From positions 1-60,884 of the forward strand of contig JANYDE010000070.1 of the NCBI GenBank assembly GCA_025359915.1: a stretch of DNA of 60,884 nucleotides, in the 5' to 3' direction. A model generated the notes under the pieces. That model did no database searches, was not told where the DNA came from, and worked only from the letters and a program-made list of their open reading frames with translations. The position numbers and the translations under genes are program-made. Source of the stretch: Chamaesiphon sp. 336R_metabinner_41 (GTDB lineage: Bacteria; Cyanobacteriota; Cyanobacteriia; Cyanobacteriales; Chamaesiphonaceae). Below are positions 1 to 60,884 of the stretch, piece after piece (the first letter of the stretch is position 1; every line of letters starts with the position of its first letter).

Positions 1-121
1 ATCTTATGGCGATTCATTAAATATCAATGGCTCACAACAGATGCTTACTCTAGCTGGAAATCATTAGTTTACTCCGTCGAAAAGATCCTTAAAGAATTTG
101 GAGAAAAATATGTAATTAATT

Positions 122-523
122 TTGTCTAGCTACTTATTTAACAAGGAAACAAAACAGAATCGCCAAAGCAGTAAAACATTACTGGATAAAGCATTCCCTG
201 CGGTTCCTTACTCCGAAAGTAAACATATAAACGTCAAAGGAAATAAATCCCCATACGACGGTGATATATCCTATTGGAGCGAGCGTAAAAGCAAACTCTA
301 TGACGGGTTAACCTCTAAAGCTATCAAAAAGCAAGACCGTAAGTGCGTCGCGTGTGGATTAACATTCATTGGCGAGGAAAAGGTACATCTCCACCACATA
401 GATGGAAATCATGTCAACTGGGACAAGAAAAACCTAGTAGCGATTCATGAATCGTGTCACGACTATATCCACATGGATAGAAGAGGGAAAGTTGTAGCAA
501 TACAGAACCCAGTACCGCACTAG
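122..523 (+). CDS. Group II intron reverse transcriptase/maturase, C-terminal HNH part
   Basis: This is the C-terminal tail of an intron-encoded RT-maturase. It has the linker seen before the HNH domain in cyanobacterial intron proteins (NVKGNKSPYDGDISYWSER) and an HNH nuclease core: CVACG, then HLHHIDGNHVNWDKKNL and HESCHDYIH. The HNH domain nicks target DNA during retrohoming. The frame is closed by a stop at 113-115. An adjacent frame (1-129) is open and encodes a short Trp/Lys-rich stretch I could not match to the RT, so the intron ORF may be frameshifted around 115-130. The TTG at 122 is only the first possible start after the stop and is probably not a real start. Domain V follows 25 bases downstream, as expected. 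Confidence 0.75.
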   Translation: MSSYLFNKETKQNRQSSKTLLDKAFPAVPYSESKHINVKGNKSPYDGDISYWSERKSKLYDGLTSKAIKKQDRKCVACGLTFIGEEKVHLHHIDGNHVNWDKKNLVAIHESCHDYIHMDRRGKVVAIQNPVPH

Positions 524-548
524 CAAAAGCGCAAGCTAAGAACATCGG

Positions 549-583
549 GAGCCGTGTGCGGTGAAAATCGCACGCACGGATCT
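549..583 (+). ncRNA. Group II intron domain V (catalytic hairpin)
   Basis: The 34-35 nt stem-loop has the conserved GAGCCG 5' strand, a GTGAAAATC loop region and the CGCACGCACGG return strand. This is the most conserved catalytic element of group II ribozymes. It lies just after the HNH reading frame, the usual order (ORF in domain IV, then V, then VI). Confidence 0.85.
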
Positions 584-779
584 AACTGAGAGGGGCGGGG
601 TTTAATAGCCTCTCGACTCAACCAAGCATGGGGTGGATATCAAGAAGCCCAACTTGGCGAATCCCAGAGAGTCGATGTGAACTGGGAGGTTTTTACCCAA
701 TCTCCCGATAAATCGTAAAATTGAATTGAGATTGCCATCGCACCGATAATTAACGAATAACCACCCTTCACACCCACCC

Positions 780-3700
780 ATGACATCCCCCTTCACCACT
801 GCTGAAATCGCTGCCCAAGGTATCAAACCTAACGAATACGAGGAAATCGTCCAAAGACTCGGCAGACACCCCAACAAAGCCGAGCTAGGCATGTTTGGGG
901 TGATGTGGTCAGAACACTGTTGCTATAAGAATTCCCGTCCACTCCTGAGCCAATTTCCTACTACAGGCAAGCGTGTCCTTGTCGGCCCAGGTGAAAACGC
1001 TGGCGTAATCGATCTCGGCGATGGATTACAACTTGCATTCAAAATTGAATCCCACAATCACCCCTCGGCTGTCGAACCATTTCAAGGTTCAGCAACAGGC
1101 GTAGGCGGGATTCTCCGTGACATTTTTACGATGGGTGCGCGTCCGATTGCGATTCTTAATTCGCTCCGGTTTGGCGATCTCAAGGATGCCAAAACTCGCC
1201 GTTTATTTACAGGCGTGGTGGCGGGGATTTCTCACTATGGGAATTGTTTGATTGGGACTGAAACCTTTGTCTGGAGAGATAAGCAGGGGATTAACTTCGA
1301 CACGATCGGGAATTTTGTCACTACCCATTTACCTGCTGGTGCAGATACATTAGAACTCGCACCTGGTATTCAAACTCTATCGATCGATCCTAAGACTAAT
1401 CGCAGTAATTGGCAACCAGTCAGTCGGATTTTCAAGCGTCAAACTGATACGCTGATTAATATTCGCACTTCCCTCGGACGCACATTAACTGTTACGCCAG
1501 ATCATCCGATGTTGCGGATTGAGGATGAAAAAAAAGTGCGGATTCGTTATGCTCAAACCCTTCGCGTCGGGGATGATTTGCCGATTCTTCAGAAGTTACC
1601 AGAAATTCAGGGACAGTTACAGACACTCGATCTGATTGAGGCAATCGATCCTAATTTACACGCTGATAAAGATATTTGTATCGCTCTCCCAGAGTCGTGG
1701 AAACCAACAGATCTGATTCGCACCACCCTCGAATTATTTGAACCATCGATTCAAAAACGCAATCATTATCTTAATACCAAAACATTCCCACTCGATCGAT
1801 TCCTCAGTCTCGAACAACTTTTAGGACTAGAACAAGTCCTGAATTTCTCCCGTGCCGACCTCAAAATCGGGCAACACGGCAAGGATAATTGGATTCCTGC
1901 CTTGATTCAACCAAACGAGGCTTTTGCCCGTCTGCTGGGCTATTTTGTGGCGGCTGGGATGGTTTCTCCTTCTGGGAATATTTATCGAATTTTCTTGAAT
2001 TTCAGCCATCATGAAACTGCTGCGGCGACAGATGCGATCGAAATTCTCCAAAGTCTAGGAATTCCCGCCAACCCTCAACAACGCACATCTGGGATGGCGG
2101 TTTGTGTTTCCTCCTGGCTGTTGGGTTATCTATTCACCCAGGTATGGAAGTGTGGTAACGAATCCACCCACAAACGGATTCCTGATTTCGTCTGGGATTG
2201 GAGTGCCGAACTTCAGCAAGAATTACTCAAATGTCTGATTCGGAATAATCCAACTATCCCCAATCCCACAGGCGGCACAGCTCAGGATAAAATTTTCTGT
2301 TCTACTTCCAGTCGTCAATTATTCGATCAAATTCTGCTGTTGCTCCAAAATCAAGGCATTAATCCCCAAGTCCATCATCGCCCAGCATCCGTCGGAGTGA
2401 TTAAAGGGCGAGAATTTCACTATGCGGCTCTATGGCAAATTGAAGTCCGCCGCGATTGGTTCAGAAATTTAGCATCAACTCAAAATCAGAATCAGACAAA
2501 TCGACTCGAAGTTGGTGGCGGTTCTGCGACGCTCACCGCTAACGCAGCTACCGTTAACATGATGAGAACGGTGAAAATTCAGAACATCGCCACCCATAAT
2601 GTGGAAACTTGCGATGTCTACGATGTCGAAGTCGATAACACGCACCTATTCGTTACCAGCGGCGGCATTATTACCCACAACTGCGTCGGCGTTCCTACAG
2701 TTGGCGGCGAGGTTTATTTTGACCCCGCTTATTCTGGAAATCCCCTCGTCAATGCGATGGCGTTGGGTTTGATGGAAACCGATACGATCGTTAAATCCGG
2801 CGCGTCAGGTATCGGTAATCCTGTCCTCTATGTAGGCTCAACCACCGGACGCGATGGCATGGGTGGAGCCAGTTTCGCCAGTGCAGAATTGACCGCCGAA
2901 TCGATCGATAATCGCCCCGCTGTTCAGGTTGGCGATCCCTTCCTGGAAAAATCTCTGATTGAAGCTTGTCTCGAAGCCTTCAAAACAGGCGCAGTCGTCG
3001 CCGCTCAAGATATGGGAGCCGCTGGTATCACCTGTTCCTGCGCCGAAATGTCCGCCAAAGGTGGTGTCGGCGTAGAATTTGACCTCGATCTCGTCCCCGC
3101 CCGCGAACCTGGGATGGTGCCTTACGAGTACCTACTATCCGAATCCCAAGAACGGATGCTATTCGTCGCTCACAAAGGACGCGAACAGGAATTAATCGAC
3201 ATCTTCGAGCGATGGGGACTCCACGCCGTCGTTGCGGGTAAGGTAATCGAAGAACCAATCGTCCGCATTCTGTGGCAAGGATCGATCGCCGCCGAAGTCC
3301 CCGCCACCGCCCTGGCAGATAACACCCCGATTTATAAGCGGGAATTGATGGCAGAAGCTCCAGAGTATGCCCAAACAGCCTGGGCATGGACACCAGACCA
3401 GTTACCCCCAGCCACCGCCCAAGGCATCGAAATTCAGGGCAAATCCCACAGTTGGAATGACGTTCTATTGACACTGCTGGATACACCTTCGATCGCCTCC
3501 AAACGCTGGGTCTACCGTCAATACGACCACCAAGTCCAAAACAACACCGTCATGCTCCCAGGTGGCGGCGATGCCGCAGTCATCCGCATCCGCCCCCTCG
3601 AGCCGATCCAAGGTCGCAAAGCCATCATTAATAACCCCAACCTCGGCGTAGCCGCCACCGTAGACTGCAACCCCCGTTACGTCTACCTCAACCCCTACGA

Positions 3701-4556
3701 AGGCGCGAAAATGGTCGTCGCAGAAGCCGCCCGCAACCTGAGTTGTGTCGGAGCCGAACCCGTAGCGGTGACTGACAATCTCAACTTCGGTAGCCCCGAA
3801 AAACCGATCGGCTATTGGCAACTCGCCAACGCCTGCAAGGGTTTATCCGAAGCGTGCAGCGCGTTCGACACCCCCGTTACAGGTGGTAATGTCTCCCTCT
3901 ACAACGAAACATTCGATCCAGCCGGAAATCCCGTCCCCATCTACCCCACGCCTGTCGTCGGGATGATCGGCATCGTCGATGATATTACCAAAATCTGCGG
4001 TCAAGGTTGGCAAAATACTGGCGATCGAATCTATCTCATGGGAGTCCCCACAGCCACCAAGACATCACCCGAAGTAACGTTAGGTGCCTCCGAATATCTG
4101 GCGATGCTTCACCAAACTGTTGCAGGACAGCCCCCAGCAGTGAATTTCGATCTCGAACTCAAAGTCCAAGCCGCCTGTCGTCATGGCATTCGCAACGGCT
4201 GGATTAACTCTGCTCACGACTCCGCCGAAGGTGGTTTAGCCGTGGCTCTGGCTGAATGCTGTATCTCTGGAAATAAGGGTGCATCGATTAGTATTGGTTC
4301 AATCGATAGTCGGTGGGATACGGTGTTGTTTGGTGAAGGTGGCGCGAGAATTATCGTCTCGATCGATCCTAGTCATCAAGCTGAATTTGAGGCTTATTTA
4401 GATGCAAATGTTACTAATGCTTGGCAATATCTAGGTGCTGTTGGTACTGCTGACGAGCATTTTCAAATAACTACTTTAACTGGATTAATCGATCTAGATG
4501 TTGCAGCAATTACTGAAACTTGGGCAACTGCGATCGAGCGTCGTTTAGATGTCTAG
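780..4556 (+). CDS. purL: Phosphoribosylformylglycinamidine synthase PurL with an in-frame intein
   Basis: PurL converts FGAR to FGAM with ATP and glutamine-derived ammonia, the fourth step of de novo purine synthesis; the small form works with PurS and PurQ. The host protein is recognisable from the N-terminus ([23 protein letters not shown]), [21 protein letters not shown], and [14 protein letters not shown]. The product is 1258 residues instead of about 780 because an intein occupies residues 156-634. Removing it leaves 779 residues with the [14 protein letters not shown] motif restored exactly. No frameshift is seen. The ATG at 780 gives the expected N-terminus. A strong terminator hairpin follows at 4584-4617. 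Confidence 0.96.
1245..2681 (+). mobile_element. Intein in PurL (479 aa), degenerate LAGLIDADG endonuclease
   Basis: The intein begins at Cys156 ([10 protein letters not shown], block A) and ends at His633-Asn634, followed by Cys635 as +1 nucleophile. Block B is TVTPDH (Thr239, His242); block F is [13 protein letters not shown] and block G GGIITHN/C. All splicing residues are present. The centre is a DOD-type homing endonuclease. Its first motif reads LLGYFVAAG (385-393), with Ala392 where an acidic residue is needed. The second reads [10 protein letters not shown] (482-491), with Asn490 in place of Asp and Pro in place of Gly. Splicing is therefore probably intact, while DNA cleavage is probably lost. 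Confidence 0.92.
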
Positions 4557-4583
4557 CTTTTTAATTGGCTATAACTAGGAGCC

Positions 4584-4617
4584 AGAAACCCGACTTTTTC
4601 GGAAAAGTCGGGTTTCT
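4584..4617 (+). terminator. Terminator hairpin after purL
   Basis: A perfect 15-bp stem (AGAAACCCGACTTTT pairing with AAAAGTCGGGTTTCT) around a TCGG loop lies 28 bases after the purL stop. The 3' arm runs into TTTC. The A- and T-rich arm ends allow action in both directions. Confidence 0.85.
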
Positions 4618-4666
4618 TTCTACTCCTCATTTAAAAAAACTTGATAATCATTAGTGAGATTTTAAA

Positions 4667-4945
4667 GTGAAACGAATTATTTTTTGTGATTTTGATGGCA
4701 CGATTACGGTAGAGGAAACTTTTGTGGCGATAATGGTGGCTAAAGCTGAAATCATCAAGAGTTACGGGGTAGATGAATCGATCGCGATTGGTGATTCAAT
4801 TACTGACTGGAAGATGGCGATGGCTGCATCTATTGTCTTTGCTCGTCCACTATTGACAGCTTATTTAGATGAACAGCAAAAACCGTACATTCGCTGGAAT
4901 AATTTCATTGATATTCGCGACGCTCTCATCAAATCTTTAACTTGA
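4667..4945 (+). pseudogene. MtnX-like HAD phosphatase with large internal deletion
   Basis: The N-terminus MKRIIFCDFDGTITVEETFV carries HAD motif I (DFDGT). The second half (SIAIGDSITDWKMAM, IVFARPLLTAYLDEQ, KPYIRWNNFIDIRD) matches the C-terminal half of cyanobacterial MtnX-like 2-hydroxy-3-keto-5-methylthiopentenyl-1-phosphate phosphatases. Family members are about 210-220 residues; this one is 92. About 115-130 residues are missing between residues 22 and 27, including the motif II/III and cap regions. The join is in frame, so the ORF stays open. A functional phosphatase is unlikely. The start is GTG. Confidence 0.75.
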
Positions 4946-4967
4946 AATCGTCCAGTCGAGTCCAGCC

Positions 4968-5465
4968 TTAAACTCCATCTAACAGGGGCGAAGCGGCAAT
5001 AACGATCTCTGCACAGGCACGGGCATCAGAGAGGGCGTGGTGGTGATTGAGAGCGATGTTTAGATGGTTGCAGACATCGGGGAGTTTGGTAGGATAGAGA
5101 TTCCACCGCTCGCGGGCGAGGGCAACGGTACAAATAAACTTTTGTTTGGGTTGGGGAATTTGGTAGAAGTCGCAGCAGGCGTAGAGTACCCGTCGATCGA
5201 AGCTAGCATTGTGGGCGACTAAGGCATCGGCACGTTCGATTCTGGTGGCAATTTGCGCCCAGACTTGTTTGAAGGTTGGGGCTTGAGCGACATCAGACCA
5301 CATGATGCCATGAATTTTGGTAAATTCAAATCGGTATGAGGGGGGACGAATGAGAAAGATTTCTTCATGGATAATAGTTTGATTCTCGATCTGAACTATA
5401 CCTAGAGCGCAGGCACTATTCGGATCGCGGTTGGCAGTCTCAAAATCGATCGCAACTAATCTCAC
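4968..5465 (-). CDS. DEDDh 3'-5' exonuclease (DnaQ/RNase T superfamily)
   Basis: A stand-alone exonuclease domain of 165 residues. The acidic metal-binding residues are visible: Asp7 and Glu9 in AIDFET, the second Asp in VAHNASFDRR (about residue 109), and HHALSDARA (His about 144, Asp about 149), which makes it the DEDDh type. Such small proteins resemble the proofreading epsilon subunit of DNA polymerase III, but could equally trim RNA or repair intermediates. It is divergently transcribed from the RibD-like gene with a 64-base gap. The substrate cannot be inferred. Confidence 0.88.
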   Translation of the reverse strand: MRLVAIDFETANRDPNSACALGIVQIENQTIIHEEIFLIRPPSYRFEFTKIHGIMWSDVAQAPTFKQVWAQIATRIERADALVAHNASFDRRVLYACCDFYQIPQPKQKFICTVALARERWNLYPTKLPDVCNHLNIALNHHHALSDARACAEIVIAASPLLDGV

Positions 5466-5529
5466 AGTTTTTATTTTCTCATTGACGTAGACTCATAATT
5501 ATATACTCCCTTCCCAGTGTCAAATTAGG

Positions 5530-6210
5530 ATGAAGACTACTCTCGTTTTGGCGATGACAGCAGATGGCAAGATTTCGGATGTGACGAGATCGGCTCCGAC
5601 TTTTGGTTCCGATCGAGATTATGCGCATATGGAGGAGCAAATCATGCTTTCTGACGTGGTTTTAGTCGGTAGCGGTACGCTCAATGATGGGGGTAGTGCA
5701 GTGGAGACAAAACCAGCGTTGATTCAAACTAGATTGGATCGGGGCGTATCTGCTCAACCACCTCAGATTATTTGTTCGCGGAGCGGTAAGATCGACCCTG
5801 AGTTACCATTTTTTAGCCAGCCGATCGAACGCTGGCTATTAACGACTACAATTGGCTCTCAGGATTGGCTCGACAGGGATAGTTTCGATCGAGTCTTAGT
5901 CTGTGAGACTCCCGATGGGAGCGATCTTGATTGGCAAGCCGTGAAGATTAAGTTGGCTGGATTGGGTGTTGAAAATATCTGTTTTTTAGGTGGCGCAGAA
6001 TTAGCAGCGAGTTTATTTGCCGCGAATTTTATCGATGAGTTGTGGTTGACAATTTGTCCGTTTGTCTATGGTGGTAGTACTGCCCCCAGTCCGGTATCTG
6101 GATCTGGATTTACGCCAGAATTAGCCCCCAGACTAAAACTATTGAGTGTCGATCGAGTCGAGGATGAGCTGTTCTTACACTATCAAGTCCAGAAAACAGT
6201 TGATGCTTAA
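5530..6210 (+). CDS. RibD C-terminal domain family reductase
   Basis: A 226-residue protein of the RibD-C / dihydrofolate-reductase-like fold. Seen are the N-terminal LVLAMTADGKISD, the DVVLVGSGTLNDGGSAV segment, the nucleotide-binding CFLGGAELAASLF and the FIDELWLTICPFVYGGST strand typical of the family. Family members reduce pyrimidine intermediates in riboflavin synthesis with NADPH, but stand-alone cyanobacterial versions are usually uncharacterised. There is no deaminase domain, so it is not a complete RibD. No riboflavin genes are nearby. Confidence 0.85.
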   Translation: MKTTLVLAMTADGKISDVTRSAPTFGSDRDYAHMEEQIMLSDVVLVGSGTLNDGGSAVETKPALIQTRLDRGVSAQPPQIICSRSGKIDPELPFFSQPIERWLLTTTIGSQDWLDRDSFDRVLVCETPDGSDLDWQAVKIKLAGLGVENICFLGGAELAASLFAANFIDELWLTICPFVYGGSTAPSPVSGSGFTPELAPRLKLLSVDRVEDELFLHYQVQKTVDA

Positions 6211-6300
6211 ATAGAGGGATTGACCTTCTTTAATTTTCTTACCCTGCTTAATCAGCAGTTACAATAGAATGGTAGATAGAGATTCCGAAGAAAACTATAG

Positions 6301-6384
6301 CTAGTACTGAGCGGCGTAAGTTAAGCCACCATTTCCCCTTTCCCCTTTCCCCTTTCCCCTCCTCCCTCCCCCCTCCCCCCTCTC
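6301..6384. repeat. Dispersed repeat end plus C/T-rich tandem repeat
   Basis: 6301-6332 (beginning CTAGTACTGAGCGGCGTAA) is identical, in the opposite orientation, to 14201-14232, where it forms one end of a small foldback element. Here only one end is present. It is followed at 6333-6384 by tandem CCCTTTC heptamers grading into poly-C/T, just 13 bases before the terC-type gene. Seen directly; the element's mobility is inference. Confidence 0.75.
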
Positions 6385-6397
6385 AAACAAGTTATCG

Positions 6398-7096
6398 ATG
6401 ATAGACAAACCGATCGAGTTACCAGTAGATATTGGTATGTCTACACCTATTCTGCTCCTAGTATTAGTCGCCCTAGAAGCAGTGCTATCAGCCGATAATG
6501 CGATCGCGCTGGCATCTATTTCTCAAGGATTGGTTGACGAAAAACTTCGCCCCAAAGCTTTAAATCTCGGATTGCTCTTTGCCTATATCCTACGGATGAC
6601 GTTGATTATCGCGGCTACTTGGGTCGCCCGCTACTGGCAATTTCAGGTCTTAGGAGCTGCTTATCTACTGTGGCTGGTGTTTAAGTATTTTACCGCCCAG
6701 AAGGATGAAGATGGCGAAAAACAACGCCCTCAGTACACTTCGCTGTGGCAAGTAATTCCGATTATTGCCTTGACAGATTTGGCATTTTCCCTCGACAGTG
6801 TGGCTACGGCGATTGCTGTATCAACTGATACCTGGTTAGTGATTACGGGTGCAACGATCGGGATTATTTTACTGCGATTTATGGCAGATTTATTTATCCG
6901 CTGGTTAGGTGAGTATACTCACCTGGAAGATGCTGGCTATGTAGCTGTGGCTTTAGTGGGATTTAAGCTATTAGTTCGTGCGGTGTATCCCGATGTGGAG
7001 ATTCCCGAACAAATTACGATCGCGCTGGTGGCAATTATCTTTACCTGGGGTTTCTCTCAACGGAAGGAGTCAGTTCAGGAAGATTCAATTAAGTAA
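6398..7096 (+). CDS. TerC/Alx family integral membrane protein
   Basis: A 232-residue protein with about seven hydrophobic segments. It carries the two family signature motifs: EAVLSADNA near residue 27 and DLAFSLDSV near residue 128. These acidic residues in membrane helices are thought to carry metal ions; family members such as Alx and YkoY handle Mn2+ export. I saw no yybP-ykoY riboswitch upstream, where the leader is instead taken up by a C/T-rich repeat. A bidirectional terminator follows. Confidence 0.9.
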   Translation: MIDKPIELPVDIGMSTPILLLVLVALEAVLSADNAIALASISQGLVDEKLRPKALNLGLLFAYILRMTLIIAATWVARYWQFQVLGAAYLLWLVFKYFTAQKDEDGEKQRPQYTSLWQVIPIIALTDLAFSLDSVATAIAVSTDTWLVITGATIGIILLRFMADLFIRWLGEYTHLEDAGYVAVALVGFKLLVRAVYPDVEIPEQITIALVAIIFTWGFSQRKESVQEDSIK

Positions 7097-7108
7097 TAGT
7101 TATTACAT

Positions 7109-7145
7109 AAAAAAGTAGGGGCAAGACATTGCCCCTACTTTTTTT
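7109..7145. terminator. Bidirectional terminator between convergent genes
   Basis: A 16-bp perfect stem, AAAAAAGTAGGGGCAA / TTGCCCCTACTTTTTT with a GACA loop, lies between the TerC-type gene (plus) and the CapD-type gene (minus). It has T-runs on both strands, so it can end both transcripts. Confidence 0.9.
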
Positions 7146-7169
7146 GACTAGATCAGCGTAGCGGATGAC

Positions 7170-9107
7170 TTACGCGGCTGTCAACGTTTCTTTAACCTTG
7201 GCGTATTGGCCCATTGGTTGGTATTCTGGCACCAAGTTATGGAGTACCGAGACACATTCAGTCACGTCACACTCAACGGCTGCTTCTAGTAAGTGAGCAA
7301 GTTGAGGAGCCAAATCCTTCCAGGCTATTTTCGCCTCATGAGCACAAAAAATCTTGGGATGTCCGGTTTGTAATGCTGCTTCGCAATCAATTAATAGCTC
7401 TTCATAGATTTTCTCACCAGGGCGTAAACCTGTGACCTCGATTTTGACATCTGTTTCAGGTTGCAATCCGTGTAAGCGAATCATTTGGGCGGCAAGATCG
7501 TAGATTTTGACGGGTTCGCCCATGTCGAGGAGGAATACTTCTCCACCTTTTGCCATTGCTCCAGCTTGGATGACTAGGGTAGCAGCTTCCGGGATAGTCA
7601 TGAAGTAGCGAGTAATATCTGTATGAGTCAAAGTGATCGACTTGCCAGATGTAATTTGTTCGCGGAAGCGGGGGACGACGGAACCGCTACTGCCTAATAC
7701 GTTACCAAACCTTACCATTGTGAAACAGGTATTGTGAGTGGGCAGATCTGCTAATCCCTGGAGCACCAATTCCGCAACGCGCTTGGTTGCACCCATAATA
7801 TTAGTGGGTCGAACAGCTTTGTCAGTGGAGATGAGCACAAATTTATCTACTCGGCACTCGATCGCGCATTGAGCTACTGTGAGTGTACCACCGATATTGT
7901 TGTTCATCCCAGAGATGGGATTGGCTTCGACGATCGGGACATGCTTGTAAGCTGCGGCGTGATAGATGGTGTTGACACGATATTTATTTAGCACCCTGCG
8001 GAATGCTTGAGCGTCAGTGACAGAACCCAGACAAGCAACTTTGTTTAGGTAGGGATAATTTTCGCTCAGTTCCATGTCCATTTGATACAGCGCGAACTCA
8101 TGCAACTCATAGACGATTAGTAGTTTGGGTTGGAGCTTGGCAATTTGACGACAGAGTTCGGAACCGATCGAACCACCACCGCCAGTCACTAATACTACTC
8201 GATCTGTAATATCATACTGAAGTAATTCGGGCCGAGCGGCAATGGCTTTGCGCCCTAATAAGTCTTCGATATCTAGCTCGCGCACCTTATCGATCGAAAC
8301 ATGACCGCTTAAAATTTCAGTAATGCTTGGTACAGTTTTGACAGGGACACTGAGAAATTGCAGATTTTGTAAGATATCGCGCTTGCGCTGACCTTCGATC
8401 GACGGCATCGCCAGCAGAATCTCGTCAAACCCAACATTGGTCTTTAATTTGAGCAGATCCGCAGGGGCATAGACTTTCGTCCCCTGGACAGTTCGACCTT
8501 GCAGATAGGGATTGTCGTCAACGAAGCCGACGGGTCGTTTGCCATGTTCTGCGGCTAAAGCATGAGCGAGGATGCAACCGGCACTGCCAGCTCCATAGAT
8601 CACTACCCCACCAGTCTCCTTCCCTGGATAGTTAATTCGGCTGAGTTTGCCAATTGTGATCCGCACGCTCAGTCGGAAAGCCATCACTAAAATCAGTGTC
8701 AACATTGCATCACTCAACAGCACAGAAGCTGGAATTGTCGAGAGTGCAAACAAGTTATCGACTATGGCGATCGACACACAACTAACGGCTACCGCCTTCA
8801 CAATTGTGAAGATGAATTCGCCGCCTGTGTAACGTAATACTTGTTGGTAAATGCTAAAGGCCCAAAATAGTCCAAACTTGATGGCGATCTCTGACACCAC
8901 AAAAGTACCTTGATGCCATATTTCCACAGGCATTAGGTCAAATCCATACTCAAAGCCAACTGCGGCACTAATCGAAATCAGGAACAAACAGATGTCAACA
9001 AACGTCAAGATTGTATACTTCTGATTATTGGAAAGTGCGTTAATGCTTTTTTCAAGAGTCGCAGCGGTAGCTTCAATACTCAACAAAGATCGGCTTTTAG
9101 TGGACAT
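7170..9107 (-). CDS. CapD/FlaA1/WbpM-type UDP-sugar 4,6-dehydratase, membrane-bound
   Basis: A 645-residue nucleoside-diphosphate-sugar dehydratase/epimerase. The N-terminal 150 residues contain about four membrane helices. A first Rossmann-like CoA-binding-type domain follows (VVIYGAGSAGCILAHAL, VGFVDDNP). The catalytic SDR domain starts around residue 305 (TGGGGSIGSE). The active-site motif is STDKAVRPTNIMGATKR, with Met438 and Lys442: the Met replaces the usual SDR Tyr, as in the long WbpM/PglF branch. Likely substrate is UDP-GlcNAc for exopolysaccharide or O-antigen sugars. The gene stands alone, without neighbouring glycosyltransferases. Confidence 0.93.
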   Translation of the reverse strand: MSTKSRSLLSIEATAATLEKSINALSNNQKYTILTFVDICLFLISISAAVGFEYGFDLMPVEIWHQGTFVVSEIAIKFGLFWAFSIYQQVLRYTGGEFIFTIVKAVAVSCVSIAIVDNLFALSTIPASVLLSDAMLTLILVMAFRLSVRITIGKLSRINYPGKETGGVVIYGAGSAGCILAHALAAEHGKRPVGFVDDNPYLQGRTVQGTKVYAPADLLKLKTNVGFDEILLAMPSIEGQRKRDILQNLQFLSVPVKTVPSITEILSGHVSIDKVRELDIEDLLGRKAIAARPELLQYDITDRVVLVTGGGGSIGSELCRQIAKLQPKLLIVYELHEFALYQMDMELSENYPYLNKVACLGSVTDAQAFRRVLNKYRVNTIYHAAAYKHVPIVEANPISGMNNNIGGTLTVAQCAIECRVDKFVLISTDKAVRPTNIMGATKRVAELVLQGLADLPTHNTCFTMVRFGNVLGSSGSVVPRFREQITSGKSITLTHTDITRYFMTIPEAATLVIQAGAMAKGGEVFLLDMGEPVKIYDLAAQMIRLHGLQPETDVKIEVTGLRPGEKIYEELLIDCEAALQTGHPKIFCAHEAKIAWKDLAPQLAHLLEAAVECDVTECVSVLHNLVPEYQPMGQYAKVKETLTAA

Positions 9108-9589
9108 AATATTACGACACGATCGACGGTTTTTAACAAGTTGAAAATTAATTTTTTAGTCAAGTTTAAAGCTTGATTTCTGAGCTTTACTAATGCAATT
9201 GCAATTAGCATTGTCTTTTGGTGTAAGAGCTTGGCAATCGATCGATTGAAGCAGTCTAAACTAGATGATTTTGATAAATCATGATGATGAAGAACAGCCT
9301 CGGAAAGTTTCGCCAATATACATACGGTATAATCTATTAGGAGAAATGTACTCAGCCAAATATCTGAACTTATGCAGATTGAGGCACATGGCAATCGATT
9401 GCAACGTCTTGAGTGTTTAAGTCTTCGATCGGCACAGGTATTAATTCAACCGATGGATCGAGCAAGCTGACTTCAAAATCGACCATTACTATGTAAACTT
9501 ACAATAAACAATTAACTTCTCTCGATCCGGAAATTTGCAGTAGAATGTGAAGTGACAACTTTTCCGGTGAGGAGTGCACTAGGGAAACC
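9108..9589. other. 482-base divergent intergenic region
   Basis: This separates the minus-strand CapD-type gene from the plus-strand SLH gene. It holds a possible promoter at 9328-9333 (TATAAT), followed by GGAGAA and ATG at 9346. That ATG opens a frame of only about 24 codons, which I do not call as a gene. The rest is AT-rich and shows no clear RNA or repeat. Confidence 0.5.
9328..9333 (+). promoter_or_regulatory. Possible -10 box (TATAAT) upstream of SLH gene
   Basis: An exact TATAAT consensus lies 257 bases ahead of the SLH gene. No convincing -35 box is at the right spacing. If used, it would leave a long 5' untranslated leader. Weak evidence. Confidence 0.3.
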
Positions 9590-11293
9590 ATGAACCAAAA
9601 TAAACAACCATCTAATTTCAAACTTGCTCAGACTGGTCGGATTGCATCCTTATTGCTAGGATCTGTCTTTACAGGTGTATTAATGGCGATTGCTCCTGCA
9701 TTTGCGGGACCTACTGTATCCAGTACCTCGTTAACTAAAGTTGCAGCAGCTACACCACTATCTGAAGCAGTCAATAACACTGCACCAGCAGCAACCAAAA
9801 TTGCTCAAGCTAGCGATGTTGCTGGCAACTGGGCAGAACCTTTTATCAAAGCTCTCGTTGAAAAGGACATTATTAAAGGCTATCCTGACGGTACCTTTAA
9901 GCCCGATCAACCTGTAACCCGTGCTGAATTTGCGGCTCTACTAAACAAAGCCTTCGATCTGAAAGAAGTTCGGGCTGGACGTAAATTTAAAGATGTCCCC
10001 CAAAAATATTGGGCGGCTGAAGTAATCCAAAAAGCTTACAAAGGTGGCTTTCTCTCGGGATACCCTAATGGTACTTTTGCTCCCAAGCAAAATATCATTC
10101 GGATTCAGAGTTTAGTTTCGCTAGTCAATGGTAGCAAACTAGAACCATCTGGCAACCTCGATATCAATGGCGTATTTGGTGACGCAGCTCAAGTGCCTAG
10201 CTACGGTCAAAATGCCTTAGTAGCAGCAACTCAACGATGCGTAGCTGTCAGCGTCGAGTACGATAGTAGCAAGCTACCTGGTGGTAACTTTGGCCCCAAC
10301 ACAGTCGCAACTCGTGCTGATGTCGCCGCTTATATTCACCAAGTCTTAGTTGGTGCTGGTAGATTGACTGCTTTAGACAAAGCGAATCCTGCTAACAAGT
10401 ACATTGCTTCTTGTCCTCAAGGTGTCTACGTTACTAGCATTAAGGGCGTAGAAGCTCCCAAAATGACTGCTGACGAGGCGATCGCTAAATTGAGCATTCC
10501 TAGTCAAGTACCGGCGATCGTCGCTGCTGCTGGCACTAGTACCTTCCCAGTGGGTGGTTTAGGTACTCCTACAGCTTTTGGAGCGAACTGGGGTGACTTC
10601 TTTGTTGGTACAGGTTTCCAAGGCGAAACTCGTCCAAATATTCTCACTCCCATTGGTACTGCGCCCGGAACAGTTAAAGGTCCTGAGAATTTTGCTTACT
10701 CTGTCGGTCTTGGTTTAGGTGATGCTCGCAACTTCTTCGGTTTAGAAACTGTTGCAACAACTTACAACCGAGCACCTAATCCGGTTACTGGTGTTACCCC
10801 TGGTTCGTTTGATAATGGTGGCGTTAGTTTCAAAATCCACAAATTATTAGGCGATAACTTTGCCATCGCTGGTGGTTATGAAAATGCGATCACCTTCGGT
10901 AACACTCCTGCTGGTGATACTGCTGGTACCAATGGTGGTAAAACTGGCTACGGTGTAGCTAGCTTGATCCTCAACCCAGATCCAAACATGGGCTTCTTCA
11001 GCAACACCACTCTCTCAGTTGGTGCTGGTGCTGGTCGCTTCCGTAGTATTGGCGATATCCGCGCCAACAAAGACAATATCAACGTCTTTGGTAGTCTCGG
11101 AACCCGTTTATTCTCCAATATTTCCTTAGTTGGCGACTGGAATGGTCAAGACTTAAGTATTGGTTTACCAATCACTATTCCTTTTGGTGGTGGATCTGCA
11201 CTCCAAGTTACTCCAGCAATCGTAGATGTCGGTAATAGCGAAACTGGTGGTTCTCGCTTTGCTGTCAGCGGTGGTTTGGGTTTCCACTTCTAA
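9590..11293 (+). CDS. SLH-domain outer-membrane porin-like protein
   Basis: A 567-residue exported protein. The signal peptide spans residues 1-39 (hydrophobic core LLLGSVFTGVLMAIAP, cleavage after AFA). SLH domains lie at about 76-122 (NWAEPFIKALVEKDIIKGYPDGTFKPDQP) and 132-180 (GYPNGTFAP), with a weaker third copy to about 255. SLH domains bind peptidoglycan-linked polymers. The C-terminal half is rich in alternating Gly/aromatic strands and ends in GLGFHF, as expected for a beta-barrel with a C-terminal Phe. This fits the cyanobacterial SLH-porin class, although the barrel is shorter than in SomA/B-type porins. ATG start with a GGTGAGGAG stretch upstream. Confidence 0.82.
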   Translation: MNQNKQPSNFKLAQTGRIASLLLGSVFTGVLMAIAPAFAGPTVSSTSLTKVAAATPLSEAVNNTAPAATKIAQASDVAGNWAEPFIKALVEKDIIKGYPDGTFKPDQPVTRAEFAALLNKAFDLKEVRAGRKFKDVPQKYWAAEVIQKAYKGGFLSGYPNGTFAPKQNIIRIQSLVSLVNGSKLEPSGNLDINGVFGDAAQVPSYGQNALVAATQRCVAVSVEYDSSKLPGGNFGPNTVATRADVAAYIHQVLVGAGRLTALDKANPANKYIASCPQGVYVTSIKGVEAPKMTADEAIAKLSIPSQVPAIVAAAGTSTFPVGGLGTPTAFGANWGDFFVGTGFQGETRPNILTPIGTAPGTVKGPENFAYSVGLGLGDARNFFGLETVATTYNRAPNPVTGVTPGSFDNGGVSFKIHKLLGDNFAIAGGYENAITFGNTPAGDTAGTNGGKTGYGVASLILNPDPNMGFFSNTTLSVGAGAGRFRSIGDIRANKDNINVFGSLGTRLFSNISLVGDWNGQDLSIGLPITIPFGGGSALQVTPAIVDVGNSETGGSRFAVSGGLGFHF

Positions 11294-11319
11294 TCACAGC
11301 TAGTCGATTTGTTACCCGA

Positions 11320-11353
11320 TTGAAAATCTGAGCACCGATGCTTGGATTTTCAA
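11320..11353 (+). terminator. Hairpin between SLH gene and downstream secreted-protein gene
   Basis: A 15-bp stem (TTGAAAATCTGAGCA with TGCTTGGATTTTCAA, two G-U pairs) around CCGA. No T-run follows, so it may be an mRNA stability or partial termination structure that sets different levels for the two genes. Confidence 0.45.
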
Positions 11354-11390
11354 CGGCATTATTCATCCTCTTCAACCCTTGAATGTAAAC

Positions 11391-12086
11391 ATGAAAATCT
11401 CGTCTTATTTGTTAGGACTGGGTGCTGTAGCTAGCCTAGTGGCACTCAATCTCGCTCCAGTCAATGCTCAAGTTGGTAACGGTTCCGACAACGGCAATAC
11501 TTTTACTTCCGTCACCAACGTTGGTGGTGGTGGTGTTGTCGGTGGTAGTGGTGCCCCAGGTTATGCTGCTCAAAGTCAAGCTGCTGTCAACCAGTTTTCA
11601 CAATCTTTAACAGCTAATGCTGTTGGCGATGCTGCTACATTTGATGTCATCAATGGTGGCGCGCCCGCATCGTTAATGCCATCATTGCTACCTGCTGGTG
11701 TTGCTGCTGATGGCGCGACTGGCAAAGCTGCGATGACTTTAGCTGGTACCGTGCAAGGGATGCGGTCTGGTAATGGTAATATTAATTCAACCAAACTGAA
11801 TGCTTCAGTTGGTGCTTATAATGATTACGTCAAGGCAATGGTTGGCGAACTCGGCCCTGAGAAATCAGTTGCTGGTGCTCCCATCGGCCAAAAAGCTTTA
11901 CAAGGACTATTAGGTCAATTAGTTCAAGTTGCGAACCAATCAGCTCCTGCTGTGGCTCCTGCGGCTCCAGCTCCTGGTGCTCCAGCTCCTGGTACTCCAG
12001 ATCCTAGCGCGCCACCTGCGCCTGGTGCAGCACCTGCTCCTGGTATGCCACCTGCGCCTGGTGTCCCACCTGCTCCTAAGCAGTAG
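11391..12086 (+). CDS. Small secreted protein with Pro/Ala-rich tail
   Basis: I take the start at the ATG at 11391, which gives a clean signal peptide (MKISSYLLGLGAVASLVALNL, cleavage after VNA), rather than the upstream in-frame TTG at 11379. The mature protein has a Gly-rich segment, a central region of about 120 residues without a recognised family, and a C-terminal tail of PAPG-type repeats (about the last 45 residues). Such tails often span the cell wall or act as flexible linkers. It lies 97 bases behind the SLH gene on the same strand, so a cell-surface role is likely. Function unknown. Confidence 0.75.
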   Translation: MKISSYLLGLGAVASLVALNLAPVNAQVGNGSDNGNTFTSVTNVGGGGVVGGSGAPGYAAQSQAAVNQFSQSLTANAVGDAATFDVINGGAPASLMPSLLPAGVAADGATGKAAMTLAGTVQGMRSGNGNINSTKLNASVGAYNDYVKAMVGELGPEKSVAGAPIGQKALQGLLGQLVQVANQSAPAVAPAAPAPGAPAPGTPDPSAPPAPGAAPAPGMPPAPGVPPAPKQ

Positions 12087-12131
12087 ATTGAATTAGTTGG
12101 ACTTTCAGGTTGTTAATATACCAGTCAGTCA

Positions 12132-12171
12132 TTTCGGCGATGCTCATCGGTTGAGCATCGCCGAAAATTTT
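12132..12171 (+). terminator. Terminator after secreted-protein gene
   Basis: A 15-bp perfect stem (TTTCGGCGATGCTCA / TGAGCATCGCCGAAA) with a five-base loop, followed by ATTTT. Confidence 0.85.
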
Positions 12172-12205
12172 ATGTGTTCGCCACTCACAATGCTGATTGT
12201 GAGCG

Positions 12206-12269
12206 TTTTCCTTTCCCCTTTCCCCTTTCCCCTGTCTTGAAAAATCGCTCCACTTGGGGAAACCCCAAG
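12206..12269. repeat. CCCTTTC tandem repeat and CTTGGGG hairpin before ccmP
   Basis: 12206-12233 is a short tandem of CCCTTTC units. 12253-12269 is a perfect hairpin, CTTGGGG-AAA-CCCCAAG, followed by ACCGC. Similar C-rich tandems recur at 6333, 14134 and 20550. With the terminator, these fill the 306-base gap before ccmP. Confidence 0.7.
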
Positions 12270-12392
12270 ACCGCGTTTTTCGCTTTCCCCCTACTTCTCT
12301 AGGGATTTTGTTTCTAGTGCAACAGGTGAATGTATCGAAGAGGAATCGACCTGCGGTATACTGAGTAAGCTGGATACGTTTAAAAGAAATTC

Positions 12393-13034
12393 TTGGGAAT
12401 CGACCTCCGTAGTTACGTTTTTATCGATCGATTGCAACGCCAACATGCTGCATATCTGGGGACTGAAGCTCAGGGATTTTTGCCATTGCCATCGGATTCC
12501 TCATTGTGGATCGAAGTTTCGCCTGGAGTCGAAATCAATCAAATGATGGACATCGCGCTGAAGTCGGCAGATGTCAAGCCAGGGGTGCAGATTATCGAAC
12601 GGTTGTATGGCTTGATGGAAATCCATGCTAGCAGCCAGGGGGACGTTCATGCAGCCGGACGGGCAATCCTCGCCTATTTGGGAGTAAATCGGGCTGATTG
12701 TCTCAAGCCACGGGTAATTTCGAGTCGGATTATTCGGAATATTACGGCACATCATACGCAGATGATCAATCGGAGTCGGCGGGGGAATATGATCCTCGCG
12801 GGACAAACTCTCTATGTATTGGAAGTAGAGCCAGCAGCATATGCGGCGATTGCGGCGAATGAGGCGGAGAAATCGGCGCGGATTAATATTCTCCAAATTT
12901 CGGCGGTAGGGGTATTTGGGCGGCTGTATTTGGGTGGAGAGGAGCAGGATATCAAGGCGGCGGAGGCGGGGATATTAGCCGCGCTAGAGAGTTTACCAGG
13001 TCGTCCATTTCCAGCCGGAAGTAAGCAGGAGTAA
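12393..13034 (+). CDS. ccmP: Carboxysome shell protein CcmP (tandem BMC domain)
   Basis: The 213-residue length and sequence fit CcmP, the tandem-BMC (BMC-T) shell protein of beta-carboxysomes whose stacked trimers are proposed to gate metabolites. Visible parts are the N-terminal half ([36 protein letters not shown]) and the second half ([32 protein letters not shown], with [21 protein letters not shown]). The start is TTG at 12393, giving the usual [10 protein letters not shown]. The gene sits away from the main ccm operon, as is common. It is followed after three bases by the pentapeptide gene. I recognise it from memory of the family, not from a search. Confidence 0.78.
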
Positions 13035-13037
13035 GGG

Positions 13038-13907
13038 ATGGGTGTGAGTGCAGAGGCTGTATTGCGGCAGGGCGCGGTGGCTTGGTTACATTGGCGGGAG
13101 TCATATCTGGAGGTACCAGATTTGAGTGATGCTCAGTTGATGGGGTTGAATCTACGGGGTGCGGATCTACGGGAGGTGAATCTGCGTAGAGCTAATCTAG
13201 ATGGTGCGAAATTAGTCGCCGCCAATTTGACGGGAGCAAATATTAGTAATGGGATACTCGATCGAGCGGATCTGGTTGATGCTAATCTTAGATCGATCGA
13301 GGCGATTAATTGTCGAGCTGTAGGTGCAGATTTTCAACGAGCGAATCTCTGTGATGCCAATTTGATGGGGAGTAATTTGAGCTATGCGGATCTGCGGAAT
13401 GCCGATTTGTCAAGCGTAAATGCGATTTCGATTGATTTAACGGCCGCCAAGTTGAGGGAAGCGGATCTAAATTGTATTAAATTACACCGTTCTACGCTTT
13501 GCTATGCAGATTTAGTGCAGACTAATTTGGCTCAGGCAGATCTGAGTCAGGCAATTTTAACTGAAACAGAGTTGGGTGGGGCACATTTATATCAGGCGAA
13601 TCTCTCTCAGGCATGGTTGAGACGAGCGCATTTAGTAAATATTTATGCTATTTTTGCCAATTTCGACCGAGCAAATCTGACGGATGCAGATCTATCTTGG
13701 GCTAATCTGACTAAAACTAGCTGTATGGGGGCAATTCTCCACGGTACGAACCTGCGCGGTGCGAATCTCACAAACATTGACTTATCCGGTGCCGACTTGT
13801 CTGGGGCGAATCTCACTGGGGCAAATTTGAGCTATGCCAATCTCCGTCAGACTATTTTGACTGAGACGAATTTAACAGACACCATCCTGACAGGTGTGAT
13901 TCGCTAA
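13038..13907 (+). CDS. Pentapeptide-repeat protein
   Basis: A 289-residue protein made almost entirely of A(D/N)LXX repeats from about residue 25 to the end (NLRGADLREVNLRRANLDGAK and onward), predicted to form a right-handed quadrilateral beta-helix. There is no signal peptide or membrane segment. The short N-terminal part (residues 1-25, AVAWLHWRESYLEVPDLS) is not repetitive. It starts three bases after the ccmP stop, with GTAAGGG before the ATG, so the two are probably co-transcribed. Function unknown; a carboxysome link is only suggested by the neighbour. Confidence 0.9.
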   Translation: MGVSAEAVLRQGAVAWLHWRESYLEVPDLSDAQLMGLNLRGADLREVNLRRANLDGAKLVAANLTGANISNGILDRADLVDANLRSIEAINCRAVGADFQRANLCDANLMGSNLSYADLRNADLSSVNAISIDLTAAKLREADLNCIKLHRSTLCYADLVQTNLAQADLSQAILTETELGGAHLYQANLSQAWLRRAHLVNIYAIFANFDRANLTDADLSWANLTKTSCMGAILHGTNLRGANLTNIDLSGADLSGANLTGANLSYANLRQTILTETNLTDTILTGVIR

Positions 13908-14097
13908 TCCATACATTGATTACTGTTAAGTAAGTTGACAAAATTAATTACACAAGATTTTGACTAGATACCTTTTCTCTAAGAGATTTGAAAATCTTGA
14001 GTATGCAATTAATTCTGTCCAGGTACTTATCTCAGCTTGCAATAGTACGTAAGTATTGGCAATTGTCGTAGATCTGAGGGTACCCACAAGGGGCACC

Positions 14098-14232
14098 CTA
14101 GTACTGAGCGACGTAAATCCAGGTACTATTTCGGGAAAGGGGAAAGGGGAAAGGGGAAAGGGAAAAGGGGGAGCTGGGAGTAAGGAATAGGGTATGGGAA
14201 ATGGTGGCTTAACTTACGCCGCTCAGTACTAG
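14098..14232. mobile_element. MITE-like foldback element, 19-bp inverted ends
   Basis: The left end CTAGTACTGAGCGACGTAA (14098-14116) and right end TTACGCCGCTCAGTACTAG (14214-14232) are inverted repeats with one mismatch. The 135-base element has no ORF and contains GGGAAAG tandem repeats. CTAG at each end may be a duplicated target. The right 32 bases recur exactly at 6301-6332. Confidence 0.75.
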
Positions 14233-14258
14233 ATCTGCGCTTAGTACTAAGTAATCGA

Positions 14259-14295
14259 GCAAAACCAGATAAAAATATCTGGTTTTGTTTTTTTT
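14259..14295 (+). terminator. Rho-independent terminator
   Basis: The core is an 11-bp perfect stem, AAAACCAGATA / TATCTGGTTTT with an AAAA loop, extended by C-G and G-U pairs and followed by eight T. It is the only strong plus-strand terminator after the ccmP-pentapeptide pair, although the MITE lies in between. Confidence 0.85.
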
Positions 14296-14553
14296 GGAAG
14301 CAATCTGGGAACACTATCTAAGTGAGGATCGAAAAGAGCTTTTGATTTGATGAGAGATCTCGAACACCGACTATTCCAGATGTATTCACCATAATAAGTA
14401 GTAGTTGAGTAGGCTTAGTTACAAATTTATTTCCAGTATTATTACAAGTACGCGATCTCAGCCATCGATTGCCTGCTTTAAATATTTAATATACATAAAT
14501 GTTCTCGTGCAAATACTTAATTTGAAAATCTAGTAGGTTAATGGTATAAAGTA

Positions 14554-15822
14554 ATGCTTAAAACTAGCGATCCGGCAGCAGCTCTGAGCTTTAAGGATCT
14601 AATTATTCAATTAAAAAATATCAAAACTGATTCTTTGAGTGGCAATTTAGTTGTCAAAGTTGAGCCAAGTTTGACCTGGACATTTTCATTTCGGACAGGG
14701 CGGATTGGCTGGGTGAATGGTGGGGTAGATTTGCTCGATTGTTGGCAAAGAAATTTGGCATTGGCGCAACTTGATATTCCATTGCATAAGTTAGCAGATA
14801 TTAATAATCCAGTGGTTAAGGCATTGGATTCGCATACGTTAGCAGATCTATTGGTTGAGAAATTTATCGATCGCGAAAAGTGTGCGAATCTAGTTACGGG
14901 CATGACGATCGAAAGTCTATTTGACATCATTCAGTTTAGTCAGTATAGTGGCAATCGCCTCGCTTATAAATTTACTGAAACTGGAGCTGGAAATGCTGAT
15001 TTGAATCTAGTTCTACCATTATTAGAAATCGATCTAATCCTCACTAAATCGATTCAAACATGGCAAGAATGGTCAAAGGGAGGATTAGCTGTTTATGCAC
15101 CTAGTCTATTTCCGAATATTTCTAAGACACGGGAAGAAATCTCCCAAATGCTCGATGGTTCGGAGCTATATCATACAGTTTTGGCGATCGATGGGAATCG
15201 GTCGATTCGGCGATTGGCAGCCAACAATCGGCAGTCTATTCTCGATTTTACGACTACGTTATTACCACTATTTCGTTCGGGTTTTATTAGTTTATTACCT
15301 CAACCAAAATCTAGAGGAGCTAAAATTTATAGCATTGAGATCAGCAATCAATTAAGTCAGGAAACTAAATCTCAGAGTTTAGATCTGAGTAATCGGTTGA
15401 GTCCAAGCGGTACAAATTCTTTGTCATTAGAAACTCCGTCGATGAAACAAGCTCCATTAGTTGCTTGTGTTGATGATAGTTTGTTGATTTATCAATCGTT
15501 GGACAGAATTCTCACGGCAAATGGATATCGGCATTATGGAGTCCAAGATCCACTCAAAATCATGCCGAGTTTAATTAGAAATAAGCCAGATTTTATTTTC
15601 TTGGATTTATTGATGCCGATTACTAATGGTTATGAGGTATGCGAGCAAATTAGAAAAACTCCTAGTTTGAAACATATTCCCGTAATCATTCTCACGGGTA
15701 AAGATGGATTGATCGATCGAATGCGATCCAAAATGGTCGGAGCGACTGGTTTTCTTGGTAAACCAGTTGAGGCAGAGGCGGTTTTGAAAATGCTTGAAAA
15801 ATATCTTGTTGTAGGTGAATAA
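14554..15822 (+). CDS. PatA-type response regulator (DUF4388-like + REC), PixG/PilG-like
   Basis: A 422-residue protein. The N-terminal region (about 1-280) resembles the DUF4388/PatA N-terminal domain (SFKDLIIQLKNIKTDSLSG, WTFSFRTGRIGWVNGG). The C-terminal receiver domain starts at about 305 with ACVDDS; the phospho-acceptor is Asp351 in FLDLLMP, with Thr in ILTGKDG and Lys in LGKP. In cyanobacterial taxis operons, the first gene (pixG/pilG/taxP) encodes this architecture and is thought to signal to the type IV pilus machinery. It is followed after two bases by the CheY gene, which argues for translational coupling. Confidence 0.88.
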   Translation: MLKTSDPAAALSFKDLIIQLKNIKTDSLSGNLVVKVEPSLTWTFSFRTGRIGWVNGGVDLLDCWQRNLALAQLDIPLHKLADINNPVVKALDSHTLADLLVEKFIDREKCANLVTGMTIESLFDIIQFSQYSGNRLAYKFTETGAGNADLNLVLPLLEIDLILTKSIQTWQEWSKGGLAVYAPSLFPNISKTREEISQMLDGSELYHTVLAIDGNRSIRRLAANNRQSILDFTTTLLPLFRSGFISLLPQPKSRGAKIYSIEISNQLSQETKSQSLDLSNRLSPSGTNSLSLETPSMKQAPLVACVDDSLLIYQSLDRILTANGYRHYGVQDPLKIMPSLIRNKPDFIFLDLLMPITNGYEVCEQIRKTPSLKHIPVIILTGKDGLIDRMRSKMVGATGFLGKPVEAEAVLKMLEKYLVVGE

Positions 15823-15824
15823 TC

Positions 15825-16187
15825 ATGAGTCAGATTTTAATTGTTGAAGATAGTAAGTTAGAAGCAGATAAGCTCCGGAAATGTTTAGAAAATCAAGGAT
15901 TTTCAATTCTGATAGTTACTAGTGGTGAAGAAGCTGAGTTGAGACTCAAAAATTTTAAACCAAACTTAATTGTACTCGATGTAATTTTACCTGGAGAAAG
16001 TGGTTTTGAGCTATGTCGTAAGCTCAAGAATGAGCCATCCACTCAAAGTATTCCGATCGTGATGTATTCAACGAAGGATAAAGAGATCGATCGAACTTGG
16101 GGAGATATGAGTGGTGCTGATGCTTATTTGAGTAAGACGGTTGATGAAACAACTTTATTAGCAACGATAGATCGGTTAATGAATTGA
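15825..16187 (+). CDS. CheY-like response regulator (PixH/PilH-like)
   Basis: A single receiver domain of 120 residues. The acidic pocket is VEDS (Glu8, Asp9), the phospho-acceptor is Asp52 in VLDVILP, and the conserved Ser/Thr and Lys are in MYSTKD and YLSKT. It has no output domain. It is the second gene of a PixGHIJL-like operon, the position of PixH/PilH, which modulates pilus-based motility. Confidence 0.92.
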   Translation: MSQILIVEDSKLEADKLRKCLENQGFSILIVTSGEEAELRLKNFKPNLIVLDVILPGESGFELCRKLKNEPSTQSIPIVMYSTKDKEIDRTWGDMSGADAYLSKTVDETTLLATIDRLMN

Positions 16188-16208
16188 ATTACATAAATTA
16201 ATAAGGTT

Positions 16209-16754
16209 ATGAATAAAATTATTGACAAGGTGCCATCATATCAGATCGATAGTCGATTAGTACGAGGGAATGATTCAAATAATGAAACTCAAAGATTTTT
16301 GGGATTTACGATTGGCAATAGCTTAAATGCATTGATTCCATTGGTGAACTTGCAAGCAACAATCAAAATTTCATTGGCGGAGATTTTGCCAGTACCACAA
16401 ATGAGTAACTCATTATTGGGGATTATTAATTATGGAGGTAAAGCTACCTGGGTGGTTGATTTAGCTCATCTGATGGGTGGATCTTGTTATCTTCATGCAC
16501 CAGAAGTCACAACTGGAATGGGAATGCTATTTCGAGTTCAAAATGAGACTGTGGCACTATTGATCGATCGAGTCGGTACGATTGAAACTTACAATCCACA
16601 GCACTGTTTGGAGATCGGTGAGGCGATGTTTACCGATCGAATGCGATCGTTTTTATCGGGCTATTTTATCGATACTGAGCAGCAATCGCGGGTGGTGGTA
16701 GATCTTCAGCAGGTAATTCGATTCTCGACAGGAGACGCTAGTTATGGCTCTTAA
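16209..16754 (+). CDS. CheW-like adaptor (PixI/PilI-like)
   Basis: A 181-residue CheW domain protein. It should bridge the receptor encoded next and the CheA kinase. Recognisable are FLGFTIGNSLNALIPL, the LPVPQMSNSLLGIINYGGKATWVVDL core, and the C-terminal VALLIDRVGTIETY. It follows the CheY gene by 21 bases and precedes the receptor gene by 76. Confidence 0.9.
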   Translation: MNKIIDKVPSYQIDSRLVRGNDSNNETQRFLGFTIGNSLNALIPLVNLQATIKISLAEILPVPQMSNSLLGIINYGGKATWVVDLAHLMGGSCYLHAPEVTTGMGMLFRVQNETVALLIDRVGTIETYNPQHCLEIGEAMFTDRMRSFLSGYFIDTEQQSRVVVDLQQVIRFSTGDASYGS

Positions 16755-16830
16755 TCAGCACAGCAGAGATCGATTAATTCTCAGTATATCTAAATTAACT
16801 AGTAAAAATTAGCAACTAAAATTATTTAAA

Positions 16831-19800
16831 ATGTTGAAAAATTTATTCAGTTCGGCAGAAGAAAGATCGGACAAAGCGACAGATGGATTCGATCGCAATC
16901 CCTTACCAGAGCAACAACAGATGTTTAATCCAGATCGAGGTTCAATAACTAGTACTGCGGCAAAACAGCAGCTATTATCGATTTTACAAGACGCTCAAAT
17001 TAAATTAGAGAATTCTAATAGTCCTGCGGCAGAGCCACTGCGTCAAAATCTACGTAAGGCAAGAGAATTGGCTGGATTTTTGTCAGCTCATATTGCTACG
17101 GCACCTGCTAGTATTGATGCTGAAAAAATTTATCAAGTTGCGACTAGAATCAGACAGTCGGGGACTCCGGCGGCAGCATTGAATAGTGCCGTTAGCGAGA
17201 TTAAATTATTGCTTAATGCCGATCGAGTATTAGTATATGAATTGACTGGGGCGACGACGGGTAAGGTGGTGGCTGAGGCGATTCAAAGTGGATTTACACC
17301 AACCTTAGGCGCGGAGATTCCCCAAATTGGATTTGGATTTGAGCAATTGACAGACGATCGATCTCATCGAGCAATTTCTCTAATCAATAGTCAAGTTAGT
17401 CCTTATCAAAAACAAATCCTCGAACAATATCAAGTTCAGGCGACGATGGCAGTTCCCATTTTAATTAATGGTTACTCGGCAAACACTGATAGCTTTAATT
17501 TGGGTCGAGTTTGGGGACTATTGGTAGTTCAACAGTGTAGTCAAGCTCGTCAATGGACGGAAGCAGAGACAGCTTGTCTCTCCCAATTATCCCTCGAATT
17601 GACCCTGGCACTCCAGCCAAATCAACCCCTATTACAATTATCCCAACGCCGCGATCTGTTGGCAACAATTGATCTCGAAGCGCAGGAATTGATCCAAGGG
17701 ATTCTCGATCGGATTCGCGAATCATTGCAAGCAGATCGAGCGATGGTTTACGCTTATAATCCAGATTGGAGCGGTCAAATTATTGGCGAATCTGTTGGGA
17801 GCAATTGGGCAAAAGCGGGAAATTCACTCGATCGAGATTACTTTGTAACGGGTGAGAACTATAAGCCTTATTATGTAGTTAACGACCTCCAAACTAAAGG
17901 CTTGGCTCGCGCCGTGATGGAGAAGCTGGAACCATTTCAAATGAAAGCTTACATCGTCGTGCCGATCGTTTCTAATAATCAATTAATCGGTTTACTCGGC
18001 GTATATCAAAATTCTGGTCCTCGGAACTGGCAAGAATCCGATCTGAACGCGATGTTGGAATTTGCCAAGAACTTCAGCTTACCACTGCAACAGACCGCCA
18101 ATCGCCGTCAAGCGCAGTTTCAGACCAAATTGATGGAGAACCGCCTCGAACGCGAGCGCGGATTGGCTAAACTCCAAGAACGATTAAGAACCGCCAGAGA
18201 TGCTCAAAACGTCTTCCAGATTGCCACCCTCGACGGACGTAAACTGCTAGATAGCGAACGCGCAGCAGTTTACAAGTTTAACCCTGATTATAGTGGTCGA
18301 TTTGTATCTGAATCAGCTACTCCTGGTTGGTCAGATTTGGTCAAAATTATTCCGTTTATTCAGGATACCTTTTTACAACGCACGAAAGGTGGACGTTATA
18401 AAGACGGCGAATGTCTGGCGGTGAATGATATCTATACACATGGGCACCAAACTTGCCACGTCCAACTGTTAGAACAGATGGAAGCGAGAGCTTATATTAT
18501 CGCCCCAATTTTTGGAGCCAACCGGAAATTGTGGGGATTGATTGCTGTCTATCAAAACTCTGGAGCGCGTCAATGGCAAGTAGAGGAGGTCGAAACCCTC
18601 CGCCAAATCGGCTTGCAAGTTGGGATTGCGATGGAGCAAATCGATTATATCCAACAGTTACAAAAGAAAGCCGAGCAAGAGCAAACAATTAATCGAATTT
18701 CCGAACGGATCCGCCAATCTTTAGCTGTTGATGATATCTTCAAAAGTGTCGTTCAAGAAATCCGTCAAGCTGCTAAAGCCGATCGATCTGTTGTCTATCA
18801 GTTTAACCCTGATTGGAGCGGTCAAGTTGTTTCCGAGTCCGTCGGCGGCGGCTGGGTGTCACTGCTAGTCGAACAAGCAAAAGATGAAGTCTTAGCTGGC
18901 AATCGGACTCAAAGCGATCGCTGCTTGCTTCGCAAATGGTCGGGCAAAGATATTACCGAAGAAGATACTTACCTCCAAAATAATAAAGGTGGTAAATATG
19001 CAAAAGGTGAAAAATCAACAGCGGTAAATGATATTTATACTCGTAAATTTCCTGACTGCTATATTAAATCCTTAGAAAAATATCAAGCTAAGGCATATAT
19101 CCTTGCACCGATTTTCGTCGGTGAGAAATTGTGGGGATTATTGGGAGTTTATCAAAATGATGCGCCGCGTGTCTGGGATGAATCCGAACGCGCAGTCATC
19201 GAACAAGTCGCCCTCCAAATCGGCGTAGCCTTACAACTTGCTGAATACTTAGAACGTGTTCGCACCCAGGAACAAGAGTTGTCTCAAATAGTCGATCGAG
19301 AACGGGCTACACGGCAGGAATTGGAGTCCGAGGCGCTGCGAGTCCTTAAAGCGATCGGACCATCCTTCCGAGGCGATTTAACTGTACGTGCGCCGCTATC
19401 TGAAACTGAGATCGGCACCATTGCGGATGGATATAACACCACGATTCAAAGTCTCCGAGAACTGGTGCGTCAAGTCCAAACCGCTGCTACCAGCGTGAGC
19501 AGCACTTCCAGTGCCAACAACGTCCTGGTTGACAACCTCTCGGCTCAAGCCAAACAAGAACTCGCTCAACTCGATCGAGCCTTGACACAAGTAAGTCTGA
19601 TGGCGGCTTCCAGCCAAGAAGTAGCCGACTTCGCTCAAAAAGTCGAACAGGTAGTTCAATCAGCCAACCGCACCGTTCAAAATGGTGATGCCCTGATGGA
19701 AAATACCGTTGAGGAAATCTTGGAAATTCGCTCAACGGTATCGACAACTGCCAAAAAGATTAAACGTCTCGGTGAAACCTTCCAGAAGATTTCTAAAGTT

Positions 19801-20307
19801 GTCACCTTGATCGAAAACTTCGCAACTCAAACCAACTTACTGGCACTGAATGCTTCGATCGAAGCAACTCGTGCGGGACAATATGGTAAAGGATTTGCCG
19901 TGGTAGCCGATGAGGTGCGTTCTCTCGCTTATCAATCTGCGAATGCAACTACTGAAATCGAACGTTTAGTAGACGAAATTCGGATCGATACCAACGATGT
20001 AACAGAGGCAATGGAAATCGGCATCGCTCAAGTCGTACAGGGTACAAACTTGGTCAATGAAACCCGCCAAAGTCTGAGCGAAATCGTCGTCGCAACTAGT
20101 CAAATTAGCGAACTAGTTCAAGCAATCAGTCAATCTGCGGGTACTCAGAATAAACAGTCCCAAAAACTCACTGAAGTAATGACTGATGTGGCAGCAATTG
20201 CCAATCTTACTTCCGAAAGTGCAACTCAAATCTCTGAATCTTGCCAACAGTTGTTAACAACTTCTCAAGTTCTGGAAACTAGTGTTAGTCGCTTTAAAGT
20301 GGATTAA
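16831..20307 (+). CDS. Soluble methyl-accepting receptor with four GAF domains (PixJ-like)
   Basis: An 1158-residue chemoreceptor with no membrane segment. Order: short N-terminal helix region; GAF1 (about 95-265); GAF2 (about 275-420, no chromophore Cys); GAF3 (about 440-610, with Cys542-His543 in [10 protein letters not shown], the cyanobacteriochrome-type position); GAF4 (about 625-805, with Cys743-Tyr in PDCYIKSLE and a second Cys698 in SDRCLL); HAMP-like stretch (about 825-880); and the signalling domain, hairpin tip near residue 1000-1025 ([26 protein letters not shown]). Gene position matches PixJ, the phototaxis photoreceptor of Synechocystis. Bilin binding is plausible but unproven. 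Confidence 0.9.
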
Positions 20308-20379
20308 GAAGTTGGGATATGGGTTGATGTCAAGTGAGTCGATCCCAGTACCCTATCATCCTAAGCCTGCTTGTGTTGT

Positions 20380-20535
20380 TGCGTAGATTTTTACCCCACC
20401 CCAGCCCTCCCCTTATAAAGGGGAGGGATCCGGAAAAGCCCCCTGTCTTGTCGTTGTCTTGACGCATCGAACGGGAGGGAACCCTAGACATAAAAACGCC
20501 GCTTTACAAGGGGGTTGGGGGTAAAAATCTTCGCA
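20380..20535. mobile_element. MITE-like foldback element between receptor and CheA genes
   Basis: About 18-bp imperfect inverted ends: TGCGTAGATTTTTACCCC (20380-20397) and GGGGTAAAAATCTTCGCA (20518-20535). The interior holds a second hairpin, CCCTCCCC-TTATAAA-GGGGAGGG. It has no ORF. It sits in the only long gap of the signalling operon and could lower or end transcription before cheA. Confidence 0.7.
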
Positions 20536-20549
20536 GAAATCAATTTTTC

Positions 20550-20573
20550 TATCCCCTATCCCCTATCCCCTAA
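20550..20573. repeat. TATCCCC tandem repeat
   Basis: Three to four units of TATCCCC directly abut the ATG of the cheA-type gene, so the repeat occupies the ribosome-binding region. No Shine-Dalgarno sequence remains visible. Confidence 0.7.
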
Positions 20574-23500
20574 ATGACCCCCGACGATCTAGATTTTCAA
20601 GAGTCACTCGATCGATATTTTGAGATCGAAGCGGCGGAATTATTACAAACAATCGAAGAAACACTAGTCAGTCTAGTGGAAGAAAAAACGATCGAGCGTG
20701 TCCATACCCTGATGCGAGCAGCACATACCATCAAAGGTAGTGCGGCTAATTGTGGCTTCAAAACGATCGAGACAATCGCCCATCATCTGGAAGATGTTTT
20801 CCAGGCTCTCTACCCTGCCGAATTGGAAATCGACCCCGAACTGGGTTTATTGCTAATGGAAGGCTACGATTGCCTGTATGACCCCCTGAGTGCATTATTA
20901 GCCGGCGTTCCCTATGATGAAGCGGCTACTCTCGAACGGACAGCGACACTATTCGCCAGACTGCAAACTCATTTAGGCGATTTCTTCGGACGGGAAACTC
21001 CATTACCAACCGCCGCCGAATTAGGCTTTGATGTAATTGGGTCAATTTTTACAGATAGTATCCCCCACGATCTCGAAGATTTAGCCACAGCTATTGCTAG
21101 TCAAAATGTTGCTAAAATTCAAGAAAGTCTCCGTTCGCTGGCAGAATTTTTGTTGGAGCTGGGTGGATCTTATAGTCTCCCAGGGATTGCAGCAATTGCC
21201 AACACTACATTATCGGCTCTCGAACGTCATTCAGCTAGAGTGCTAGAACTCGCACCCATTGCTTTAGCTAATTTTCAACAAGCTCAAATTGCGATCGTTG
21301 GTGGCGATCGATCTGTTGGTGGTGAGGTATCATCAGAACTAGATGCCTGGACTGAATTTTCTGGAGATTTATCATCATCAAAATCTATTAATGAAGATAA
21401 TTCTGCTGATTGGTTATCATTAGCTGAATTTACTAGTATCGGAGATTCTCTCACCAAGTGTGAGCTTGGCTCAATCGCTACAGATACAGCACAATTAACT
21501 GATACGTCTGATTCAACAGCATGGTTGTCATTAGTTGATGCTGATGCTATTCCTCCTCAAGCAGAAGTAACCACTGCTAATGATCTAGATTCAACAGCAT
21601 GGTTGTCATTAGTTGATGCTGATGCTATTCCTCCTCAAGCAGAAGTAACCACTGCTAATGATTTAGATTCAGCAGACTGGTTGTCATTAGTTGATGCTGA
21701 TACTATTCCTCCTCAAGCAGAAGTAATCAATCTTGACCTCTCAACCTCCAACCCCAAAGAAACAGTCGATCTTGACTTTGATATTATTGAAGTTAGCTCC
21801 TTCTTGGATGCAGAAACAATTGATATTAAGATCGAATCGATATCAAATCAAACCGAATATTTGATTGAAGCGATAGAATCTCATTCCGGCTCAAACCTAG
21901 AAATAGTTGCTCAATCTGGAATCGATCGAATTTTTCAATCGATTTCACTGGGGAATCCAGAATTATTGTCGCCAGAAGAGCCGCCGCAATCAGCATCAAA
22001 AACATCTTCAACCGCCGATCGAGAAATCCAGCCAGATCCACTCGTTAGCGTTCGCGTTGCCACGATCCAACTCGAACGACTCAGCCACACCATCGGCGAA
22101 CTGCTGATCGATGACGATCGTCAATATTTGCACACCGAACGATTACATAAACTATCTCAATCTATCGTCGAACAATATCGTCGATGTGAACAAAAATTAC
22201 GCTTAGTTAGTGATTGGGCTGACAAAAATAATTTAGCAGGCGAACGCACAAAGTTCTCCTCACGCCGATTTGTTAATAATACCAAAGATAGAAGTAATAA
22301 ACTCAAAAAAGTTACCAATAATGAAACACCATCGCATTTCGATAGCCTCGAAATGGATGTATATAGTGACTTGAGTATTCTGATCCAAAACCTCACTGAG
22401 GATCTTGCCGAACTAGGGATTGGGGTTAGCAATTTGGCAGAGATGACTCAAAGATCGCGAATCACGTTGAGTAAGCGCAAACAATTACTCGCAGAGGCGC
22501 AATCAGAATTATTTGAAGCCAGAATGGTCGAGATTTCTAGCGTTCTCAATCGCTTCCCGCGCTTACTCCAACAGATGGTTGCTTCCCATCGCAAACCCGC
22601 ACAATTGCAACTGATTGGTAGTGAAATTTCAATCGATAAAATTATCGCCGAAAAACTCTACGATCCCTTATTGCACCTGATTAGAAATGCTTACGATCAC
22701 GGTGTCGAAACACCCGAACTTCGCGCTGCCCAAGGTAAATCAGAAACCGGACAACTAACGATTAAAGCTTATCACCAAGGAAATCGCACCAAAATCGAAG
22801 TTAGCGATGATGGACAGGGCTTAAATTGGGTTAAAATTCGGCAACGAGCGATCGATCTCAATCTTCTCACCATCAACCAGGCGGCTAGCGAAGCGGAGTT
22901 AGCCGAAATCATGTTTGCGCCAGGATTCTCCACCGCTGACAAAGTAAACGACCTTTCCGGTCGAGGCATCGGTTTAGATGTCGTCCGCGACCGTCTGAGT
23001 GCCTTACAGGGAACGATCGACGTTCGCTCCGTCCTCGGCAAAGGCACCACCTTTGTGATGCAATTCCCCCTCAATCTCACTACCACTCGACTATTGATTT
23101 GCGAATCCCAAGACTGCGTGTACGCCTTGCGTTCGGAAGCCATCAGTCAGGTATTATTACCATCCCCAGATCGGATTCAATCCCAATCTCTATTCGCAGA
23201 TCGCGGTACATCCAAATTCTTGCGCTGGGGTGACGGTGCGGCTCAGAAATTGATCCCAATTTATCCTGTCAATGGACTACTAGACTATCATTGTTCGATC
23301 GTTCCGAACGAAACAGTGGTGAATCTGTTTCCAACTAAAGCCAAGAACAGCTCCAATGCCCTACTTCTACTAGAAATCGACGACGAACAAATCTGTCTCG
23401 AAGTTAGCCGGATTCTCGTCGAACAAGAATTAGTTGTCAAATCTCTCGGTCAAACCTTTGGATTGCCTAACTATATTCAAGGTTATAGTGTTTTGGGCGA

Positions 23501-24095
23501 TGGTAGTCTGACGTTAGCGATCGATCCAGTTGAATTATTAGCACGAGTAAGAACTAATTCCTCAACCAATCAATTTAGCCTATCTAATTTACCAGCATTA
23601 CCACCCTCAGCTCAAGCCGCTTTAGCTCCAGGTATCGATGCTCCAATCCCCACCGAGATTGCCGACAAACTAAATGAATTAACTAACCGTAGCTCGGCGC
23701 AACCAGGTAAACAGTTGCAAGTTTTAGTAGTAGATGATTCGCTCGTCCAGCGTCAAAGTTTAGTTCGATCACTAACCAAGGCTGGATGTCAAGTCATTCA
23801 AGCCAGTCATGGACGAGAAGGAATCTTACGCCTCCAAGAACATCCTCGAATTCGATTAGTAGTTTGTGATATTGAAATGCCCCAAATGAATGGGTTTGAA
23901 TTCCTCAGTCATTGTCGTCAAGATCCGAAATTAGCTCAAATTCCGATCGTCATGTTAAGTACTCGCAGTGGACAAAAACATCGTCAGTTAGCCATGACCT
24001 TGGGGGCAAAAGATTATCTAACCAAGCCCCAATCTGAAAAAGATTTGTTAGATATTGTTGCTAAATTAGCACAACCGATCGAAGTTGGGGTGTAA
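20574..24095 (+). CDS. CheA-type hybrid histidine kinase with receiver domain (PixL-like)
   Basis: A 1173-residue kinase. HPt domain at residues 10-110, phospho-His51 in AAHTIKGSAAN. A low-complexity linker (about 250-470) carries three 26-residue tandem repeats of the type DSTAWLSLVDADAIPPQAEV. Then come the dimerisation helices, the CheA ATPase (N box LIRNAYDHG near 700, VSDDGQGL, SGRGIGLDVV), a CheW-like P5 domain, and a C-terminal receiver (VLVVDDS, acceptor Asp1099 in CDIEMPQMNG). This CheA-CheY fusion is the normal PixL/PilL form in cyanobacteria. It should be driven by the upstream GAF receptor. Confidence 0.93.
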   Translation: MTPDDLDFQESLDRYFEIEAAELLQTIEETLVSLVEEKTIERVHTLMRAAHTIKGSAANCGFKTIETIAHHLEDVFQALYPAELEIDPELGLLLMEGYDCLYDPLSALLAGVPYDEAATLERTATLFARLQTHLGDFFGRETPLPTAAELGFDVIGSIFTDSIPHDLEDLATAIASQNVAKIQESLRSLAEFLLELGGSYSLPGIAAIANTTLSALERHSARVLELAPIALANFQQAQIAIVGGDRSVGGEVSSELDAWTEFSGDLSSSKSINEDNSADWLSLAEFTSIGDSLTKCELGSIATDTAQLTDTSDSTAWLSLVDADAIPPQAEVTTANDLDSTAWLSLVDADAIPPQAEVTTANDLDSADWLSLVDADTIPPQAEVINLDLSTSNPKETVDLDFDIIEVSSFLDAETIDIKIESISNQTEYLIEAIESHSGSNLEIVAQSGIDRIFQSISLGNPELLSPEEPPQSASKTSSTADREIQPDPLVSVRVATIQLERLSHTIGELLIDDDRQYLHTERLHKLSQSIVEQYRRCEQKLRLVSDWADKNNLAGERTKFSSRRFVNNTKDRSNKLKKVTNNETPSHFDSLEMDVYSDLSILIQNLTEDLAELGIGVSNLAEMTQRSRITLSKRKQLLAEAQSELFEARMVEISSVLNRFPRLLQQMVASHRKPAQLQLIGSEISIDKIIAEKLYDPLLHLIRNAYDHGVETPELRAAQGKSETGQLTIKAYHQGNRTKIEVSDDGQGLNWVKIRQRAIDLNLLTINQAASEAELAEIMFAPGFSTADKVNDLSGRGIGLDVVRDRLSALQGTIDVRSVLGKGTTFVMQFPLNLTTTRLLICESQDCVYALRSEAISQVLLPSPDRIQSQSLFADRGTSKFLRWGDGAAQKLIPIYPVNGLLDYHCSIVPNETVVNLFPTKAKNSSNALLLLEIDDEQICLEVSRILVEQELVVKSLGQTFGLPNYIQGYSVLGDGSLTLAIDPVELLARVRTNSSTNQFSLSNLPALPPSAQAALAPGIDAPIPTEIADKLNELTNRSSAQPGKQLQVLVVDDSLVQRQSLVRSLTKAGCQVIQASHGREGILRLQEHPRIRLVVCDIEMPQMNGFEFLSHCRQDPKLAQIPIVMLSTRSGQKHRQLAMTLGAKDYLTKPQSEKDLLDIVAKLAQPIEVGV
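21510..21730 (+). repeat. 78-bp tandem repeat in the CheA linker
   Basis: Units start at 21510, 21588 and 21666 (exact 78-base period). Units 1 and 2 are almost identical and unit 3 is slightly diverged. Each encodes 26 residues with a WLSLVDAD core. A more distant single copy (ADWLSLAEF) lies just upstream near 21405. The near identity points to recent duplication. Confidence 0.9.
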
Positions 24096-24172
24096 GAGGA
24101 AATAGGGGATAAAGAACAACACGATCTTTACCTCCTCACTTATTACTTATTACTTATTACTTATTTTCTAAC

Positions 24173-24730
24173 ATGCTAACTACTCCACTACCAAAAAGAT
24201 TGTCCAGTATTGACGAAGATAGTGATACCATCCGCACGATCGTATTTTCACTTGCCGACATCGAGCAAACATCGATGTCTCAATACCTCTTTGCTCTACC
24301 TGTAGAAGCCGTCGAAAAAGCAATAATTTATCCCGCCGTTCGCGGAGCGTCTCTGAAAGAGAATCGAGCCGTGCTCAAAGATGGCATTGGGATAATTAAT
24401 ATTGGTTCACAAACTCTGACAATTGTAGATTTACGTCAGAAATTTGCCACCATCGATCCGCAACAAGATTCGTCGAAATTCCTGATCTTATTTCATACCC
24501 AATCTGGCGAACTCTGTGGAATGCCGATTAAGGATGCTCCAGCATTGCTCGATATTTCTCCCGCGACGATTCGATCGATCCCACTCGCTTATCGAGAAGT
24601 AAATCAGCTCAATTTTGTCTCTCAGATGGCAATTGTTCCCCAAGAAAATGGTCTAGAATCACTACAAATTCTCCTATTGGGATTAAATCAATCATCTGCA
24701 CAATCGAGAATTGCAAGTAATCTAAATTAG
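24173..24730 (+). CDS. Second CheW-like protein
   Basis: A 185-residue CheW-like domain: YLFALPVEAVEKAIIYPAV, GIINIGSQTLTIVDLRQKF, KFLILFHTQSGELCGMPI. It lies 77 bases after the cheA-type gene and is probably the last gene of the operon. Inside the domain, at 24334-24362, the DNA matches a dispersed cyanobacterial repeat that is also present in non-coding DNA at 42772-42797. The repeat encodes the AVRGASLKEN segment, apparently an in-frame insertion in the loop between two strands. The frame is kept, so the protein may still work. Confidence 0.85.
   Translation: MLTTPLPKRLSSIDEDSDTIRTIVFSLADIEQTSMSQYLFALPVEAVEKAIIYPAVRGASLKENRAVLKDGIGIINIGSQTLTIVDLRQKFATIDPQQDSSKFLILFHTQSGELCGMPIKDAPALLDISPATIRSIPLAYREVNQLNFVSQMAIVPQENGLESLQILLLGLNQSSAQSRIASNLN
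24334..24362. repeat. Dispersed GAGACGCTCCGCGAACGG-type repeat inside a CheW gene
   Basis: The reverse complement of this stretch shares TTCTCTT, then GAGACGCTCCGCGAACGGC with 42772-42797, differing only by a small indel between the two blocks. Here it is translated (AVRGASLKE); there it is intergenic. Confidence 0.75.
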
Positions 24731-24870
24731 TAGGGATAGCAATCTTATTTGAGTTATAATTACAAATAGACACTAAATAAAATTGCCGACTATAGTACGG
24801 ATTCTAGATATCCGACTGGTACGCCAGCCCTTGGTCTGAGCGTGTGCCGTCGCATGATTATTCGTCTACC

Positions 24871-24943
24871 GTACGATTAGCTTAGTTGGATAAAGCACCC
24901 GAAATTCATCGGTCTAGGCTGGGTTCGAGTCCCAGATCGTACT
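24871..24943 (+). pseudogene. tRNA-like sequence with defective anticodon arm
   Basis: The acceptor stem is perfect (GTACGAT / ATCGTAC), followed by TA, a D stem GCTT/AAGC with AGTTGGAT loop, and a perfect T arm CTGGG-TTCGAGT-CCCAG. The anticodon arm is defective: only four pairs (CCGA/TCGG) closing a six-base loop AATTCA, so no normal anticodon can be read. No CCA is encoded. Confidence 0.7.
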
Positions 24944-24945
24944 CC

Positions 24946-25019
24946 CAAAAGTTAGCTCATTTGGATAGAGCAGTCAACTTATCATTGACGTGTAACAGGT
25001 TCGAGTCCTGTACTTTAAA
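24946..25019 (+). tRNA. tRNA-like sequence, possible anticodon TAT (Ile), probably decayed
   Basis: Begins two bases after the previous one. D stem GCTC/GAGC, anticodon stem GTCAA/TTGAC with loop CTTATCA (anticodon TAT, but C at position 37 instead of a purine), and perfect T arm ACAGG-TTCGAGT-CCTGT. The acceptor stem has two mismatches at its outer end (CAAAAGT against ACTTTAA). Possibly a pseudogene. Confidence 0.5.
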
Positions 25020-25119
25020 CCCAGCCAAAGGTTCAAAATTTAGGCACTTCATTAAGGTTGAAGCGGCGCAAGCCACCAACAATATGGGGAGCAGTCCCTC
25101 GGTACGGGAGCGATCCCAA

Positions 25120-25136
25120 GATGGTTCGAGTCCATT
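25120..25136 (+). pseudogene. Isolated tRNA T-arm remnant
   Basis: GATGG-TTCGAGT-CCATT forms a five-pair T arm (one G-U) with the canonical loop. I could not fold convincing D, anticodon or acceptor arms from the upstream bases. Likely a third, more decayed member of the same tandem set. Confidence 0.45.
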
Positions 25137-25229
25137 ATTTTCTAAACTCTGGAAAGTTGGCGTTTGGCGATATCGCCGCAGATTTTGGACTAGTGCGACT
25201 TTTACAACTTTCTAATTTGAGTATCTGCC

Positions 25230-25257
25230 TTCAATGGCGATCTAGATCGCCATTGAA
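25230..25257. repeat. 28-bp perfect palindrome
   Basis: The two 14-base halves (left half TTCAATGGCGATCT) are exact inverted copies centred on TCTAGA. There is no loop, so it could be a dimeric protein-binding site. It lies 195 bases before the SPFH gene. Confidence 0.7.
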
Positions 25258-25451
25258 CGATATATTTGATAGTGATGGTAGCTCGATTTATCCCTGGATA
25301 GATCTATCACCATAACTAGCTTAATCCAATGGAAAGCAAAGCTGTTGTCCGTCACAAAAAATGTCAAAATGCCAGCAATTACGGAGTTGAATTAGCGCGT
25401 AATTCTCCATAACTCAGATTGGGTTGAAAAAAACATCACCCAACAAATTAT

Positions 25452-26981
25452 ATGCTCAAGACATTCTACATCAAGCCTAACGAACGGGGAATACTATACA
25501 ACCGAAGTGATTTCAAAGCAATCTTAGAGCCAGGTATCCATCGCTATTTCGGATGGAACTGGCGCATCACAACTTACGATCTCAATCAGCCAGAAGTTCA
25601 GATTGAATACCTAGAATTACTACTGCAAACCAATCGAGCGAAATTAGAACAGCATATAACGATCGTCAAAACTGAATTCGATCGAGTAGCACTGTTGCAA
25701 ATCGGTCAAAGTTGGGTAACAGTTGAGCCAAATCAATTACGCGCTTTCTGGAAAGGATTTGTCCCAGTTAAAGTCGATTATTTTAATTTATCCGAAAATA
25801 TCGAACTACCAACAGATTTAGTCGAACAAACACGAGGAATTGCCCTCAGTGGGGTAAAGAAATTTCAAGTTTCAGAATCTGATATTGGGTTGATGTATAT
25901 CCAATCTAATTTTGTGCGTCCCTTGGGTACGGGTGAATATGCATTTTGGACATCATCAAAAGATCTCCAATTTAAAACACTCAATCGCCTCAATCTCAAT
26001 CCAGTTTTTCCCGATCCAGATGTGTTGATCGATCGACATCCCGAATTTATCGCCCAATATTGCACCATTGCCGAAACATTAGCCCAACAGGTGGGTATCG
26101 TCCGTGAACGTCAACAACCGATCGCGATTTTACCACCCCACAGTCGCAAATTATTTTGGCAAGGAGTGGCAGTAGAAATAATTGATATTAGTACCGATCC
26201 GAAATTGTCCTCGAAATTAGTTGCCGAATTAGTATCGGGTTCATCCGCGATTAAGTATATGAGTAGTGAGTCCCTACACACTCTAGAAGTACCCGTTCAA
26301 CATTTGGGGTTCTTGTATATCGATCGCGTATTTCAGAGCCAGCTAGAGCCAGGAATTCATGCCTGGTGGACATTTAATCGATCGTTCGGATCGATGGCAA
26401 TCGATCTCCGACTCCAAACAATGGAAGTTGCTGGACAGGATATTCTCACCAAAGATAAAGTCCCCGTGCGGCTCAATCTTAGCGCGGGTTATCGGATTAG
26501 CGATCCATTACAGGCGATGAATAGTTTGGCAGATATTACCGGATTTCTCTACAAAGAACTCCAGTTCGCCCTGCGAGCAGCCGTGGGAGAGCGGACTTTG
26601 GATGGATTACTGGAAGATAAAGGTGCAATCGATCGAGATATTGCTGAGTATATCCGCACCAAGACTACCAATTATGGCTTAACCGTCGAATCCGTCGGCG
26701 TGAAAGACATTATTCTCCCTGGGGAAATCAAAACTATCCTCAGTAAAGTCGTCGAAGCCGAGAAATCAGCCCAAGCCAACGTCGTGCGCCGCCGCGAGGA
26801 AACAGCCGCCACACGGAGTATGCTCAATACAGCCAAAGTAATGGAGGAAAATCCGGTTGCCCTGCGATTGAAGGAACTGGAAATCCTCGAACGTATTGCC
26901 GAAAAGATCGATCGGATTCAAGTCAATGGTGGTTTGGACAATATTTTGACCGATTTGATTAATATCAAGAAACCATCTTAG
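25452..26981 (+). CDS. SPFH/band-7 (slipin-like) protein
   Basis: A 509-residue protein of the slipin branch. The clear SPFH part lies at about 290-470 (HLGFLYIDRVFQSQLEPGIHAWW, TKDKVPVRLNLSAGYRISDPLQAM, LQFALRAAVGERTLDGLLEDKGAID, YGLTVESVGVKDIILPGEIKTIL), followed by a short helical tail. The N-terminal half contains two further, weaker copies of the entry motif (ERGILYNRSDFKAILEPGIHRYF; DIGLMYIQSNFVRPLGTGEYAFW), so the protein looks like three repeated units. SPFH proteins scaffold membrane microdomains. No membrane anchor is obvious. Confidence 0.87.
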   Translation: MLKTFYIKPNERGILYNRSDFKAILEPGIHRYFGWNWRITTYDLNQPEVQIEYLELLLQTNRAKLEQHITIVKTEFDRVALLQIGQSWVTVEPNQLRAFWKGFVPVKVDYFNLSENIELPTDLVEQTRGIALSGVKKFQVSESDIGLMYIQSNFVRPLGTGEYAFWTSSKDLQFKTLNRLNLNPVFPDPDVLIDRHPEFIAQYCTIAETLAQQVGIVRERQQPIAILPPHSRKLFWQGVAVEIIDISTDPKLSSKLVAELVSGSSAIKYMSSESLHTLEVPVQHLGFLYIDRVFQSQLEPGIHAWWTFNRSFGSMAIDLRLQTMEVAGQDILTKDKVPVRLNLSAGYRISDPLQAMNSLADITGFLYKELQFALRAAVGERTLDGLLEDKGAIDRDIAEYIRTKTTNYGLTVESVGVKDIILPGEIKTILSKVVEAEKSAQANVVRRREETAATRSMLNTAKVMEENPVALRLKELEILERIAEKIDRIQVNGGLDNILTDLINIKKPS

Positions 26982-26987
26982 AAAAAA

Positions 26988-27058
26988 GCGGGAAATGGGA
27001 CTCGAACCCACGACGTTCACCTTGGGAAGGTGACATTCTACCACTGAATTATTCCCGC
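26988..27058 (-). tRNA. tRNA-Gly (anticodon CCC)
   Basis: On the minus strand it folds completely: acceptor GCGGGAA/TTCCCGC, D stem ATTC/GAAT with AGTGGTA loop, anticodon stem TCACC/GGTGA with loop TTCCCAA, T arm GTGGG-TTCGAGT-CCCAT. Position 34-36 is CCC. The discriminator base is T, usual for bacterial tRNA-Gly, followed by a T-run (TTTTTT) that may end transcription. CCA is not encoded. Confidence 0.93.
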
Positions 27059-27165
27059 ACCTACCCAAAACATTAGCATATGACTCGATCGATTGTCTAC
27101 AGATATTGTAACTAAATCCAAAGTCGTTACAGATCGCTATTTTGCAGCGTTTTTTGGGGATTGAG

Positions 27166-27417
27166 TCAATCTCCATGTGACGGACAAGGTGGCGCGGAAA
27201 TAGATTTATCCAACCAGCCGACAGCCTGGGAAAATCTGGCTAAGGCTTCGTCAGGGCAATCTTTAAGTGAAAATACCAGCGCGGCAGCAGCTTGTTCGCG
27301 AGCGCGAGCGGGACGATTGGATTTGAGTCGATGCCAATCGTTTGGCGCAATTCGTAGCCGCTCGGCGAGAGCTTGAGCCAATTCTAGGGTTGTCAGATCG
27401 TCTGTGGTGGAAGACAT
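27166..27417 (-). CDS. Small conserved cyanobacterial protein (DUF6439-like)
   Basis: An 83-residue soluble protein with the pattern LELAQALAERLRIAPNDWHRLKSN, EQAAAALVFSL and QAVGWLDKSISAPPCPSH. I recognise this as a small family found across cyanobacteria, probably DUF6439, without known function. It is predicted all-helical apart from the ends. It sits between tRNA-Gly and the coiled-coil gene and faces away from the latter. Confidence 0.75.
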   Translation of the reverse strand: MSSTTDDLTTLELAQALAERLRIAPNDWHRLKSNRPARAREQAAAALVFSLKDCPDEALARFSQAVGWLDKSISAPPCPSHGD

Positions 27418-27479
27418 GGGAGTTATGACCTAAATTTAGGCATATTAATAATAATGCTATTCAAATTGTATCTTCGACT

Positions 27480-27833
27480 ATGACTCAGAATGCAACCCCA
27501 GTTGATGAGATGATGGAATTCGATCGCGAAATCGCGGAATTAGAACAGGCAATCTCCGCTCTCAAACATCGCCAAGCAGATACGCAGCTAGCAGCGAGAG
27601 AGCAAGTTGTGTTGGTTCGTCAGCGCAATGAATTGAAGCAAAAGAACAGCAATCGTGCGGAAGTTAAGCAAGAACTCGAACTGATTCGATCGAGACTAGA
27701 TGAATTAGATGTGATTCTAGAATCCCGCCTCTTGAATGAATGGAAATTAATGTGGGAACCCTTTTGGCAAGCCGTGCGGTTTGGCGGATTAGGCATCGCC
27801 ATCGGCTGGTTTATTGCTTCCTGGGGACGTTAA
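27480..27833 (+). CDS. Coiled-coil protein with C-terminal membrane segment
   Basis: A 117-residue protein. Residues about 12-85 are Glu/Lys/Leu/Arg-rich with heptad character (EIAELEQAISALKHRQ, RSRLDELDVILES). The last 20 residues (VRFGGLGIAIGWFIASWGR) can form one membrane helix. Topology suggests a tail-anchored protein. Family not recognised. It precedes ffh by 74 bases on the same strand. Confidence 0.75.
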   Translation: MTQNATPVDEMMEFDREIAELEQAISALKHRQADTQLAAREQVVLVRQRNELKQKNSNRAEVKQELELIRSRLDELDVILESRLLNEWKLMWEPFWQAVRFGGLGIAIGWFIASWGR

Positions 27834-27907
27834 ACTTGCCTGAGCATCTATTACACTAATAGGTAGATCCAAATAGATCGATCGACGATAACTGTTAATT
27901 TCTCCTT

Positions 27908-29302
27908 ATGTTTGACCAATTAGCCGAAAGTTTAGAATCAGCCTGGGTAAAGTTGCGTGGCAAGGACAAGATCAAGTCCTCCAATATTCAAGATGCCCTC
28001 AAGGAAGTCCGTCGCGCTCTGCTTTCGGCTGATGTAAACGTCCAAGTGGTCACAAATTTCGTTAAGGAAGTCGAAATCAAAGCCCAAGGTGCGAATGTCA
28101 TTACCGGAGTTCGCCCCGACCAACAGTTTATCAAGGTCGTCTATGATGAACTCGTGCGGACAATGGGGGAAACGAATAGTCCCCTGGCGAATGCATCGGC
28201 AAAACCCACTGTAATTCTGATGGCTGGTTTGCAAGGTGCGGGTAAAACCACCGCAACAGCTAAACTCGCCCTCCATCTGCGTAAGGAAAATCGTACCACG
28301 CTGATGGTTGCTACCGATGTCTATCGTCCGGCGGCGATCGATCAACTCATCACCTTGGGCAAGCAAATCGACGTACCCGTGTTTGAAATGGGTACAGATG
28401 CCAATCCCATCGAGATCGCCCGTCAAGGTATCGCCAAGGCGCGGGAAATGGGCGTAGATACCGTCATTGTCGATACTGCTGGACGCTTGCAGATCGATGA
28501 CAAGATGATGACCGAATTAGCTGATGTCAAAGCAGCAATTCAACCTCACGAAATCTTGCTGGTCATCGACTCGATGATCGGTCAGGAAGCCGCGAATGTT
28601 ACGATGACATTTAACGATCGGATCGGCATTACCGGAGCGATTTTGACCAAGTTAGATGGAGATACGCGTGGTGGTGCGGCTCTCTCTGTCCGCGCTATTT
28701 CTGGCAAACCGATTAAATTTGTCGGTGTCGGTGAAAAAGTCGAAGCACTCCAACCATTTTATCCCGAGCGGATGGCATCGCGGATTCTGGGGATGGGCGA
28801 TGTACTCACCCTAGTTGAAAAGGCGCAAGAAGATTTCGACATCGCCGACGCTGCTAAATTAACTGAAAAAATCCTCGAAGCCAAATTTGACTTCAACGAC
28901 TTCATCAAGCAGATGCGGATGTTGAAAAATATGGGTTCCCTCGGTGGCTTAATCAAGATGATTCCAGGGATGGGCAAAATCTCTGATGGACAGCTCAAGC
29001 AAGGTGAGGATCAACTCAAAAAAGCTGAAGCGATGATTCAGTCGATGACCAAAGAAGAACGTGGTAATCCCGAATTACTCGCCAGCACCCCCAGTCGGCG
29101 GCGGCGGATTGCCAAAGGTTGCGGTTATGCAGAGGCTGATATCAATAAGATGATTGCCGAATTCACGCGGATGCGTACCATGATGCAGCAGATGAGCATG
29201 GGCAATTTCCCTGGGATGGGTGGCGGTAAACCTGGTGCTGGTTTACCTGGCGCACCTGCGATGAAGGCTAAGAAGAAGAAAAAAGGCTTTGGTACGCTCT
29301 AA
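27908..29302 (+). CDS. ffh: Signal recognition particle protein Ffh
   Basis: The SRP54 GTPase that binds signal sequences of nascent membrane proteins together with 4.5S RNA and docks to FtsY. The N domain spans about 1-95. The G domain has GLQGAGKTTATAKLA (G1), VDTAGRLQ (G3) and TKLDGDTRGGAAL (G4). The M domain (about 300-440) is Met-rich with the RNA-binding SRRRRIAKGCG. The C-terminus is a short Gly-rich and Lys-rich tail. Length (464) is normal. Confidence 0.97.
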   Translation: MFDQLAESLESAWVKLRGKDKIKSSNIQDALKEVRRALLSADVNVQVVTNFVKEVEIKAQGANVITGVRPDQQFIKVVYDELVRTMGETNSPLANASAKPTVILMAGLQGAGKTTATAKLALHLRKENRTTLMVATDVYRPAAIDQLITLGKQIDVPVFEMGTDANPIEIARQGIAKAREMGVDTVIVDTAGRLQIDDKMMTELADVKAAIQPHEILLVIDSMIGQEAANVTMTFNDRIGITGAILTKLDGDTRGGAALSVRAISGKPIKFVGVGEKVEALQPFYPERMASRILGMGDVLTLVEKAQEDFDIADAAKLTEKILEAKFDFNDFIKQMRMLKNMGSLGGLIKMIPGMGKISDGQLKQGEDQLKKAEAMIQSMTKEERGNPELLASTPSRRRRIAKGCGYAEADINKMIAEFTRMRTMMQQMSMGNFPGMGGGKPGAGLPGAPAMKAKKKKKGFGTL

Positions 29303-29336
29303 ATTTCCACAAATCTGGCGGTACTGGATTACTTCT

Positions 29337-30776
29337 TCAATGTCTGCGACAACAATCGCAATTACCACACCGCCAATTTTGAATTTTCGGCTTGCACCCA
29401 AACGCAGTCAATAAATATCCCCACCGACAGCCAGGATGCTTAATATAAGTCTTAACGCCACTAAAAAGTGACTGCTGTTGGGTTTTTAACAGTTGCCAAT
29501 TCGGTGGCTTACCCGTAGTTGCTCGACGATAATTAAATGGTGTCTCCCAGACTAGCTCATCGATGCTGTGTAATAAGGATAACGCAATCGAACTTTGGGG
29601 AAATTTAGTCTCGATCTCCCGCACATCTCCACTGGCGGGAAGCTGTTTCGCCATTGCTGTGGCAAGATCGTAATATTGATCGATACTTTCAGTAAAAAAC
29701 TTCGCTCGTTGACGATCCTCTGGATACAATAAACCTGTCTGCTCGCACACCAATAATAATGCCTCAGATGGCTTTCCATCCCGTCCCGCTCGTCCGATTT
29801 CTTGGATATATTCAGCCAATAATACTGGCGGATGAAAATGCGCAATCCACCGCACATTTGCCTTATTAATCCCCATCCCAAAGGCACAGGTACACACCAC
29901 ATATTGCAATTTCCCGCTCAACCATTCGCGCTCCACCCGCCGCCGCGCTTGGGGACTCAATCCGGCATGATAAGCCGCTGTTGCATCACCGCGTGCTGCT
30001 AACCAAGCGGCTAAATCTTCACTAGTATCGCGGGTTCTCACATATACTAGCCCAGATTGCTGGGGGAATCGATCGATAAACTTGGTTAATTCCTGTTTTC
30101 GCCCCCGTGGAGTCCAGATCTGTTTGACTGATAGTGCGAGATTTTCGCGGTGAGGATTGAGAATAAATTCGGCGGGTTTGTCGAGCTGTAAGACTTCTTT
30201 AATCGTCTGCTGTGAAAGGGAGTCTGCCGTCGCTGTAAAGGCGGCAATCGAGATTTTGGTACCAGGCGGCTTCTGCTGGATTAAGGTGGCGCGAATCGCC
30301 CCTAGCCGTCGATAGCTGGGTCGAAAGGTTTCACCCCAATGGACGAGACAATGCGCTTCATCGAGGATGATTCGATCGATCTTCAATTTCGGATCGCATA
30401 ATCTCGTCCAGACTGGAGTAGTTAATAGGGTTTCGGGTGATAGATAGAGGAGCCGTAGCTGTTGCTGTTCTAAAGCTTGAAGTGTCTGTTTGCGTTTGGC
30501 TGATGGAATTTCGCTGTGCAATAAGCCAGCGGCTAGTCCTTTTTCGGTGAGTTCCTGGACTTGATTTTCCATCAAGGCGACTAGAGGCGAAATTACTAAG
30601 GTGACTCCACTGCTCAATAATGCCGGCAGTTGAAAACAGAGTGATTTACCACCCCCAGTGGGCATAATAATCAGGGCATCCCGATTTTCAAGCAAGCATT
30701 CGATGATTTCCCCTTGGGGCGATCTTAGTTCGTCATATCCCCAAATTTGCTTGAGCTTAGTCTTGATTTTATTCAT
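29337..30776 (-). CDS. RecQ-family ATP-dependent DNA helicase
   Basis: A 479-residue 3'-5' DNA helicase. Motif I is MPTGGGKSLCFQLPALL, motif II ILDEAHCLVHWGETFRPSYRRL (DEAH), motif III AFTATAD. The second helicase domain has FGMGINKANVRWIAHFHPP and QEIGRAGRDGKPS (motif VI). The zinc module is atypical: Cys residues cluster at the C-terminus (WRCGNCDCCRRH). There is no HRDC domain. This fits the short RecQ form common in cyanobacteria. A foldback element lies only ten bases upstream of its start. Confidence 0.92.
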   Translation of the reverse strand: MNKIKTKLKQIWGYDELRSPQGEIIECLLENRDALIIMPTGGGKSLCFQLPALLSSGVTLVISPLVALMENQVQELTEKGLAAGLLHSEIPSAKRKQTLQALEQQQLRLLYLSPETLLTTPVWTRLCDPKLKIDRIILDEAHCLVHWGETFRPSYRRLGAIRATLIQQKPPGTKISIAAFTATADSLSQQTIKEVLQLDKPAEFILNPHRENLALSVKQIWTPRGRKQELTKFIDRFPQQSGLVYVRTRDTSEDLAAWLAARGDATAAYHAGLSPQARRRVEREWLSGKLQYVVCTCAFGMGINKANVRWIAHFHPPVLLAEYIQEIGRAGRDGKPSEALLLVCEQTGLLYPEDRQRAKFFTESIDQYYDLATAMAKQLPASGDVREIETKFPQSSIALSLLHSIDELVWETPFNYRRATTGKPPNWQLLKTQQQSLFSGVKTYIKHPGCRWGYLLTAFGCKPKIQNWRCGNCDCCRRH

Positions 30777-30786
30777 TTTTAAATAC

Positions 30787-30961
30787 TATCGCGCCCACAT
30801 CTCCTATTATAACATGAATGTGTTGAACGCACACGGAAAACAAAGTCCAAATTTAAGAAATTTTTAGTAAATTTGTACTGAAAATTTCTTAAATTTTTCG
30901 TTGTTTTATTTTTCACGTTCGTCGAGGCTTCTGTGATACAATAAGAGATGTGGGTGCGATA
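30787..30961. mobile_element. MITE-like foldback element upstream of the RecQ gene
   Basis: The 17-bp ends TATCGCGCCCACATCTC (30787-30803) and GAGATGTGGGTGCGATA (30945-30961) are inverted with one mismatch. The 175-base element has an internal perfect 16-bp inverted repeat (AAATTTAAGAAATTTT and its complement), so nearly all of it can fold back. It has no ORF of its own. The RecQ promoter must lie in or beyond it. Confidence 0.8.
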
Positions 30962-30989
30962 ATAAACAAATTTTTTGTTCAGGTAGATG

Positions 30990-31027
30990 AAAAAGCCCCT
31001 AACCACTGAAATCTAAGAGTTGGGGGC
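30990..31027 (-). terminator. Terminator of the Gfo/Idh/MocA gene
   Basis: On the minus strand, GCCCCCAAC and GTTAGGGGC form a 9-bp stem (one mismatch), followed by TTTTT, 30 bases past the oxidoreductase stop. Confidence 0.75.
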
Positions 31028-31056
31028 AAATATTCACGTGGGATGAATGAAAAAGC

Positions 31057-32124
31057 TTACTTCTGAGTAACTAGCTCGACTCGATCGCGTTCGGGTAATT
31101 TCCAGACTTTGCCATCGAGAGCCATCTGTTCGATCAGAGTGGCTAGGCGTAAAGCTTTAAGAGCCTGTTCGCCGCCGACAGAAGGTTCATTGCCGCATCT
31201 AACACAGTTGACAAAATGCTCTAATTCGGCATAGAGTGGCTCAACATTGCTGGTATAGACTTTCTCAATTAGTCCATCCTGACGGTATAGACCTTGGTGA
31301 TATTCGTTGAGAAGATCGGCATTATGGCGGTGAATCAAAATCTCATTATTGAGGAAATTTGCTTCCGTCAAAGATTGACGACAATGAGCGGCAATCCGGC
31401 GCATTTTGCGATGGGTGACTTTACTGGCGGTGAGCGTGGCGACGACACCATTGGCAAAACCGAGGGTTGCGGTAACATAATCCAAATACTTAGATTCAGG
31501 ACATCTACTACCACTAGCAGTCAGCCCGACAACTGGTGCGCCAGCTAGTTCCATCAATAAATCGATATCATGAATCATCAAATCGAGCACGACGGAAACA
31601 TCATTGGCGCGATTGGAGTAGGGACTCATCCGGTGAGCTTCAAGAGCTAAGACTTTCTCGGTTTTGAGAACTTGACTGAGTTCCTGGAACACGGGGTTAA
31701 AGCGTTCGATATGTCCGACTTGGAGAATGCACTGAGACTCAGCCGCAGCATTTACCAGAGCTTCAGCTTCTTCGATCGTTGCGGCAATCGGTTTTTCAAT
31801 CAGAACGTGAATTCCGGCTTGGAGACAAGCGATCCCCACCTCATAGTGAAGCCTAGTGGGGACGGCGATACAAACAGCATCGACTTGAGAAATGAGATCG
31901 CGGTAGTCTTCGTAAAATCTAGCTTTATACTTACTCGCAGCTTCCAAACCCTGCTCGACATTGACATCAGCAATGCCAACCAGTTTGACATTTTTGAGTA
32001 GGCTTAACACCCGCGCATGGTGTTGTCCCATGTTACCGATCCCGATTAGCCCTACTCTCAGTGGCTGAGGCGAACCCGACTGAATCTCTGTGTCTGATTT
32101 TCTGGTTGACATGCTATTTTTCAC
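31057..32124 (-). CDS. Gfo/Idh/MocA family oxidoreductase
   Basis: A 355-residue NAD(P)-dependent dehydrogenase. The Rossmann fold starts at about residue 24 (VGLIGIGNMGQHHARVL). The family signature EKPIAATIEEAEAL follows near residue 110, then VGHIERFNPVF and DLMIHDIDLLMELAG, with the active-site Asp/His. Such enzymes oxidise or reduce sugars or inositol. The substrate cannot be read from the sequence, and no sugar operon is nearby. The gene is divergent from queC. Confidence 0.9.
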   Translation of the reverse strand: MKNSMSTRKSDTEIQSGSPQPLRVGLIGIGNMGQHHARVLSLLKNVKLVGIADVNVEQGLEAASKYKARFYEDYRDLISQVDAVCIAVPTRLHYEVGIACLQAGIHVLIEKPIAATIEEAEALVNAAAESQCILQVGHIERFNPVFQELSQVLKTEKVLALEAHRMSPYSNRANDVSVVLDLMIHDIDLLMELAGAPVVGLTASGSRCPESKYLDYVTATLGFANGVVATLTASKVTHRKMRRIAAHCRQSLTEANFLNNEILIHRHNADLLNEYHQGLYRQDGLIEKVYTSNVEPLYAELEHFVNCVRCGNEPSVGGEQALKALRLATLIEQMALDGKVWKLPERDRVELVTQK

Positions 32125-32362
32125 TCTAAAATTTACTCCTCCAACACTTAGATAATTCCGATACTATCACGGCATCATGATTGTAAAGAACCAAAAAGTT
32201 TTGTTTATGTTCCTAAAGATTAATTTTTTGCTTGTTAAGGGAATTTTACGGCTTGAAAGATCAGTCAATCGACGGATGTGAAATTGGCGGATCTGCTGTA
32301 AAACAGAAAAGTTAGAATAGAAGCTAACTATTTCTCCTTATACCCTTCATCCTTTAACCGTT

Positions 32363-33028
32363 GTGAAAGCAGTTATTCTCCTCTCAGGTGGTTTAGATTC
32401 CTCGACGGTATTGTATCTGGCAAAAAGTGAAGGCTACGATTGTTATGCCCTCTCGTTTGATTACCAACAACGCCATCGGCGAGAATTGGAAGCTGCGAAG
32501 ACGATTGCGACAGCCGTGGGTGTCGTAGAACATCAAGTAGTCAGCTTCGATCTCCGCTTGTGGGGCGGTTCTGCGCTGACAGATAGTCAGATTGCGTTAC
32601 CGCAAGATCGCGAACTCTCTGCAATGTCAGAATCTATTCCCGTTACCTATGTTCCCGCCCGCAATACGATCTTTTTGAGTTTTGCACTCGCGTATGCAGA
32701 AGCGATCGCGGCTAATCGCGTGTACATTGGGGTTAATGCACTCGATTATTCTGGTTATCCAGATTGTCGCGCTGACTACATCGAGGCGATGCAATCGGTG
32801 TTTCAATTGGGTACCAAGCAAGGTCGAGAGGGCAATTCGATCGAAATTATCACTCCTCTGATCGATCTCAAGAAGACGGAAATCATCCAGCTTGGCGACA
32901 GATTGGGTGTACCCTGGCAGCAAACTTGGTCTTGCTATTCAGGCGAGAGCGTTCCCTGCGGTACTTGTGATTCCTGTTTGTTGCGGTTAGCCGCATTTAA
33001 GGAATTGGGTTTGGTGGATCCGGTTTAG
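32363..33028 (+). CDS. queC: 7-cyano-7-deazaguanine synthase QueC
   Basis: QueC converts carboxy-deazaguanine to preQ0 with ATP and ammonia, in queuosine synthesis. The PP-loop is LLSGGLDSSTVLYLA. Conserved segments include YVPARNTIFLSFALAYAE and GVNALDYSGYPDCR. The zinc site is formed by four Cys in CYSGESVPCGTCDSC. Length 221. The start is GTG at 32363. It stands alone, without other queuosine genes in view. Confidence 0.96.
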   Translation: MKAVILLSGGLDSSTVLYLAKSEGYDCYALSFDYQQRHRRELEAAKTIATAVGVVEHQVVSFDLRLWGGSALTDSQIALPQDRELSAMSESIPVTYVPARNTIFLSFALAYAEAIAANRVYIGVNALDYSGYPDCRADYIEAMQSVFQLGTKQGREGNSIEIITPLIDLKKTEIIQLGDRLGVPWQQTWSCYSGESVPCGTCDSCLLRLAAFKELGLVDPV

Positions 33029-33112
33029 GGGATAGGGGATAGGGGGAGGAGAGTGACAAAAGTAAGAAATACCCCCAGTCACCCAGTCCCCAGTCCCCCA
33101 TCCCCTCCCTAC
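33026..33112. repeat. Short tandem C-rich repeats (TAGGGGA and CCCCAGT types)
   Basis: The gap between the convergent queC and CBS-protein genes is filled with GGGGATA units and then CCCCAGT-like units. These are the kind of short tandemly repeated sequences described in cyanobacteria. No terminator is visible here. Confidence 0.7.
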
Positions 33113-34422
33113 CCCTTCCTCACTCGGACTCGATCGATCCTCGGTCCAACAGTTGAAACAACGGTCAAATTCCAATCCCCATAATCTAAAGATTCCCCAT
33201 CTTGGGGAAAATGTTGCAATTTGTTAAGCAAAAATCCACCGAGGGTTTGATAATCATCAGCTAGGGGGAGATCGATATTGAGTTGATCGTTGAGATCTTC
33301 GAGGTTAATTTGGGCTTGAATCAGGAATGTGCCATCGGCGAGTTTCTGTAATAATTGGGTTTGGAGATCGGGTGTAACATTAATCCCGATCATCTCAGAG
33401 ATCGCATCTTGACGGGTAATTAAACCAGCGGTATTGCCAAATTCATCAATGACGATCGTCATATAGCGATCAAATTGTTGCATCTGGTTGAGGACGACAC
33501 TTACAGGGGTAGATTCAGCGACAAATTCGACTGGTTGAATCCATTTCTCGATCGAGATTTGCCCAGGGGATTTACCTTGAGCGAGTAGGGGGATAAAATC
33601 TTTGAATGAAACGATGCCGACAATTTTATTTAGAGATGTATCTGTGACAGGGTAACGGGAATATCCGGTAATTGCTACTTTAATCAGCAGGGTTTGACAA
33701 GTAGCTGTTTGGGGAATAGTGGCGATTTGAGTGCTGGGAATCATCACATCGGTAGCGATGGTGGCTGAAAATTCCAAGACTTTGTTTAATACTTCTCGTT
33801 GTTCGATCGCTAGTCCACTAAATTCTTGCTCTGTCGATACAATCGTTTGTAGCTCTTTGAATGTTACTCGATCTCGATCGGCATATCTTTCTCTAATTCC
33901 TACCAATCGGAGAAATAGCTTAGTAGATCGATCGAGTACCCAAATTAAAGGACTAAAAATTCGGGCGATAGTGAGACTAGGCGTACCTAAAAAGCGGGCA
34001 ATTTGTTCGGCATAAATTAGGGCAATCGATTTGGGAATCAGCTCTCCAAATACAATCTGGAGATAGGCTAACAGGATAAAAGTAACTGGAATAGCTAGGG
34101 AATGTGCGAGTGGAATATTCCGAAAAATTTGTACAAATATTTGTGAAATGGCGCGTTCGCCAATCCAACCTAGAGCCAAACTAGATAGGGAAATTCCAAC
34201 TTGGGTAGTCGAGAGCAACCGCTCGATCCCCCGTTGTAAGTTTTGTACTTGCTTGGCTCGATCGTCTCCAGCAGCAACTAATTGAGTAATTCGCGATCTC
34301 CTGACCGACAAAATCGAAAATTCGGCGATCACAAAAAAGGCATCAATCGCAATTAAACCGAATACTAATAGAAGCCGCCACCCAATGTCTGAACCATCTA
34401 AAAGTGGATGAGGATCGTTCAT
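33109..34422 (-). CDS. DUF21/CBS-domain membrane protein (CNNM/CorC-HlyC family)
   Basis: A 437-residue protein in the usual order: DUF21 transmembrane domain (about 10-200, three to four helices, e.g. LLLVFGLIAIDAFFVIAEFSILS), a CBS pair (about 220-345, DVMIPSTQIATIP; TIVIDEFGNTAGLITRQDAI), and a C-terminal CorC/HlyC transporter-associated domain (about 360-435, LGGFLLNKLQHFPQDGE). Family members are linked to Mg2+ or Co2+ transport; some are annotated as hemolysins without evidence. The Asn in the DUF21 pore cannot be assigned with certainty here. Confidence 0.9.
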   Translation of the reverse strand: MNDPHPLLDGSDIGWRLLLVFGLIAIDAFFVIAEFSILSVRRSRITQLVAAGDDRAKQVQNLQRGIERLLSTTQVGISLSSLALGWIGERAISQIFVQIFRNIPLAHSLAIPVTFILLAYLQIVFGELIPKSIALIYAEQIARFLGTPSLTIARIFSPLIWVLDRSTKLFLRLVGIRERYADRDRVTFKELQTIVSTEQEFSGLAIEQREVLNKVLEFSATIATDVMIPSTQIATIPQTATCQTLLIKVAITGYSRYPVTDTSLNKIVGIVSFKDFIPLLAQGKSPGQISIEKWIQPVEFVAESTPVSVVLNQMQQFDRYMTIVIDEFGNTAGLITRQDAISEMIGINVTPDLQTQLLQKLADGTFLIQAQINLEDLNDQLNIDLPLADDYQTLGGFLLNKLQHFPQDGESLDYGDWNLTVVSTVGPRIDRVRVRKG

Positions 34423-34458
34423 TGTCGGGAGTTAAAAATGATAAGGATTATCGAAATT

Positions 34459-34492
34459 AATTGATAATTGATAATTGATAATTATCAATTTG
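34459..34492. repeat. ATTGATA tandem / inverted AT-rich repeat
   Basis: Three to four ATTGATA units end in ATTATCAATT, forming a small hairpin upstream of the CBS-protein gene. A related single copy lies near 35320. Confidence 0.6.
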
Positions 34493-34598
34493 GTTGTTAT
34501 GATGGGGCTTCAAAGCAATGTTCTCTGTTAAGCTATTGACTATCTAAGTTGGGTACTTCTAAGTGTGTTTTTTACAGGCAACTGCTCTCTATTACCTA

Positions 34599-35294
34599 TT
34601 ACTTTCCCACCGGAATTCCTGCTGCTTCAAGCTGGAGTTTCTTATCTACGTCAGTTAATTGTAACGAGATCGTCTTAACTTTATCGAGAGCATTTTTGGG
34701 AATAGAGATCGTGATTTTGGCTTCTTTGCCACTAGCAGCTAGAACACTAGGGAGTCCAGAAGTATTGGAACTAATACCTTGAGCTTTATCGTTAGTGACA
34801 GTTATTCCCTGTCCAAAATTAATCGGTTGACTACCACGATTGGCGATTGTCACGTCAAGTTTAACATTATTGCCTTTGGATTCGATCGATCTAACTGTCA
34901 TCGAAATTCCTTGATCGTCTCTAACAATCGGTAATTTGGCGACTGGTACGCCAGTTTTCGGATCGTTTTTCACGGCTTTTTCAAAAGCCGCCGCTTTTTG
35001 TTTAGCATCTTTTGCCTGTAGGGAATCTTTTTTGGGTTCTTCGACACCCATCTGTTTTTTCATATTAGCAATCAATTCTTGCTCTTGGACTAGTTCCAAC
35101 CCTTTGGTACTGATATTCTGTTGGCTGCCACCTTTGTTATTGTTGGGACGAATATCTGGTTGGGTTACGCCTTTGAGGGCTTCATGTCCAGAGATAAAAC
35201 CGATAACTCCGCTAAGAATTCCGGCGGCCAGCATCAAAAATAGTAAGATACTAGTTAATAATAATGTGCGATCGCCTTTAATACCTGTTTTCAT
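34599..35294 (-). CDS. Membrane-anchored protein of unknown function
   Basis: A 231-residue protein. One hydrophobic segment near the N-terminus (LLLTSILLFLMLAAGILSG) should anchor it, leaving the rest outside the cytoplasm. Residues about 60-115 are charged and helical. The C-terminal 110 residues look like a beta-sandwich (ISMTVRSIESKGNNVKLDVTI, GKEAKITISIPKNALDKVKTISLQL) reminiscent of the DUF4352/telokin-like fold, but this is my inference. It lies between the CBS-protein gene and gatD, on the same strand. Confidence 0.72.
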   Translation of the reverse strand: MKTGIKGDRTLLLTSILLFLMLAAGILSGVIGFISGHEALKGVTQPDIRPNNNKGGSQQNISTKGLELVQEQELIANMKKQMGVEEPKKDSLQAKDAKQKAAAFEKAVKNDPKTGVPVAKLPIVRDDQGISMTVRSIESKGNNVKLDVTIANRGSQPINFGQGITVTNDKAQGISSNTSGLPSVLAASGKEAKITISIPKNALDKVKTISLQLTDVDKKLQLEAAGIPVGK

Positions 35295-35370
35295 ATTTAT
35301 CCTGGGGAAATAACTTAAGTTAATTGATAATTGACAATTGGGTGTTTAGGATGGATTGTTGTTCTCAATT

Positions 35371-36168
35371 TTATCCGATAATTTCCAATCGATTGAGCAT
35401 CGCGGCCCGCGCTCGATCGGCTAAACTATCGTCTAATGGTGCCAGATTAATCTCAGTTTGGTACTTATCCTGAAGCGCGGTTTTGATCATCCAATCGGCG
35501 ATAAAGGGATTTTTGGGGATAAGGGGGCCGTGGGAGTAAGTGGCGATCGCATTGTGATAAAATGCACCTTCGGTGCTATCGGTGGCATTATTGCCATTAC
35601 CCTTGATTACCGTGCCCAGAGCTTCGGCATTAGGGCCGAGATAGGTTCTACCACCGTGATTTTCAAATCCGACAATTATCGGTTTTTTGCCCCCTAGCAG
35701 CTCCGTAAGTTCGGCGGCGAGTCTTTTGGCAGTAATCTCGAATACGACGTTGCCAATGCAGCGTGGGGTGTCAATCCCTGGATGTTTACTCTCTAGATCG
35801 ATGATACCCATGCCTTCGATCCGTTCGCCCAATCCCGGCTCGTAAAATCGCCCCAGCAGTTGGGGTGAACCGCAGGTAAATACACCTGGTGCGCCTGCGT
35901 CTAGTTTAGCTTTGATTGCTTCGGCTTTGGCTCCAGCGAGGTCGCGCATGACGATTTCTTGCTGACGATCTTGAGCACCCCCACCTGCCATAATATCAAT
36001 CTGGTGGATACTATCAGGATGGGAATTGACATCAAATGGAATCACTTCGACGTTAATTCCCCGCCATTGAGCGCGTTGTTGAATGGCGATGACGTTGCCT
36101 CGATCGCCATAGGTACTCATAAGGGTAGGATAAAGCCAGCCAATTTTTAGTTCTAGTGTTTGAGTCAT
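35371..36168 (-). CDS. gatD: GatD-like glutamine amidotransferase (MurT partner)
   Basis: A 265-residue class I amidotransferase of the CobB/CobQ type. The nucleophile candidate is Cys99 in GVFTCGSPQLLG; the His is in SHGPLIPKNP. GatD supplies ammonia to MurT, which amidates the D-Glu residue of lipid II in Gram-positive bacteria. Homologous pairs occur in cyanobacteria, where the role is less clear. The murT gene lies 0.8 kb upstream on the same strand, separated only by the phytochelatin synthase gene. The assignment rests on the pair together. Confidence 0.82.
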   Translation of the reverse strand: MTQTLELKIGWLYPTLMSTYGDRGNVIAIQQRAQWRGINVEVIPFDVNSHPDSIHQIDIMAGGGAQDRQQEIVMRDLAGAKAEAIKAKLDAGAPGVFTCGSPQLLGRFYEPGLGERIEGMGIIDLESKHPGIDTPRCIGNVVFEITAKRLAAELTELLGGKKPIIVGFENHGGRTYLGPNAEALGTVIKGNGNNATDSTEGAFYHNAIATYSHGPLIPKNPFIADWMIKTALQDKYQTEINLAPLDDSLADRARAAMLNRLEIIG

Positions 36169-36220
36169 GCTTGTTTGCTAATGCTTGTTTGCTAATGCTT
36201 GGTTTATTATCTCTGGCTGT

Positions 36221-36961
36221 TTATTTGGTGACGAGGACAAAACCTCGTGTTTTACCAGCATCGGTATCGATTGTTTTAATTGCTTGCCATAAATCTACCG
36301 CTTTAACCCACACTGGGGGATATTTGTAGCGAGAAACATCTAAAATTAGAAAGCGATCGGTAAGTTGATGGTAAGCAGCAATGGGTGAAATATGCCCACC
36401 GCGCTCTTGTCCGATAGTTTTTCGCAAGTAATTAACGATCGCAAAATTGTCACGTTCGGATAGATTTTGACGCAGAAGAGATCGAAATCGATCGAGATCT
36501 AGATCCGCACCATAGTAAACATTGACTTTTGCGCCATGACTGGTTAATAAGCCGCCTAACTGAGCTAATGTCATGCCCCGTTTGGCAATTAAATCGGCTG
36601 AAATTACTTTTTTAGTCTCCTCTCGATTCTTGTTCCAAGAGGCTACGCCAACGAAGAAATTCTCTTGGGTAAATACCCGAAAAGGTTTAGTCTGTGGCGA
36701 TTCTGGTGCAGGTATTTCCAATGCATTTAATACCATCACACTACTAGCCACACCACAATAAGCTTGATTAATTTGGGTGACAAATTGATTGCTCAATCGG
36801 AAATAATCTTGTCTGGCTTGACTATCAATTAGCAGTTGTTCGCCTTCACTAGAATTAAAGGGAATCAATTGTGGCGATGCTGGTAGTGTTTGAGCGAGTA
36901 TTTGATGATTATTTAAGATGAGAGTAAATAATCCTAAGCTCCAGAATATTTGATATTTCAT
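36221..36961 (-). CDS. Phytochelatin synthase-like cysteine peptidase, exported
   Basis: A 246-residue papain-fold protein of the short prokaryotic phytochelatin synthase class (like Nostoc Alr0975). The triad is visible: Cys69 in NQAYCGVASSVMVLNAL, His190 in GGHISPIAAYH, Asp208 in LILDVSRYKYPPVW. The N-terminus (IFWSLGLFTLILNNHQILAQ) reads as a signal peptide, so it probably acts in the periplasm. Short forms mainly cleave Gly from glutathione and lack the Cys-rich C-terminal domain of plant enzymes. It lies between gatD and murT. Confidence 0.9.
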   Translation of the reverse strand: MKYQIFWSLGLFTLILNNHQILAQTLPASPQLIPFNSSEGEQLLIDSQARQDYFRLSNQFVTQINQAYCGVASSVMVLNALEIPAPESPQTKPFRVFTQENFFVGVASWNKNREETKKVISADLIAKRGMTLAQLGGLLTSHGAKVNVYYGADLDLDRFRSLLRQNLSERDNFAIVNYLRKTIGQERGGHISPIAAYHQLTDRFLILDVSRYKYPPVWVKAVDLWQAIKTIDTDAGKTRGFVLVTK

Positions 36962-36996
36962 TAGTTTTAAGATCCAGATGGATTATTTAATTTAGA

Positions 36997-38355
36997 CTAA
37001 AGAATTTTTTTGCCAGTCAGAATTTCGCGCACATCTAACATGGCGGAATAGGTGGGAATAATATGGAGGATTTCAGTGGGCGATGTAAGCTCGATCGCGG
37101 TATCGATCGCTTCTTGGAGATTTTCTTTGACGATAATATTTGCACCGCCATTTAGATCGGTTTTGCTATATTCTAATCGCAATGCCATATCATATACTCG
37201 ATCGCCGCTAACGACAATTGTGCCGCCAGCATTGACAAATTTCTCGGTATCGACATCCCAAATCCACGAGACATCGGTACCATCTGGGGTGCGATCGTTT
37301 AATACCATTAAACTCACCGAGCCGTCGCCAGACTGATTTACTTGGCTGACAGCGCGGATAGTTTCGTTCATACTAGCCGGATTTTTAGTTAATAAAATCC
37401 GTACCTTTTTGCCATTATAAACTACTTCTTCCGATCGACCGAATGCCGCTTGGAAAGTGCTAATCGTATCGAGAATAACTGGCTTACCAATCCCGATCGA
37501 TTCCATTGTGGTCACGGCGGCGAGGGTATTATACTTATTGTAAACACCGATTAATACCTGCGGCCATTCCTTACTATCGATCGAGAGTTTGCTCTTGGTG
37601 AAGTCGCACTTGGGACAGTCAAAGTCACCTTGATGGGATAAATAAACGCCTTTATATTCGAGCGCAGTGCCACAGCTCGGACAGTAGATCGAATCTACAG
37701 CATGAGGAATTTCATCCAAATATAATTCCGGTTCGCTCAGTCCAAAATATTTAACCTGCTTGGGTTTATCCCCTTTCGATAATTGTTGTCCCAAATGTGC
37801 CAGAGCCGGATCGTCACCATTGGTAACTAAAATTGTGTCGCAATCTAATTCGGCAATTGCCTTACCCCAACGATAGGTAATCGTATCAACTTCGCCATAT
37901 CGATCGAGTTGATCGCGAAATAGATTCAGCGCAATGACATACTTAGGTTTAAGTTGGGGAATTACCAGCGGAATCACGTTTTCATCTACTTCCAGAATTC
38001 CATAATCGGCTTTGAGCTTACCAGTCAAACTCGTTTTCTCTAACAGTGTGGTAATTAAACCATTAACTAAATTGGCTCCTGCCTCATTATGGACTACCTT
38101 CCAACCATCTTTTTCTAAAATATCCCGTAATAATAATGAGGTAGTAGTTTTACCATTCGTGCCAGCAACGACAATTACCCCATACTTAATCTGTTGGGAC
38201 AGCATGGCTAAAATCTGCGGGTGCAGACGTTTACCGATAGTACCAGGTAACACGCTGGCTGCACCTAGTTTGAATGTCCGAATAGTCGCGGTAATTGTCT
38301 TCGCCGCGAATACGGCAATTCCCAATCTGACTCGATCTAATAAATTTATCTGCAC
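36997..38355 (-). CDS. murT: MurT-like Mur ligase with zinc ribbon
   Basis: A 452-residue Mur ligase. ATP-binding VVAGTNGKTTTSLLLRDIL, central NLFRDQLDRYGEVDTI, and a zinc ribbon with CPSCG and CPKC (about residues 224-250), which marks the MurT branch. The C-terminal DUF1727-type domain holds MVLNDRTPDGTDVSWIWDVD, with the catalytic Asp region. MurT-GatD amidates lipid II isoglutamate where studied. Upstream there is only repeat-rich intergenic DNA. Confidence 0.9.
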   Translation of the reverse strand: MQINLLDRVRLGIAVFAAKTITATIRTFKLGAASVLPGTIGKRLHPQILAMLSQQIKYGVIVVAGTNGKTTTSLLLRDILEKDGWKVVHNEAGANLVNGLITTLLEKTSLTGKLKADYGILEVDENVIPLVIPQLKPKYVIALNLFRDQLDRYGEVDTITYRWGKAIAELDCDTILVTNGDDPALAHLGQQLSKGDKPKQVKYFGLSEPELYLDEIPHAVDSIYCPSCGTALEYKGVYLSHQGDFDCPKCDFTKSKLSIDSKEWPQVLIGVYNKYNTLAAVTTMESIGIGKPVILDTISTFQAAFGRSEEVVYNGKKVRILLTKNPASMNETIRAVSQVNQSGDGSVSLMVLNDRTPDGTDVSWIWDVDTEKFVNAGGTIVVSGDRVYDMALRLEYSKTDLNGGANIIVKENLQEAIDTAIELTSPTEILHIIPTYSAMLDVREILTGKKIL

Positions 38356-38706
38356 CTTACACCCTGTTTCAGCGATGGACTAGTATCGGGGTGACTACAC
38401 CACCTGAAGCCGTATATTATATCAAGTCTTGGGGACAGGTTTTGGTTCGGTTAAATTCACCTCTTGTAATAATAGACTTCCTGCGAAAGTCAGGGGATAG
38501 GGAATAGGGAATAGGGGGAACTATAGATGAAAACGGTACTGAAAAAGATTCTATTTTTACTTTCGCAGGAGGTCTAATGCTTAGGCTCACATCTTGCACC
38601 AGTATAAAAATATTATTACTACGCTTAGTACTAGTTGATATGTATTGATGCAAGATCGGATCGCGATTTGAGCATTGATTTAGAGAAAAGGCTTCGCCAA
38701 TGTAAA
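38356..38706. other. 351-base intergenic region with a foldback element
   Basis: Lies between murT and clpB. The only structure seen is the inverted-repeat element at 38474-38575 with GGGATAG-type tandem repeats inside. The rest shows nothing identifiable. Confidence 0.6.
38474..38575. mobile_element. MITE-like foldback element, 17-bp inverted ends
   Basis: The ends AGACTTCCTGCGAAAGT (38474-38490) and ACTTTCGCAGGAGGTCT (38559-38575) are inverted with one mismatch. AAT flanks both sides and may be a 3-bp target duplication. The 102-base interior contains GGGAATA tandem units. No ORF. Confidence 0.78.
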
Positions 38707-41331
38707 TTATGCTTCCTGGGGTACAATATTTGTGGGTAAAGAACTAAAAGTTAGACGATCGTTTTGGACTTCGACAAACACTGTATCGCCTTCTTTAAAA
38801 TCACCGCGTAGAATACCTTTGGCGAGGATAGTTTCTAATTCTTTTTGGATCGTGCGTTTGAGTGGACGCGCACCGTAGACAGGATCGTAGCCGACATTTG
38901 CCAGGAAGTCGAGAGCTGACTCTGCTAATTTGAGTGATAACTTGCGATCGGCTAACCGCTTTTCTAGTCGCGCAATTTGGATTTTGACGATACTCCGTAG
39001 TTGACTTTTTTGGAGACTATGGAAAATAATTGTATCATCGATCCGATTGAGAAATTCGGGCCGAAAATTTTGACCGAGAGCCTCCAGCACGCGGGATTTC
39101 ATCTCATCATATTTTGAGTCATCGCCAGCGAGATCTAGGATGTATTGAGAGCCAATATTACTGGTCATAATAATTACGGTATTCTTGAAGTCTACCGTCC
39201 GACCTTGAGAATCAGTAACTCTTCCATCATCGAGCACTTGCAATAGCACGTTAAATACATCGGGATGGGCTTTCTCGATTTCATCGAAGAGAATTACCGC
39301 ATAGGGACGACGGCGGATACTTTCGGTGAGTTGTCCACCTTCCTCGTAGCCAACATAACCAGGAGGCGCGCCAATCAACCGAGAGACGGCGTGCTTCTCC
39401 ATATATTCGGACATATCGATGCGAATTAGGGCATCGTCCGCGTCAAAAAGGTAGTTGGCGAGGGTTTTAGCCAATTCGGTTTTTCCGACCCCTGTAGGGC
39501 CAAGGAAGATGAAGCTGGCGATCGGGCGATTGGGATCTGACAGTCCGGCACGAGAACGCTGAATCGCTTCGGCGACGGCGGTGACGGCTTCTTCTTGACC
39601 GATGACGCGACGGTGTAGTTCGTCTTCGAGGTAGAGGAGTTTTTCCCGTTCGGTTTCGACTAATTTGGTGAGGGGAATACCTGTCCACTTGGAGATGATT
39701 TCAGCGATGTCGGCTTCGGTGACTTCTTCGCGGAGCAGGGATTTTCCGGTGGTTTGGGATTGGGCGAGTTTGACTTCTGCGAGTTCTAGTTTTTGTTGCA
39801 GTTCGGTGAGTTTGCCATATTTGAGTGCTGAAGCGAGGGCGAGTTCGTAGGTGCGTTCAGCTTGTTGAATTTCGATATTAACTGTATCCATCTCTGCTTT
39901 GATGGTTTGAATACTGGTGATGATATCTTTTTCAGATTGCCATTGGGCGGTTAGCGTCCGTTGTTCTTCTTTGAGATCGGCTAGTTCTTTTTCGATCTTT
40001 TGGAGGCGTTCGCGCGCAGGGGTGGAGGTATCTTTATTAACTGATAATCGCTCCATTTCTAACTGGAGCACTTTACGATCGATCTCGTCCAATTCTTCAG
40101 GCTTGGAAGTGATTTCCATCTTCAGTTTAGCAGCAGCCTCATCCATCAGATCGATCGCTTTGTCTGGTAAAAACCTGTCGCTAATATAACGAGTAGATAA
40201 TGTTGCCGCAGCGACGAGAGCATTATCAGATATTTTGACACCATGATGGACTTCATAGCGTTCTTTTAAACCACGTAAAATTGAGATTGTATCTTCAACT
40301 GTTGGTTGATCGACATATACTTGTTGAAAACGACGTTCTAAGGCAGCATCTTTCTCAATATACTTACGATATTCATCGAGAGTGGTAGCACCAATGCACC
40401 GTAGTTCACCCCGTGCCATCATCGGTTTGAGCAAGTTTCCGGCATCCATTGCCCCTTGACTAGCACCAGCTCCGACAACGGTATGAATTTCGTCGATAAA
40501 TAAGATAATTTGCCCTTGTGATTCAGTGACTTCTTTGAGGACAGCTTTGAGTCGTTCTTCAAATTCACCGCGATATTTCGCACCCGCAATTAACGCACCC
40601 ATGTCCAGGGAAATCAACTGCCGATCTTTGAGTGACTGAGGCACATCACCACTAATAATTCGTTGTGCCAATCCTTCAGCAATTGCCGTTTTACCGACTC
40701 CAGGTTCGCCAATTAAGACTGGATTATTTTTAGTCCGTCGCGATAGGATTTGGATTGTCCGACGAATCTCGTCGTCGCGACCAATTACGGGATCTAATTT
40801 ACCTTTGCGGGCAAATTCAGTCAAATCTCTGCCGTATTTAGAGAGCGATTCATATTTACCTTCAGGATTTCGATCGTTCACTGTTTGACTACCTCTAATT
40901 TGCGAGACAATGGATTTTAATTTACGTTCGTCTAATTGAAACTCTGCAAAAAATTGCTTGCCAAAGCGATCGTCTTGAGGATATGCTAGGATGATATGCT
41001 CGATCGAGATAAACTCATCTTGATATTCTTGGCGGTACTTGTCCGCTCGATCGAGTAATGCATCGACACTTCGTCCTAGATACACGGCACTAATCGCACC
41101 GGATATCTTTGGCTGTTTTTGAATATAATTATCTAATCCCTGTCGAAATTGGCTCAGATTTATCTCAGCTTTCGTCAGGATGCTAGTTGCCAAGCTATCC
41201 TGTTCGAGTAGTGCTTTGAGCAAGTGCTCAGATTCCATCTGTTGGTGCTGAGAAGCCTTCGCAACGTCCAGCGTGTTGGTAATTGCCTGAAAAGCCTTTT
41301 CAGTAAATTGTTCGGGGTTATTTGGTTGCAT
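38707..41331 (-). CDS. clpB: ATP-dependent disaggregase ClpB
   Basis: An 874-residue Hsp100 protein that rescues aggregated proteins together with DnaK. N-terminal Clp-repeat domain (about 1-150). AAA1 has Walker [14 protein letters not shown] and Walker [15 protein letters not shown]. The middle coiled-coil domain (about 410-520) distinguishes it from ClpC/ClpA. AAA2 has [19 protein letters not shown] and [15 protein letters not shown]. The C-terminal domain contains [19 protein letters not shown]. Length is normal. No heat-shock element identified. Confidence 0.97.
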
Positions 41332-41459
41332 GGTGCGACTGGAAATAAAAATTTTATATAAGTAGCGACAGCAAACTGAGATCGTCGCTGTTGTTACTTA
41401 TATATTGTAGTCAGTCTGAGCATCATACCAGGATCGGTATTTACGATAGCGGGGGTAGG

Positions 41460-41500
41460 TAATTAGATAATAGGTAATAGGTAATAGGTAATAGGTGGGG
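41460..41500. repeat. TAATAGG tandem repeat
   Basis: About five units of TAATAGG(T) fill the space between clpB and ung. It belongs to the same general class of heptamer-like repeats found across the window. Confidence 0.75.
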
Positions 41501-41510
41501 AGACGATTTT

Positions 41511-42191
41511 CTAAATGTTGGGAATTTGCCAATTGATTTCTGGCTTGCCAATAGCATGTAAAGCTTGATTGATAGCTGAAAAAGGTTTGCTACCAAAAAA
41601 GCCTTTGCGGGCGGAAAGTGGGGAAGGATGAACTGATTGAATGACAATATGTCGGTTAGTATCGATTAAATTCAGTTTCTTTTGGGCATAGGCACCCCAC
41701 AGCACAAATATTACGGGATCTGATTTTTGGTTAACTTGAGAAATCACTGCGTCGGTAAAAGTTTCCCATCCTTTGTTTTTGTGAGAATTAGGTAGATGCG
41801 CCTGAACTGTTAACACCGCATTTAACATCAAAATTCCCTGTTCTGCCCAGGATACTAGATATCCATTGTTAGGAATTTCCAGTCCCAAATCATCTCGTAG
41901 CTCTTTATAAATATTGACTAGCGATGGCGGTGTTTTAATACCAGGATTGACTGAAAAGCACAACCCATGTGCTTGGTTGTGGTCATGATAGGGATCTTGT
42001 CCGAGCAATAAAATTTTAACATCTTCATAGGGTGTTAAATTAAAGGCTGAAAAGACATCTGACTCACAGGGGAAGATTGTCTGAGTTTGTCTTGCTTCAG
42101 TTAGAAAATTTTGCAATTTTTGAAAGTATGATTTTTCAAGTTCTAATCCAAGTACTTTTTGCCAGGAACTAGAGATTGGGACGATCGACAT
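41511..42191 (-). CDS. ung: Uracil-DNA glycosylase (family 1)
   Basis: A 226-residue enzyme that removes uracil from DNA in base-excision repair. Catalytic Asp66 in LLGQDPYHD, water-activating motif conserved. The uracil-binding segment is GLCFSV, and HPSPLSARKGFFG carries the catalytic His and the Leu loop. All family 1 motifs are intact. Confidence 0.96.
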   Translation of the reverse strand: MSIVPISSSWQKVLGLELEKSYFQKLQNFLTEARQTQTIFPCESDVFSAFNLTPYEDVKILLLGQDPYHDHNQAHGLCFSVNPGIKTPPSLVNIYKELRDDLGLEIPNNGYLVSWAEQGILMLNAVLTVQAHLPNSHKNKGWETFTDAVISQVNQKSDPVIFVLWGAYAQKKLNLIDTNRHIVIQSVHPSPLSARKGFFGSKPFSAINQALHAIGKPEINWQIPNI

Positions 42192-42233
42192 AATTGAACA
42201 AAAATTGTAAAATAGCTACCTAAAAAATGCCAC

Positions 42234-42665
42234 TTAGAAGTTAGGTCGATTAGTCCTACATTTTAATAATAGTTTCCGAAACTCTTCTGGTGCTTCACTC
42301 ATCGGCAGTGATGAGGTTGCACCACATCCAATTCCAAAACCTTTGAAATCTCCATTATCTTTTAATTCAACTGTCAATGGTAGTGAAGCTCGATCGAATA
42401 CGGCAGTATAATTATCACCATCTTTGAGTAGTCTTTGATAGGCTCCTAGCCATTTCTTCAGACTCATCGCAAATTCTCCCTGCCCTGCTGCACCTGAAGA
42501 GGAAGATTCATAGCGAAAAATTCGATCGATTGAAACTTCTGGAGCCATCTGTGCTGATACTTTGAGTACCATTGCTGGCATCATCACCAAACAGGTACAG
42601 CAGATGGTGCTCAATCGATCGATAATTTGTCGATTTACACTCTTTCTTTGTGTCGATCGCATCAT
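42234..42665 (-). CDS. Small exported protein of unknown function
   Basis: A 143-residue protein. An N-terminal hydrophobic stretch (STICCTCLVMMPAMVLKVSA, cleavage probably after SAQ or nearby) suggests export. The mature part of about 100 residues has no family I recognise. It contains a compact alpha/beta-looking region (FAMSLKKWLGAYQRLLKDGDNYTAVFD) and two Cys in the last 40 residues that could form a disulfide. Confidence 0.65.
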   Translation of the reverse strand: MMRSTQRKSVNRQIIDRLSTICCTCLVMMPAMVLKVSAQMAPEVSIDRIFRYESSSSGAAGQGEFAMSLKKWLGAYQRLLKDGDNYTAVFDRASLPLTVELKDNGDFKGFGIGCGATSSLPMSEAPEEFRKLLLKCRTNRPNF

Positions 42666-42771
42666 TGTAATCCTTATACAGTATAAAAAAGATCTTAGCT
42701 TAAATGGCTACTCCCTTCCCAGTGAAGAATTAGATATTTAGACTAGTGAGTGGATAGTGGATAGTAGATAC

Positions 42772-42797
42772 TTCTCTTCGAGACGCTCCGCGAACGG
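42772..42797. repeat. Dispersed GAGACGCTCCGCGAACGG repeat
   Basis: Contains the palindrome-rich word GAGACGCTCCGCGAACGGC, widespread in cyanobacterial intergenic DNA, here between the small exported-protein gene and the OmpA-type gene. The same word is inside the second CheW gene at 24334-24362. Confidence 0.75.
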
Positions 42798-42911
42798 CTA
42801 CGCTCAGTACAAGTAGTGGATGGGTTGTTAGTGTGTAACGGTGATGATGAGTAGTCTATTTCCTGGGTGGGAAGAGAGTAAGATCTTTCGCGTCTGAGGT
42901 AAAGTGCGAGG

Positions 42912-45053
42912 TTATTTTTCGAGCTGAAGATCGTCGAGTCTGTCGATAATTTCTAGTTCGCCACCACGAAGATCGCGATAGTCAAATTCTACCCGTCGAT
43001 CGAGTGCATAAGGTTGTTTTCCGCTCTCATTACTGCGACGTTTGCTAAATCCGAAGGAACGAATCGTCATCCGTTGGGGTGCGATCCCTTGCTTAAGCAG
43101 ATAGTTGCGGACGGATACTACCCGCCGCATTCCCAAGGCTTGATTATAGGCTTGCGGAGCGCGAGGATCGGTGTGACCGGATAAGTCGAAGGACAGATAG
43201 GGATTTGCTTTGAGGACTACGACAATCTCATTTAAGACCTGAGCCGAAGCTGGGCTAATGTTGGATTTGTCGAGGGCGAAGTGGACGTTCCGTGAAATTG
43301 TAATGGTGGTCTTTGCTGGTGGAGCTGGCGGTTGCACGGGTGGCGTAGGTACCACTGGCGGATCGACTTGTACTGCGGACATAGTTGCCGATGCCAGCGC
43401 GCAATTACCAGGGATGGGGTGAGAAGCTAGGACGGTATTACCTAACCCTGGGAGTGCAACGGTAACGTTCTCAGCAGGCTCAGAGGTGCCATAGCGGCGA
43501 TCGCTGGCAATGGCACTCAAGCTGCTCCCAGGTGCTAAATTTGGGAGGGTGGCTTGAAATTGACCGCGAGCGTTGGTTACAACTGTGGTGAGGAGTTGGG
43601 ATAGAGGGCCATTGTTATTGCCGTCGGGATCGACTTGATAAATTTCGATCTCGGTGCCAGGATCGGCAGTACCATCTAGGTTGACGCGATTGTCGATCGA
43701 GTAAAATTCTCTAGCCAAGAATCGGGGGGCATTAATTGCGCCGTTGCCAGTATCGATGCGGCGATTTTCACTATTGCGCTGGGGATTGACACCATCGCCA
43801 GTTTGGAAGTCTTCGACGGCTTGATTTCGATCGGCAATTAGGTCGATACTCAGTCCTTCGATTTGCTGAAAACGGTTATTGGTAATCAGGTTGCGCAGGG
43901 ATGAGACGGTATTGTTGTGCGGGAAGGCGGTGACTGCGACACCGGAACCGTTTTGAAATTCGATCGAGTTATCGGTGACTTGGTGGTCTTCGCCCATCAG
44001 ATGGATGGCAGCGCGACGCAGGCGACGACCATTGGATTGCAACTGGTTATTGACAATTTTCACACTACCTGATTCAGGTTTGAAGATAAAAATCCCACTC
44101 CCATCATTGCCACAAATTAGGTTGCCTGTAATTTGATTATTGGCTAAGTTACCTTCCAACCGAATCGCGTCGGGCATTCCTTCGGTACCATTGGCAAAAA
44201 TGGCATTGTCGGCGACGACAAGATTATTGGCACTGATTTGGCTAATAATGCCGCTGGCACTATGGTGCCCGATCGCATTATGCCGGATCGTCGCACCTTC
44301 GGAGTTGAACACATATACGCCAAAATCGGAAGTTCGATCTGGAATGGCGCGATCTGACCGAATTCCCAGCCAGTTATGTTCGAGCAGAATCCGCCGTGGG
44401 GCTGGTCTACCGTCGAGTTGGGGATAGTTGCTGGTACCGATGAAGATATCGGCTCCAGGGATATTTTGGGTCGCTGGAGCATTGCCAACCTGGAAGCCAT
44501 AGATGCTCAAACCAGTGACGGTGATATCGTCAGCCATCAGGGACAAACCGCGATTGATTTGGGTATTAGGTGCGGGGACGATTTCGACGGTGGGACGGGT
44601 GAATGTCAGCTTTTGGATGGTGACTTTCTCGGTATTGTTGCCACCAGTAATGGTGACTTTGGGTGTAATCACCGCTGGTAGTTCTGATGTGAGCGCAATC
44701 TGACCCGATGGTAGCTTGAATTCGATCGCATGTCGATCGCCTGAAACCTTGACTAATTGGCGTTCTACGGGGCTGAGTCGATCGAGTGGCAACTGACCAT
44801 TGACGATGCTAATCGCCTCTCGGAGCGTCAGCAAACCATCAGCACGAACTTCATCTCGATCGCTATTGACCGTAATTTGGAAAAAATCAGTGGGGGCGGC
44901 GATACTTGGTTGTGGGTGGAAACCCAGGCAGAGACTAGCTAGTAATAGTCGCGATAGCCAGGGAGAGGGAAGAGGGAATAGGGAGTAGGGAATAGGTAAT
45001 GAATAGGATGGGGATTTTAAACGTTGATCTGTGTTAACTGGGGTATTTTTCAT
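42912..45053 (-). CDS. Exported beta-helix protein with C-terminal OmpA domain
   Basis: A 713-residue protein. The signal region is SRLLLASLCLGFHPQPSIA (about 34-52). It is followed by DSRDEV-like and LTLREAISIVNG, typical of extracellular repeat proteins, then a right-handed beta-helix region (about 120-450, many N-rich rungs such as NHWLG, NNQLQSNG). An Ig/CNA-B-like domain lies at about 455-540. The OmpA peptidoglycan-binding domain is at about 595-700 (LSGHTDPRAPQAYNQALGMRR, FGFSKRRSNES). The ATG overlaps the stop of the upstream gene (ATGA), so the two are translationally coupled. Residues 12-34 are encoded by a C-rich tandem repeat. Confidence 0.85.
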   Translation of the reverse strand: MKNTPVNTDQRLKSPSYSLPIPYSLFPLPSPWLSRLLLASLCLGFHPQPSIAAPTDFFQITVNSDRDEVRADGLLTLREAISIVNGQLPLDRLSPVERQLVKVSGDRHAIEFKLPSGQIALTSELPAVITPKVTITGGNNTEKVTIQKLTFTRPTVEIVPAPNTQINRGLSLMADDITVTGLSIYGFQVGNAPATQNIPGADIFIGTSNYPQLDGRPAPRRILLEHNWLGIRSDRAIPDRTSDFGVYVFNSEGATIRHNAIGHHSASGIISQISANNLVVADNAIFANGTEGMPDAIRLEGNLANNQITGNLICGNDGSGIFIFKPESGSVKIVNNQLQSNGRRLRRAAIHLMGEDHQVTDNSIEFQNGSGVAVTAFPHNNTVSSLRNLITNNRFQQIEGLSIDLIADRNQAVEDFQTGDGVNPQRNSENRRIDTGNGAINAPRFLAREFYSIDNRVNLDGTADPGTEIEIYQVDPDGNNNGPLSQLLTTVVTNARGQFQATLPNLAPGSSLSAIASDRRYGTSEPAENVTVALPGLGNTVLASHPIPGNCALASATMSAVQVDPPVVPTPPVQPPAPPAKTTITISRNVHFALDKSNISPASAQVLNEIVVVLKANPYLSFDLSGHTDPRAPQAYNQALGMRRVVSVRNYLLKQGIAPQRMTIRSFGFSKRRSNESGKQPYALDRRVEFDYRDLRGGELEIIDRLDDLQLEK
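44953..45010. repeat. GGGAATA-type tandem repeat inside the OmpA-type gene
   Basis: Degenerate GGGAATA/GGGAGAG units encode a Ser/Pro/Leu/Tyr-rich peptide before the signal sequence of the OmpA-type protein. Elsewhere in the window such repeats are intergenic. Confidence 0.7.
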
Positions 45054-48000
45054 TTGACTTTTGACTCCTGCTGTTGAGTTGGGGTCAACTGTTGACGACC
45101 AAAGCCCCCAAATAATTCATTGATTTTGACCGTTAAGCCGAGATACGCGCCACTAGCATTGCGATTGCCATTGGGGTCATCGGCAACTCCCAAGCTATAG
45201 CCAGCGGAGAGGCGCAAGTCTGGAGTGAGATAGTAGCCAGCTTCCAGTGCTGCACCCATTTCGCTCCGACCACTACTAAATTGATTCAACCAGCGGACAT
45301 CACCAGTAAGATCCCAGTCATGAGCGAGTCGATAGGTGGCTCGGAGTTGACTGATACCGAGGGTATTGCCCGCAGTCAGAGATTGATCCAGATAGCTGGT
45401 AGCGTTTCGCAGTGCGTATTTACCCGCAAATTCCCATTGCCAGTTCGGGGCATAGATACCTTCTAGTGCCAAGGTATGATCTTCGGAGCCAGTACCGCTG
45501 CTAGTCAAGATACTAGTGGGTAGTAAGGCGGGGTTTTTGCGATATTGATAGCTGAGTAAGCCGTTAAATTCATCGCTAGCAGGGTTGCGGAAGGCTAATC
45601 CTGCCTTGAGGTTGGTGGTGGCTCCTAGTCCAGCAGCATCTCTAAGTAACTGATTCGCCGCGCTCGACTGTTGGAATCTGAGCAACGCGCTCAAGGCTGG
45701 GGAGAGTTTACCCGTAATCCCAGCGGAGATGTTGGTGCTACTGAGCAAGTTAGAATTGCGGTATTCATAGCGTGCGTTGGCTTGGAAGTTGGGGTTGTCG
45801 GTATAGTTCAGCCCAATGCCGTAGCTATCCCCGTTGCTGGTGCTCAGGGATGAGGCAGTTTGACCCAAGCTATAAGGCTGGGAAAATTGCTGACCCGCGC
45901 CTGTGGTGGTGCTGGTATTGCCACCAATGACGCGCTCGTAGTTGAGGTCTAGTTTTAAGCCAGGACTGAGCACAAATCCCTGTTGCGCACCGACAGATCC
46001 GATCGATTGGAACGGACTGAGGGAGTAGCGTCCAGTGACTTTGGTACTACTGGTCAGGTTGTAGACACTATCAAAGTCGAGGCTGGTATAGTTGGTATCG
46101 CCATACTGGTTACTAGAGATAAAGTTTTGATTGAGACCGAGTTTGATGCCAGGGAAAACGGCCCAATCGATGCCAATGCCACTCCGGTTGGGATAAACTT
46201 GGTCTTGCTGATTGCTCAGATTGAACTCATTTTGAGCGCGAAGGGTGAGATTATTGGCTAATGGCCAGTTGAAACGCGATCGAATCTGGCTAGATGAGAT
46301 ATCCCGCTGTTCTGGTTTGAGTGCGAGTCGATCTTGACGATTGCGATTGACATAATCTAGATCCAAGCTGGTAATCCCAATCCGCTGTTGAACGCCGACG
46401 GTAATCGTCCGTAAATCGTTGTCAACTAGACCAGTGAGTGGATCGCGGGGCGTGAGAAGATCGGTTGTATTATTATTAACCAGAGGTGGTTTACCGCGAT
46501 TTTCTTCTCGATCGAATTGTGCTCGAATCGTCGTTCTATCGCCAATTTTAGTGGCAACATCGCCACCATAACGAGTTTGTCCTGGAACAAAGCTAGTCGT
46601 CGAGTTATTAGAAAATCCCGTGTCAGTACTACGGAAATAAGTCTTTCCAGTTGTACTGTCACTGAATTTGTACAGACCTTCCAACCGCACGGCATTTCCG
46701 GCGACATTGGTACCAACGCCAGTATCATTTGTAGACCGAGCATACTCAGCAGTAATACTGCTCGTCGGACTAATCGGCATCAGTGCATCAACACCGACGA
46801 TCCCAAATTTGCGAATTCCCAGATTTTCCTGCGTCCAACTCGCGCCAATCCAACTCTCACGTCCCGAAGTTCGATCGATATTATACTGAGCGCGACCACC
46901 ATAAATACTATTGCTGCTACCATTGGCAAACTGATAAGTCGCCACCAGCCGCCGAACTAAGATCGTCCCATCTTCAGCAACGCTCGTCCGCAATAATGGT
47001 TTGCGTAAGATCACTGTACCGCGATCGTAATCAATATCGTAGTCCAAACCCCGATTGAGAATTTCTTGCTTAACCACCGTTCCTGGGCGATTTAGCTCTT
47101 CCAATTCGATCGTAATATTTTCACTGCCACCCAATAATAATCGCTGCGACAGGAAGTAATAACCGCTAGTTCCATCGGGAGCAATATTATCCCGTTGGAA
47201 GCCTTGGACGTTATCGCCATAAAAGCCACTGACCAGGACATTCCCAACGTTATAATTGGCTTTAGCTCCATGTAAGTTGCGGTTGGTAGCGGTGAACTGT
47301 TGCGATTTACTCGCAAATTCATTCGTACCATAGTCGCCCCACATTAATAAATCTGGAACACTTCCGGCGACTCCAGTCGATCTTTCCACTTTCGCAAAGA
47401 CGCTATCGCGGGAAGGTGTCAGCACATCCACTTTGGACGTATCACCATAGAGCGGATAGAGATCCTCACAAGACTGACTACTATAAGTATCGCGAGATAA
47501 CCTGTCGCCATTATTGCAGACACGATTGAGCGATCGATCGCTATTAAACGCCCCAGTTGCTGACCAGTCAAGGAGTCTACCCGTTGCAAACGCTTGACCG
47601 CGAGCTTGCAGTTGACTGCTATTATTGCGATCGACAGGTAAGAACTCCGTAAAAGGTCGATAATAATCCGTACCTCTTGCCCCGAACCGTAAATCTACCA
47701 CACCAGTAGCGATCGAATTCCGCAAGTTAGTTTCAAACTGAACTTGAGCATAGGCTTCCATATTCAGGTTTGTCGCCCGAATTCTCACCGTCTGAGCATC
47801 CAGCCCTGCGCGTAATTTAGCCGTAAATTTACCCTTGAGGATTTCAACTTGAAAGCCTGGTTGATCTTTATTGGCATCAACACCTGCAAACTCACCAGCC
47901 GTAGCCGTGAGGGTGACGATATTGTCTTGCTTACTGGGATTATTATGCCCATCCAAGAGTTGACCTTCGATAGTCACCAACGAGCGACCATCAGCAGGTA

Positions 48001-48628
48001 CGCGAGTTTCAGCAGTGCTGAGTTGGATTTTGGTTGGTGCTCCGGCAACTTGAATCGTCGTCGAACTGACTTCACCCTGACTATCCGTAGCCGTCAAAAT
48101 ATTTTTACCAGGACTCAGCGATACCCCATACCAAGTCTGGGTAATCAGATTGGTCTTGCTATCAGTTTCTGTCCGACCGATTAGATTCTTGTCAACTAGT
48201 CTACCATCAACTTTTAGTTCGATCGTTCGATCCGCTCGATATTGCAGTACGACAGTAGCCGCCGGAATATCTAAGACAAAATTCGGCGTAGGTGCCAAAA
48301 TCTTGACATTAGCCGCAACTTTATCTGTTGTCGATGGTGTAGCAGGCGCAACAACAGGGGTTGCAGCGGGATTAGGTTCAATCTGAGCGACAGGCTGTCC
48401 TGGTATCGGCATGGCAGTCTGAGCGACGGCTGGGCTAATTGGTGCGATAGGTGCTGGAGTAGTAGTTTGTGGCGCAGAATGAGATTCAGCAATTGGCTCG
48501 ACAGGCTTGGCAGTTACCGGAGCAACTGTTTCGGCAATTGCTCTATCCACCGATAGCAAATCGAAACTATGAATGGCAGTGCCGAGACACAAAACCTGGA
48601 GTATTTTCAGTAATAATTGGTGCTGCAT
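45050..48628 (-). CDS. Large outer-membrane protein: Ig-like domains plus beta-barrel
   Basis: An 1192-residue exported protein. Signal peptide at the N-terminus (LLLKILQVLCLGTAIHSFDLLS), then a Pro/Ala-rich linker (about 35-95). An Ig-like domain follows (about 105-195, TVVLQYRADRTIELKVDGRLV), then an invasin/Big_1-like domain (about 195-300, ETRVPADGRSLVTIEGQLLDG). From about 310 to the end it is built of aromatic/Gly beta strands (LDWSATGAFNSD, GLDYDIDYDRGTVIL, ATYRLAHDWDLTGDVRW) ending YLGLTVKINELF, which reads as a large barrel, plus a short polar tail. No TonB plug is obvious. It may form the outer-membrane pore or anchor of a surface assembly. Confidence 0.83.
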   Translation of the reverse strand: MQHQLLLKILQVLCLGTAIHSFDLLSVDRAIAETVAPVTAKPVEPIAESHSAPQTTTPAPIAPISPAVAQTAMPIPGQPVAQIEPNPAATPVVAPATPSTTDKVAANVKILAPTPNFVLDIPAATVVLQYRADRTIELKVDGRLVDKNLIGRTETDSKTNLITQTWYGVSLSPGKNILTATDSQGEVSSTTIQVAGAPTKIQLSTAETRVPADGRSLVTIEGQLLDGHNNPSKQDNIVTLTATAGEFAGVDANKDQPGFQVEILKGKFTAKLRAGLDAQTVRIRATNLNMEAYAQVQFETNLRNSIATGVVDLRFGARGTDYYRPFTEFLPVDRNNSSQLQARGQAFATGRLLDWSATGAFNSDRSLNRVCNNGDRLSRDTYSSQSCEDLYPLYGDTSKVDVLTPSRDSVFAKVERSTGVAGSVPDLLMWGDYGTNEFASKSQQFTATNRNLHGAKANYNVGNVLVSGFYGDNVQGFQRDNIAPDGTSGYYFLSQRLLLGGSENITIELEELNRPGTVVKQEILNRGLDYDIDYDRGTVILRKPLLRTSVAEDGTILVRRLVATYQFANGSSNSIYGGRAQYNIDRTSGRESWIGASWTQENLGIRKFGIVGVDALMPISPTSSITAEYARSTNDTGVGTNVAGNAVRLEGLYKFSDSTTGKTYFRSTDTGFSNNSTTSFVPGQTRYGGDVATKIGDRTTIRAQFDREENRGKPPLVNNNTTDLLTPRDPLTGLVDNDLRTITVGVQQRIGITSLDLDYVNRNRQDRLALKPEQRDISSSQIRSRFNWPLANNLTLRAQNEFNLSNQQDQVYPNRSGIGIDWAVFPGIKLGLNQNFISSNQYGDTNYTSLDFDSVYNLTSSTKVTGRYSLSPFQSIGSVGAQQGFVLSPGLKLDLNYERVIGGNTSTTTGAGQQFSQPYSLGQTASSLSTSNGDSYGIGLNYTDNPNFQANARYEYRNSNLLSSTNISAGITGKLSPALSALLRFQQSSAANQLLRDAAGLGATTNLKAGLAFRNPASDEFNGLLSYQYRKNPALLPTSILTSSGTGSEDHTLALEGIYAPNWQWEFAGKYALRNATSYLDQSLTAGNTLGISQLRATYRLAHDWDLTGDVRWLNQFSSGRSEMGAALEAGYYLTPDLRLSAGYSLGVADDPNGNRNASGAYLGLTVKINELFGGFGRQQLTPTQQQESKVK

Positions 48629-48631
48629 GAT

Positions 48632-50074
48632 TTATTTTTTGACCTCACGCGCAGTAGGAGTAACGCCAAAGTTCATTCGGACTATTCCACCTGGAGCCAG
48701 TTTTACTAATCGCGATGGACTATTGCGTTCGCTAAAATATAAGTTGGGAGCAAGACTGTATCCAGGTAGACTGCCAAGATCGAGTGAGCCAGACCGATAA
48801 CCAGCAACTGCGGCTTGAACTGAAAACAGCCCATTGGCATCTGTCGTCACCCGATTGCCATCGTCGAGGTAAATCACCGCATTGGGTAGCCCTGGTTCAT
48901 TCGGTTGTTGTTGACCATCAAAATTTTTGTCCACAAATACTCTGCCGAGGAGGGTGCCAGTATCGCGAATCAAACCCTGCCGAATGCTCAATAGATGAGT
49001 GGCGGGACCATCGATAATTTTGCCAGTACTGTCTTCTAAAACAGCGATATTCTGACCAGTACCGCGAATGGCATCAGCATCTAAAGTAACGGCGTAGACT
49101 AGATTCACTACCTTTCGAGCTGGAATGGTAAACCCAGGTGCGCTGAACTTGAAAAAAGCTTTTGACCCGACTTGAGTCAGATTGACATTGTTGATGATGG
49201 TTTCGCCCAGCTTTGCCCGTACCGAATTTGGTAACAACGACATGCCCAGTGGTAAAGTATCTTCAACGATCGGATTGGAAATATCAGTATCCGAATTGTT
49301 GCTCAAAGTCAACCGATACACGACAGTATCGCCCGGTTCCGCCGTGGCTCGATCGGCACTCTTGACGATTTTGGCAGGTTGAGACTCACAAATTCCCACC
49401 CCAACCAGACCGATTCTCGCCGCATCGGCGATCGAGATTGAGTTTCTACGGACATTACTTTCTGTGCTACTCAAGGGCTTCCCATCAAGGGAAGTTGCTT
49501 GATAGCTGAGGATATTACCATCAAAACCAGTAATATCAATTACCACCCGACGTTCGCCATAGCTGGAATTTTCGGGAATCTTGACAACGAGAATATAACT
49601 CTTCCCGACTACCGTCTGACTGCGGTTGAACAGGAAATTATATCGCCCATCAGTACTGCTAGTGAGTGAGAAAGGGTTGGCATTGGTATTATTAGGTTCG
49701 ATCCCATCTGCGGGTGCGAGGCGATCGAGTGCGACAATAGAAGTAGGATTGATTCGATCGATCGTATTGAGCAGCAATACGCTATAACCAGCATAACTCG
49801 GCAATATCTGGCCATTACAACCAGTGATACTACCGAGCGGATCGACTAATCCATTTTCACCAGCGACAGTGACAGTGACAGTTCGCGTTTTACCATTAAT
49901 TTTTGACTTGATTTTGGTGTTGCTATTGATAAACTCATATTCATACTGAGCTTGATTATCAATCTTACGAGCATCAGCCATCGGAGCTGTAGCGACAAAA
50001 GCAGCAATAACCAGCCCCCTAACACAATTTTTCAATAAGTAAGACCTTGGCCGAAAGGGCTGGAATCTAGACAC
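48632..50074 (-). CDS. DUF11 / SdrD-B-like cell-surface protein
   Basis: I place the start at GTG 50074 (AGGAA upstream, signal peptide LKNCVRGLVIAAFVATAPMADA), because the longer frame to 50281 would overlap the previous gene by 146 bases. The mature protein has a strand-rich N-terminal part. A DUF11-like domain follows (VKSADRATAEPGDTVVYRLTLSNNSDTDISNPIVEDTLP), then a C-terminal SdrD-B-like domain (GRVFVDKNFDGQQQPNEPGLPNAVIYLDD, a calcium-binding-type loop). The stop lies three bases before the start of the barrel-protein gene. Probably extracellular. Confidence 0.82.
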   Translation of the reverse strand: MSRFQPFRPRSYLLKNCVRGLVIAAFVATAPMADARKIDNQAQYEYEFINSNTKIKSKINGKTRTVTVTVAGENGLVDPLGSITGCNGQILPSYAGYSVLLLNTIDRINPTSIVALDRLAPADGIEPNNTNANPFSLTSSTDGRYNFLFNRSQTVVGKSYILVVKIPENSSYGERRVVIDITGFDGNILSYQATSLDGKPLSSTESNVRRNSISIADAARIGLVGVGICESQPAKIVKSADRATAEPGDTVVYRLTLSNNSDTDISNPIVEDTLPLGMSLLPNSVRAKLGETIINNVNLTQVGSKAFFKFSAPGFTIPARKVVNLVYAVTLDADAIRGTGQNIAVLEDSTGKIIDGPATHLLSIRQGLIRDTGTLLGRVFVDKNFDGQQQPNEPGLPNAVIYLDDGNRVTTDANGLFSVQAAVAGYRSGSLDLGSLPGYSLAPNLYFSERNSPSRLVKLAPGGIVRMNFGVTPTAREVKK

Positions 50075-50135
50075 GGGAATATTCCTGGGGTAATTGATGA
50101 ATGGGGGATTTAGGACAAGTAACCCCCGTAATGAA

Positions 50136-50642
50136 CTAGCGAATTTGGACTTCGTAGCTGAGGTTGCTCTGTGTTTTTGGTGCAACGCTACCTGTAAACG
50201 CCCAGCGGACATTAGTATATTTGGTCGCCGGAGCGGGTTTTTTGGCGATGATTGGTTGCGCTGTATAAGTTTTGCCACCATCAGTACTGAAGGTTAGCTC
50301 CGCGCCTTTGATCGGTGTTGCAGAGCTGATTACATAGCTAGTACCTGGGCGGATTTTTTGATTGACAACCAATTTGCTAACTGGTTTATCGCTGATATTG
50401 TTGGCCGCAATCGTGTAGACAATCACATCACCAGGAACAGCTTTGTTGACAGGGACTAGCTTGAAACCCTTTTTGTCAGCAACTTTTTTAGATTGGGACA
50501 GCTTGAGCACCATTGCTTTGGTAGCGGTTGCTTGAGCTGTCGCTGGTTGAGTCAATTGGCTGATGACTGGCAAACTGCTACAGACTAAAATTGAGGTAGA
50601 AAGCGCAGCGACAGCCAGTGTTGTGGAAAATAAACGTTTCAT
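50136..50642 (-). CDS. Small DUF11-like exported protein
   Basis: A 168-residue protein. The signal peptide is clear (KRLFSTTLAVAALSTSILVCSSLPVISQ). The mature part is one DUF11-like beta-sandwich domain (VNKAVPGDVIVYTIAANNISDKPVSKLVVNQKI). Similar domains appear in both neighbours. It could be a subunit that polymerises or caps a fibre, but this is inference. It sits 61 bases before the SdrD-B-like gene. Confidence 0.82.
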   Translation of the reverse strand: MKRLFSTTLAVAALSTSILVCSSLPVISQLTQPATAQATATKAMVLKLSQSKKVADKKGFKLVPVNKAVPGDVIVYTIAANNISDKPVSKLVVNQKIRPGTSYVISSATPIKGAELTFSTDGGKTYTAQPIIAKKPAPATKYTNVRWAFTGSVAPKTQSNLSYEVQIR

Positions 50643-50945
50643 GGGTCAGATTACTCCAGTAAATGTAGAAAGGTAGGGCACATCCTCTCAAATCGGCGAT
50701 GCCATCAAAGCAGAGCGAATTAAGAGGACATCGTTAGGTGAAATATTCGGGGCAAGCCCCTAAGTTTGAATTCCTGCGGAGGTTGGTACCTCTGCCATCC
50801 CGCCCCTTGGGAAGGTAGAGATTTTTAGTCCCCACCGGTGCAAGGGGAGTTGGGGAGTACGCACTTCCCCAACCGCAATCTAATCAATTCGCAAGCAGTC
50901 TAAAGTTAGGGAAAACAGCATGATTGCCCCGTGATCCCGATTGCT
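50643..50945 (-). ncRNA. Structured intergenic leader between surface-protein genes (type unknown)
   Basis: 303 bases, more GC-rich than neighbouring gaps. On the minus strand it holds GTTGGGGA-loop-TCCCCAAC (near 50851-50875), GCAGAGGTACC with AACCTCCGC (near 50776-50797), GGGGCTTGCCCC (near 50750) and paired TCCTCTTAA/TTTGAGAGGA-like arms near the downstream gene. No terminator T-run and no known riboswitch motif was recognised. It could be a processed or regulatory leader that uncouples the abundance of the two proteins. Confidence 0.35.
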
Positions 50946-53426
50946 CTAGTTCAATTTGCGTTGGAAAGTGAATGTACCTAAGTTGCCAGGTCCAACGACA
51001 GTAGTGCCCAGGCTGTTGATATATTTAGTTACATCATCGGTAGCACTGGTACCAACTTTGTCGGTCGCAGCAACTGTACCAGCGAGACCATTAAACCATT
51101 TAACGGTACCTGCGCTACCAACTGCGGAACCCGCAACGTTACTAGTATCGATAATACCGTTGCTGTCTTGGTCATGACCCCACTTGTTGGCGGTACTAGT
51201 CATACTGCCATCCTCAGTAATCACCAAGTTATTAGCATTTAAGACGACGTTACCAGTTCCGACTAGTTTGTCAGAAATGTTGGTGTAAGTAATTTGGTAC
51301 TCGATAATGTTGCCTTGTGCAGGTGTTTTCGGAGTAATACTGAAAGTTTCATCTCCAGTAACTACTGCTGGACCAGTACCTTGTAAGATCCGAGTCATTT
51401 TATTCATTTTGATGAAGCCAGTGTAAGCTTTATCAATAGTTTTGTTGCTAGCACTTGGATTTGCTACTGAAACTTCACCACCAACCGCGACAGTAATCGC
51501 ACCATCAGTGAAGGCATTAATCACAACAGGGAAAGCTTTCGCAGCAGTAGTTGCAGCAACACCAGTAGTGCTCTCTGGCAGATCTACTTCTACTTGGTAT
51601 TCACCGAAACCACCTGGAGCAACGTTAGGGAGACTAACTGGGATTGACTCAGAAGTTCCACCCGTACCATTGATGAAGTCAAAGCCATTAGCTGTAACAA
51701 CATAGATCGCCGATTGACTATTTGCACCAGTAGTGTAAATTTTAACTTTAGTACCAGCAGGTAGCGAATTAGTAACAGTTGCTGTTGTAGATTCTGGTAA
51801 GAGTTTAATATTTGCAGCAGCAGTACCAGTATTTTGGACTGTGTTGAAGAAGCCAACTGGAGCTGGATCAAAGGTCGCAGTTGGTGCGAGACCTGCGGGT
51901 ACAGTGGAAGACTTGTTGGTAAAGTCGAAGTTGTTGGTAATTGCGCCTGTTGCATCTGGTCCCATTGCATTAGGGATACCTAGAGGTCCATTCAACAAGG
52001 AACTTGCGTTTGGAGCTACATAGGTATAGATGTATTCGTTGATTTCACCACCAAGACCAGTACCAGTGTTGTCGTTAGCCGCATCAATCCCATAAGCAAC
52101 ATCAGCGATACCAGTACCGATGGTAGTGCCTGCGGTTGGACTTAGTGGAAGTGCTGGATCGTAGTTGTTAACAGTACTGTCACCAGATTCATCGTAGACT
52201 ACAGCAGCTTTAACAGCGGTCTCAGTGCTATCGGTTGCACCGAACAATTGCGCCATACTATCAACAGTGTAGCTAGTACCAGTTGCTGCAGTTTCTTTAA
52301 CTTGGAAAGTCAAACCAGCAACAGTAGCACCAGGAGCGATAGTAGTTAGCTTAGTAGGATCGTTGATGAAACCAATTCTCTTGACGGTTCCAGGTGCAGG
52401 AGCTGTAGTAGACCAGCTCGCCGCGTTTGCCATAATAGTTGCAGGGTCATCAATGCTGTAGACCATTGTCCAACCAGCAGGTGGAACAGTTGCACTTGCA
52501 ACAAAGGTAGTACCAGTCGGAATTGCACTAGAAACTAAGATTCGGGTTGCAGTAACTGTACCAGTACCAGTAGCATCTACTTTAATTACAGTACCAGCTA
52601 ATGGTGCTGGAGTGAGTCCAGTATTGGTGACATCGGTGTCAGCAACATTAATGCCTAATTCATAGGTGAGTACGTCATCGTTGAGATTTGCGGGGGTACC
52701 ATTGTCAAATACGCCAGTACGTTTTTCAGTTACCGCTGCGAGGGCAATGTTTTTAACGACTGCGCCGACGCTAGTTTTTTGAGTAGCACTACTTTCACGC
52801 GGACCATTTGCTGGGCTACCACCAGTAGTATTGACATCATCATTAGCACCACTTGCCAACAATGGTTGGTTGGGTAGGTTATTAGGAGTATTACCAAGTC
52901 GAACTTCAATGACGTTGTTGTTGGTGCCAGTGTTGTTCGCCAGGATCGTGACCCGAACTGGGACAGAACCATTAACAGGAACAACACCAGTAGTTTGAGT
53001 CGCTGGATCTGTGGTTACTGGCACCCAAGCTGTTCCATTAAAGTACTCTACTTTAGTTACGGAACCTGGACCAGTTAATGATGGATTAGCAGGAACATGG
53101 AATGCAGTTGGCGCGTTACCAATGTTGGTAATAGTGTAGTTGTAGTAGAGGTCGTCAGCAACTTTGACTGAACCACCAGGGTCAGTTTTGTTAACGATAC
53201 CGGATGCCGTTACATCGATACCCGCAACTTCAGCAACTTTGACAGTTACAGTGTTGGAAGTAGCGTTGATGGTGTTACCACTGGGATCGTCATATGTTGC
53301 CGCAGCAGTGTTATCAATCTGAGTATCTTTGAGTGTAGCAATGTCTGCGGCGAAGACTGGAGCGACTGCATTGAGTAAGCCACCACCAATTAATAGTGTG
53401 GAAATTAGACGATTGGAATATTTCAT
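50946..53426 (-). CDS. Large exported DUF11-like surface protein
   Basis: An 826-residue protein with a signal peptide (LISTLLIGGGLLNAVAPVFA, cleavage after FAA). It is very rich in Thr, Val, Ala, Asn and Gly and nearly free of Cys. It contains repeated beta-sandwich segments of the DUF11 / conserved-repeat type (VADDLYYNYTITNIGNAPTAFHV; IIEYQITYTNISDKLVGTGNV). No membrane anchor or sortase motif is visible at the C-terminus. Likely an extracellular, secreted or fibre-forming protein, and the first gene of the surface cluster. Function not established. Confidence 0.85.
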   Translation of the reverse strand: MKYSNRLISTLLIGGGLLNAVAPVFAADIATLKDTQIDNTAAATYDDPSGNTINATSNTVTVKVAEVAGIDVTASGIVNKTDPGGSVKVADDLYYNYTITNIGNAPTAFHVPANPSLTGPGSVTKVEYFNGTAWVPVTTDPATQTTGVVPVNGSVPVRVTILANNTGTNNNVIEVRLGNTPNNLPNQPLLASGANDDVNTTGGSPANGPRESSATQKTSVGAVVKNIALAAVTEKRTGVFDNGTPANLNDDVLTYELGINVADTDVTNTGLTPAPLAGTVIKVDATGTGTVTATRILVSSAIPTGTTFVASATVPPAGWTMVYSIDDPATIMANAASWSTTAPAPGTVKRIGFINDPTKLTTIAPGATVAGLTFQVKETAATGTSYTVDSMAQLFGATDSTETAVKAAVVYDESGDSTVNNYDPALPLSPTAGTTIGTGIADVAYGIDAANDNTGTGLGGEINEYIYTYVAPNASSLLNGPLGIPNAMGPDATGAITNNFDFTNKSSTVPAGLAPTATFDPAPVGFFNTVQNTGTAAANIKLLPESTTATVTNSLPAGTKVKIYTTGANSQSAIYVVTANGFDFINGTGGTSESIPVSLPNVAPGGFGEYQVEVDLPESTTGVAATTAAKAFPVVINAFTDGAITVAVGGEVSVANPSASNKTIDKAYTGFIKMNKMTRILQGTGPAVVTGDETFSITPKTPAQGNIIEYQITYTNISDKLVGTGNVVLNANNLVITEDGSMTSTANKWGHDQDSNGIIDTSNVAGSAVGSAGTVKWFNGLAGTVAATDKVGTSATDDVTKYINSLGTTVVGPGNLGTFTFQRKLN

Positions 53427-54182
53427 TATCAGTGTGATATCGCTAGTATATTACCCTCACGGGAAAATCTGGGGGTTGGGATGTTGGTCGATTCAATCTT
53501 GATTAAACTGATTGATATTCGAGCGATTCATCCTCAAACTCATAATTCACACAAAAACATCCAAAATCACTATGAATTTAAACTTTTTTCAAAAGTTCAG
53601 TATAAATAGCAAAATCGGTGAAACAAATCCGAAAATTCCAATTACAATTCCATGCAAGTACGGATACCAAATTAAAAATATTGTTGTAATTTTTTTACTT
53701 TTTGTCGATTCGATTGGCAAACTAAGTATATTTACTGAATCAATAAATATCTAGCAAAGAATATCTCAGTATGATCGATCAATCTGCTATCTCACCACCT
53801 TTTCATTGTGAGCTATTGTCGTTGTTTTTGATACGATCAAAGTCATTGACGATTTTCAGAAGTTTGCTAGCCAAATCCCAAAATCGAGTCTAATTAGATG
53901 ATAGTTTTCGACAGAATTCTCTCGGATAGAGACTTTCAAGCTCACTAGCTACACAGAAGTCCTTGCTTAAATTAAATTAACGATCTTTTCAATACTTACG
54001 GATCACTGTAAATAGCGTGGTTTAATGGCTTTGGAGTCGATCGATCCGATCAGAACTGTCCCTATTTCGCCATCTTGCTGCCAATTTCTGCGTATTTATA
54101 CTGCCCGATGCGGAGCATGGTTCTGAGAGCCGTGGTAATGAGATTGGCGAAGGAATTCAGCAACGCCTTTTTCAAACATCCT
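53427..54182. other. 756-base AT-rich intergenic region
   Basis: Upstream of the surface-protein cluster and downstream of the Usp gene. The one longer open frame (53512-53754) has low-complexity Ile/Lys/Asn composition and no start context, so I do not call it. The cluster's promoter should be here. I see no repeat, RNA or attachment site. Confidence 0.5.
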
Positions 54183-54596
54183 CTAAGGTACGATTAATAC
54201 CGGACATGGAGAGAGATTAATCACTCGACTAGCTACACTTTCGGACGTATGCTCTACAGCTAGCCCAATTCCGCGACTCCCCATCACAATCAGATTGACA
54301 TTGAGTTCGTCAGCTACATCACAGATTGTAAATGCGGGTTTCCCCTGACGCTGTAAAATTTCAGCCTGGATCCCGCGCTTGGCGAATAGAGCCTGAGCGG
54401 AATGTAAAAGTCGATCGATCTGATCTGGCGATTGCATAGCAGGATCGTCAGTAACTTCAGCTTCGAGATCTGGTGTCTCGATTACCGATAATAAAATTAG
54501 CTGACTTTGATACTTTTGCACCAGATCGATCGCGACAGCAATCGCTTCTTGTGCTTCACGACTGCGATCGATCGGAAATAGAATCTTGTTAAACAT
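54183..54596 (-). CDS. Universal stress protein (UspA family)
   Basis: A 137-residue single Usp domain (KILFPIDRSREAQEAIAVAIDLV, AEILQRQGKPAFTICDVADELNVNLIVMGSRG). The ATP-binding loop, normally G-2X-G-9X-G(S/T), starts with GSRG, but the later Gly appears replaced by Glu (HTSES), so nucleotide binding is doubtful. Role unknown. Confidence 0.9.
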   Translation of the reverse strand: MFNKILFPIDRSREAQEAIAVAIDLVQKYQSQLILLSVIETPDLEAEVTDDPAMQSPDQIDRLLHSAQALFAKRGIQAEILQRQGKPAFTICDVADELNVNLIVMGSRGIGLAVEHTSESVASRVINLSPCPVLIVP

Positions 54597-54825
54597 AAGT
54601 TACGAGGCTAAATAGTTGTAGCGTTTATCCCCTCTGTACCTTATTTTCAATCTCCCGCTGCCACTTCATTAAAATTAGTAACAAATCTACACGGGTTTTC
54701 CGGTAGAATTAAGGACGGCAGAGTGAAATGTTGTCTTTAATACAATAAACATCCGTATTACTAGTTTTTCTCAGCTTTTATATCAAAACGAAAATTAACC
54801 ACCATCACTTTAAGGAGTATAACAA

Positions 54826-56028
54826 GTGTCCAAGAAGTCCATTGCTAGTTTGTCCGCAGCCGATCTCGCTGGAAAGCGCGTCCTAGTTCGTGCTGATTTC
54901 AACGTACCTGTAGATGAGGCCGGAAACATCACCGATGATACCCGAATTCGCGCAGCTTTACCTACCATCAATGACCTGACTAGCAAAGGTGCTAAAGTCA
55001 TCCTCAGCAGTCACTTTGGTCGCCCCAAAGGCGTGGATGAGAAATTGCGTCTCACTCCCGTTGCCAAGCGGTTGTCGGAGCTATTAGGGCAGACTGTGGT
55101 CAAATGCGATGATTGCATCGGCGACGTAGTTGCCAGCCAAATCGCGGCAATGGCAAATGGACAAGTTGCACTCTTAGAAAACGTTCGTTTCTATCCAGAA
55201 GAAGAAAAGAACGATCCAGAATTTGCCAAAAAGTTAGCTGCTAACGCTGACTTATATGTCAACGATGCCTTCGGTACTGCTCACCGCGCTCATGCTTCTA
55301 CTGAAGGCGTAACGAAGTATCTAAGTCCTTCAGTTGCTGGTTATTTGATCGAGAAAGAACTAGAATATCTCCAAAACGCGATCGAAAGTCCTAAAGCTCC
55401 TTTAGCGGCGATTGTTGGTGGTTCCAAGGTATCGAGTAAAATCGGTGTGATCGAAACCTTGCTCGACAAGTGCGACAAATTATTCCTCGGTGGTGGGATG
55501 ATTTTTACCTTCTACAAAGCACGCGGTTTGAATGTTGGTAACTCCTTAGTTGAAGATGATAAATTAGACCTCGCTCGTGCTCTGGAAGCTAAAGCCAAAG
55601 AAAAAGGCGTTGAATTTTTATTACCTACTGATGTTGTCGTAGCTGATAAATTTGCTGCTGATGCAAATGTTCAAATCGTCAATGTCAACAACATCCCTGA
55701 TGGTTGGATGGGACTAGATATTGGGCCTGATTCAATTAAAGTTTTCCAAGCAGCTCTAGCTGATTGTAAGACTGTGATTTGGAATGGTCCAATGGGTGTA
55801 TTTGAAATGGACAAATTTGCTGCGGGTACTTTTGCGATCGCCAATACTTTAGCGGAGATTTCTAAATCTGGTGCAATCACTATCATTGGTGGTGGCGACT
55901 CGGTAGCTGCTGTTGAAAAAGCTAATTTAGCTGACCAAATGAGCCACATTTCTACTGGTGGTGGTGCTTCATTAGAATTGCTAGAAGGCAAAATTCTACC
56001 TGGGATTGCGGCGTTAGATGATGCGTAG
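54826..56028 (+). CDS. pgk: Phosphoglycerate kinase
   Basis: The 400-residue enzyme interconverts 1,3-bisphosphoglycerate and 3-phosphoglycerate with ADP/ATP in glycolysis and the Calvin cycle. Signature [18 protein letters not shown], substrate segment [23 protein letters not shown], and C-terminal [13 protein letters not shown] with [12 protein letters not shown]. The start is GTG at 54826 with AAGGAG upstream. A strong terminator follows. Confidence 0.97.
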
Positions 56029-56120
56029 CAATTAATATGCTAGAGGGGGAAGGCGGGTTTCAATCAAGTCTTTAGTACAAAGACGATCGATCTGATCAAC
56101 CAACCCCTACAGATCTTAGA

Positions 56121-56175
56121 AAAACAAAGAATTGATCTAACAGATATTTATTAGATCGATTCTTTGTTTTTATTG
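56121..56175 (+). terminator. Terminator after pgk
   Basis: A 20-bp stem with one G-U pair (left arm AAAACAAAGAATTGATCTAA, right arm 56151-56170) around a 10-base loop, running into TTTTTATT. Confidence 0.85.
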
Positions 56176-56239
56176 GTGTAACCTCTTAAATCTGTGGGCA
56201 TACTATCTCATACACCCATCGCCAAAATTGCAAATAGAT

Positions 56240-58078
56240 ATGCAAGTTACTTATGCTCTGAGTCAACCGATTATTCCTGTGGAAAAGTCGGTTTCGCTAG
56301 ATTTATTAATTGATTTTAACGCCTCAGCGGGTGGCGAAATCGCGACTCGCAGACCGCTAAATCTCAGTTTGGCGATCGATCGATCTGGTTCGATGGGTGG
56401 CACGCCGTTACGCTATGCAATCAAGGCAGCGCAACAATTGGTTGATAAGCTGACACCCGAAGATTACCTTTCGGTAGTAATTTATGACGATGAAGCCGAG
56501 CTGATTTTAGCTCATCAACTCGTGACCGATCGAGCGGCAATCAAGAAATTAATTGGCAGTATTCGAGCGGGTGGTTGTACAAACCTTAGTGGTGGCTGGT
56601 TGCTAGCGTGCGAACAAATTAAAGCCCAGCAATCACCAGACAAATTAAACCGAGTATTGTTACTCACTGATGGTCAGGCGAATATGGGGATTACCGATCC
56701 CACAATCCTGATTAATACCGCCAAAGCTCAAGCAGCAGCGGGAATTATTACAACTTCGTTGGGTTTTGGCGATCATTTTAATGAAGATTTACTGATTGGG
56801 ATCGCCAATGCTGGTGAGGGTAATTTCTACTTTATCCAGTCGCCAGATGATGCGGCGGAAGTATTTCGGATCGAGTTAGAAACGTTGCTCGCTGTAGTGG
56901 GGCAAAATCTAGCTGTAACGCTAGTACCAACACCTGGGATTAAATTTGGTAGCTTGCTCAATAACTACCGCTCCCAGCTCCAAGGAGAGCAGTTAGAAGT
57001 TTATTTAGGTGATGTCTACAGCAATGAATCGCGACAACTAGCGATCGCTATCACCATTCCCGCTCAGTCGCAAGTCGGGGATATTCCCTTCGCCGAAGTC
57101 AATTATCGCTATCAGGGGATTGAAAATCAGGCGATTAAATCTTTTAGTGATCGATTATCCGTCTCAGTCAAAGTCGATGTCGCCGCGATCGCTCAGAGTG
57201 CGACAGCAGATGCCCAGACACTCGAACAACTGAGTAAATACCGGATTGCCAATGTTAAAGAACAAGCAGTCGCCTTGGCAGATCAAGGTGATTTTGCTAC
57301 CGCAGTAGATCGACTCAATACCGCCATTTCGGACATTAAACGGCTATTCACGATCGAGTCCTTCAAAGTCCTTGAAGAAATCTCCCAACTCGAACACTAT
57401 GCCCAACAGCTCGATCGACGGGATTTCAATCCCGCCATCCGCAAGGAGATGCGCGATCAGGCTTATCAGGCGCAGTCACGCGATCGGGAGGATCTCAAGT
57501 TACGCGGCGTAGCATCGGGTTCTGCCGATAGTCTCGAAGCCACAGACAAGTCTGATGGAGGTGTCTTGGTTGAATGCCTGCGCGAAGGTGGCAAATTGCG
57601 GGTGCGTGTCCTCTCCGACGGCTACGACACCACTCTGAATGTCCAATTCCCCCGCAGTATTCGCGAGGAAGGAGTCAAATATGTCGTCGATGAGATCGAA
57701 CTTTCTACCGACGGGACATTCTATCGTGCCAATAGTACAATCCGGCTATTAGTACTCCCAGGTGAAGAACGTCATCGATCGACAACTAGCTACAAAGCAA
57801 GTAGTAGCAACAAGAAAGCCGCTGCGAATGCAATCGGTTCCGCAGCGGATTTACCGACGATTGATAGTGTGGGTAATGGCGTATTAATTCAATGCGTCAA
57901 AGATAAAGGTAAGCTCCGTGCACGGGTAGTTTCTGATGGCTACAATCCCAATTTTAATATGCGCTTTCCCCGCAATGTTCGGGAAGAGGGGATGTTGTTT
58001 GTGGTGGATTCGGTAGAGGAAGTTGCCAGTGGTGGATCGTATATCGCCTATGGGAAAATTCATCGATTAGTACAGTAA
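56240..58078 (+). CDS. von Willebrand factor A domain protein with duplicated C-terminal domain
   Basis: I take the ATG at 56240 rather than the in-frame TTG at 56228. The VWA domain (about 40-215) has an intact MIDAS (AIDRSGSMGGTPL; later DGQANMG). A middle beta-sandwich/helical region follows to about 430. The C-terminus holds two copies of a 65-residue domain: GVLVECLREGGKLRVRVLSDGY at about 450 and GVLIQCVKDKGKLRARVVSDGY at about 550, each followed by FPR.(I/V)REEG. No signal peptide is seen, so it is probably cytoplasmic. Partner unknown. Confidence 0.87.
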   Translation: MQVTYALSQPIIPVEKSVSLDLLIDFNASAGGEIATRRPLNLSLAIDRSGSMGGTPLRYAIKAAQQLVDKLTPEDYLSVVIYDDEAELILAHQLVTDRAAIKKLIGSIRAGGCTNLSGGWLLACEQIKAQQSPDKLNRVLLLTDGQANMGITDPTILINTAKAQAAAGIITTSLGFGDHFNEDLLIGIANAGEGNFYFIQSPDDAAEVFRIELETLLAVVGQNLAVTLVPTPGIKFGSLLNNYRSQLQGEQLEVYLGDVYSNESRQLAIAITIPAQSQVGDIPFAEVNYRYQGIENQAIKSFSDRLSVSVKVDVAAIAQSATADAQTLEQLSKYRIANVKEQAVALADQGDFATAVDRLNTAISDIKRLFTIESFKVLEEISQLEHYAQQLDRRDFNPAIRKEMRDQAYQAQSRDREDLKLRGVASGSADSLEATDKSDGGVLVECLREGGKLRVRVLSDGYDTTLNVQFPRSIREEGVKYVVDEIELSTDGTFYRANSTIRLLVLPGEERHRSTTSYKASSSNKKAAANAIGSAADLPTIDSVGNGVLIQCVKDKGKLRARVVSDGYNPNFNMRFPRNVREEGMLFVVDSVEEVASGGSYIAYGKIHRLVQ

Positions 58079-58081
58079 CCA

Positions 58082-58248
58082 ACCAGCAATTCCAAATTCA
58101 AACCCGTCTCGACAAGATGTCGAGACGGGTTTATGCTAAAAACCATTGTTTTGTACCAATAAATATCGTACAAACCTGCCCAAACCCACCAGCAACAATC
58201 GATTATCGTAGAAGAATCGTCAAAATATTTTGAATTTGGAATTGCTGG
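58082..58248. mobile_element. MITE-like element with 21-bp perfect inverted ends
   Basis: The left end 58082-58102 begins ACCAGCAATTCC; the right end 58228-58248 is its exact complement, ending GGAATTGCTGGT. The interior contains a 15-bp hairpin that can act as a terminator. 167 bases, no ORF. Confidence 0.75.
58100..58132 (+). terminator. Hairpin after the VWA gene
   Basis: A perfect 15-bp stem AAACCCGTCTCGACA / TGTCGAGACGGGTTT with loop AGA, 22 bases past the stop. No long T-run, but very stable. Confidence 0.75.
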
Positions 58249-58325
58249 TATCCAAATATCACGATCCTAGATGAGAAGCTTAACCTTACGGCAAGGACAT
58301 CAAAGATGATTGTGATTGGCTTATA

Positions 58326-59870
58326 ATGAAGAAGGATGACTCATTTTTATTGCAAGTTATGTTGAATGAAGCGATGACTCTTCCAGCATTAATTCAGAAA
58401 ATGTTAACACCGGAATTTTATCCCCATCCGGTGACACTTCCGATCCAACTGATGCAAACTCATGCATCCTATGTTTTGTTGACTGGTGAATTTGCTTACA
58501 AACTCAAGAAACCAGTCAACTTTGGATTTTTGGACTATTCGACAGTAGAAAAAAGACAGCATTTTTGCAAAGAAGAACTTCGTCTCAATCAACGCGGGGC
58601 TAAGGAATTATATCTAGAAGTCTTGCCCATCGCCCAACAAGGTAATAAATATTATTTGGGTAGCGATGGCGAGATTGTAGACTATGCTGTCAAAATGGTG
58701 CAATTTCCCCAGGAAACATTACTCAGTAATATGTTCGCAGCAGGAACGATTACTACTGAAAATATTGAAGAAATGGGCAGAGTTGTCGCCAAATTTCATG
58801 CCCATGCTCAAACCAATCGATATATTGCTAGCTTTGGGACGATCGATCGCATCAAACAATCGATCGATGATAACTATCGCCAGACTGAACCATATATCGG
58901 ACGCGCTCAAACTCAACAGCAATTTACCGAAACCAAAGCATATACCGATCGATTTTTAGAAGAACATCCGCAATTATTTTGCGATCGAATTCTTGGTAGA
59001 TTTATTCGTGAATGTCACGGCGATTTACACCTGCGAAATATCTGTCGCTGGCGGGACAAAATTTTCCTGTTTGATTGCATCGAATTTAACGAACCATTTC
59101 GCTATGTCGATACGATGTACGATGTTGCTTTTGCTGTCATGGATTTGGAAGCCAGAGAACGCAAGGATCTTGCCAATCGGTTCTTAAATACTTATGCCGA
59201 GCAGACAGGGGATTGGGCGGGATTGCAGGTATTGCCCATGTATCTGAGCCGTCAAGCCTATGTCCGTGCAAAAGTCACCTCATTTTTGCTCGACGATCCT
59301 GCCATCTCTAACGCGGATCGCGCCGCCGCAGCCCAGACAGCCACAGATTATTACCACCAAGCTTGGGAATATACGCGCCCTCGCCAGGGGCGACTAATTA
59401 TGCTGGCGGGGCTATCTGGATCTGGCAAAAGTACCTTGGGCAAAAAAATCGCCCAAGAATTAGGTGGCGTACATCTGCGCTCTGATGCAGTCCGCAAACA
59501 TTTGGGGGGGATTCCACTTTTAGCCAAGGGCGATGACAGTCTATATACTCCCGAAATGACCGCTCAAACCTATCGATGTGTATTGGAATTGGGGTCAAAA
59601 TTGGCTGTACAGGGTTTTACAGTAATTTTGGATGCAAAGTACGATCGGCAGTCATTACGCGCCGCTGTTATCGATTTAGCTCGATCTCAAAGTATTCCGC
59701 TCCAGATTTTCTACTGTACGGCACCAGAAGATGTATTGCTCGATCGATTGGCACATCGCACGGGGGATATTGCCGATGCCACCGTAAATCTACTCGCCAG
59801 TCAACAGGCGGCTTGGGAAGATTTTACCAGCACAGAACGAGCTTATGTGACCACGATCTATACCACATAG
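58326..59870 (+). CDS. Bifunctional APH-like kinase / P-loop ATPase (COG2187-COG0645 type)
   Basis: A 514-residue protein. The N-terminal half resembles aminoglycoside-phosphotransferase-fold kinases (YVLLTGEFAYKLKKPVNFGFLD with the Lys; HGDLHLRN near 238; FDCIEFNEPFRYVD). The C-terminal half (about 355-510) is a small nucleoside-kinase-like P-loop domain (LAGLSGSGKSTLGKKIA). The substrate is unknown. The last eight or so codons match a duplicated copy of this gene's 3' end at 60618-60642. A frame from that copy would end SNSDFSR at a stop at 60668-60670, which may be the ancestral C-terminus. Confidence 0.85.
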   Translation: MKKDDSFLLQVMLNEAMTLPALIQKMLTPEFYPHPVTLPIQLMQTHASYVLLTGEFAYKLKKPVNFGFLDYSTVEKRQHFCKEELRLNQRGAKELYLEVLPIAQQGNKYYLGSDGEIVDYAVKMVQFPQETLLSNMFAAGTITTENIEEMGRVVAKFHAHAQTNRYIASFGTIDRIKQSIDDNYRQTEPYIGRAQTQQQFTETKAYTDRFLEEHPQLFCDRILGRFIRECHGDLHLRNICRWRDKIFLFDCIEFNEPFRYVDTMYDVAFAVMDLEARERKDLANRFLNTYAEQTGDWAGLQVLPMYLSRQAYVRAKVTSFLLDDPAISNADRAAAAQTATDYYHQAWEYTRPRQGRLIMLAGLSGSGKSTLGKKIAQELGGVHLRSDAVRKHLGGIPLLAKGDDSLYTPEMTAQTYRCVLELGSKLAVQGFTVILDAKYDRQSLRAAVIDLARSQSIPLQIFYCTAPEDVLLDRLAHRTGDIADATVNLLASQQAAWEDFTSTERAYVTTIYTT

Positions 59871-60115
59871 ATAGGGTAATTAAAGACTTTTGTAAAAAAG
59901 TAGAGCAAGCAGAATGGGAAAATCTCATAGATGTACAGCAGGACTACCGAGATGCGGAATCAGTCGGAAATTTTACGGTGATCAATATCAAAGGTAATAA
60001 GTACCGAATGATTCTGAGTATTGAATATCAAGAACAAATTGCATACTTTAAATATTTTTTGAGCCATGCTGACTACGATAAAGACGATTGGAAAAACGAC
60101 CCTTACTTTCGATGA
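59813..60115 (+). CDS. HigB-family toxin, apparently N-terminally truncated
   Basis: A RelE-superfamily mRNA interferase of the HigB type: VEQAEWENLIDVQQDYRDAE, VGNFTVINIKGNKYRMI, IAYFKYFLSHADYDKDDW. Residues from about 59870 onward align with the family; the first 18-20 residues of normal HigB (including the start) do not appear. The only standard in-frame start nearby is TTG at 59813, inside the kinase gene, which would give an unrelated N-terminus. Family homology begins within a few bases of the end of a 25-base direct repeat (59866). It overlaps the antitoxin gene by 50 bases, a typical HigBA order. Possibly inactive. Confidence 0.7.
   Translation: MGRFYQHRTSLCDHDLYHIDRVIKDFCKKVEQAEWENLIDVQQDYRDAESVGNFTVINIKGNKYRMILSIEYQEQIAYFKYFLSHADYDKDDWKNDPYFR
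59842..59866 (+). repeat. 25-bp direct repeat, copy 1 (kinase 3' end)
   Basis: Begins CTTATGTGACCACGATC. Copy 2 is at 60618-60642 with one mismatch (24/25). The two copies flank the toxin-antitoxin module and a MITE. Confidence 0.9.
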
Positions 60116-60515
60116 AGACAAGTATATCGATCTATTCAAAGAGCTAAAAATAGCTCCCAAAGTAATCGAGACAGAAGCAGAGAACGAAAAATGTTTGGCA
60201 ATTGTCGAAGCATTGATGTTCAAAGGACAGAATCGCACGATCGAAGAAACAGCCCTACTTAAAGTGCTTGTCATCCTAATTGAAGAATTTGAAGAAAAAT
60301 ATTATTCATTCAAAGAGTGGCAAAAAACCACGCCACATGAATTCTTGCAGCATTTGATGGCGGGAAAAGGGATGAAGCAATCAGACTTAATTGGCGTGTT
60401 AAGCATGTCTAGTGGATTGATATCATCGATCGTCAATGGCAAGCGACAAATTAGCAAGGAGCAAGCAAAAAAACTGGGTGCATACTTTAATGTATCACCT
60501 AGTCTATTTATCTAA
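60066..60515 (+). CDS. HigA-family antitoxin with XRE-type HTH
   Basis: A 149-residue protein. The N-terminal part (about 1-95) is charged and helical (FKELKIAPKVIETEAENEK). The C-terminal 55 residues form an XRE helix-turn-helix (KGMKQSDLIGVLSMSSGLISSIVNGKRQISKEQAKKLGAYF). Such antitoxins bind HigB and repress their own operon. It overlaps the toxin gene by 50 bases. The frame is intact, so it may persist as a solitary regulator if the toxin is broken. Confidence 0.88.
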   Translation: MLTTIKTIGKTTLTFDEDKYIDLFKELKIAPKVIETEAENEKCLAIVEALMFKGQNRTIEETALLKVLVILIEEFEEKYYSFKEWQKTTPHEFLQHLMAGKGMKQSDLIGVLSMSSGLISSIVNGKRQISKEQAKKLGAYFNVSPSLFI

Positions 60516-60521
60516 GTCGCC

Positions 60522-60617
60522 ATCTGTAGGTTGGGTTGAACGGATGTGAAACCCAACATCTACACAAGCACTTGATGGAAGTGTTGGGTTTCGCTCTGCT
60601 CTACCCAACCTACAGAT
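60522..60617. mobile_element. MITE-like element (TGTAGGTTGGGT type)
   Basis: 15-bp perfect inverted ends, ATCTGTAGGTTGGGT (60522-60536) and ACCCAACCTACAGAT (60603-60617), with internal GAAACCCAACA and TGTTGGGTTTC. I recognise this as a very common short element in cyanobacterial genomes. It directly abuts the second copy of the 25-bp repeat. Confidence 0.8.
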
Positions 60618-60642
60618 CTTATGTGACCACGATCGATACCAC
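60618..60642 (+). repeat. 25-bp direct repeat, copy 2 (displaced kinase 3' end)
   Basis: Same sequence as 59842-59866 with a single T-to-G difference. In the kinase frame it continues to a TGA at 60668-60670, encoding a longer C-terminus than copy 1. Confidence 0.9.
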
Positions 60643-60838
60643 TAAGTCTAACTCGGACTTTTCTAGATGAACGCTTAGAAACACTGGTGAGATTGCTAGA
60701 GATCGATATATTCGTTTGAAATCTAAGCAAGTAGCTGCTTTCCTATCAGGGTAAGCGCATCTCAGAAAGTATCGTAGGACACAGATTTCTGAGAAGGAAG
60801 ACAGGAGAGAATAGCTGAATATATTCAGGTGTGCGCCA

Positions 60839-60884
60839 ATGTCTAAAGATCTTGCTTCTAGTCAGTCTACTATTGATTCCTCAG
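60839..60884 (+). CDS. Possible gene start, cut by window end
   Basis: An ATG at 60839 opens a frame (MSKDLASSQSTIDSS) that runs off the window. No strong ribosome-binding site. The preceding 200 bases (from about 60660) include a small inverted repeat TCTCAGAAA/TTTCTGAGA and no other gene. It could be the start of an insertion-sequence transposase, but 15 residues are too few to judge. Confidence 0.3.
   Translation, partial: MSKDLASSQSTIDSS

Follow-up and report, generated by a model that had tools for sequence, protein, structure and literature searches.

A 24-nt, apparently mobile repeat translated as eight extra residues of a CheW protein, with sister copies in unbroken genes of relatives

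The window, by which we mean the whole stretch of 60,884 nt that was analysed, contains a CheW-domain gene and a phytochelatin-synthase gene, each with a 24-nt element in its reading frame, together with an intergenic sister copy (Table 1). CheW homologues are present in ten of the 11 genomes of the family, counting in the source genome, and nine of them were compared: seven from the same genus at 70–82% identity and two from another genus. In the protein alignment all nine are eight residues shorter, exactly at the element, and the stretch AVRGASLKEN corresponds to only two residues (TD, SD, NE, AD or SE within the genus; KN or PN in the other genus). Because the DNA alignment sets the window (CCG-24 nt-ATCGAGC) against an intact CGATCG target (CCGATCGAGC) in the close relative L038, the insert can be placed at 24339–24362, in CG^ATCG, with a target that was not duplicated. 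The alignments thus show a clean insertion of 24 nt between the CG and the ATCG of a CGATCG (HIP1-core) site in the CheW gene. The target is CCGATCGA-like and falls short of the full HIP1 octamer. In the window, TCGATCGA occurs 58 times versus ten times for GCGATCGC, and a passage of PMC4390886 names TCGATCGA as the dominant 8-mer of C. minutus; the assignment to a Chamaesiphon-like genus is based on this excess.

Table 1. Coordinates of the two carrier genes, the element copies and their parts in the window
Feature	Position	Strand	Basis
CheW-domain gene, 185 aa, PF01584, carrier of the insertion	24173..24730	+	ORF; Pfam CheW E=1.1e-6, residues 39–158
CG, left half of the split CGATCG target	24337..24338	+	CCGATCGAGC at the same position in L038
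Inserted 24-nt element TTCGCGGAGCGTCTCTGAAAGAGA, eight additional residues within AVRGASLKEN	24339..24362	+	9/9 homologues 8 aa shorter; DNA alignment; same class elsewhere
Hairpin 1, CGC-GGA-GCG, GNA-type loop	24341..24349	+	Outer-pair covariation; DNA fold
Hairpin 2, TCTCT-GAA-AGAGA	24350..24362	+	Covariation at all five pairs; DNA fold
ATCG, right half of the split CGATCG target, without target-site duplication	24363..24366	+	DNA alignment with L038
Phytochelatin-synthase gene, PF05023, carrier of the second in-frame copy	36221..36961	-	PF05023
Second 24-nt element TTGGCGTAGCCTCTTGGAACAAGA in CG^ATCG, eight extra residues	36628..36651	-	24-nt gap in three relatives; gap versus 2btw
22-nt sister copy TTCGCGGAGCGTCTCGAAGAGA, intergenic, without CG/ATCG flanks	42773..42794	-	Word match in window

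The original prediction, that a small repeat had inserted into this CheW gene, agrees with these comparisons, in which homologues of equal length were sought and all nine proved to be eight residues shorter; the unit that it delimited, the nine residues AVRGASLKE, gives way to an insert of 24 nt with a net gain of eight. Its further statement that the gene had not been broken also holds, since the open reading frame is intact and dN/dS between the window gene and seven relatives is 0.07–0.14 (0.05–0.22 for other pairs). By these measures the CheW gene that carries the element is intact and evolves under purifying selection. As to the loop position proposed at the outset, solved structures searched by profile with the CheW protein included no relative, and a single-sequence structure model reached a mean pLDDT of only 30.7. 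An alternative origin for the 24 nt would be an ancestral CheW loop that other lineages have since lost. A precise loss could in principle happen at any single gene; here, however, the eight residues are absent from all nine homologues, two of another genus among them, and like units are present in one genome and absent in relatives across unrelated genes. The ancestral loop was rejected on the 9/9 homologues and is very improbable.

The element in the phytochelatin-synthase gene, which was no part of the original observation, is unlike the CheW copy in sequence and has the same plan, TTGGCGTAGCC-TCTTGGAACAAGA. Exactly 24 nt are missing from this gene in three relatives (G001, G002 and G004; 82–83% identical), where the empty site reads CGATCG in G001 and G002 and TGATCG in G004; the homologue in G003, at 50% identity, shows larger differences. 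The solved Nostoc phytochelatin synthase 2btw also has a gap at the element position. The observation from which the analysis started was a word shared between the CheW gene and intergenic DNA. The word, GAGACGCTCCGCGAACGG, is indeed matched exactly at 24336–24353 (minus strand) and 42780–42797 (plus strand), although it covers only hairpin 1 and its edges. The intergenic copy can be kept as a sister of the CheW element, with the differences that it is 22 nt long, has another second hairpin and lacks the CG and ATCG flanks.

A chance match or a compositional bias as the source of these similarities is exceedingly improbable. GAGACGCTCCGCGAACGG has just two exact matches in the window, and two matches at up to three mismatches were obtained in 0/100 dinucleotide shuffles. 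It occurs exactly four times in the 4.23-Mb genome, in which its 16-nt core has 123 matches at up to two mismatches versus 0 for a backwards control; a structural pattern embedded in the site matches 1,156 times across nine genomes of the genus versus 26 for the backwards control. These counts rule out a chance match, in favour of which nothing was found. The looser structural pattern behind the 1,156 matches also captures a distinct class of 22-nt copies that sits at CGATCG sites. From two genomes of the genus, a strict pattern retrieved 75 distinct copies; the flanks are exactly CG and ATCG in 16/28 copies of 24 nt, 1/2 of 23 nt, 0/15 of 22 nt and 0/27 of 25 nt; by these flank counts, the subfamily of the strict pattern at CGATCG is chiefly 24 nt long. 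Its sister lengths sit away from CGATCG, often at the tips of larger hairpins. Across the phylum, a strict pattern was found in eight of the 292 genomes sampled.

In a search of named genomes with the GCGATCGC context (full HIP1) built into the pattern, the exact pattern matched 111 stretches in public genomes, with at least 118 distinct element copies; among the 80 matches listed, all are cyanobacterial save one labelled Gracilibacteria. That contig (L248, Candidatus Gracilibacteria) holds a cyanobacterial element in full HIP1 and is probably misbinned. The same pattern located the element in Nostoc punctiforme NIES-2108 (locus L235). Related stretches are present in 19 records of annotated plasmids; in the one record examined, the match runs over the final codons of a transporter gene. 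The element of L009 (G000:C114:12486-12534), which sits at a CGATCG-type site, carries further copies nested in the hairpin-2 loop, apparently three deep, and G000:C62:18606-18685 holds five head-to-tail copies of a related 16-mer, AGAGGCTCCGCCAACG.

The repeat unit consists of two adjacent small hairpins kept by compensatory changes. The covariation set comprised 142 copies from the genus, collected with hairpin 2 left free in the pattern. All five pairs of hairpin 2 show compensatory change; the fifth is Watson–Crick in 120/142 copies versus a shuffled maximum of 72 and takes all four pair types. The outer pair of hairpin 1 is paired in 140/142 (shuffled maximum 91), again with compensatory change, and the hairpin-1 loop has A as its last base in 141/142 copies and is of GNA type in 121/142. 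GNA loops on GC stems are described as unusually stable DNA mini-hairpins in a section of PMC4686876. In the same set of copies, the hairpin-2 loop is GNA in 50/54 with a closing pair T-A, A-T or G-C and in only 2/66 with C-G. The DNA fold of the CheW copy has z=-0.87, with 36/200 shuffles equally stable, and the DNA folds of the copies are not unusual versus shuffles.

The element may move as single-stranded DNA that folds into a pair of mini-hairpins, and a trans-acting enzyme, such as one of the HUH/IS200-IS605 type, would join the folded form into a CG^ATCG site that has been cut; taken jointly, we hold these two steps at about even odds. The main alternative to a DNA route is movement through an RNA copy of the family, with reverse transcription at HIP1 sites that have been cut, a route that the authors of the SDR work reportedly proposed. 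The two-hairpin fold is the minimum in four of the five RNA strands folded, and the compensatory changes suit RNA as well as DNA. The CheW copy, however, lacks the two hairpins as RNA (they are present in three other tested copies), and a GNA loop with a free middle base follows a rule established for mini-hairpins of DNA. Neither the RNA nor the DNA fold energies discriminate, and we consider the RNA route possible, on the improbable side of even.

Insertions of the same kind are seen in other genes. For 15 further coding junctions, relatives were sought within the genus, and ten proved to have one that lacks the element, nine of these with a clean 24-nt gap; at L131 the relative is of equal length without the element, at L054 the comparison gave no clear reading, and at L046, L047, L064 and L068 no junction-spanning relative was found in the genus. 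A RelA/SpoT site (L136) is empty in G002 and holds diverged 24-nt copies in G004 and G006; other relatives differ. At L349 and L361, from the RelA/SpoT site, hairpin 1 has changed from CGC/GCG to GGC/GCC, which could reflect an old insertion held in common, a replacement or recurrent hits. One genus subfamily of 44 copies comprises 37 of 24 nt, four of 23 nt and three of 25 nt; a Pfam scan of the ORFs covering 33 of the 44 assigned a family in 20 ORFs, with the element within the matched domain in 11. Some insertions are common to different species, for example at nine Nostoc and Brasilonema loci. At one of these nine, L201, the insertion lies between glycosidase-like and RmlD-like domains. 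A RecD-like gene is filled at L308 (G000:C119) and ∼89% identical without the element at L318 (G000:C13) of the same assembly, either a paralogue or contamination. A further copy lies in a pPIWI_RE-type gene of a cyanobacterial MAG (L183:2869-6132).

As 24 nt is 3 × 8, an insertion of this length keeps the reading frame. In the frame test, the element was removed and the flanks were joined, and a copy was scored as coding if it lay in a run of at least 200 aa with 50 aa on each side; 189 distinct copies from retrieved loci among the 1,156 genus matches were used, those with less than 600 nt of flank being dropped. The coding share is 45/115 for copies of 24 nt, 8/74 for other lengths and 839/1916 for empty CGATCG sites (24 nt versus other lengths, p=1.4e-5; 24 nt versus empty, p=0.34; others versus empty, p=2.2e-9). 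The other lengths divide into 2/34 for 22 nt, 4/12 for 23 nt, which show no visible depletion from genes, and 2/28 for 25 nt. At three other thresholds, the comparison of 24 nt with other lengths gave p=5e-5, 5e-4 and, at the strictest, 0.057; an earlier, smaller test (118 versus 34 copies) gave p=0.08. Within one subfamily the shares are 40/97 for 24 nt, 2/28 for 25 nt (p=5e-4) and 3/8 for 23 nt. In the named genomes, 47/81 copies lie in long frames versus 353/614 empty HIP1 sites. Copies of 24 nt persist in genes at the frequency of empty sites, and few of those with 22 or 25 nt are found there.

The 45 coding copies are spread over all six frames (17, 11, 9, 4, 3 and 1), and none has an in-frame stop, where random placement would predict 8.2 (P=1.2e-4). 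Frame use is uneven, and coding copies and empty sites differ in codon phase (p=0.001), which stops explain only in part. The element seems to land without regard to genes, frameshifting copies then being removed by selection. A different view would be that the element is under positive selection, its peptide or hairpin being useful to the gene. This could account for the insertions common to species, L201 between its two domains included, and for the diverged 24-nt copies in two relatives at one RelA/SpoT site. Against it, by either of the counts above, 24-nt copies are no more frequent in genes than empty sites are, and the genes and frames hit are diverse; we consider such a selected use improbable. 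The preferred reading, that an insertion, a dispersed family landing at CGATCG and a frame filter jointly explain the sequence comparisons, has in our estimate a probability of roughly 0.88.

Elhai and coworkers reportedly described SDR5 in 2008 as a small dispersed repeat of Nostoc punctiforme. SDR5 has paired stems with compensatory changes and a size of 21–27 nt. It is placed precisely between HIP1 nucleotides 3 and 4, according to a passage of PMC4390886. The element described here takes the same position within the CGATCG core in the CheW gene, the phytochelatin-synthase gene and the nine further clean-gap sites; its 24 nt fall in the SDR5 size range, it has a conserved secondary structure with compensatory changes, and it also occurs in N. 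punctiforme, in the strain named above. It differs in being found in what is probably a Chamaesiphon-like genus and at CGATCG cores, full HIP1 not being required. As length, site and structure, the features compared, all fit, we infer that the element is of SDR5 type, passively spread and not retained for protein function.

Palindromic elements of Rickettsia, with which the insertion had been compared at the outset, are about 100–150 bp long and are not known to be tied to HIP1 sites. They are short repeats inserted in frame in many unrelated genes, as stated in part of PMC3733652. In-frame insertion into protein genes is the likeness; the present element, at 24 nt with two hairpins, differs and lies outside the Rickettsia length range. 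The parallel is an analogy only, the closest kin by length, site and structure being the cyanobacterial SDR5. The same source, in the part concerned, describes REP elements as short hairpin DNA possibly moved in trans by RAYT transposases and reports intragenic REPs (PMC3733652). The present element is likewise short hairpin DNA, possibly mobilized in trans and found inside genes, and differs in its CGATCG site specificity and its frame-keeping length. In the literature searched, no paper on in-frame SDR insertions in proteins was recognised, which is no proof of absence.

The sequence comparisons point to a 24-nt mobile repeat that is translated as eight extra residues and has sister copies in genes of relatives without breaking them. 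More tentatively, and with the odds somewhat against it, the 24-nt single-stranded DNA hairpin could be a protein-tolerated parasite that rains on CGATCG without regard to genes and is translated in six frames, largely free of stops, so that eight-residue insertions across cyanobacteria would be filtered only by frame and stops. The paired filled and empty sites in genes come from a mobile element that ranks among the smallest described, and they provide a natural experiment on which eight-residue insertions proteins tolerate. How such tiny elements move becomes directly testable, given the precise junction at CG^ATCG without duplication, the two-hairpin rule and the insertions listed here.

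Follow-up and report, generated by a model that had tools for sequence, protein, structure and literature searches.

Organization of the Locus

The window, which is the whole 60.9-kb stretch of DNA analysed, corresponds to contig C129 of a 4.23-Mb Chamaesiphon assembly. Close to its right end, a gene for a bifunctional kinase is followed by a remnant of a HigB toxin gene, an intact gene for a HigA-type antitoxin, a REPIN and a second copy of the kinase 3′ end (Table 1). The two copies, 59842-59866 and 60618-60642, share the sequence CTTATGTGACCACGATC[T/G]ATACCAC with a spacing of 776 and enclose an insert of 751 bp. A 25-base repeat with one mismatch had been described at these two places in the earlier note, and this is borne out; 24 of the 25 bases are identical, and 25-mer pairs with at most one mismatch occur in none of 30 windows simulated with a first-order Markov model. 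In the whole window, the only other such pairs are those within a tandem repeat and a pair of C/T tracts. The tandem repeat (21509-21705) consists of 78-bp units and apparently lies inside a coding sequence; the C/T-rich low-complexity tract (CCCCTTTCCCCTTT...) is found twice, at 6332 and 12212.

Table 1. Features of the kinase-HigBA-REPIN locus, in window coordinates.
Feature	Position	Strand	Basis
Bifunctional APH-like/AAA_33 kinase gene	58326..59870	+	Pfam AAA_33 (E 5e-26), APH; homologue tails
Copy 1 of kinase 3′ end	59842..59866	+	GAT to TAT, Asp to Tyr
Remnant of HigB toxin gene (from codon 19/20 through the stop)	59867..60115	+	PF09907 match beginning at model position 5; comparison with nine intact HigB of the genus; promoter scan
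HigA-type antitoxin gene, intact, 149 aa	60066..60515	+	As long as in relatives; homology ends on the right at the stop codon
CTAAGTC, possible micro-homology joint	60512..60518	+	Recurs at 60642-60648, where copy 2 ends
REPIN, head-head pair of GTAG-tagged REPs	60522..60617	.	Shared unit 60526-60613; 85 strict REPs, hairpin, dimers elsewhere
Copy 2 of kinase 3′ end, ancestral version	60618..60642	+	Homologue tails, same-genus DNA
Orphaned original tail of the kinase (KSNSDFSR*)	60643..60669	+	In-frame reading after copy 2

The Kinase Gene and Its Original End

At present, the kinase ends as ...YVTTIYTT* at copy 1, and its stop codon TAG (59868-59870) comes from the insert. Read through copy 2, the kinase frame gives ...YVTTIDTTKSNSDFSR, which is 8 residues longer and has IDTTK where copy 1 has IYTT. 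At the changed codon, 24 of 29 kinase homologues carry Asp, three Asn and one Glu, while the column is missing in the remaining one and Tyr is found in none. The corresponding base, T in copy 1, is G in copy 2 and in all six same-genus DNAs that were aligned. Past DTT, most of the homologues carry on with a tail of variable length, and copy 2 does likewise (DTTKSNSDFSR*). Both the Asp residue in the homologues and their continuation past DTT show that copy 2 is the old kinase end in displaced form, and that copy 1 is the derived one. The earlier note had supposed just such a displacement of the original gene end and a longer C-terminus encoded downstream, and the comparison of homologous C-termini with both tails that it had called for speaks for copy 2. 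An empty site, which it had also suggested looking for in relatives, is found as well; the kinase gene is uninterrupted in seven same-genus genomes, and the HigBA homologues sit at separate places there. The loss of the eight variable tail residues was probably tolerated, leaving the kinase unharmed, because tail length varies greatly and two of the homologues stop about where copy 1 does.

The HigB Remnant and the Solitary HigA

The HigB domain is clearly recognized by profile PF09907 (E 2e-25, model positions 5-73, 89.1 bits against a cut-off of 27). Intact Chamaesiphon HigB starts with MHLISARRVKQAAAKYPDVDR (nine intact proteins, MHLI...YPD), and the homology of the window HigB begins at 59868, that is, at codon 19/20 and directly after copy 1. 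The suspicion voiced in the earlier note that the toxin is cut off at its 5′ end by the junction is thereby confirmed to the codon; no such layout is seen in the relatives, in which intact HigB is complete at its N-terminus. With type II HigBA systems (PF09907; PDB 5IFG, 5YCL, 6KML), the window module has in common the toxin-first order, an overlapping HigA with a C-terminal HTH and a clear domain match, but it has lost the upstream region, the start codon and the first 19 toxin codons, all 19 of which are retained with the start codon in each of the nine intact genus relatives. The HigB frame contains no ATG, GTG or TTG from the edge of the insert up to the conserved domain, and a promoter scan detected no promoter-like site just upstream of the remnant. 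Furthermore, the three solved HigB structures align from residue 1 of intact HigB (query residues 1-89), and the missing N-terminal segment would be needed for the fold. HigB is thus most probably dead and not made, and the pair as encoded in the sequence would not be functional. What had been designated a HigBA-type pair is therefore one in its HigB and HTH domains, which are real, but not a working toxin-antitoxin pair, HigB being without a start.

HigA is 95% identical to its counterpart in a sister genome, G002. It is matched by the HTH_3 profile (E 3e-5) and by TIGR02607, the latter with 23.8 bits and thus below its cut-off of 47.7. The antitoxin now appears to be solitary, and it would be expressed only via read-through or from an internal start. 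Solitary antitoxins whose toxins are lost or degraded are well known and have been discussed for type II systems. The window HigA resembles such orphan antitoxins in that the antitoxin is kept and the toxin lost; it differs in that the cause of the loss is visible here as a truncation at an insertion junction. In the same genome (G000), HigB is encoded at seven additional loci that are free of internal stops, so that other HigB toxins are in principle available to the solitary HigA.

The REPIN

A MITE ending exactly at 60617 had been noted at the right edge of the insert. A palindrome does end there (96 nt, -31 kcal/mol as single-stranded DNA, z -8.9), but it is better called a REPIN, and the unit shared by the repeat family, GTAG...CTAC, ends at 60613; the flanking ATCT/AGAT is absent from most other copies. 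The palindrome comprises two inverted REPs with their tags outside, at 60526-60557 (+) and 60583-60613 (-). In the genome, strict REP matches, which occur as dimers and singlets, number 85, against 0 for a reversed-pattern control. GTAG REPs have been described in cyanobacteria (PMC3733652), and the head-head pair of GTAG palindromes here matches the REPINs (PMC3116915). Common to both descriptions and the window are GTAG outside the palindrome, a head-head inverted pair of about 90 bp, many copies and a predicted hairpin.

When the flanks of 30 other REPIN loci were searched for direct repeats with a threshold score of 16, which leaves very short duplications out of reach, none of the 30 had one, whereas the window locus scores 21. 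Since no other locus shows it, the 25-bp repeat is not the usual target-site duplication of the REPIN, and the REPIN was rejected as the source of the duplication. Nor does the element agree with a classical MITE, which has a target-site duplication at each copy, as these 30 copies have none of score 16 or more. The window REPIN differs from these copies in that its outer edge is shared with a larger insert, on both sides of which the target is duplicated.

Relatives and Source of the HigBA Module

The closest module is an intact one beside PNPase in G002, with 93% DNA identity over 59865-60514. HigBA is 92-96% identical to that of G002 at the DNA level, versus 81% for the kinase, and dS to G002 is 0.18 for HigB, 0.41 for HigA, 0.85 for the kinase and 0.39 for PNPase. 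Because dS of PNPase is also low, the similarity of HigBA, as far as these substitution rates tell, could be explained by a slow-diverging locus and not just by transfer between species. A second 5′-truncated HigB with an intact HigA is found on a second contig of the same bin, at the PNPase-linked site (L142, G002:C347), where it is cut at another codon and where only weak direct repeats surround it. No relatives of the module were found in a phage collection, and a phage origin was rejected for this reason; its plasmid relatives are ordinary HigBA.

At its right edge, the window runs into a multicopy insertion sequence, of which it contains the left end (60747-60884, terminal CAGGGTAAGCGCATCTCA); the same 141 bp form the end of four other contigs. 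Contig C134 carries the other end of this insertion sequence, next to PNPase; this PNPase, at the contig end, is 91% identical to that of G002. A move of HigBA away from a site next to PNPase within its own genome was considered and set aside, as neither the flank of the insertion sequence in the window nor the flanks in the four other contigs match the one in C134, and no linkage could be shown. In addition, 29 bases at 60711-60739 agree to about 90% with the 3′ terminus of an ORF on the minus strand beside HigBA in G002. By eye, this ORF is likely Uma2/DUF820, and the 29 bases are possibly what is left of a gene broken by the insertion sequence.

Possible Origins of the Layout

The layout is probably the product of a one-off capture, in which a 751-bp fragment was taken up at a staggered break or by template switch. 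The fragment (59867-60617) would have extended from HigB codon 19/20 through the intact HigA to the REPIN and would have entered the last kinase codons. Either a staggered break with an overhang of about 25 nt would have been filled in around the fragment, or a copying strand would have re-entered 25 nt upstream of its exit point. Both would leave a 25-bp target flanking the insert, with the same footprints, and a transposase or integrase of the fragment's own would have no part in the capture. Break capture and template switch, and the single event itself, are what we infer from this arrangement; the 25-bp duplication is assigned to one event because the other REPIN loci have no flanking repeats. 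Joint entry of HigBA and the REPIN is less certain. In G002, a decayed REPIN lies about 110 bp after HigA, compared with 11 bp in the window, and its sequence is no closer to the window REPIN than unlinked copies are; no closely related strain bearing an intermediate was found.

The main rival, clearly less likely, places two steps in succession. First, a 31-bp duplication (CTTATG...CACTAAGTC) of the kinase end would have arisen around a REPIN, and a HigBA fragment would later have entered the left copy by a clean insertion between CAC and TAAGTC, joined via the shared CTA. The heptamer CTAAGTC hints at such a course and against a single event; it stands right after the HigA homology (60512-60518) and again where copy 2 ends and its following sequence begins (60642-60648), as if the left copy resumed past the insert. 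Random pairs of places share at least 7 bases in about 2% of trials, yet a coincidence of this size that was noticed after the fact is weak. Moreover, the first step is itself unexplained, the other REPINs being without flanking duplications.

Capture driven by the REPIN is improbable. A REP-processing tyrosine transposase (RAYT) would have made its cut at the REPIN and carried the adjacent HigBA along with it. The edge of the insert is indeed the REPIN, the genome combines its strict REPs with two RAYT-like genes, and a REP is also present downstream of HigBA in G002. However, the two RAYT-like ORFs score 78.8 and 39.8 bits, under the curated cut-off of 80, and no matching REP core is found in the surrounding DNA examined. 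The other REPINs show no duplication, and the left edge of the insert, in HigB codon 19, is unlike any REP end. A slightly lower probability still is given to the general form of this idea, that a REP-processing transposase picks up a REPIN with neighbouring genes and inserts the whole, duplicating a long (25-31 bp) target. If it were true, toxin-antitoxin modules could spread by such a transposase without a transposon of their own.

It is very unlikely that the locus is an artefact of a chimeric contig. The assembly is fragmented (169 contigs, 3.4% contamination), but overlaps at contig ends measure 141 bp, far more than the 25-bp repeat, the REPIN does not repeat exactly over a long stretch, and both junctions lie inside one 60-kb contig and off its 141-bp end. 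Hardly any weight falls on an integrated mobile element that is bounded by att-like direct repeats and aimed at the gene 3′ end; the direct repeats do lie at a gene 3′ end and reading is kept to a stop codon, but the 751 bp contain no integrase or transposase ORF and hence no encoded recombinase of the kind that marks an integrative element or a transposon, the left edge falls within a toxin codon, the insert shortens the kinase tail instead of restoring it, and nine same-genus genomes showed no further copy of the unit, nor were circular copies seen. Equally slight is the chance of a working module with an unusual toxin start, such as a rare codon or a frameshift from the kinase, since the open and nearly unchanged HigB frame (dN 0.01 versus G002) would also result from a recent break, no slippery sequence was seen at the junction, and both a usual start codon near the domain and the 19 codons of all nine intact relatives are missing.

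Parallels and Meaning

The nearest published layout that was found is that of Microcystis aeruginosa PCC 7806, in which a toxin-antitoxin module lies between direct repeats next to an orthocaspase gene (PMC7935541). In both cases, a cyanobacterial toxin-antitoxin module is situated downstream of a host gene and between two direct repeats. However, the Microcystis module is intact and of the ParE/RelE type, and its 152-bp repeats lie outside genes, whereas in the window the repeat consists of 25 bp from within the host gene, and the toxin gene is a broken one.

The locus is no new system but a well-resolved scar, left by a genome accident of an ordinary kind, and it leaves known mechanisms unchanged. 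Its value lies in being a clean and polarised case, in which a toxin-antitoxin module enters the end of a gene, the toxin is broken exactly at the junction and a solitary antitoxin is left. Together with the remnant in the sister genome, it provides two differently truncated HigB genes with intact HigA, which fits the view that loss of the toxin precedes that of the antitoxin.
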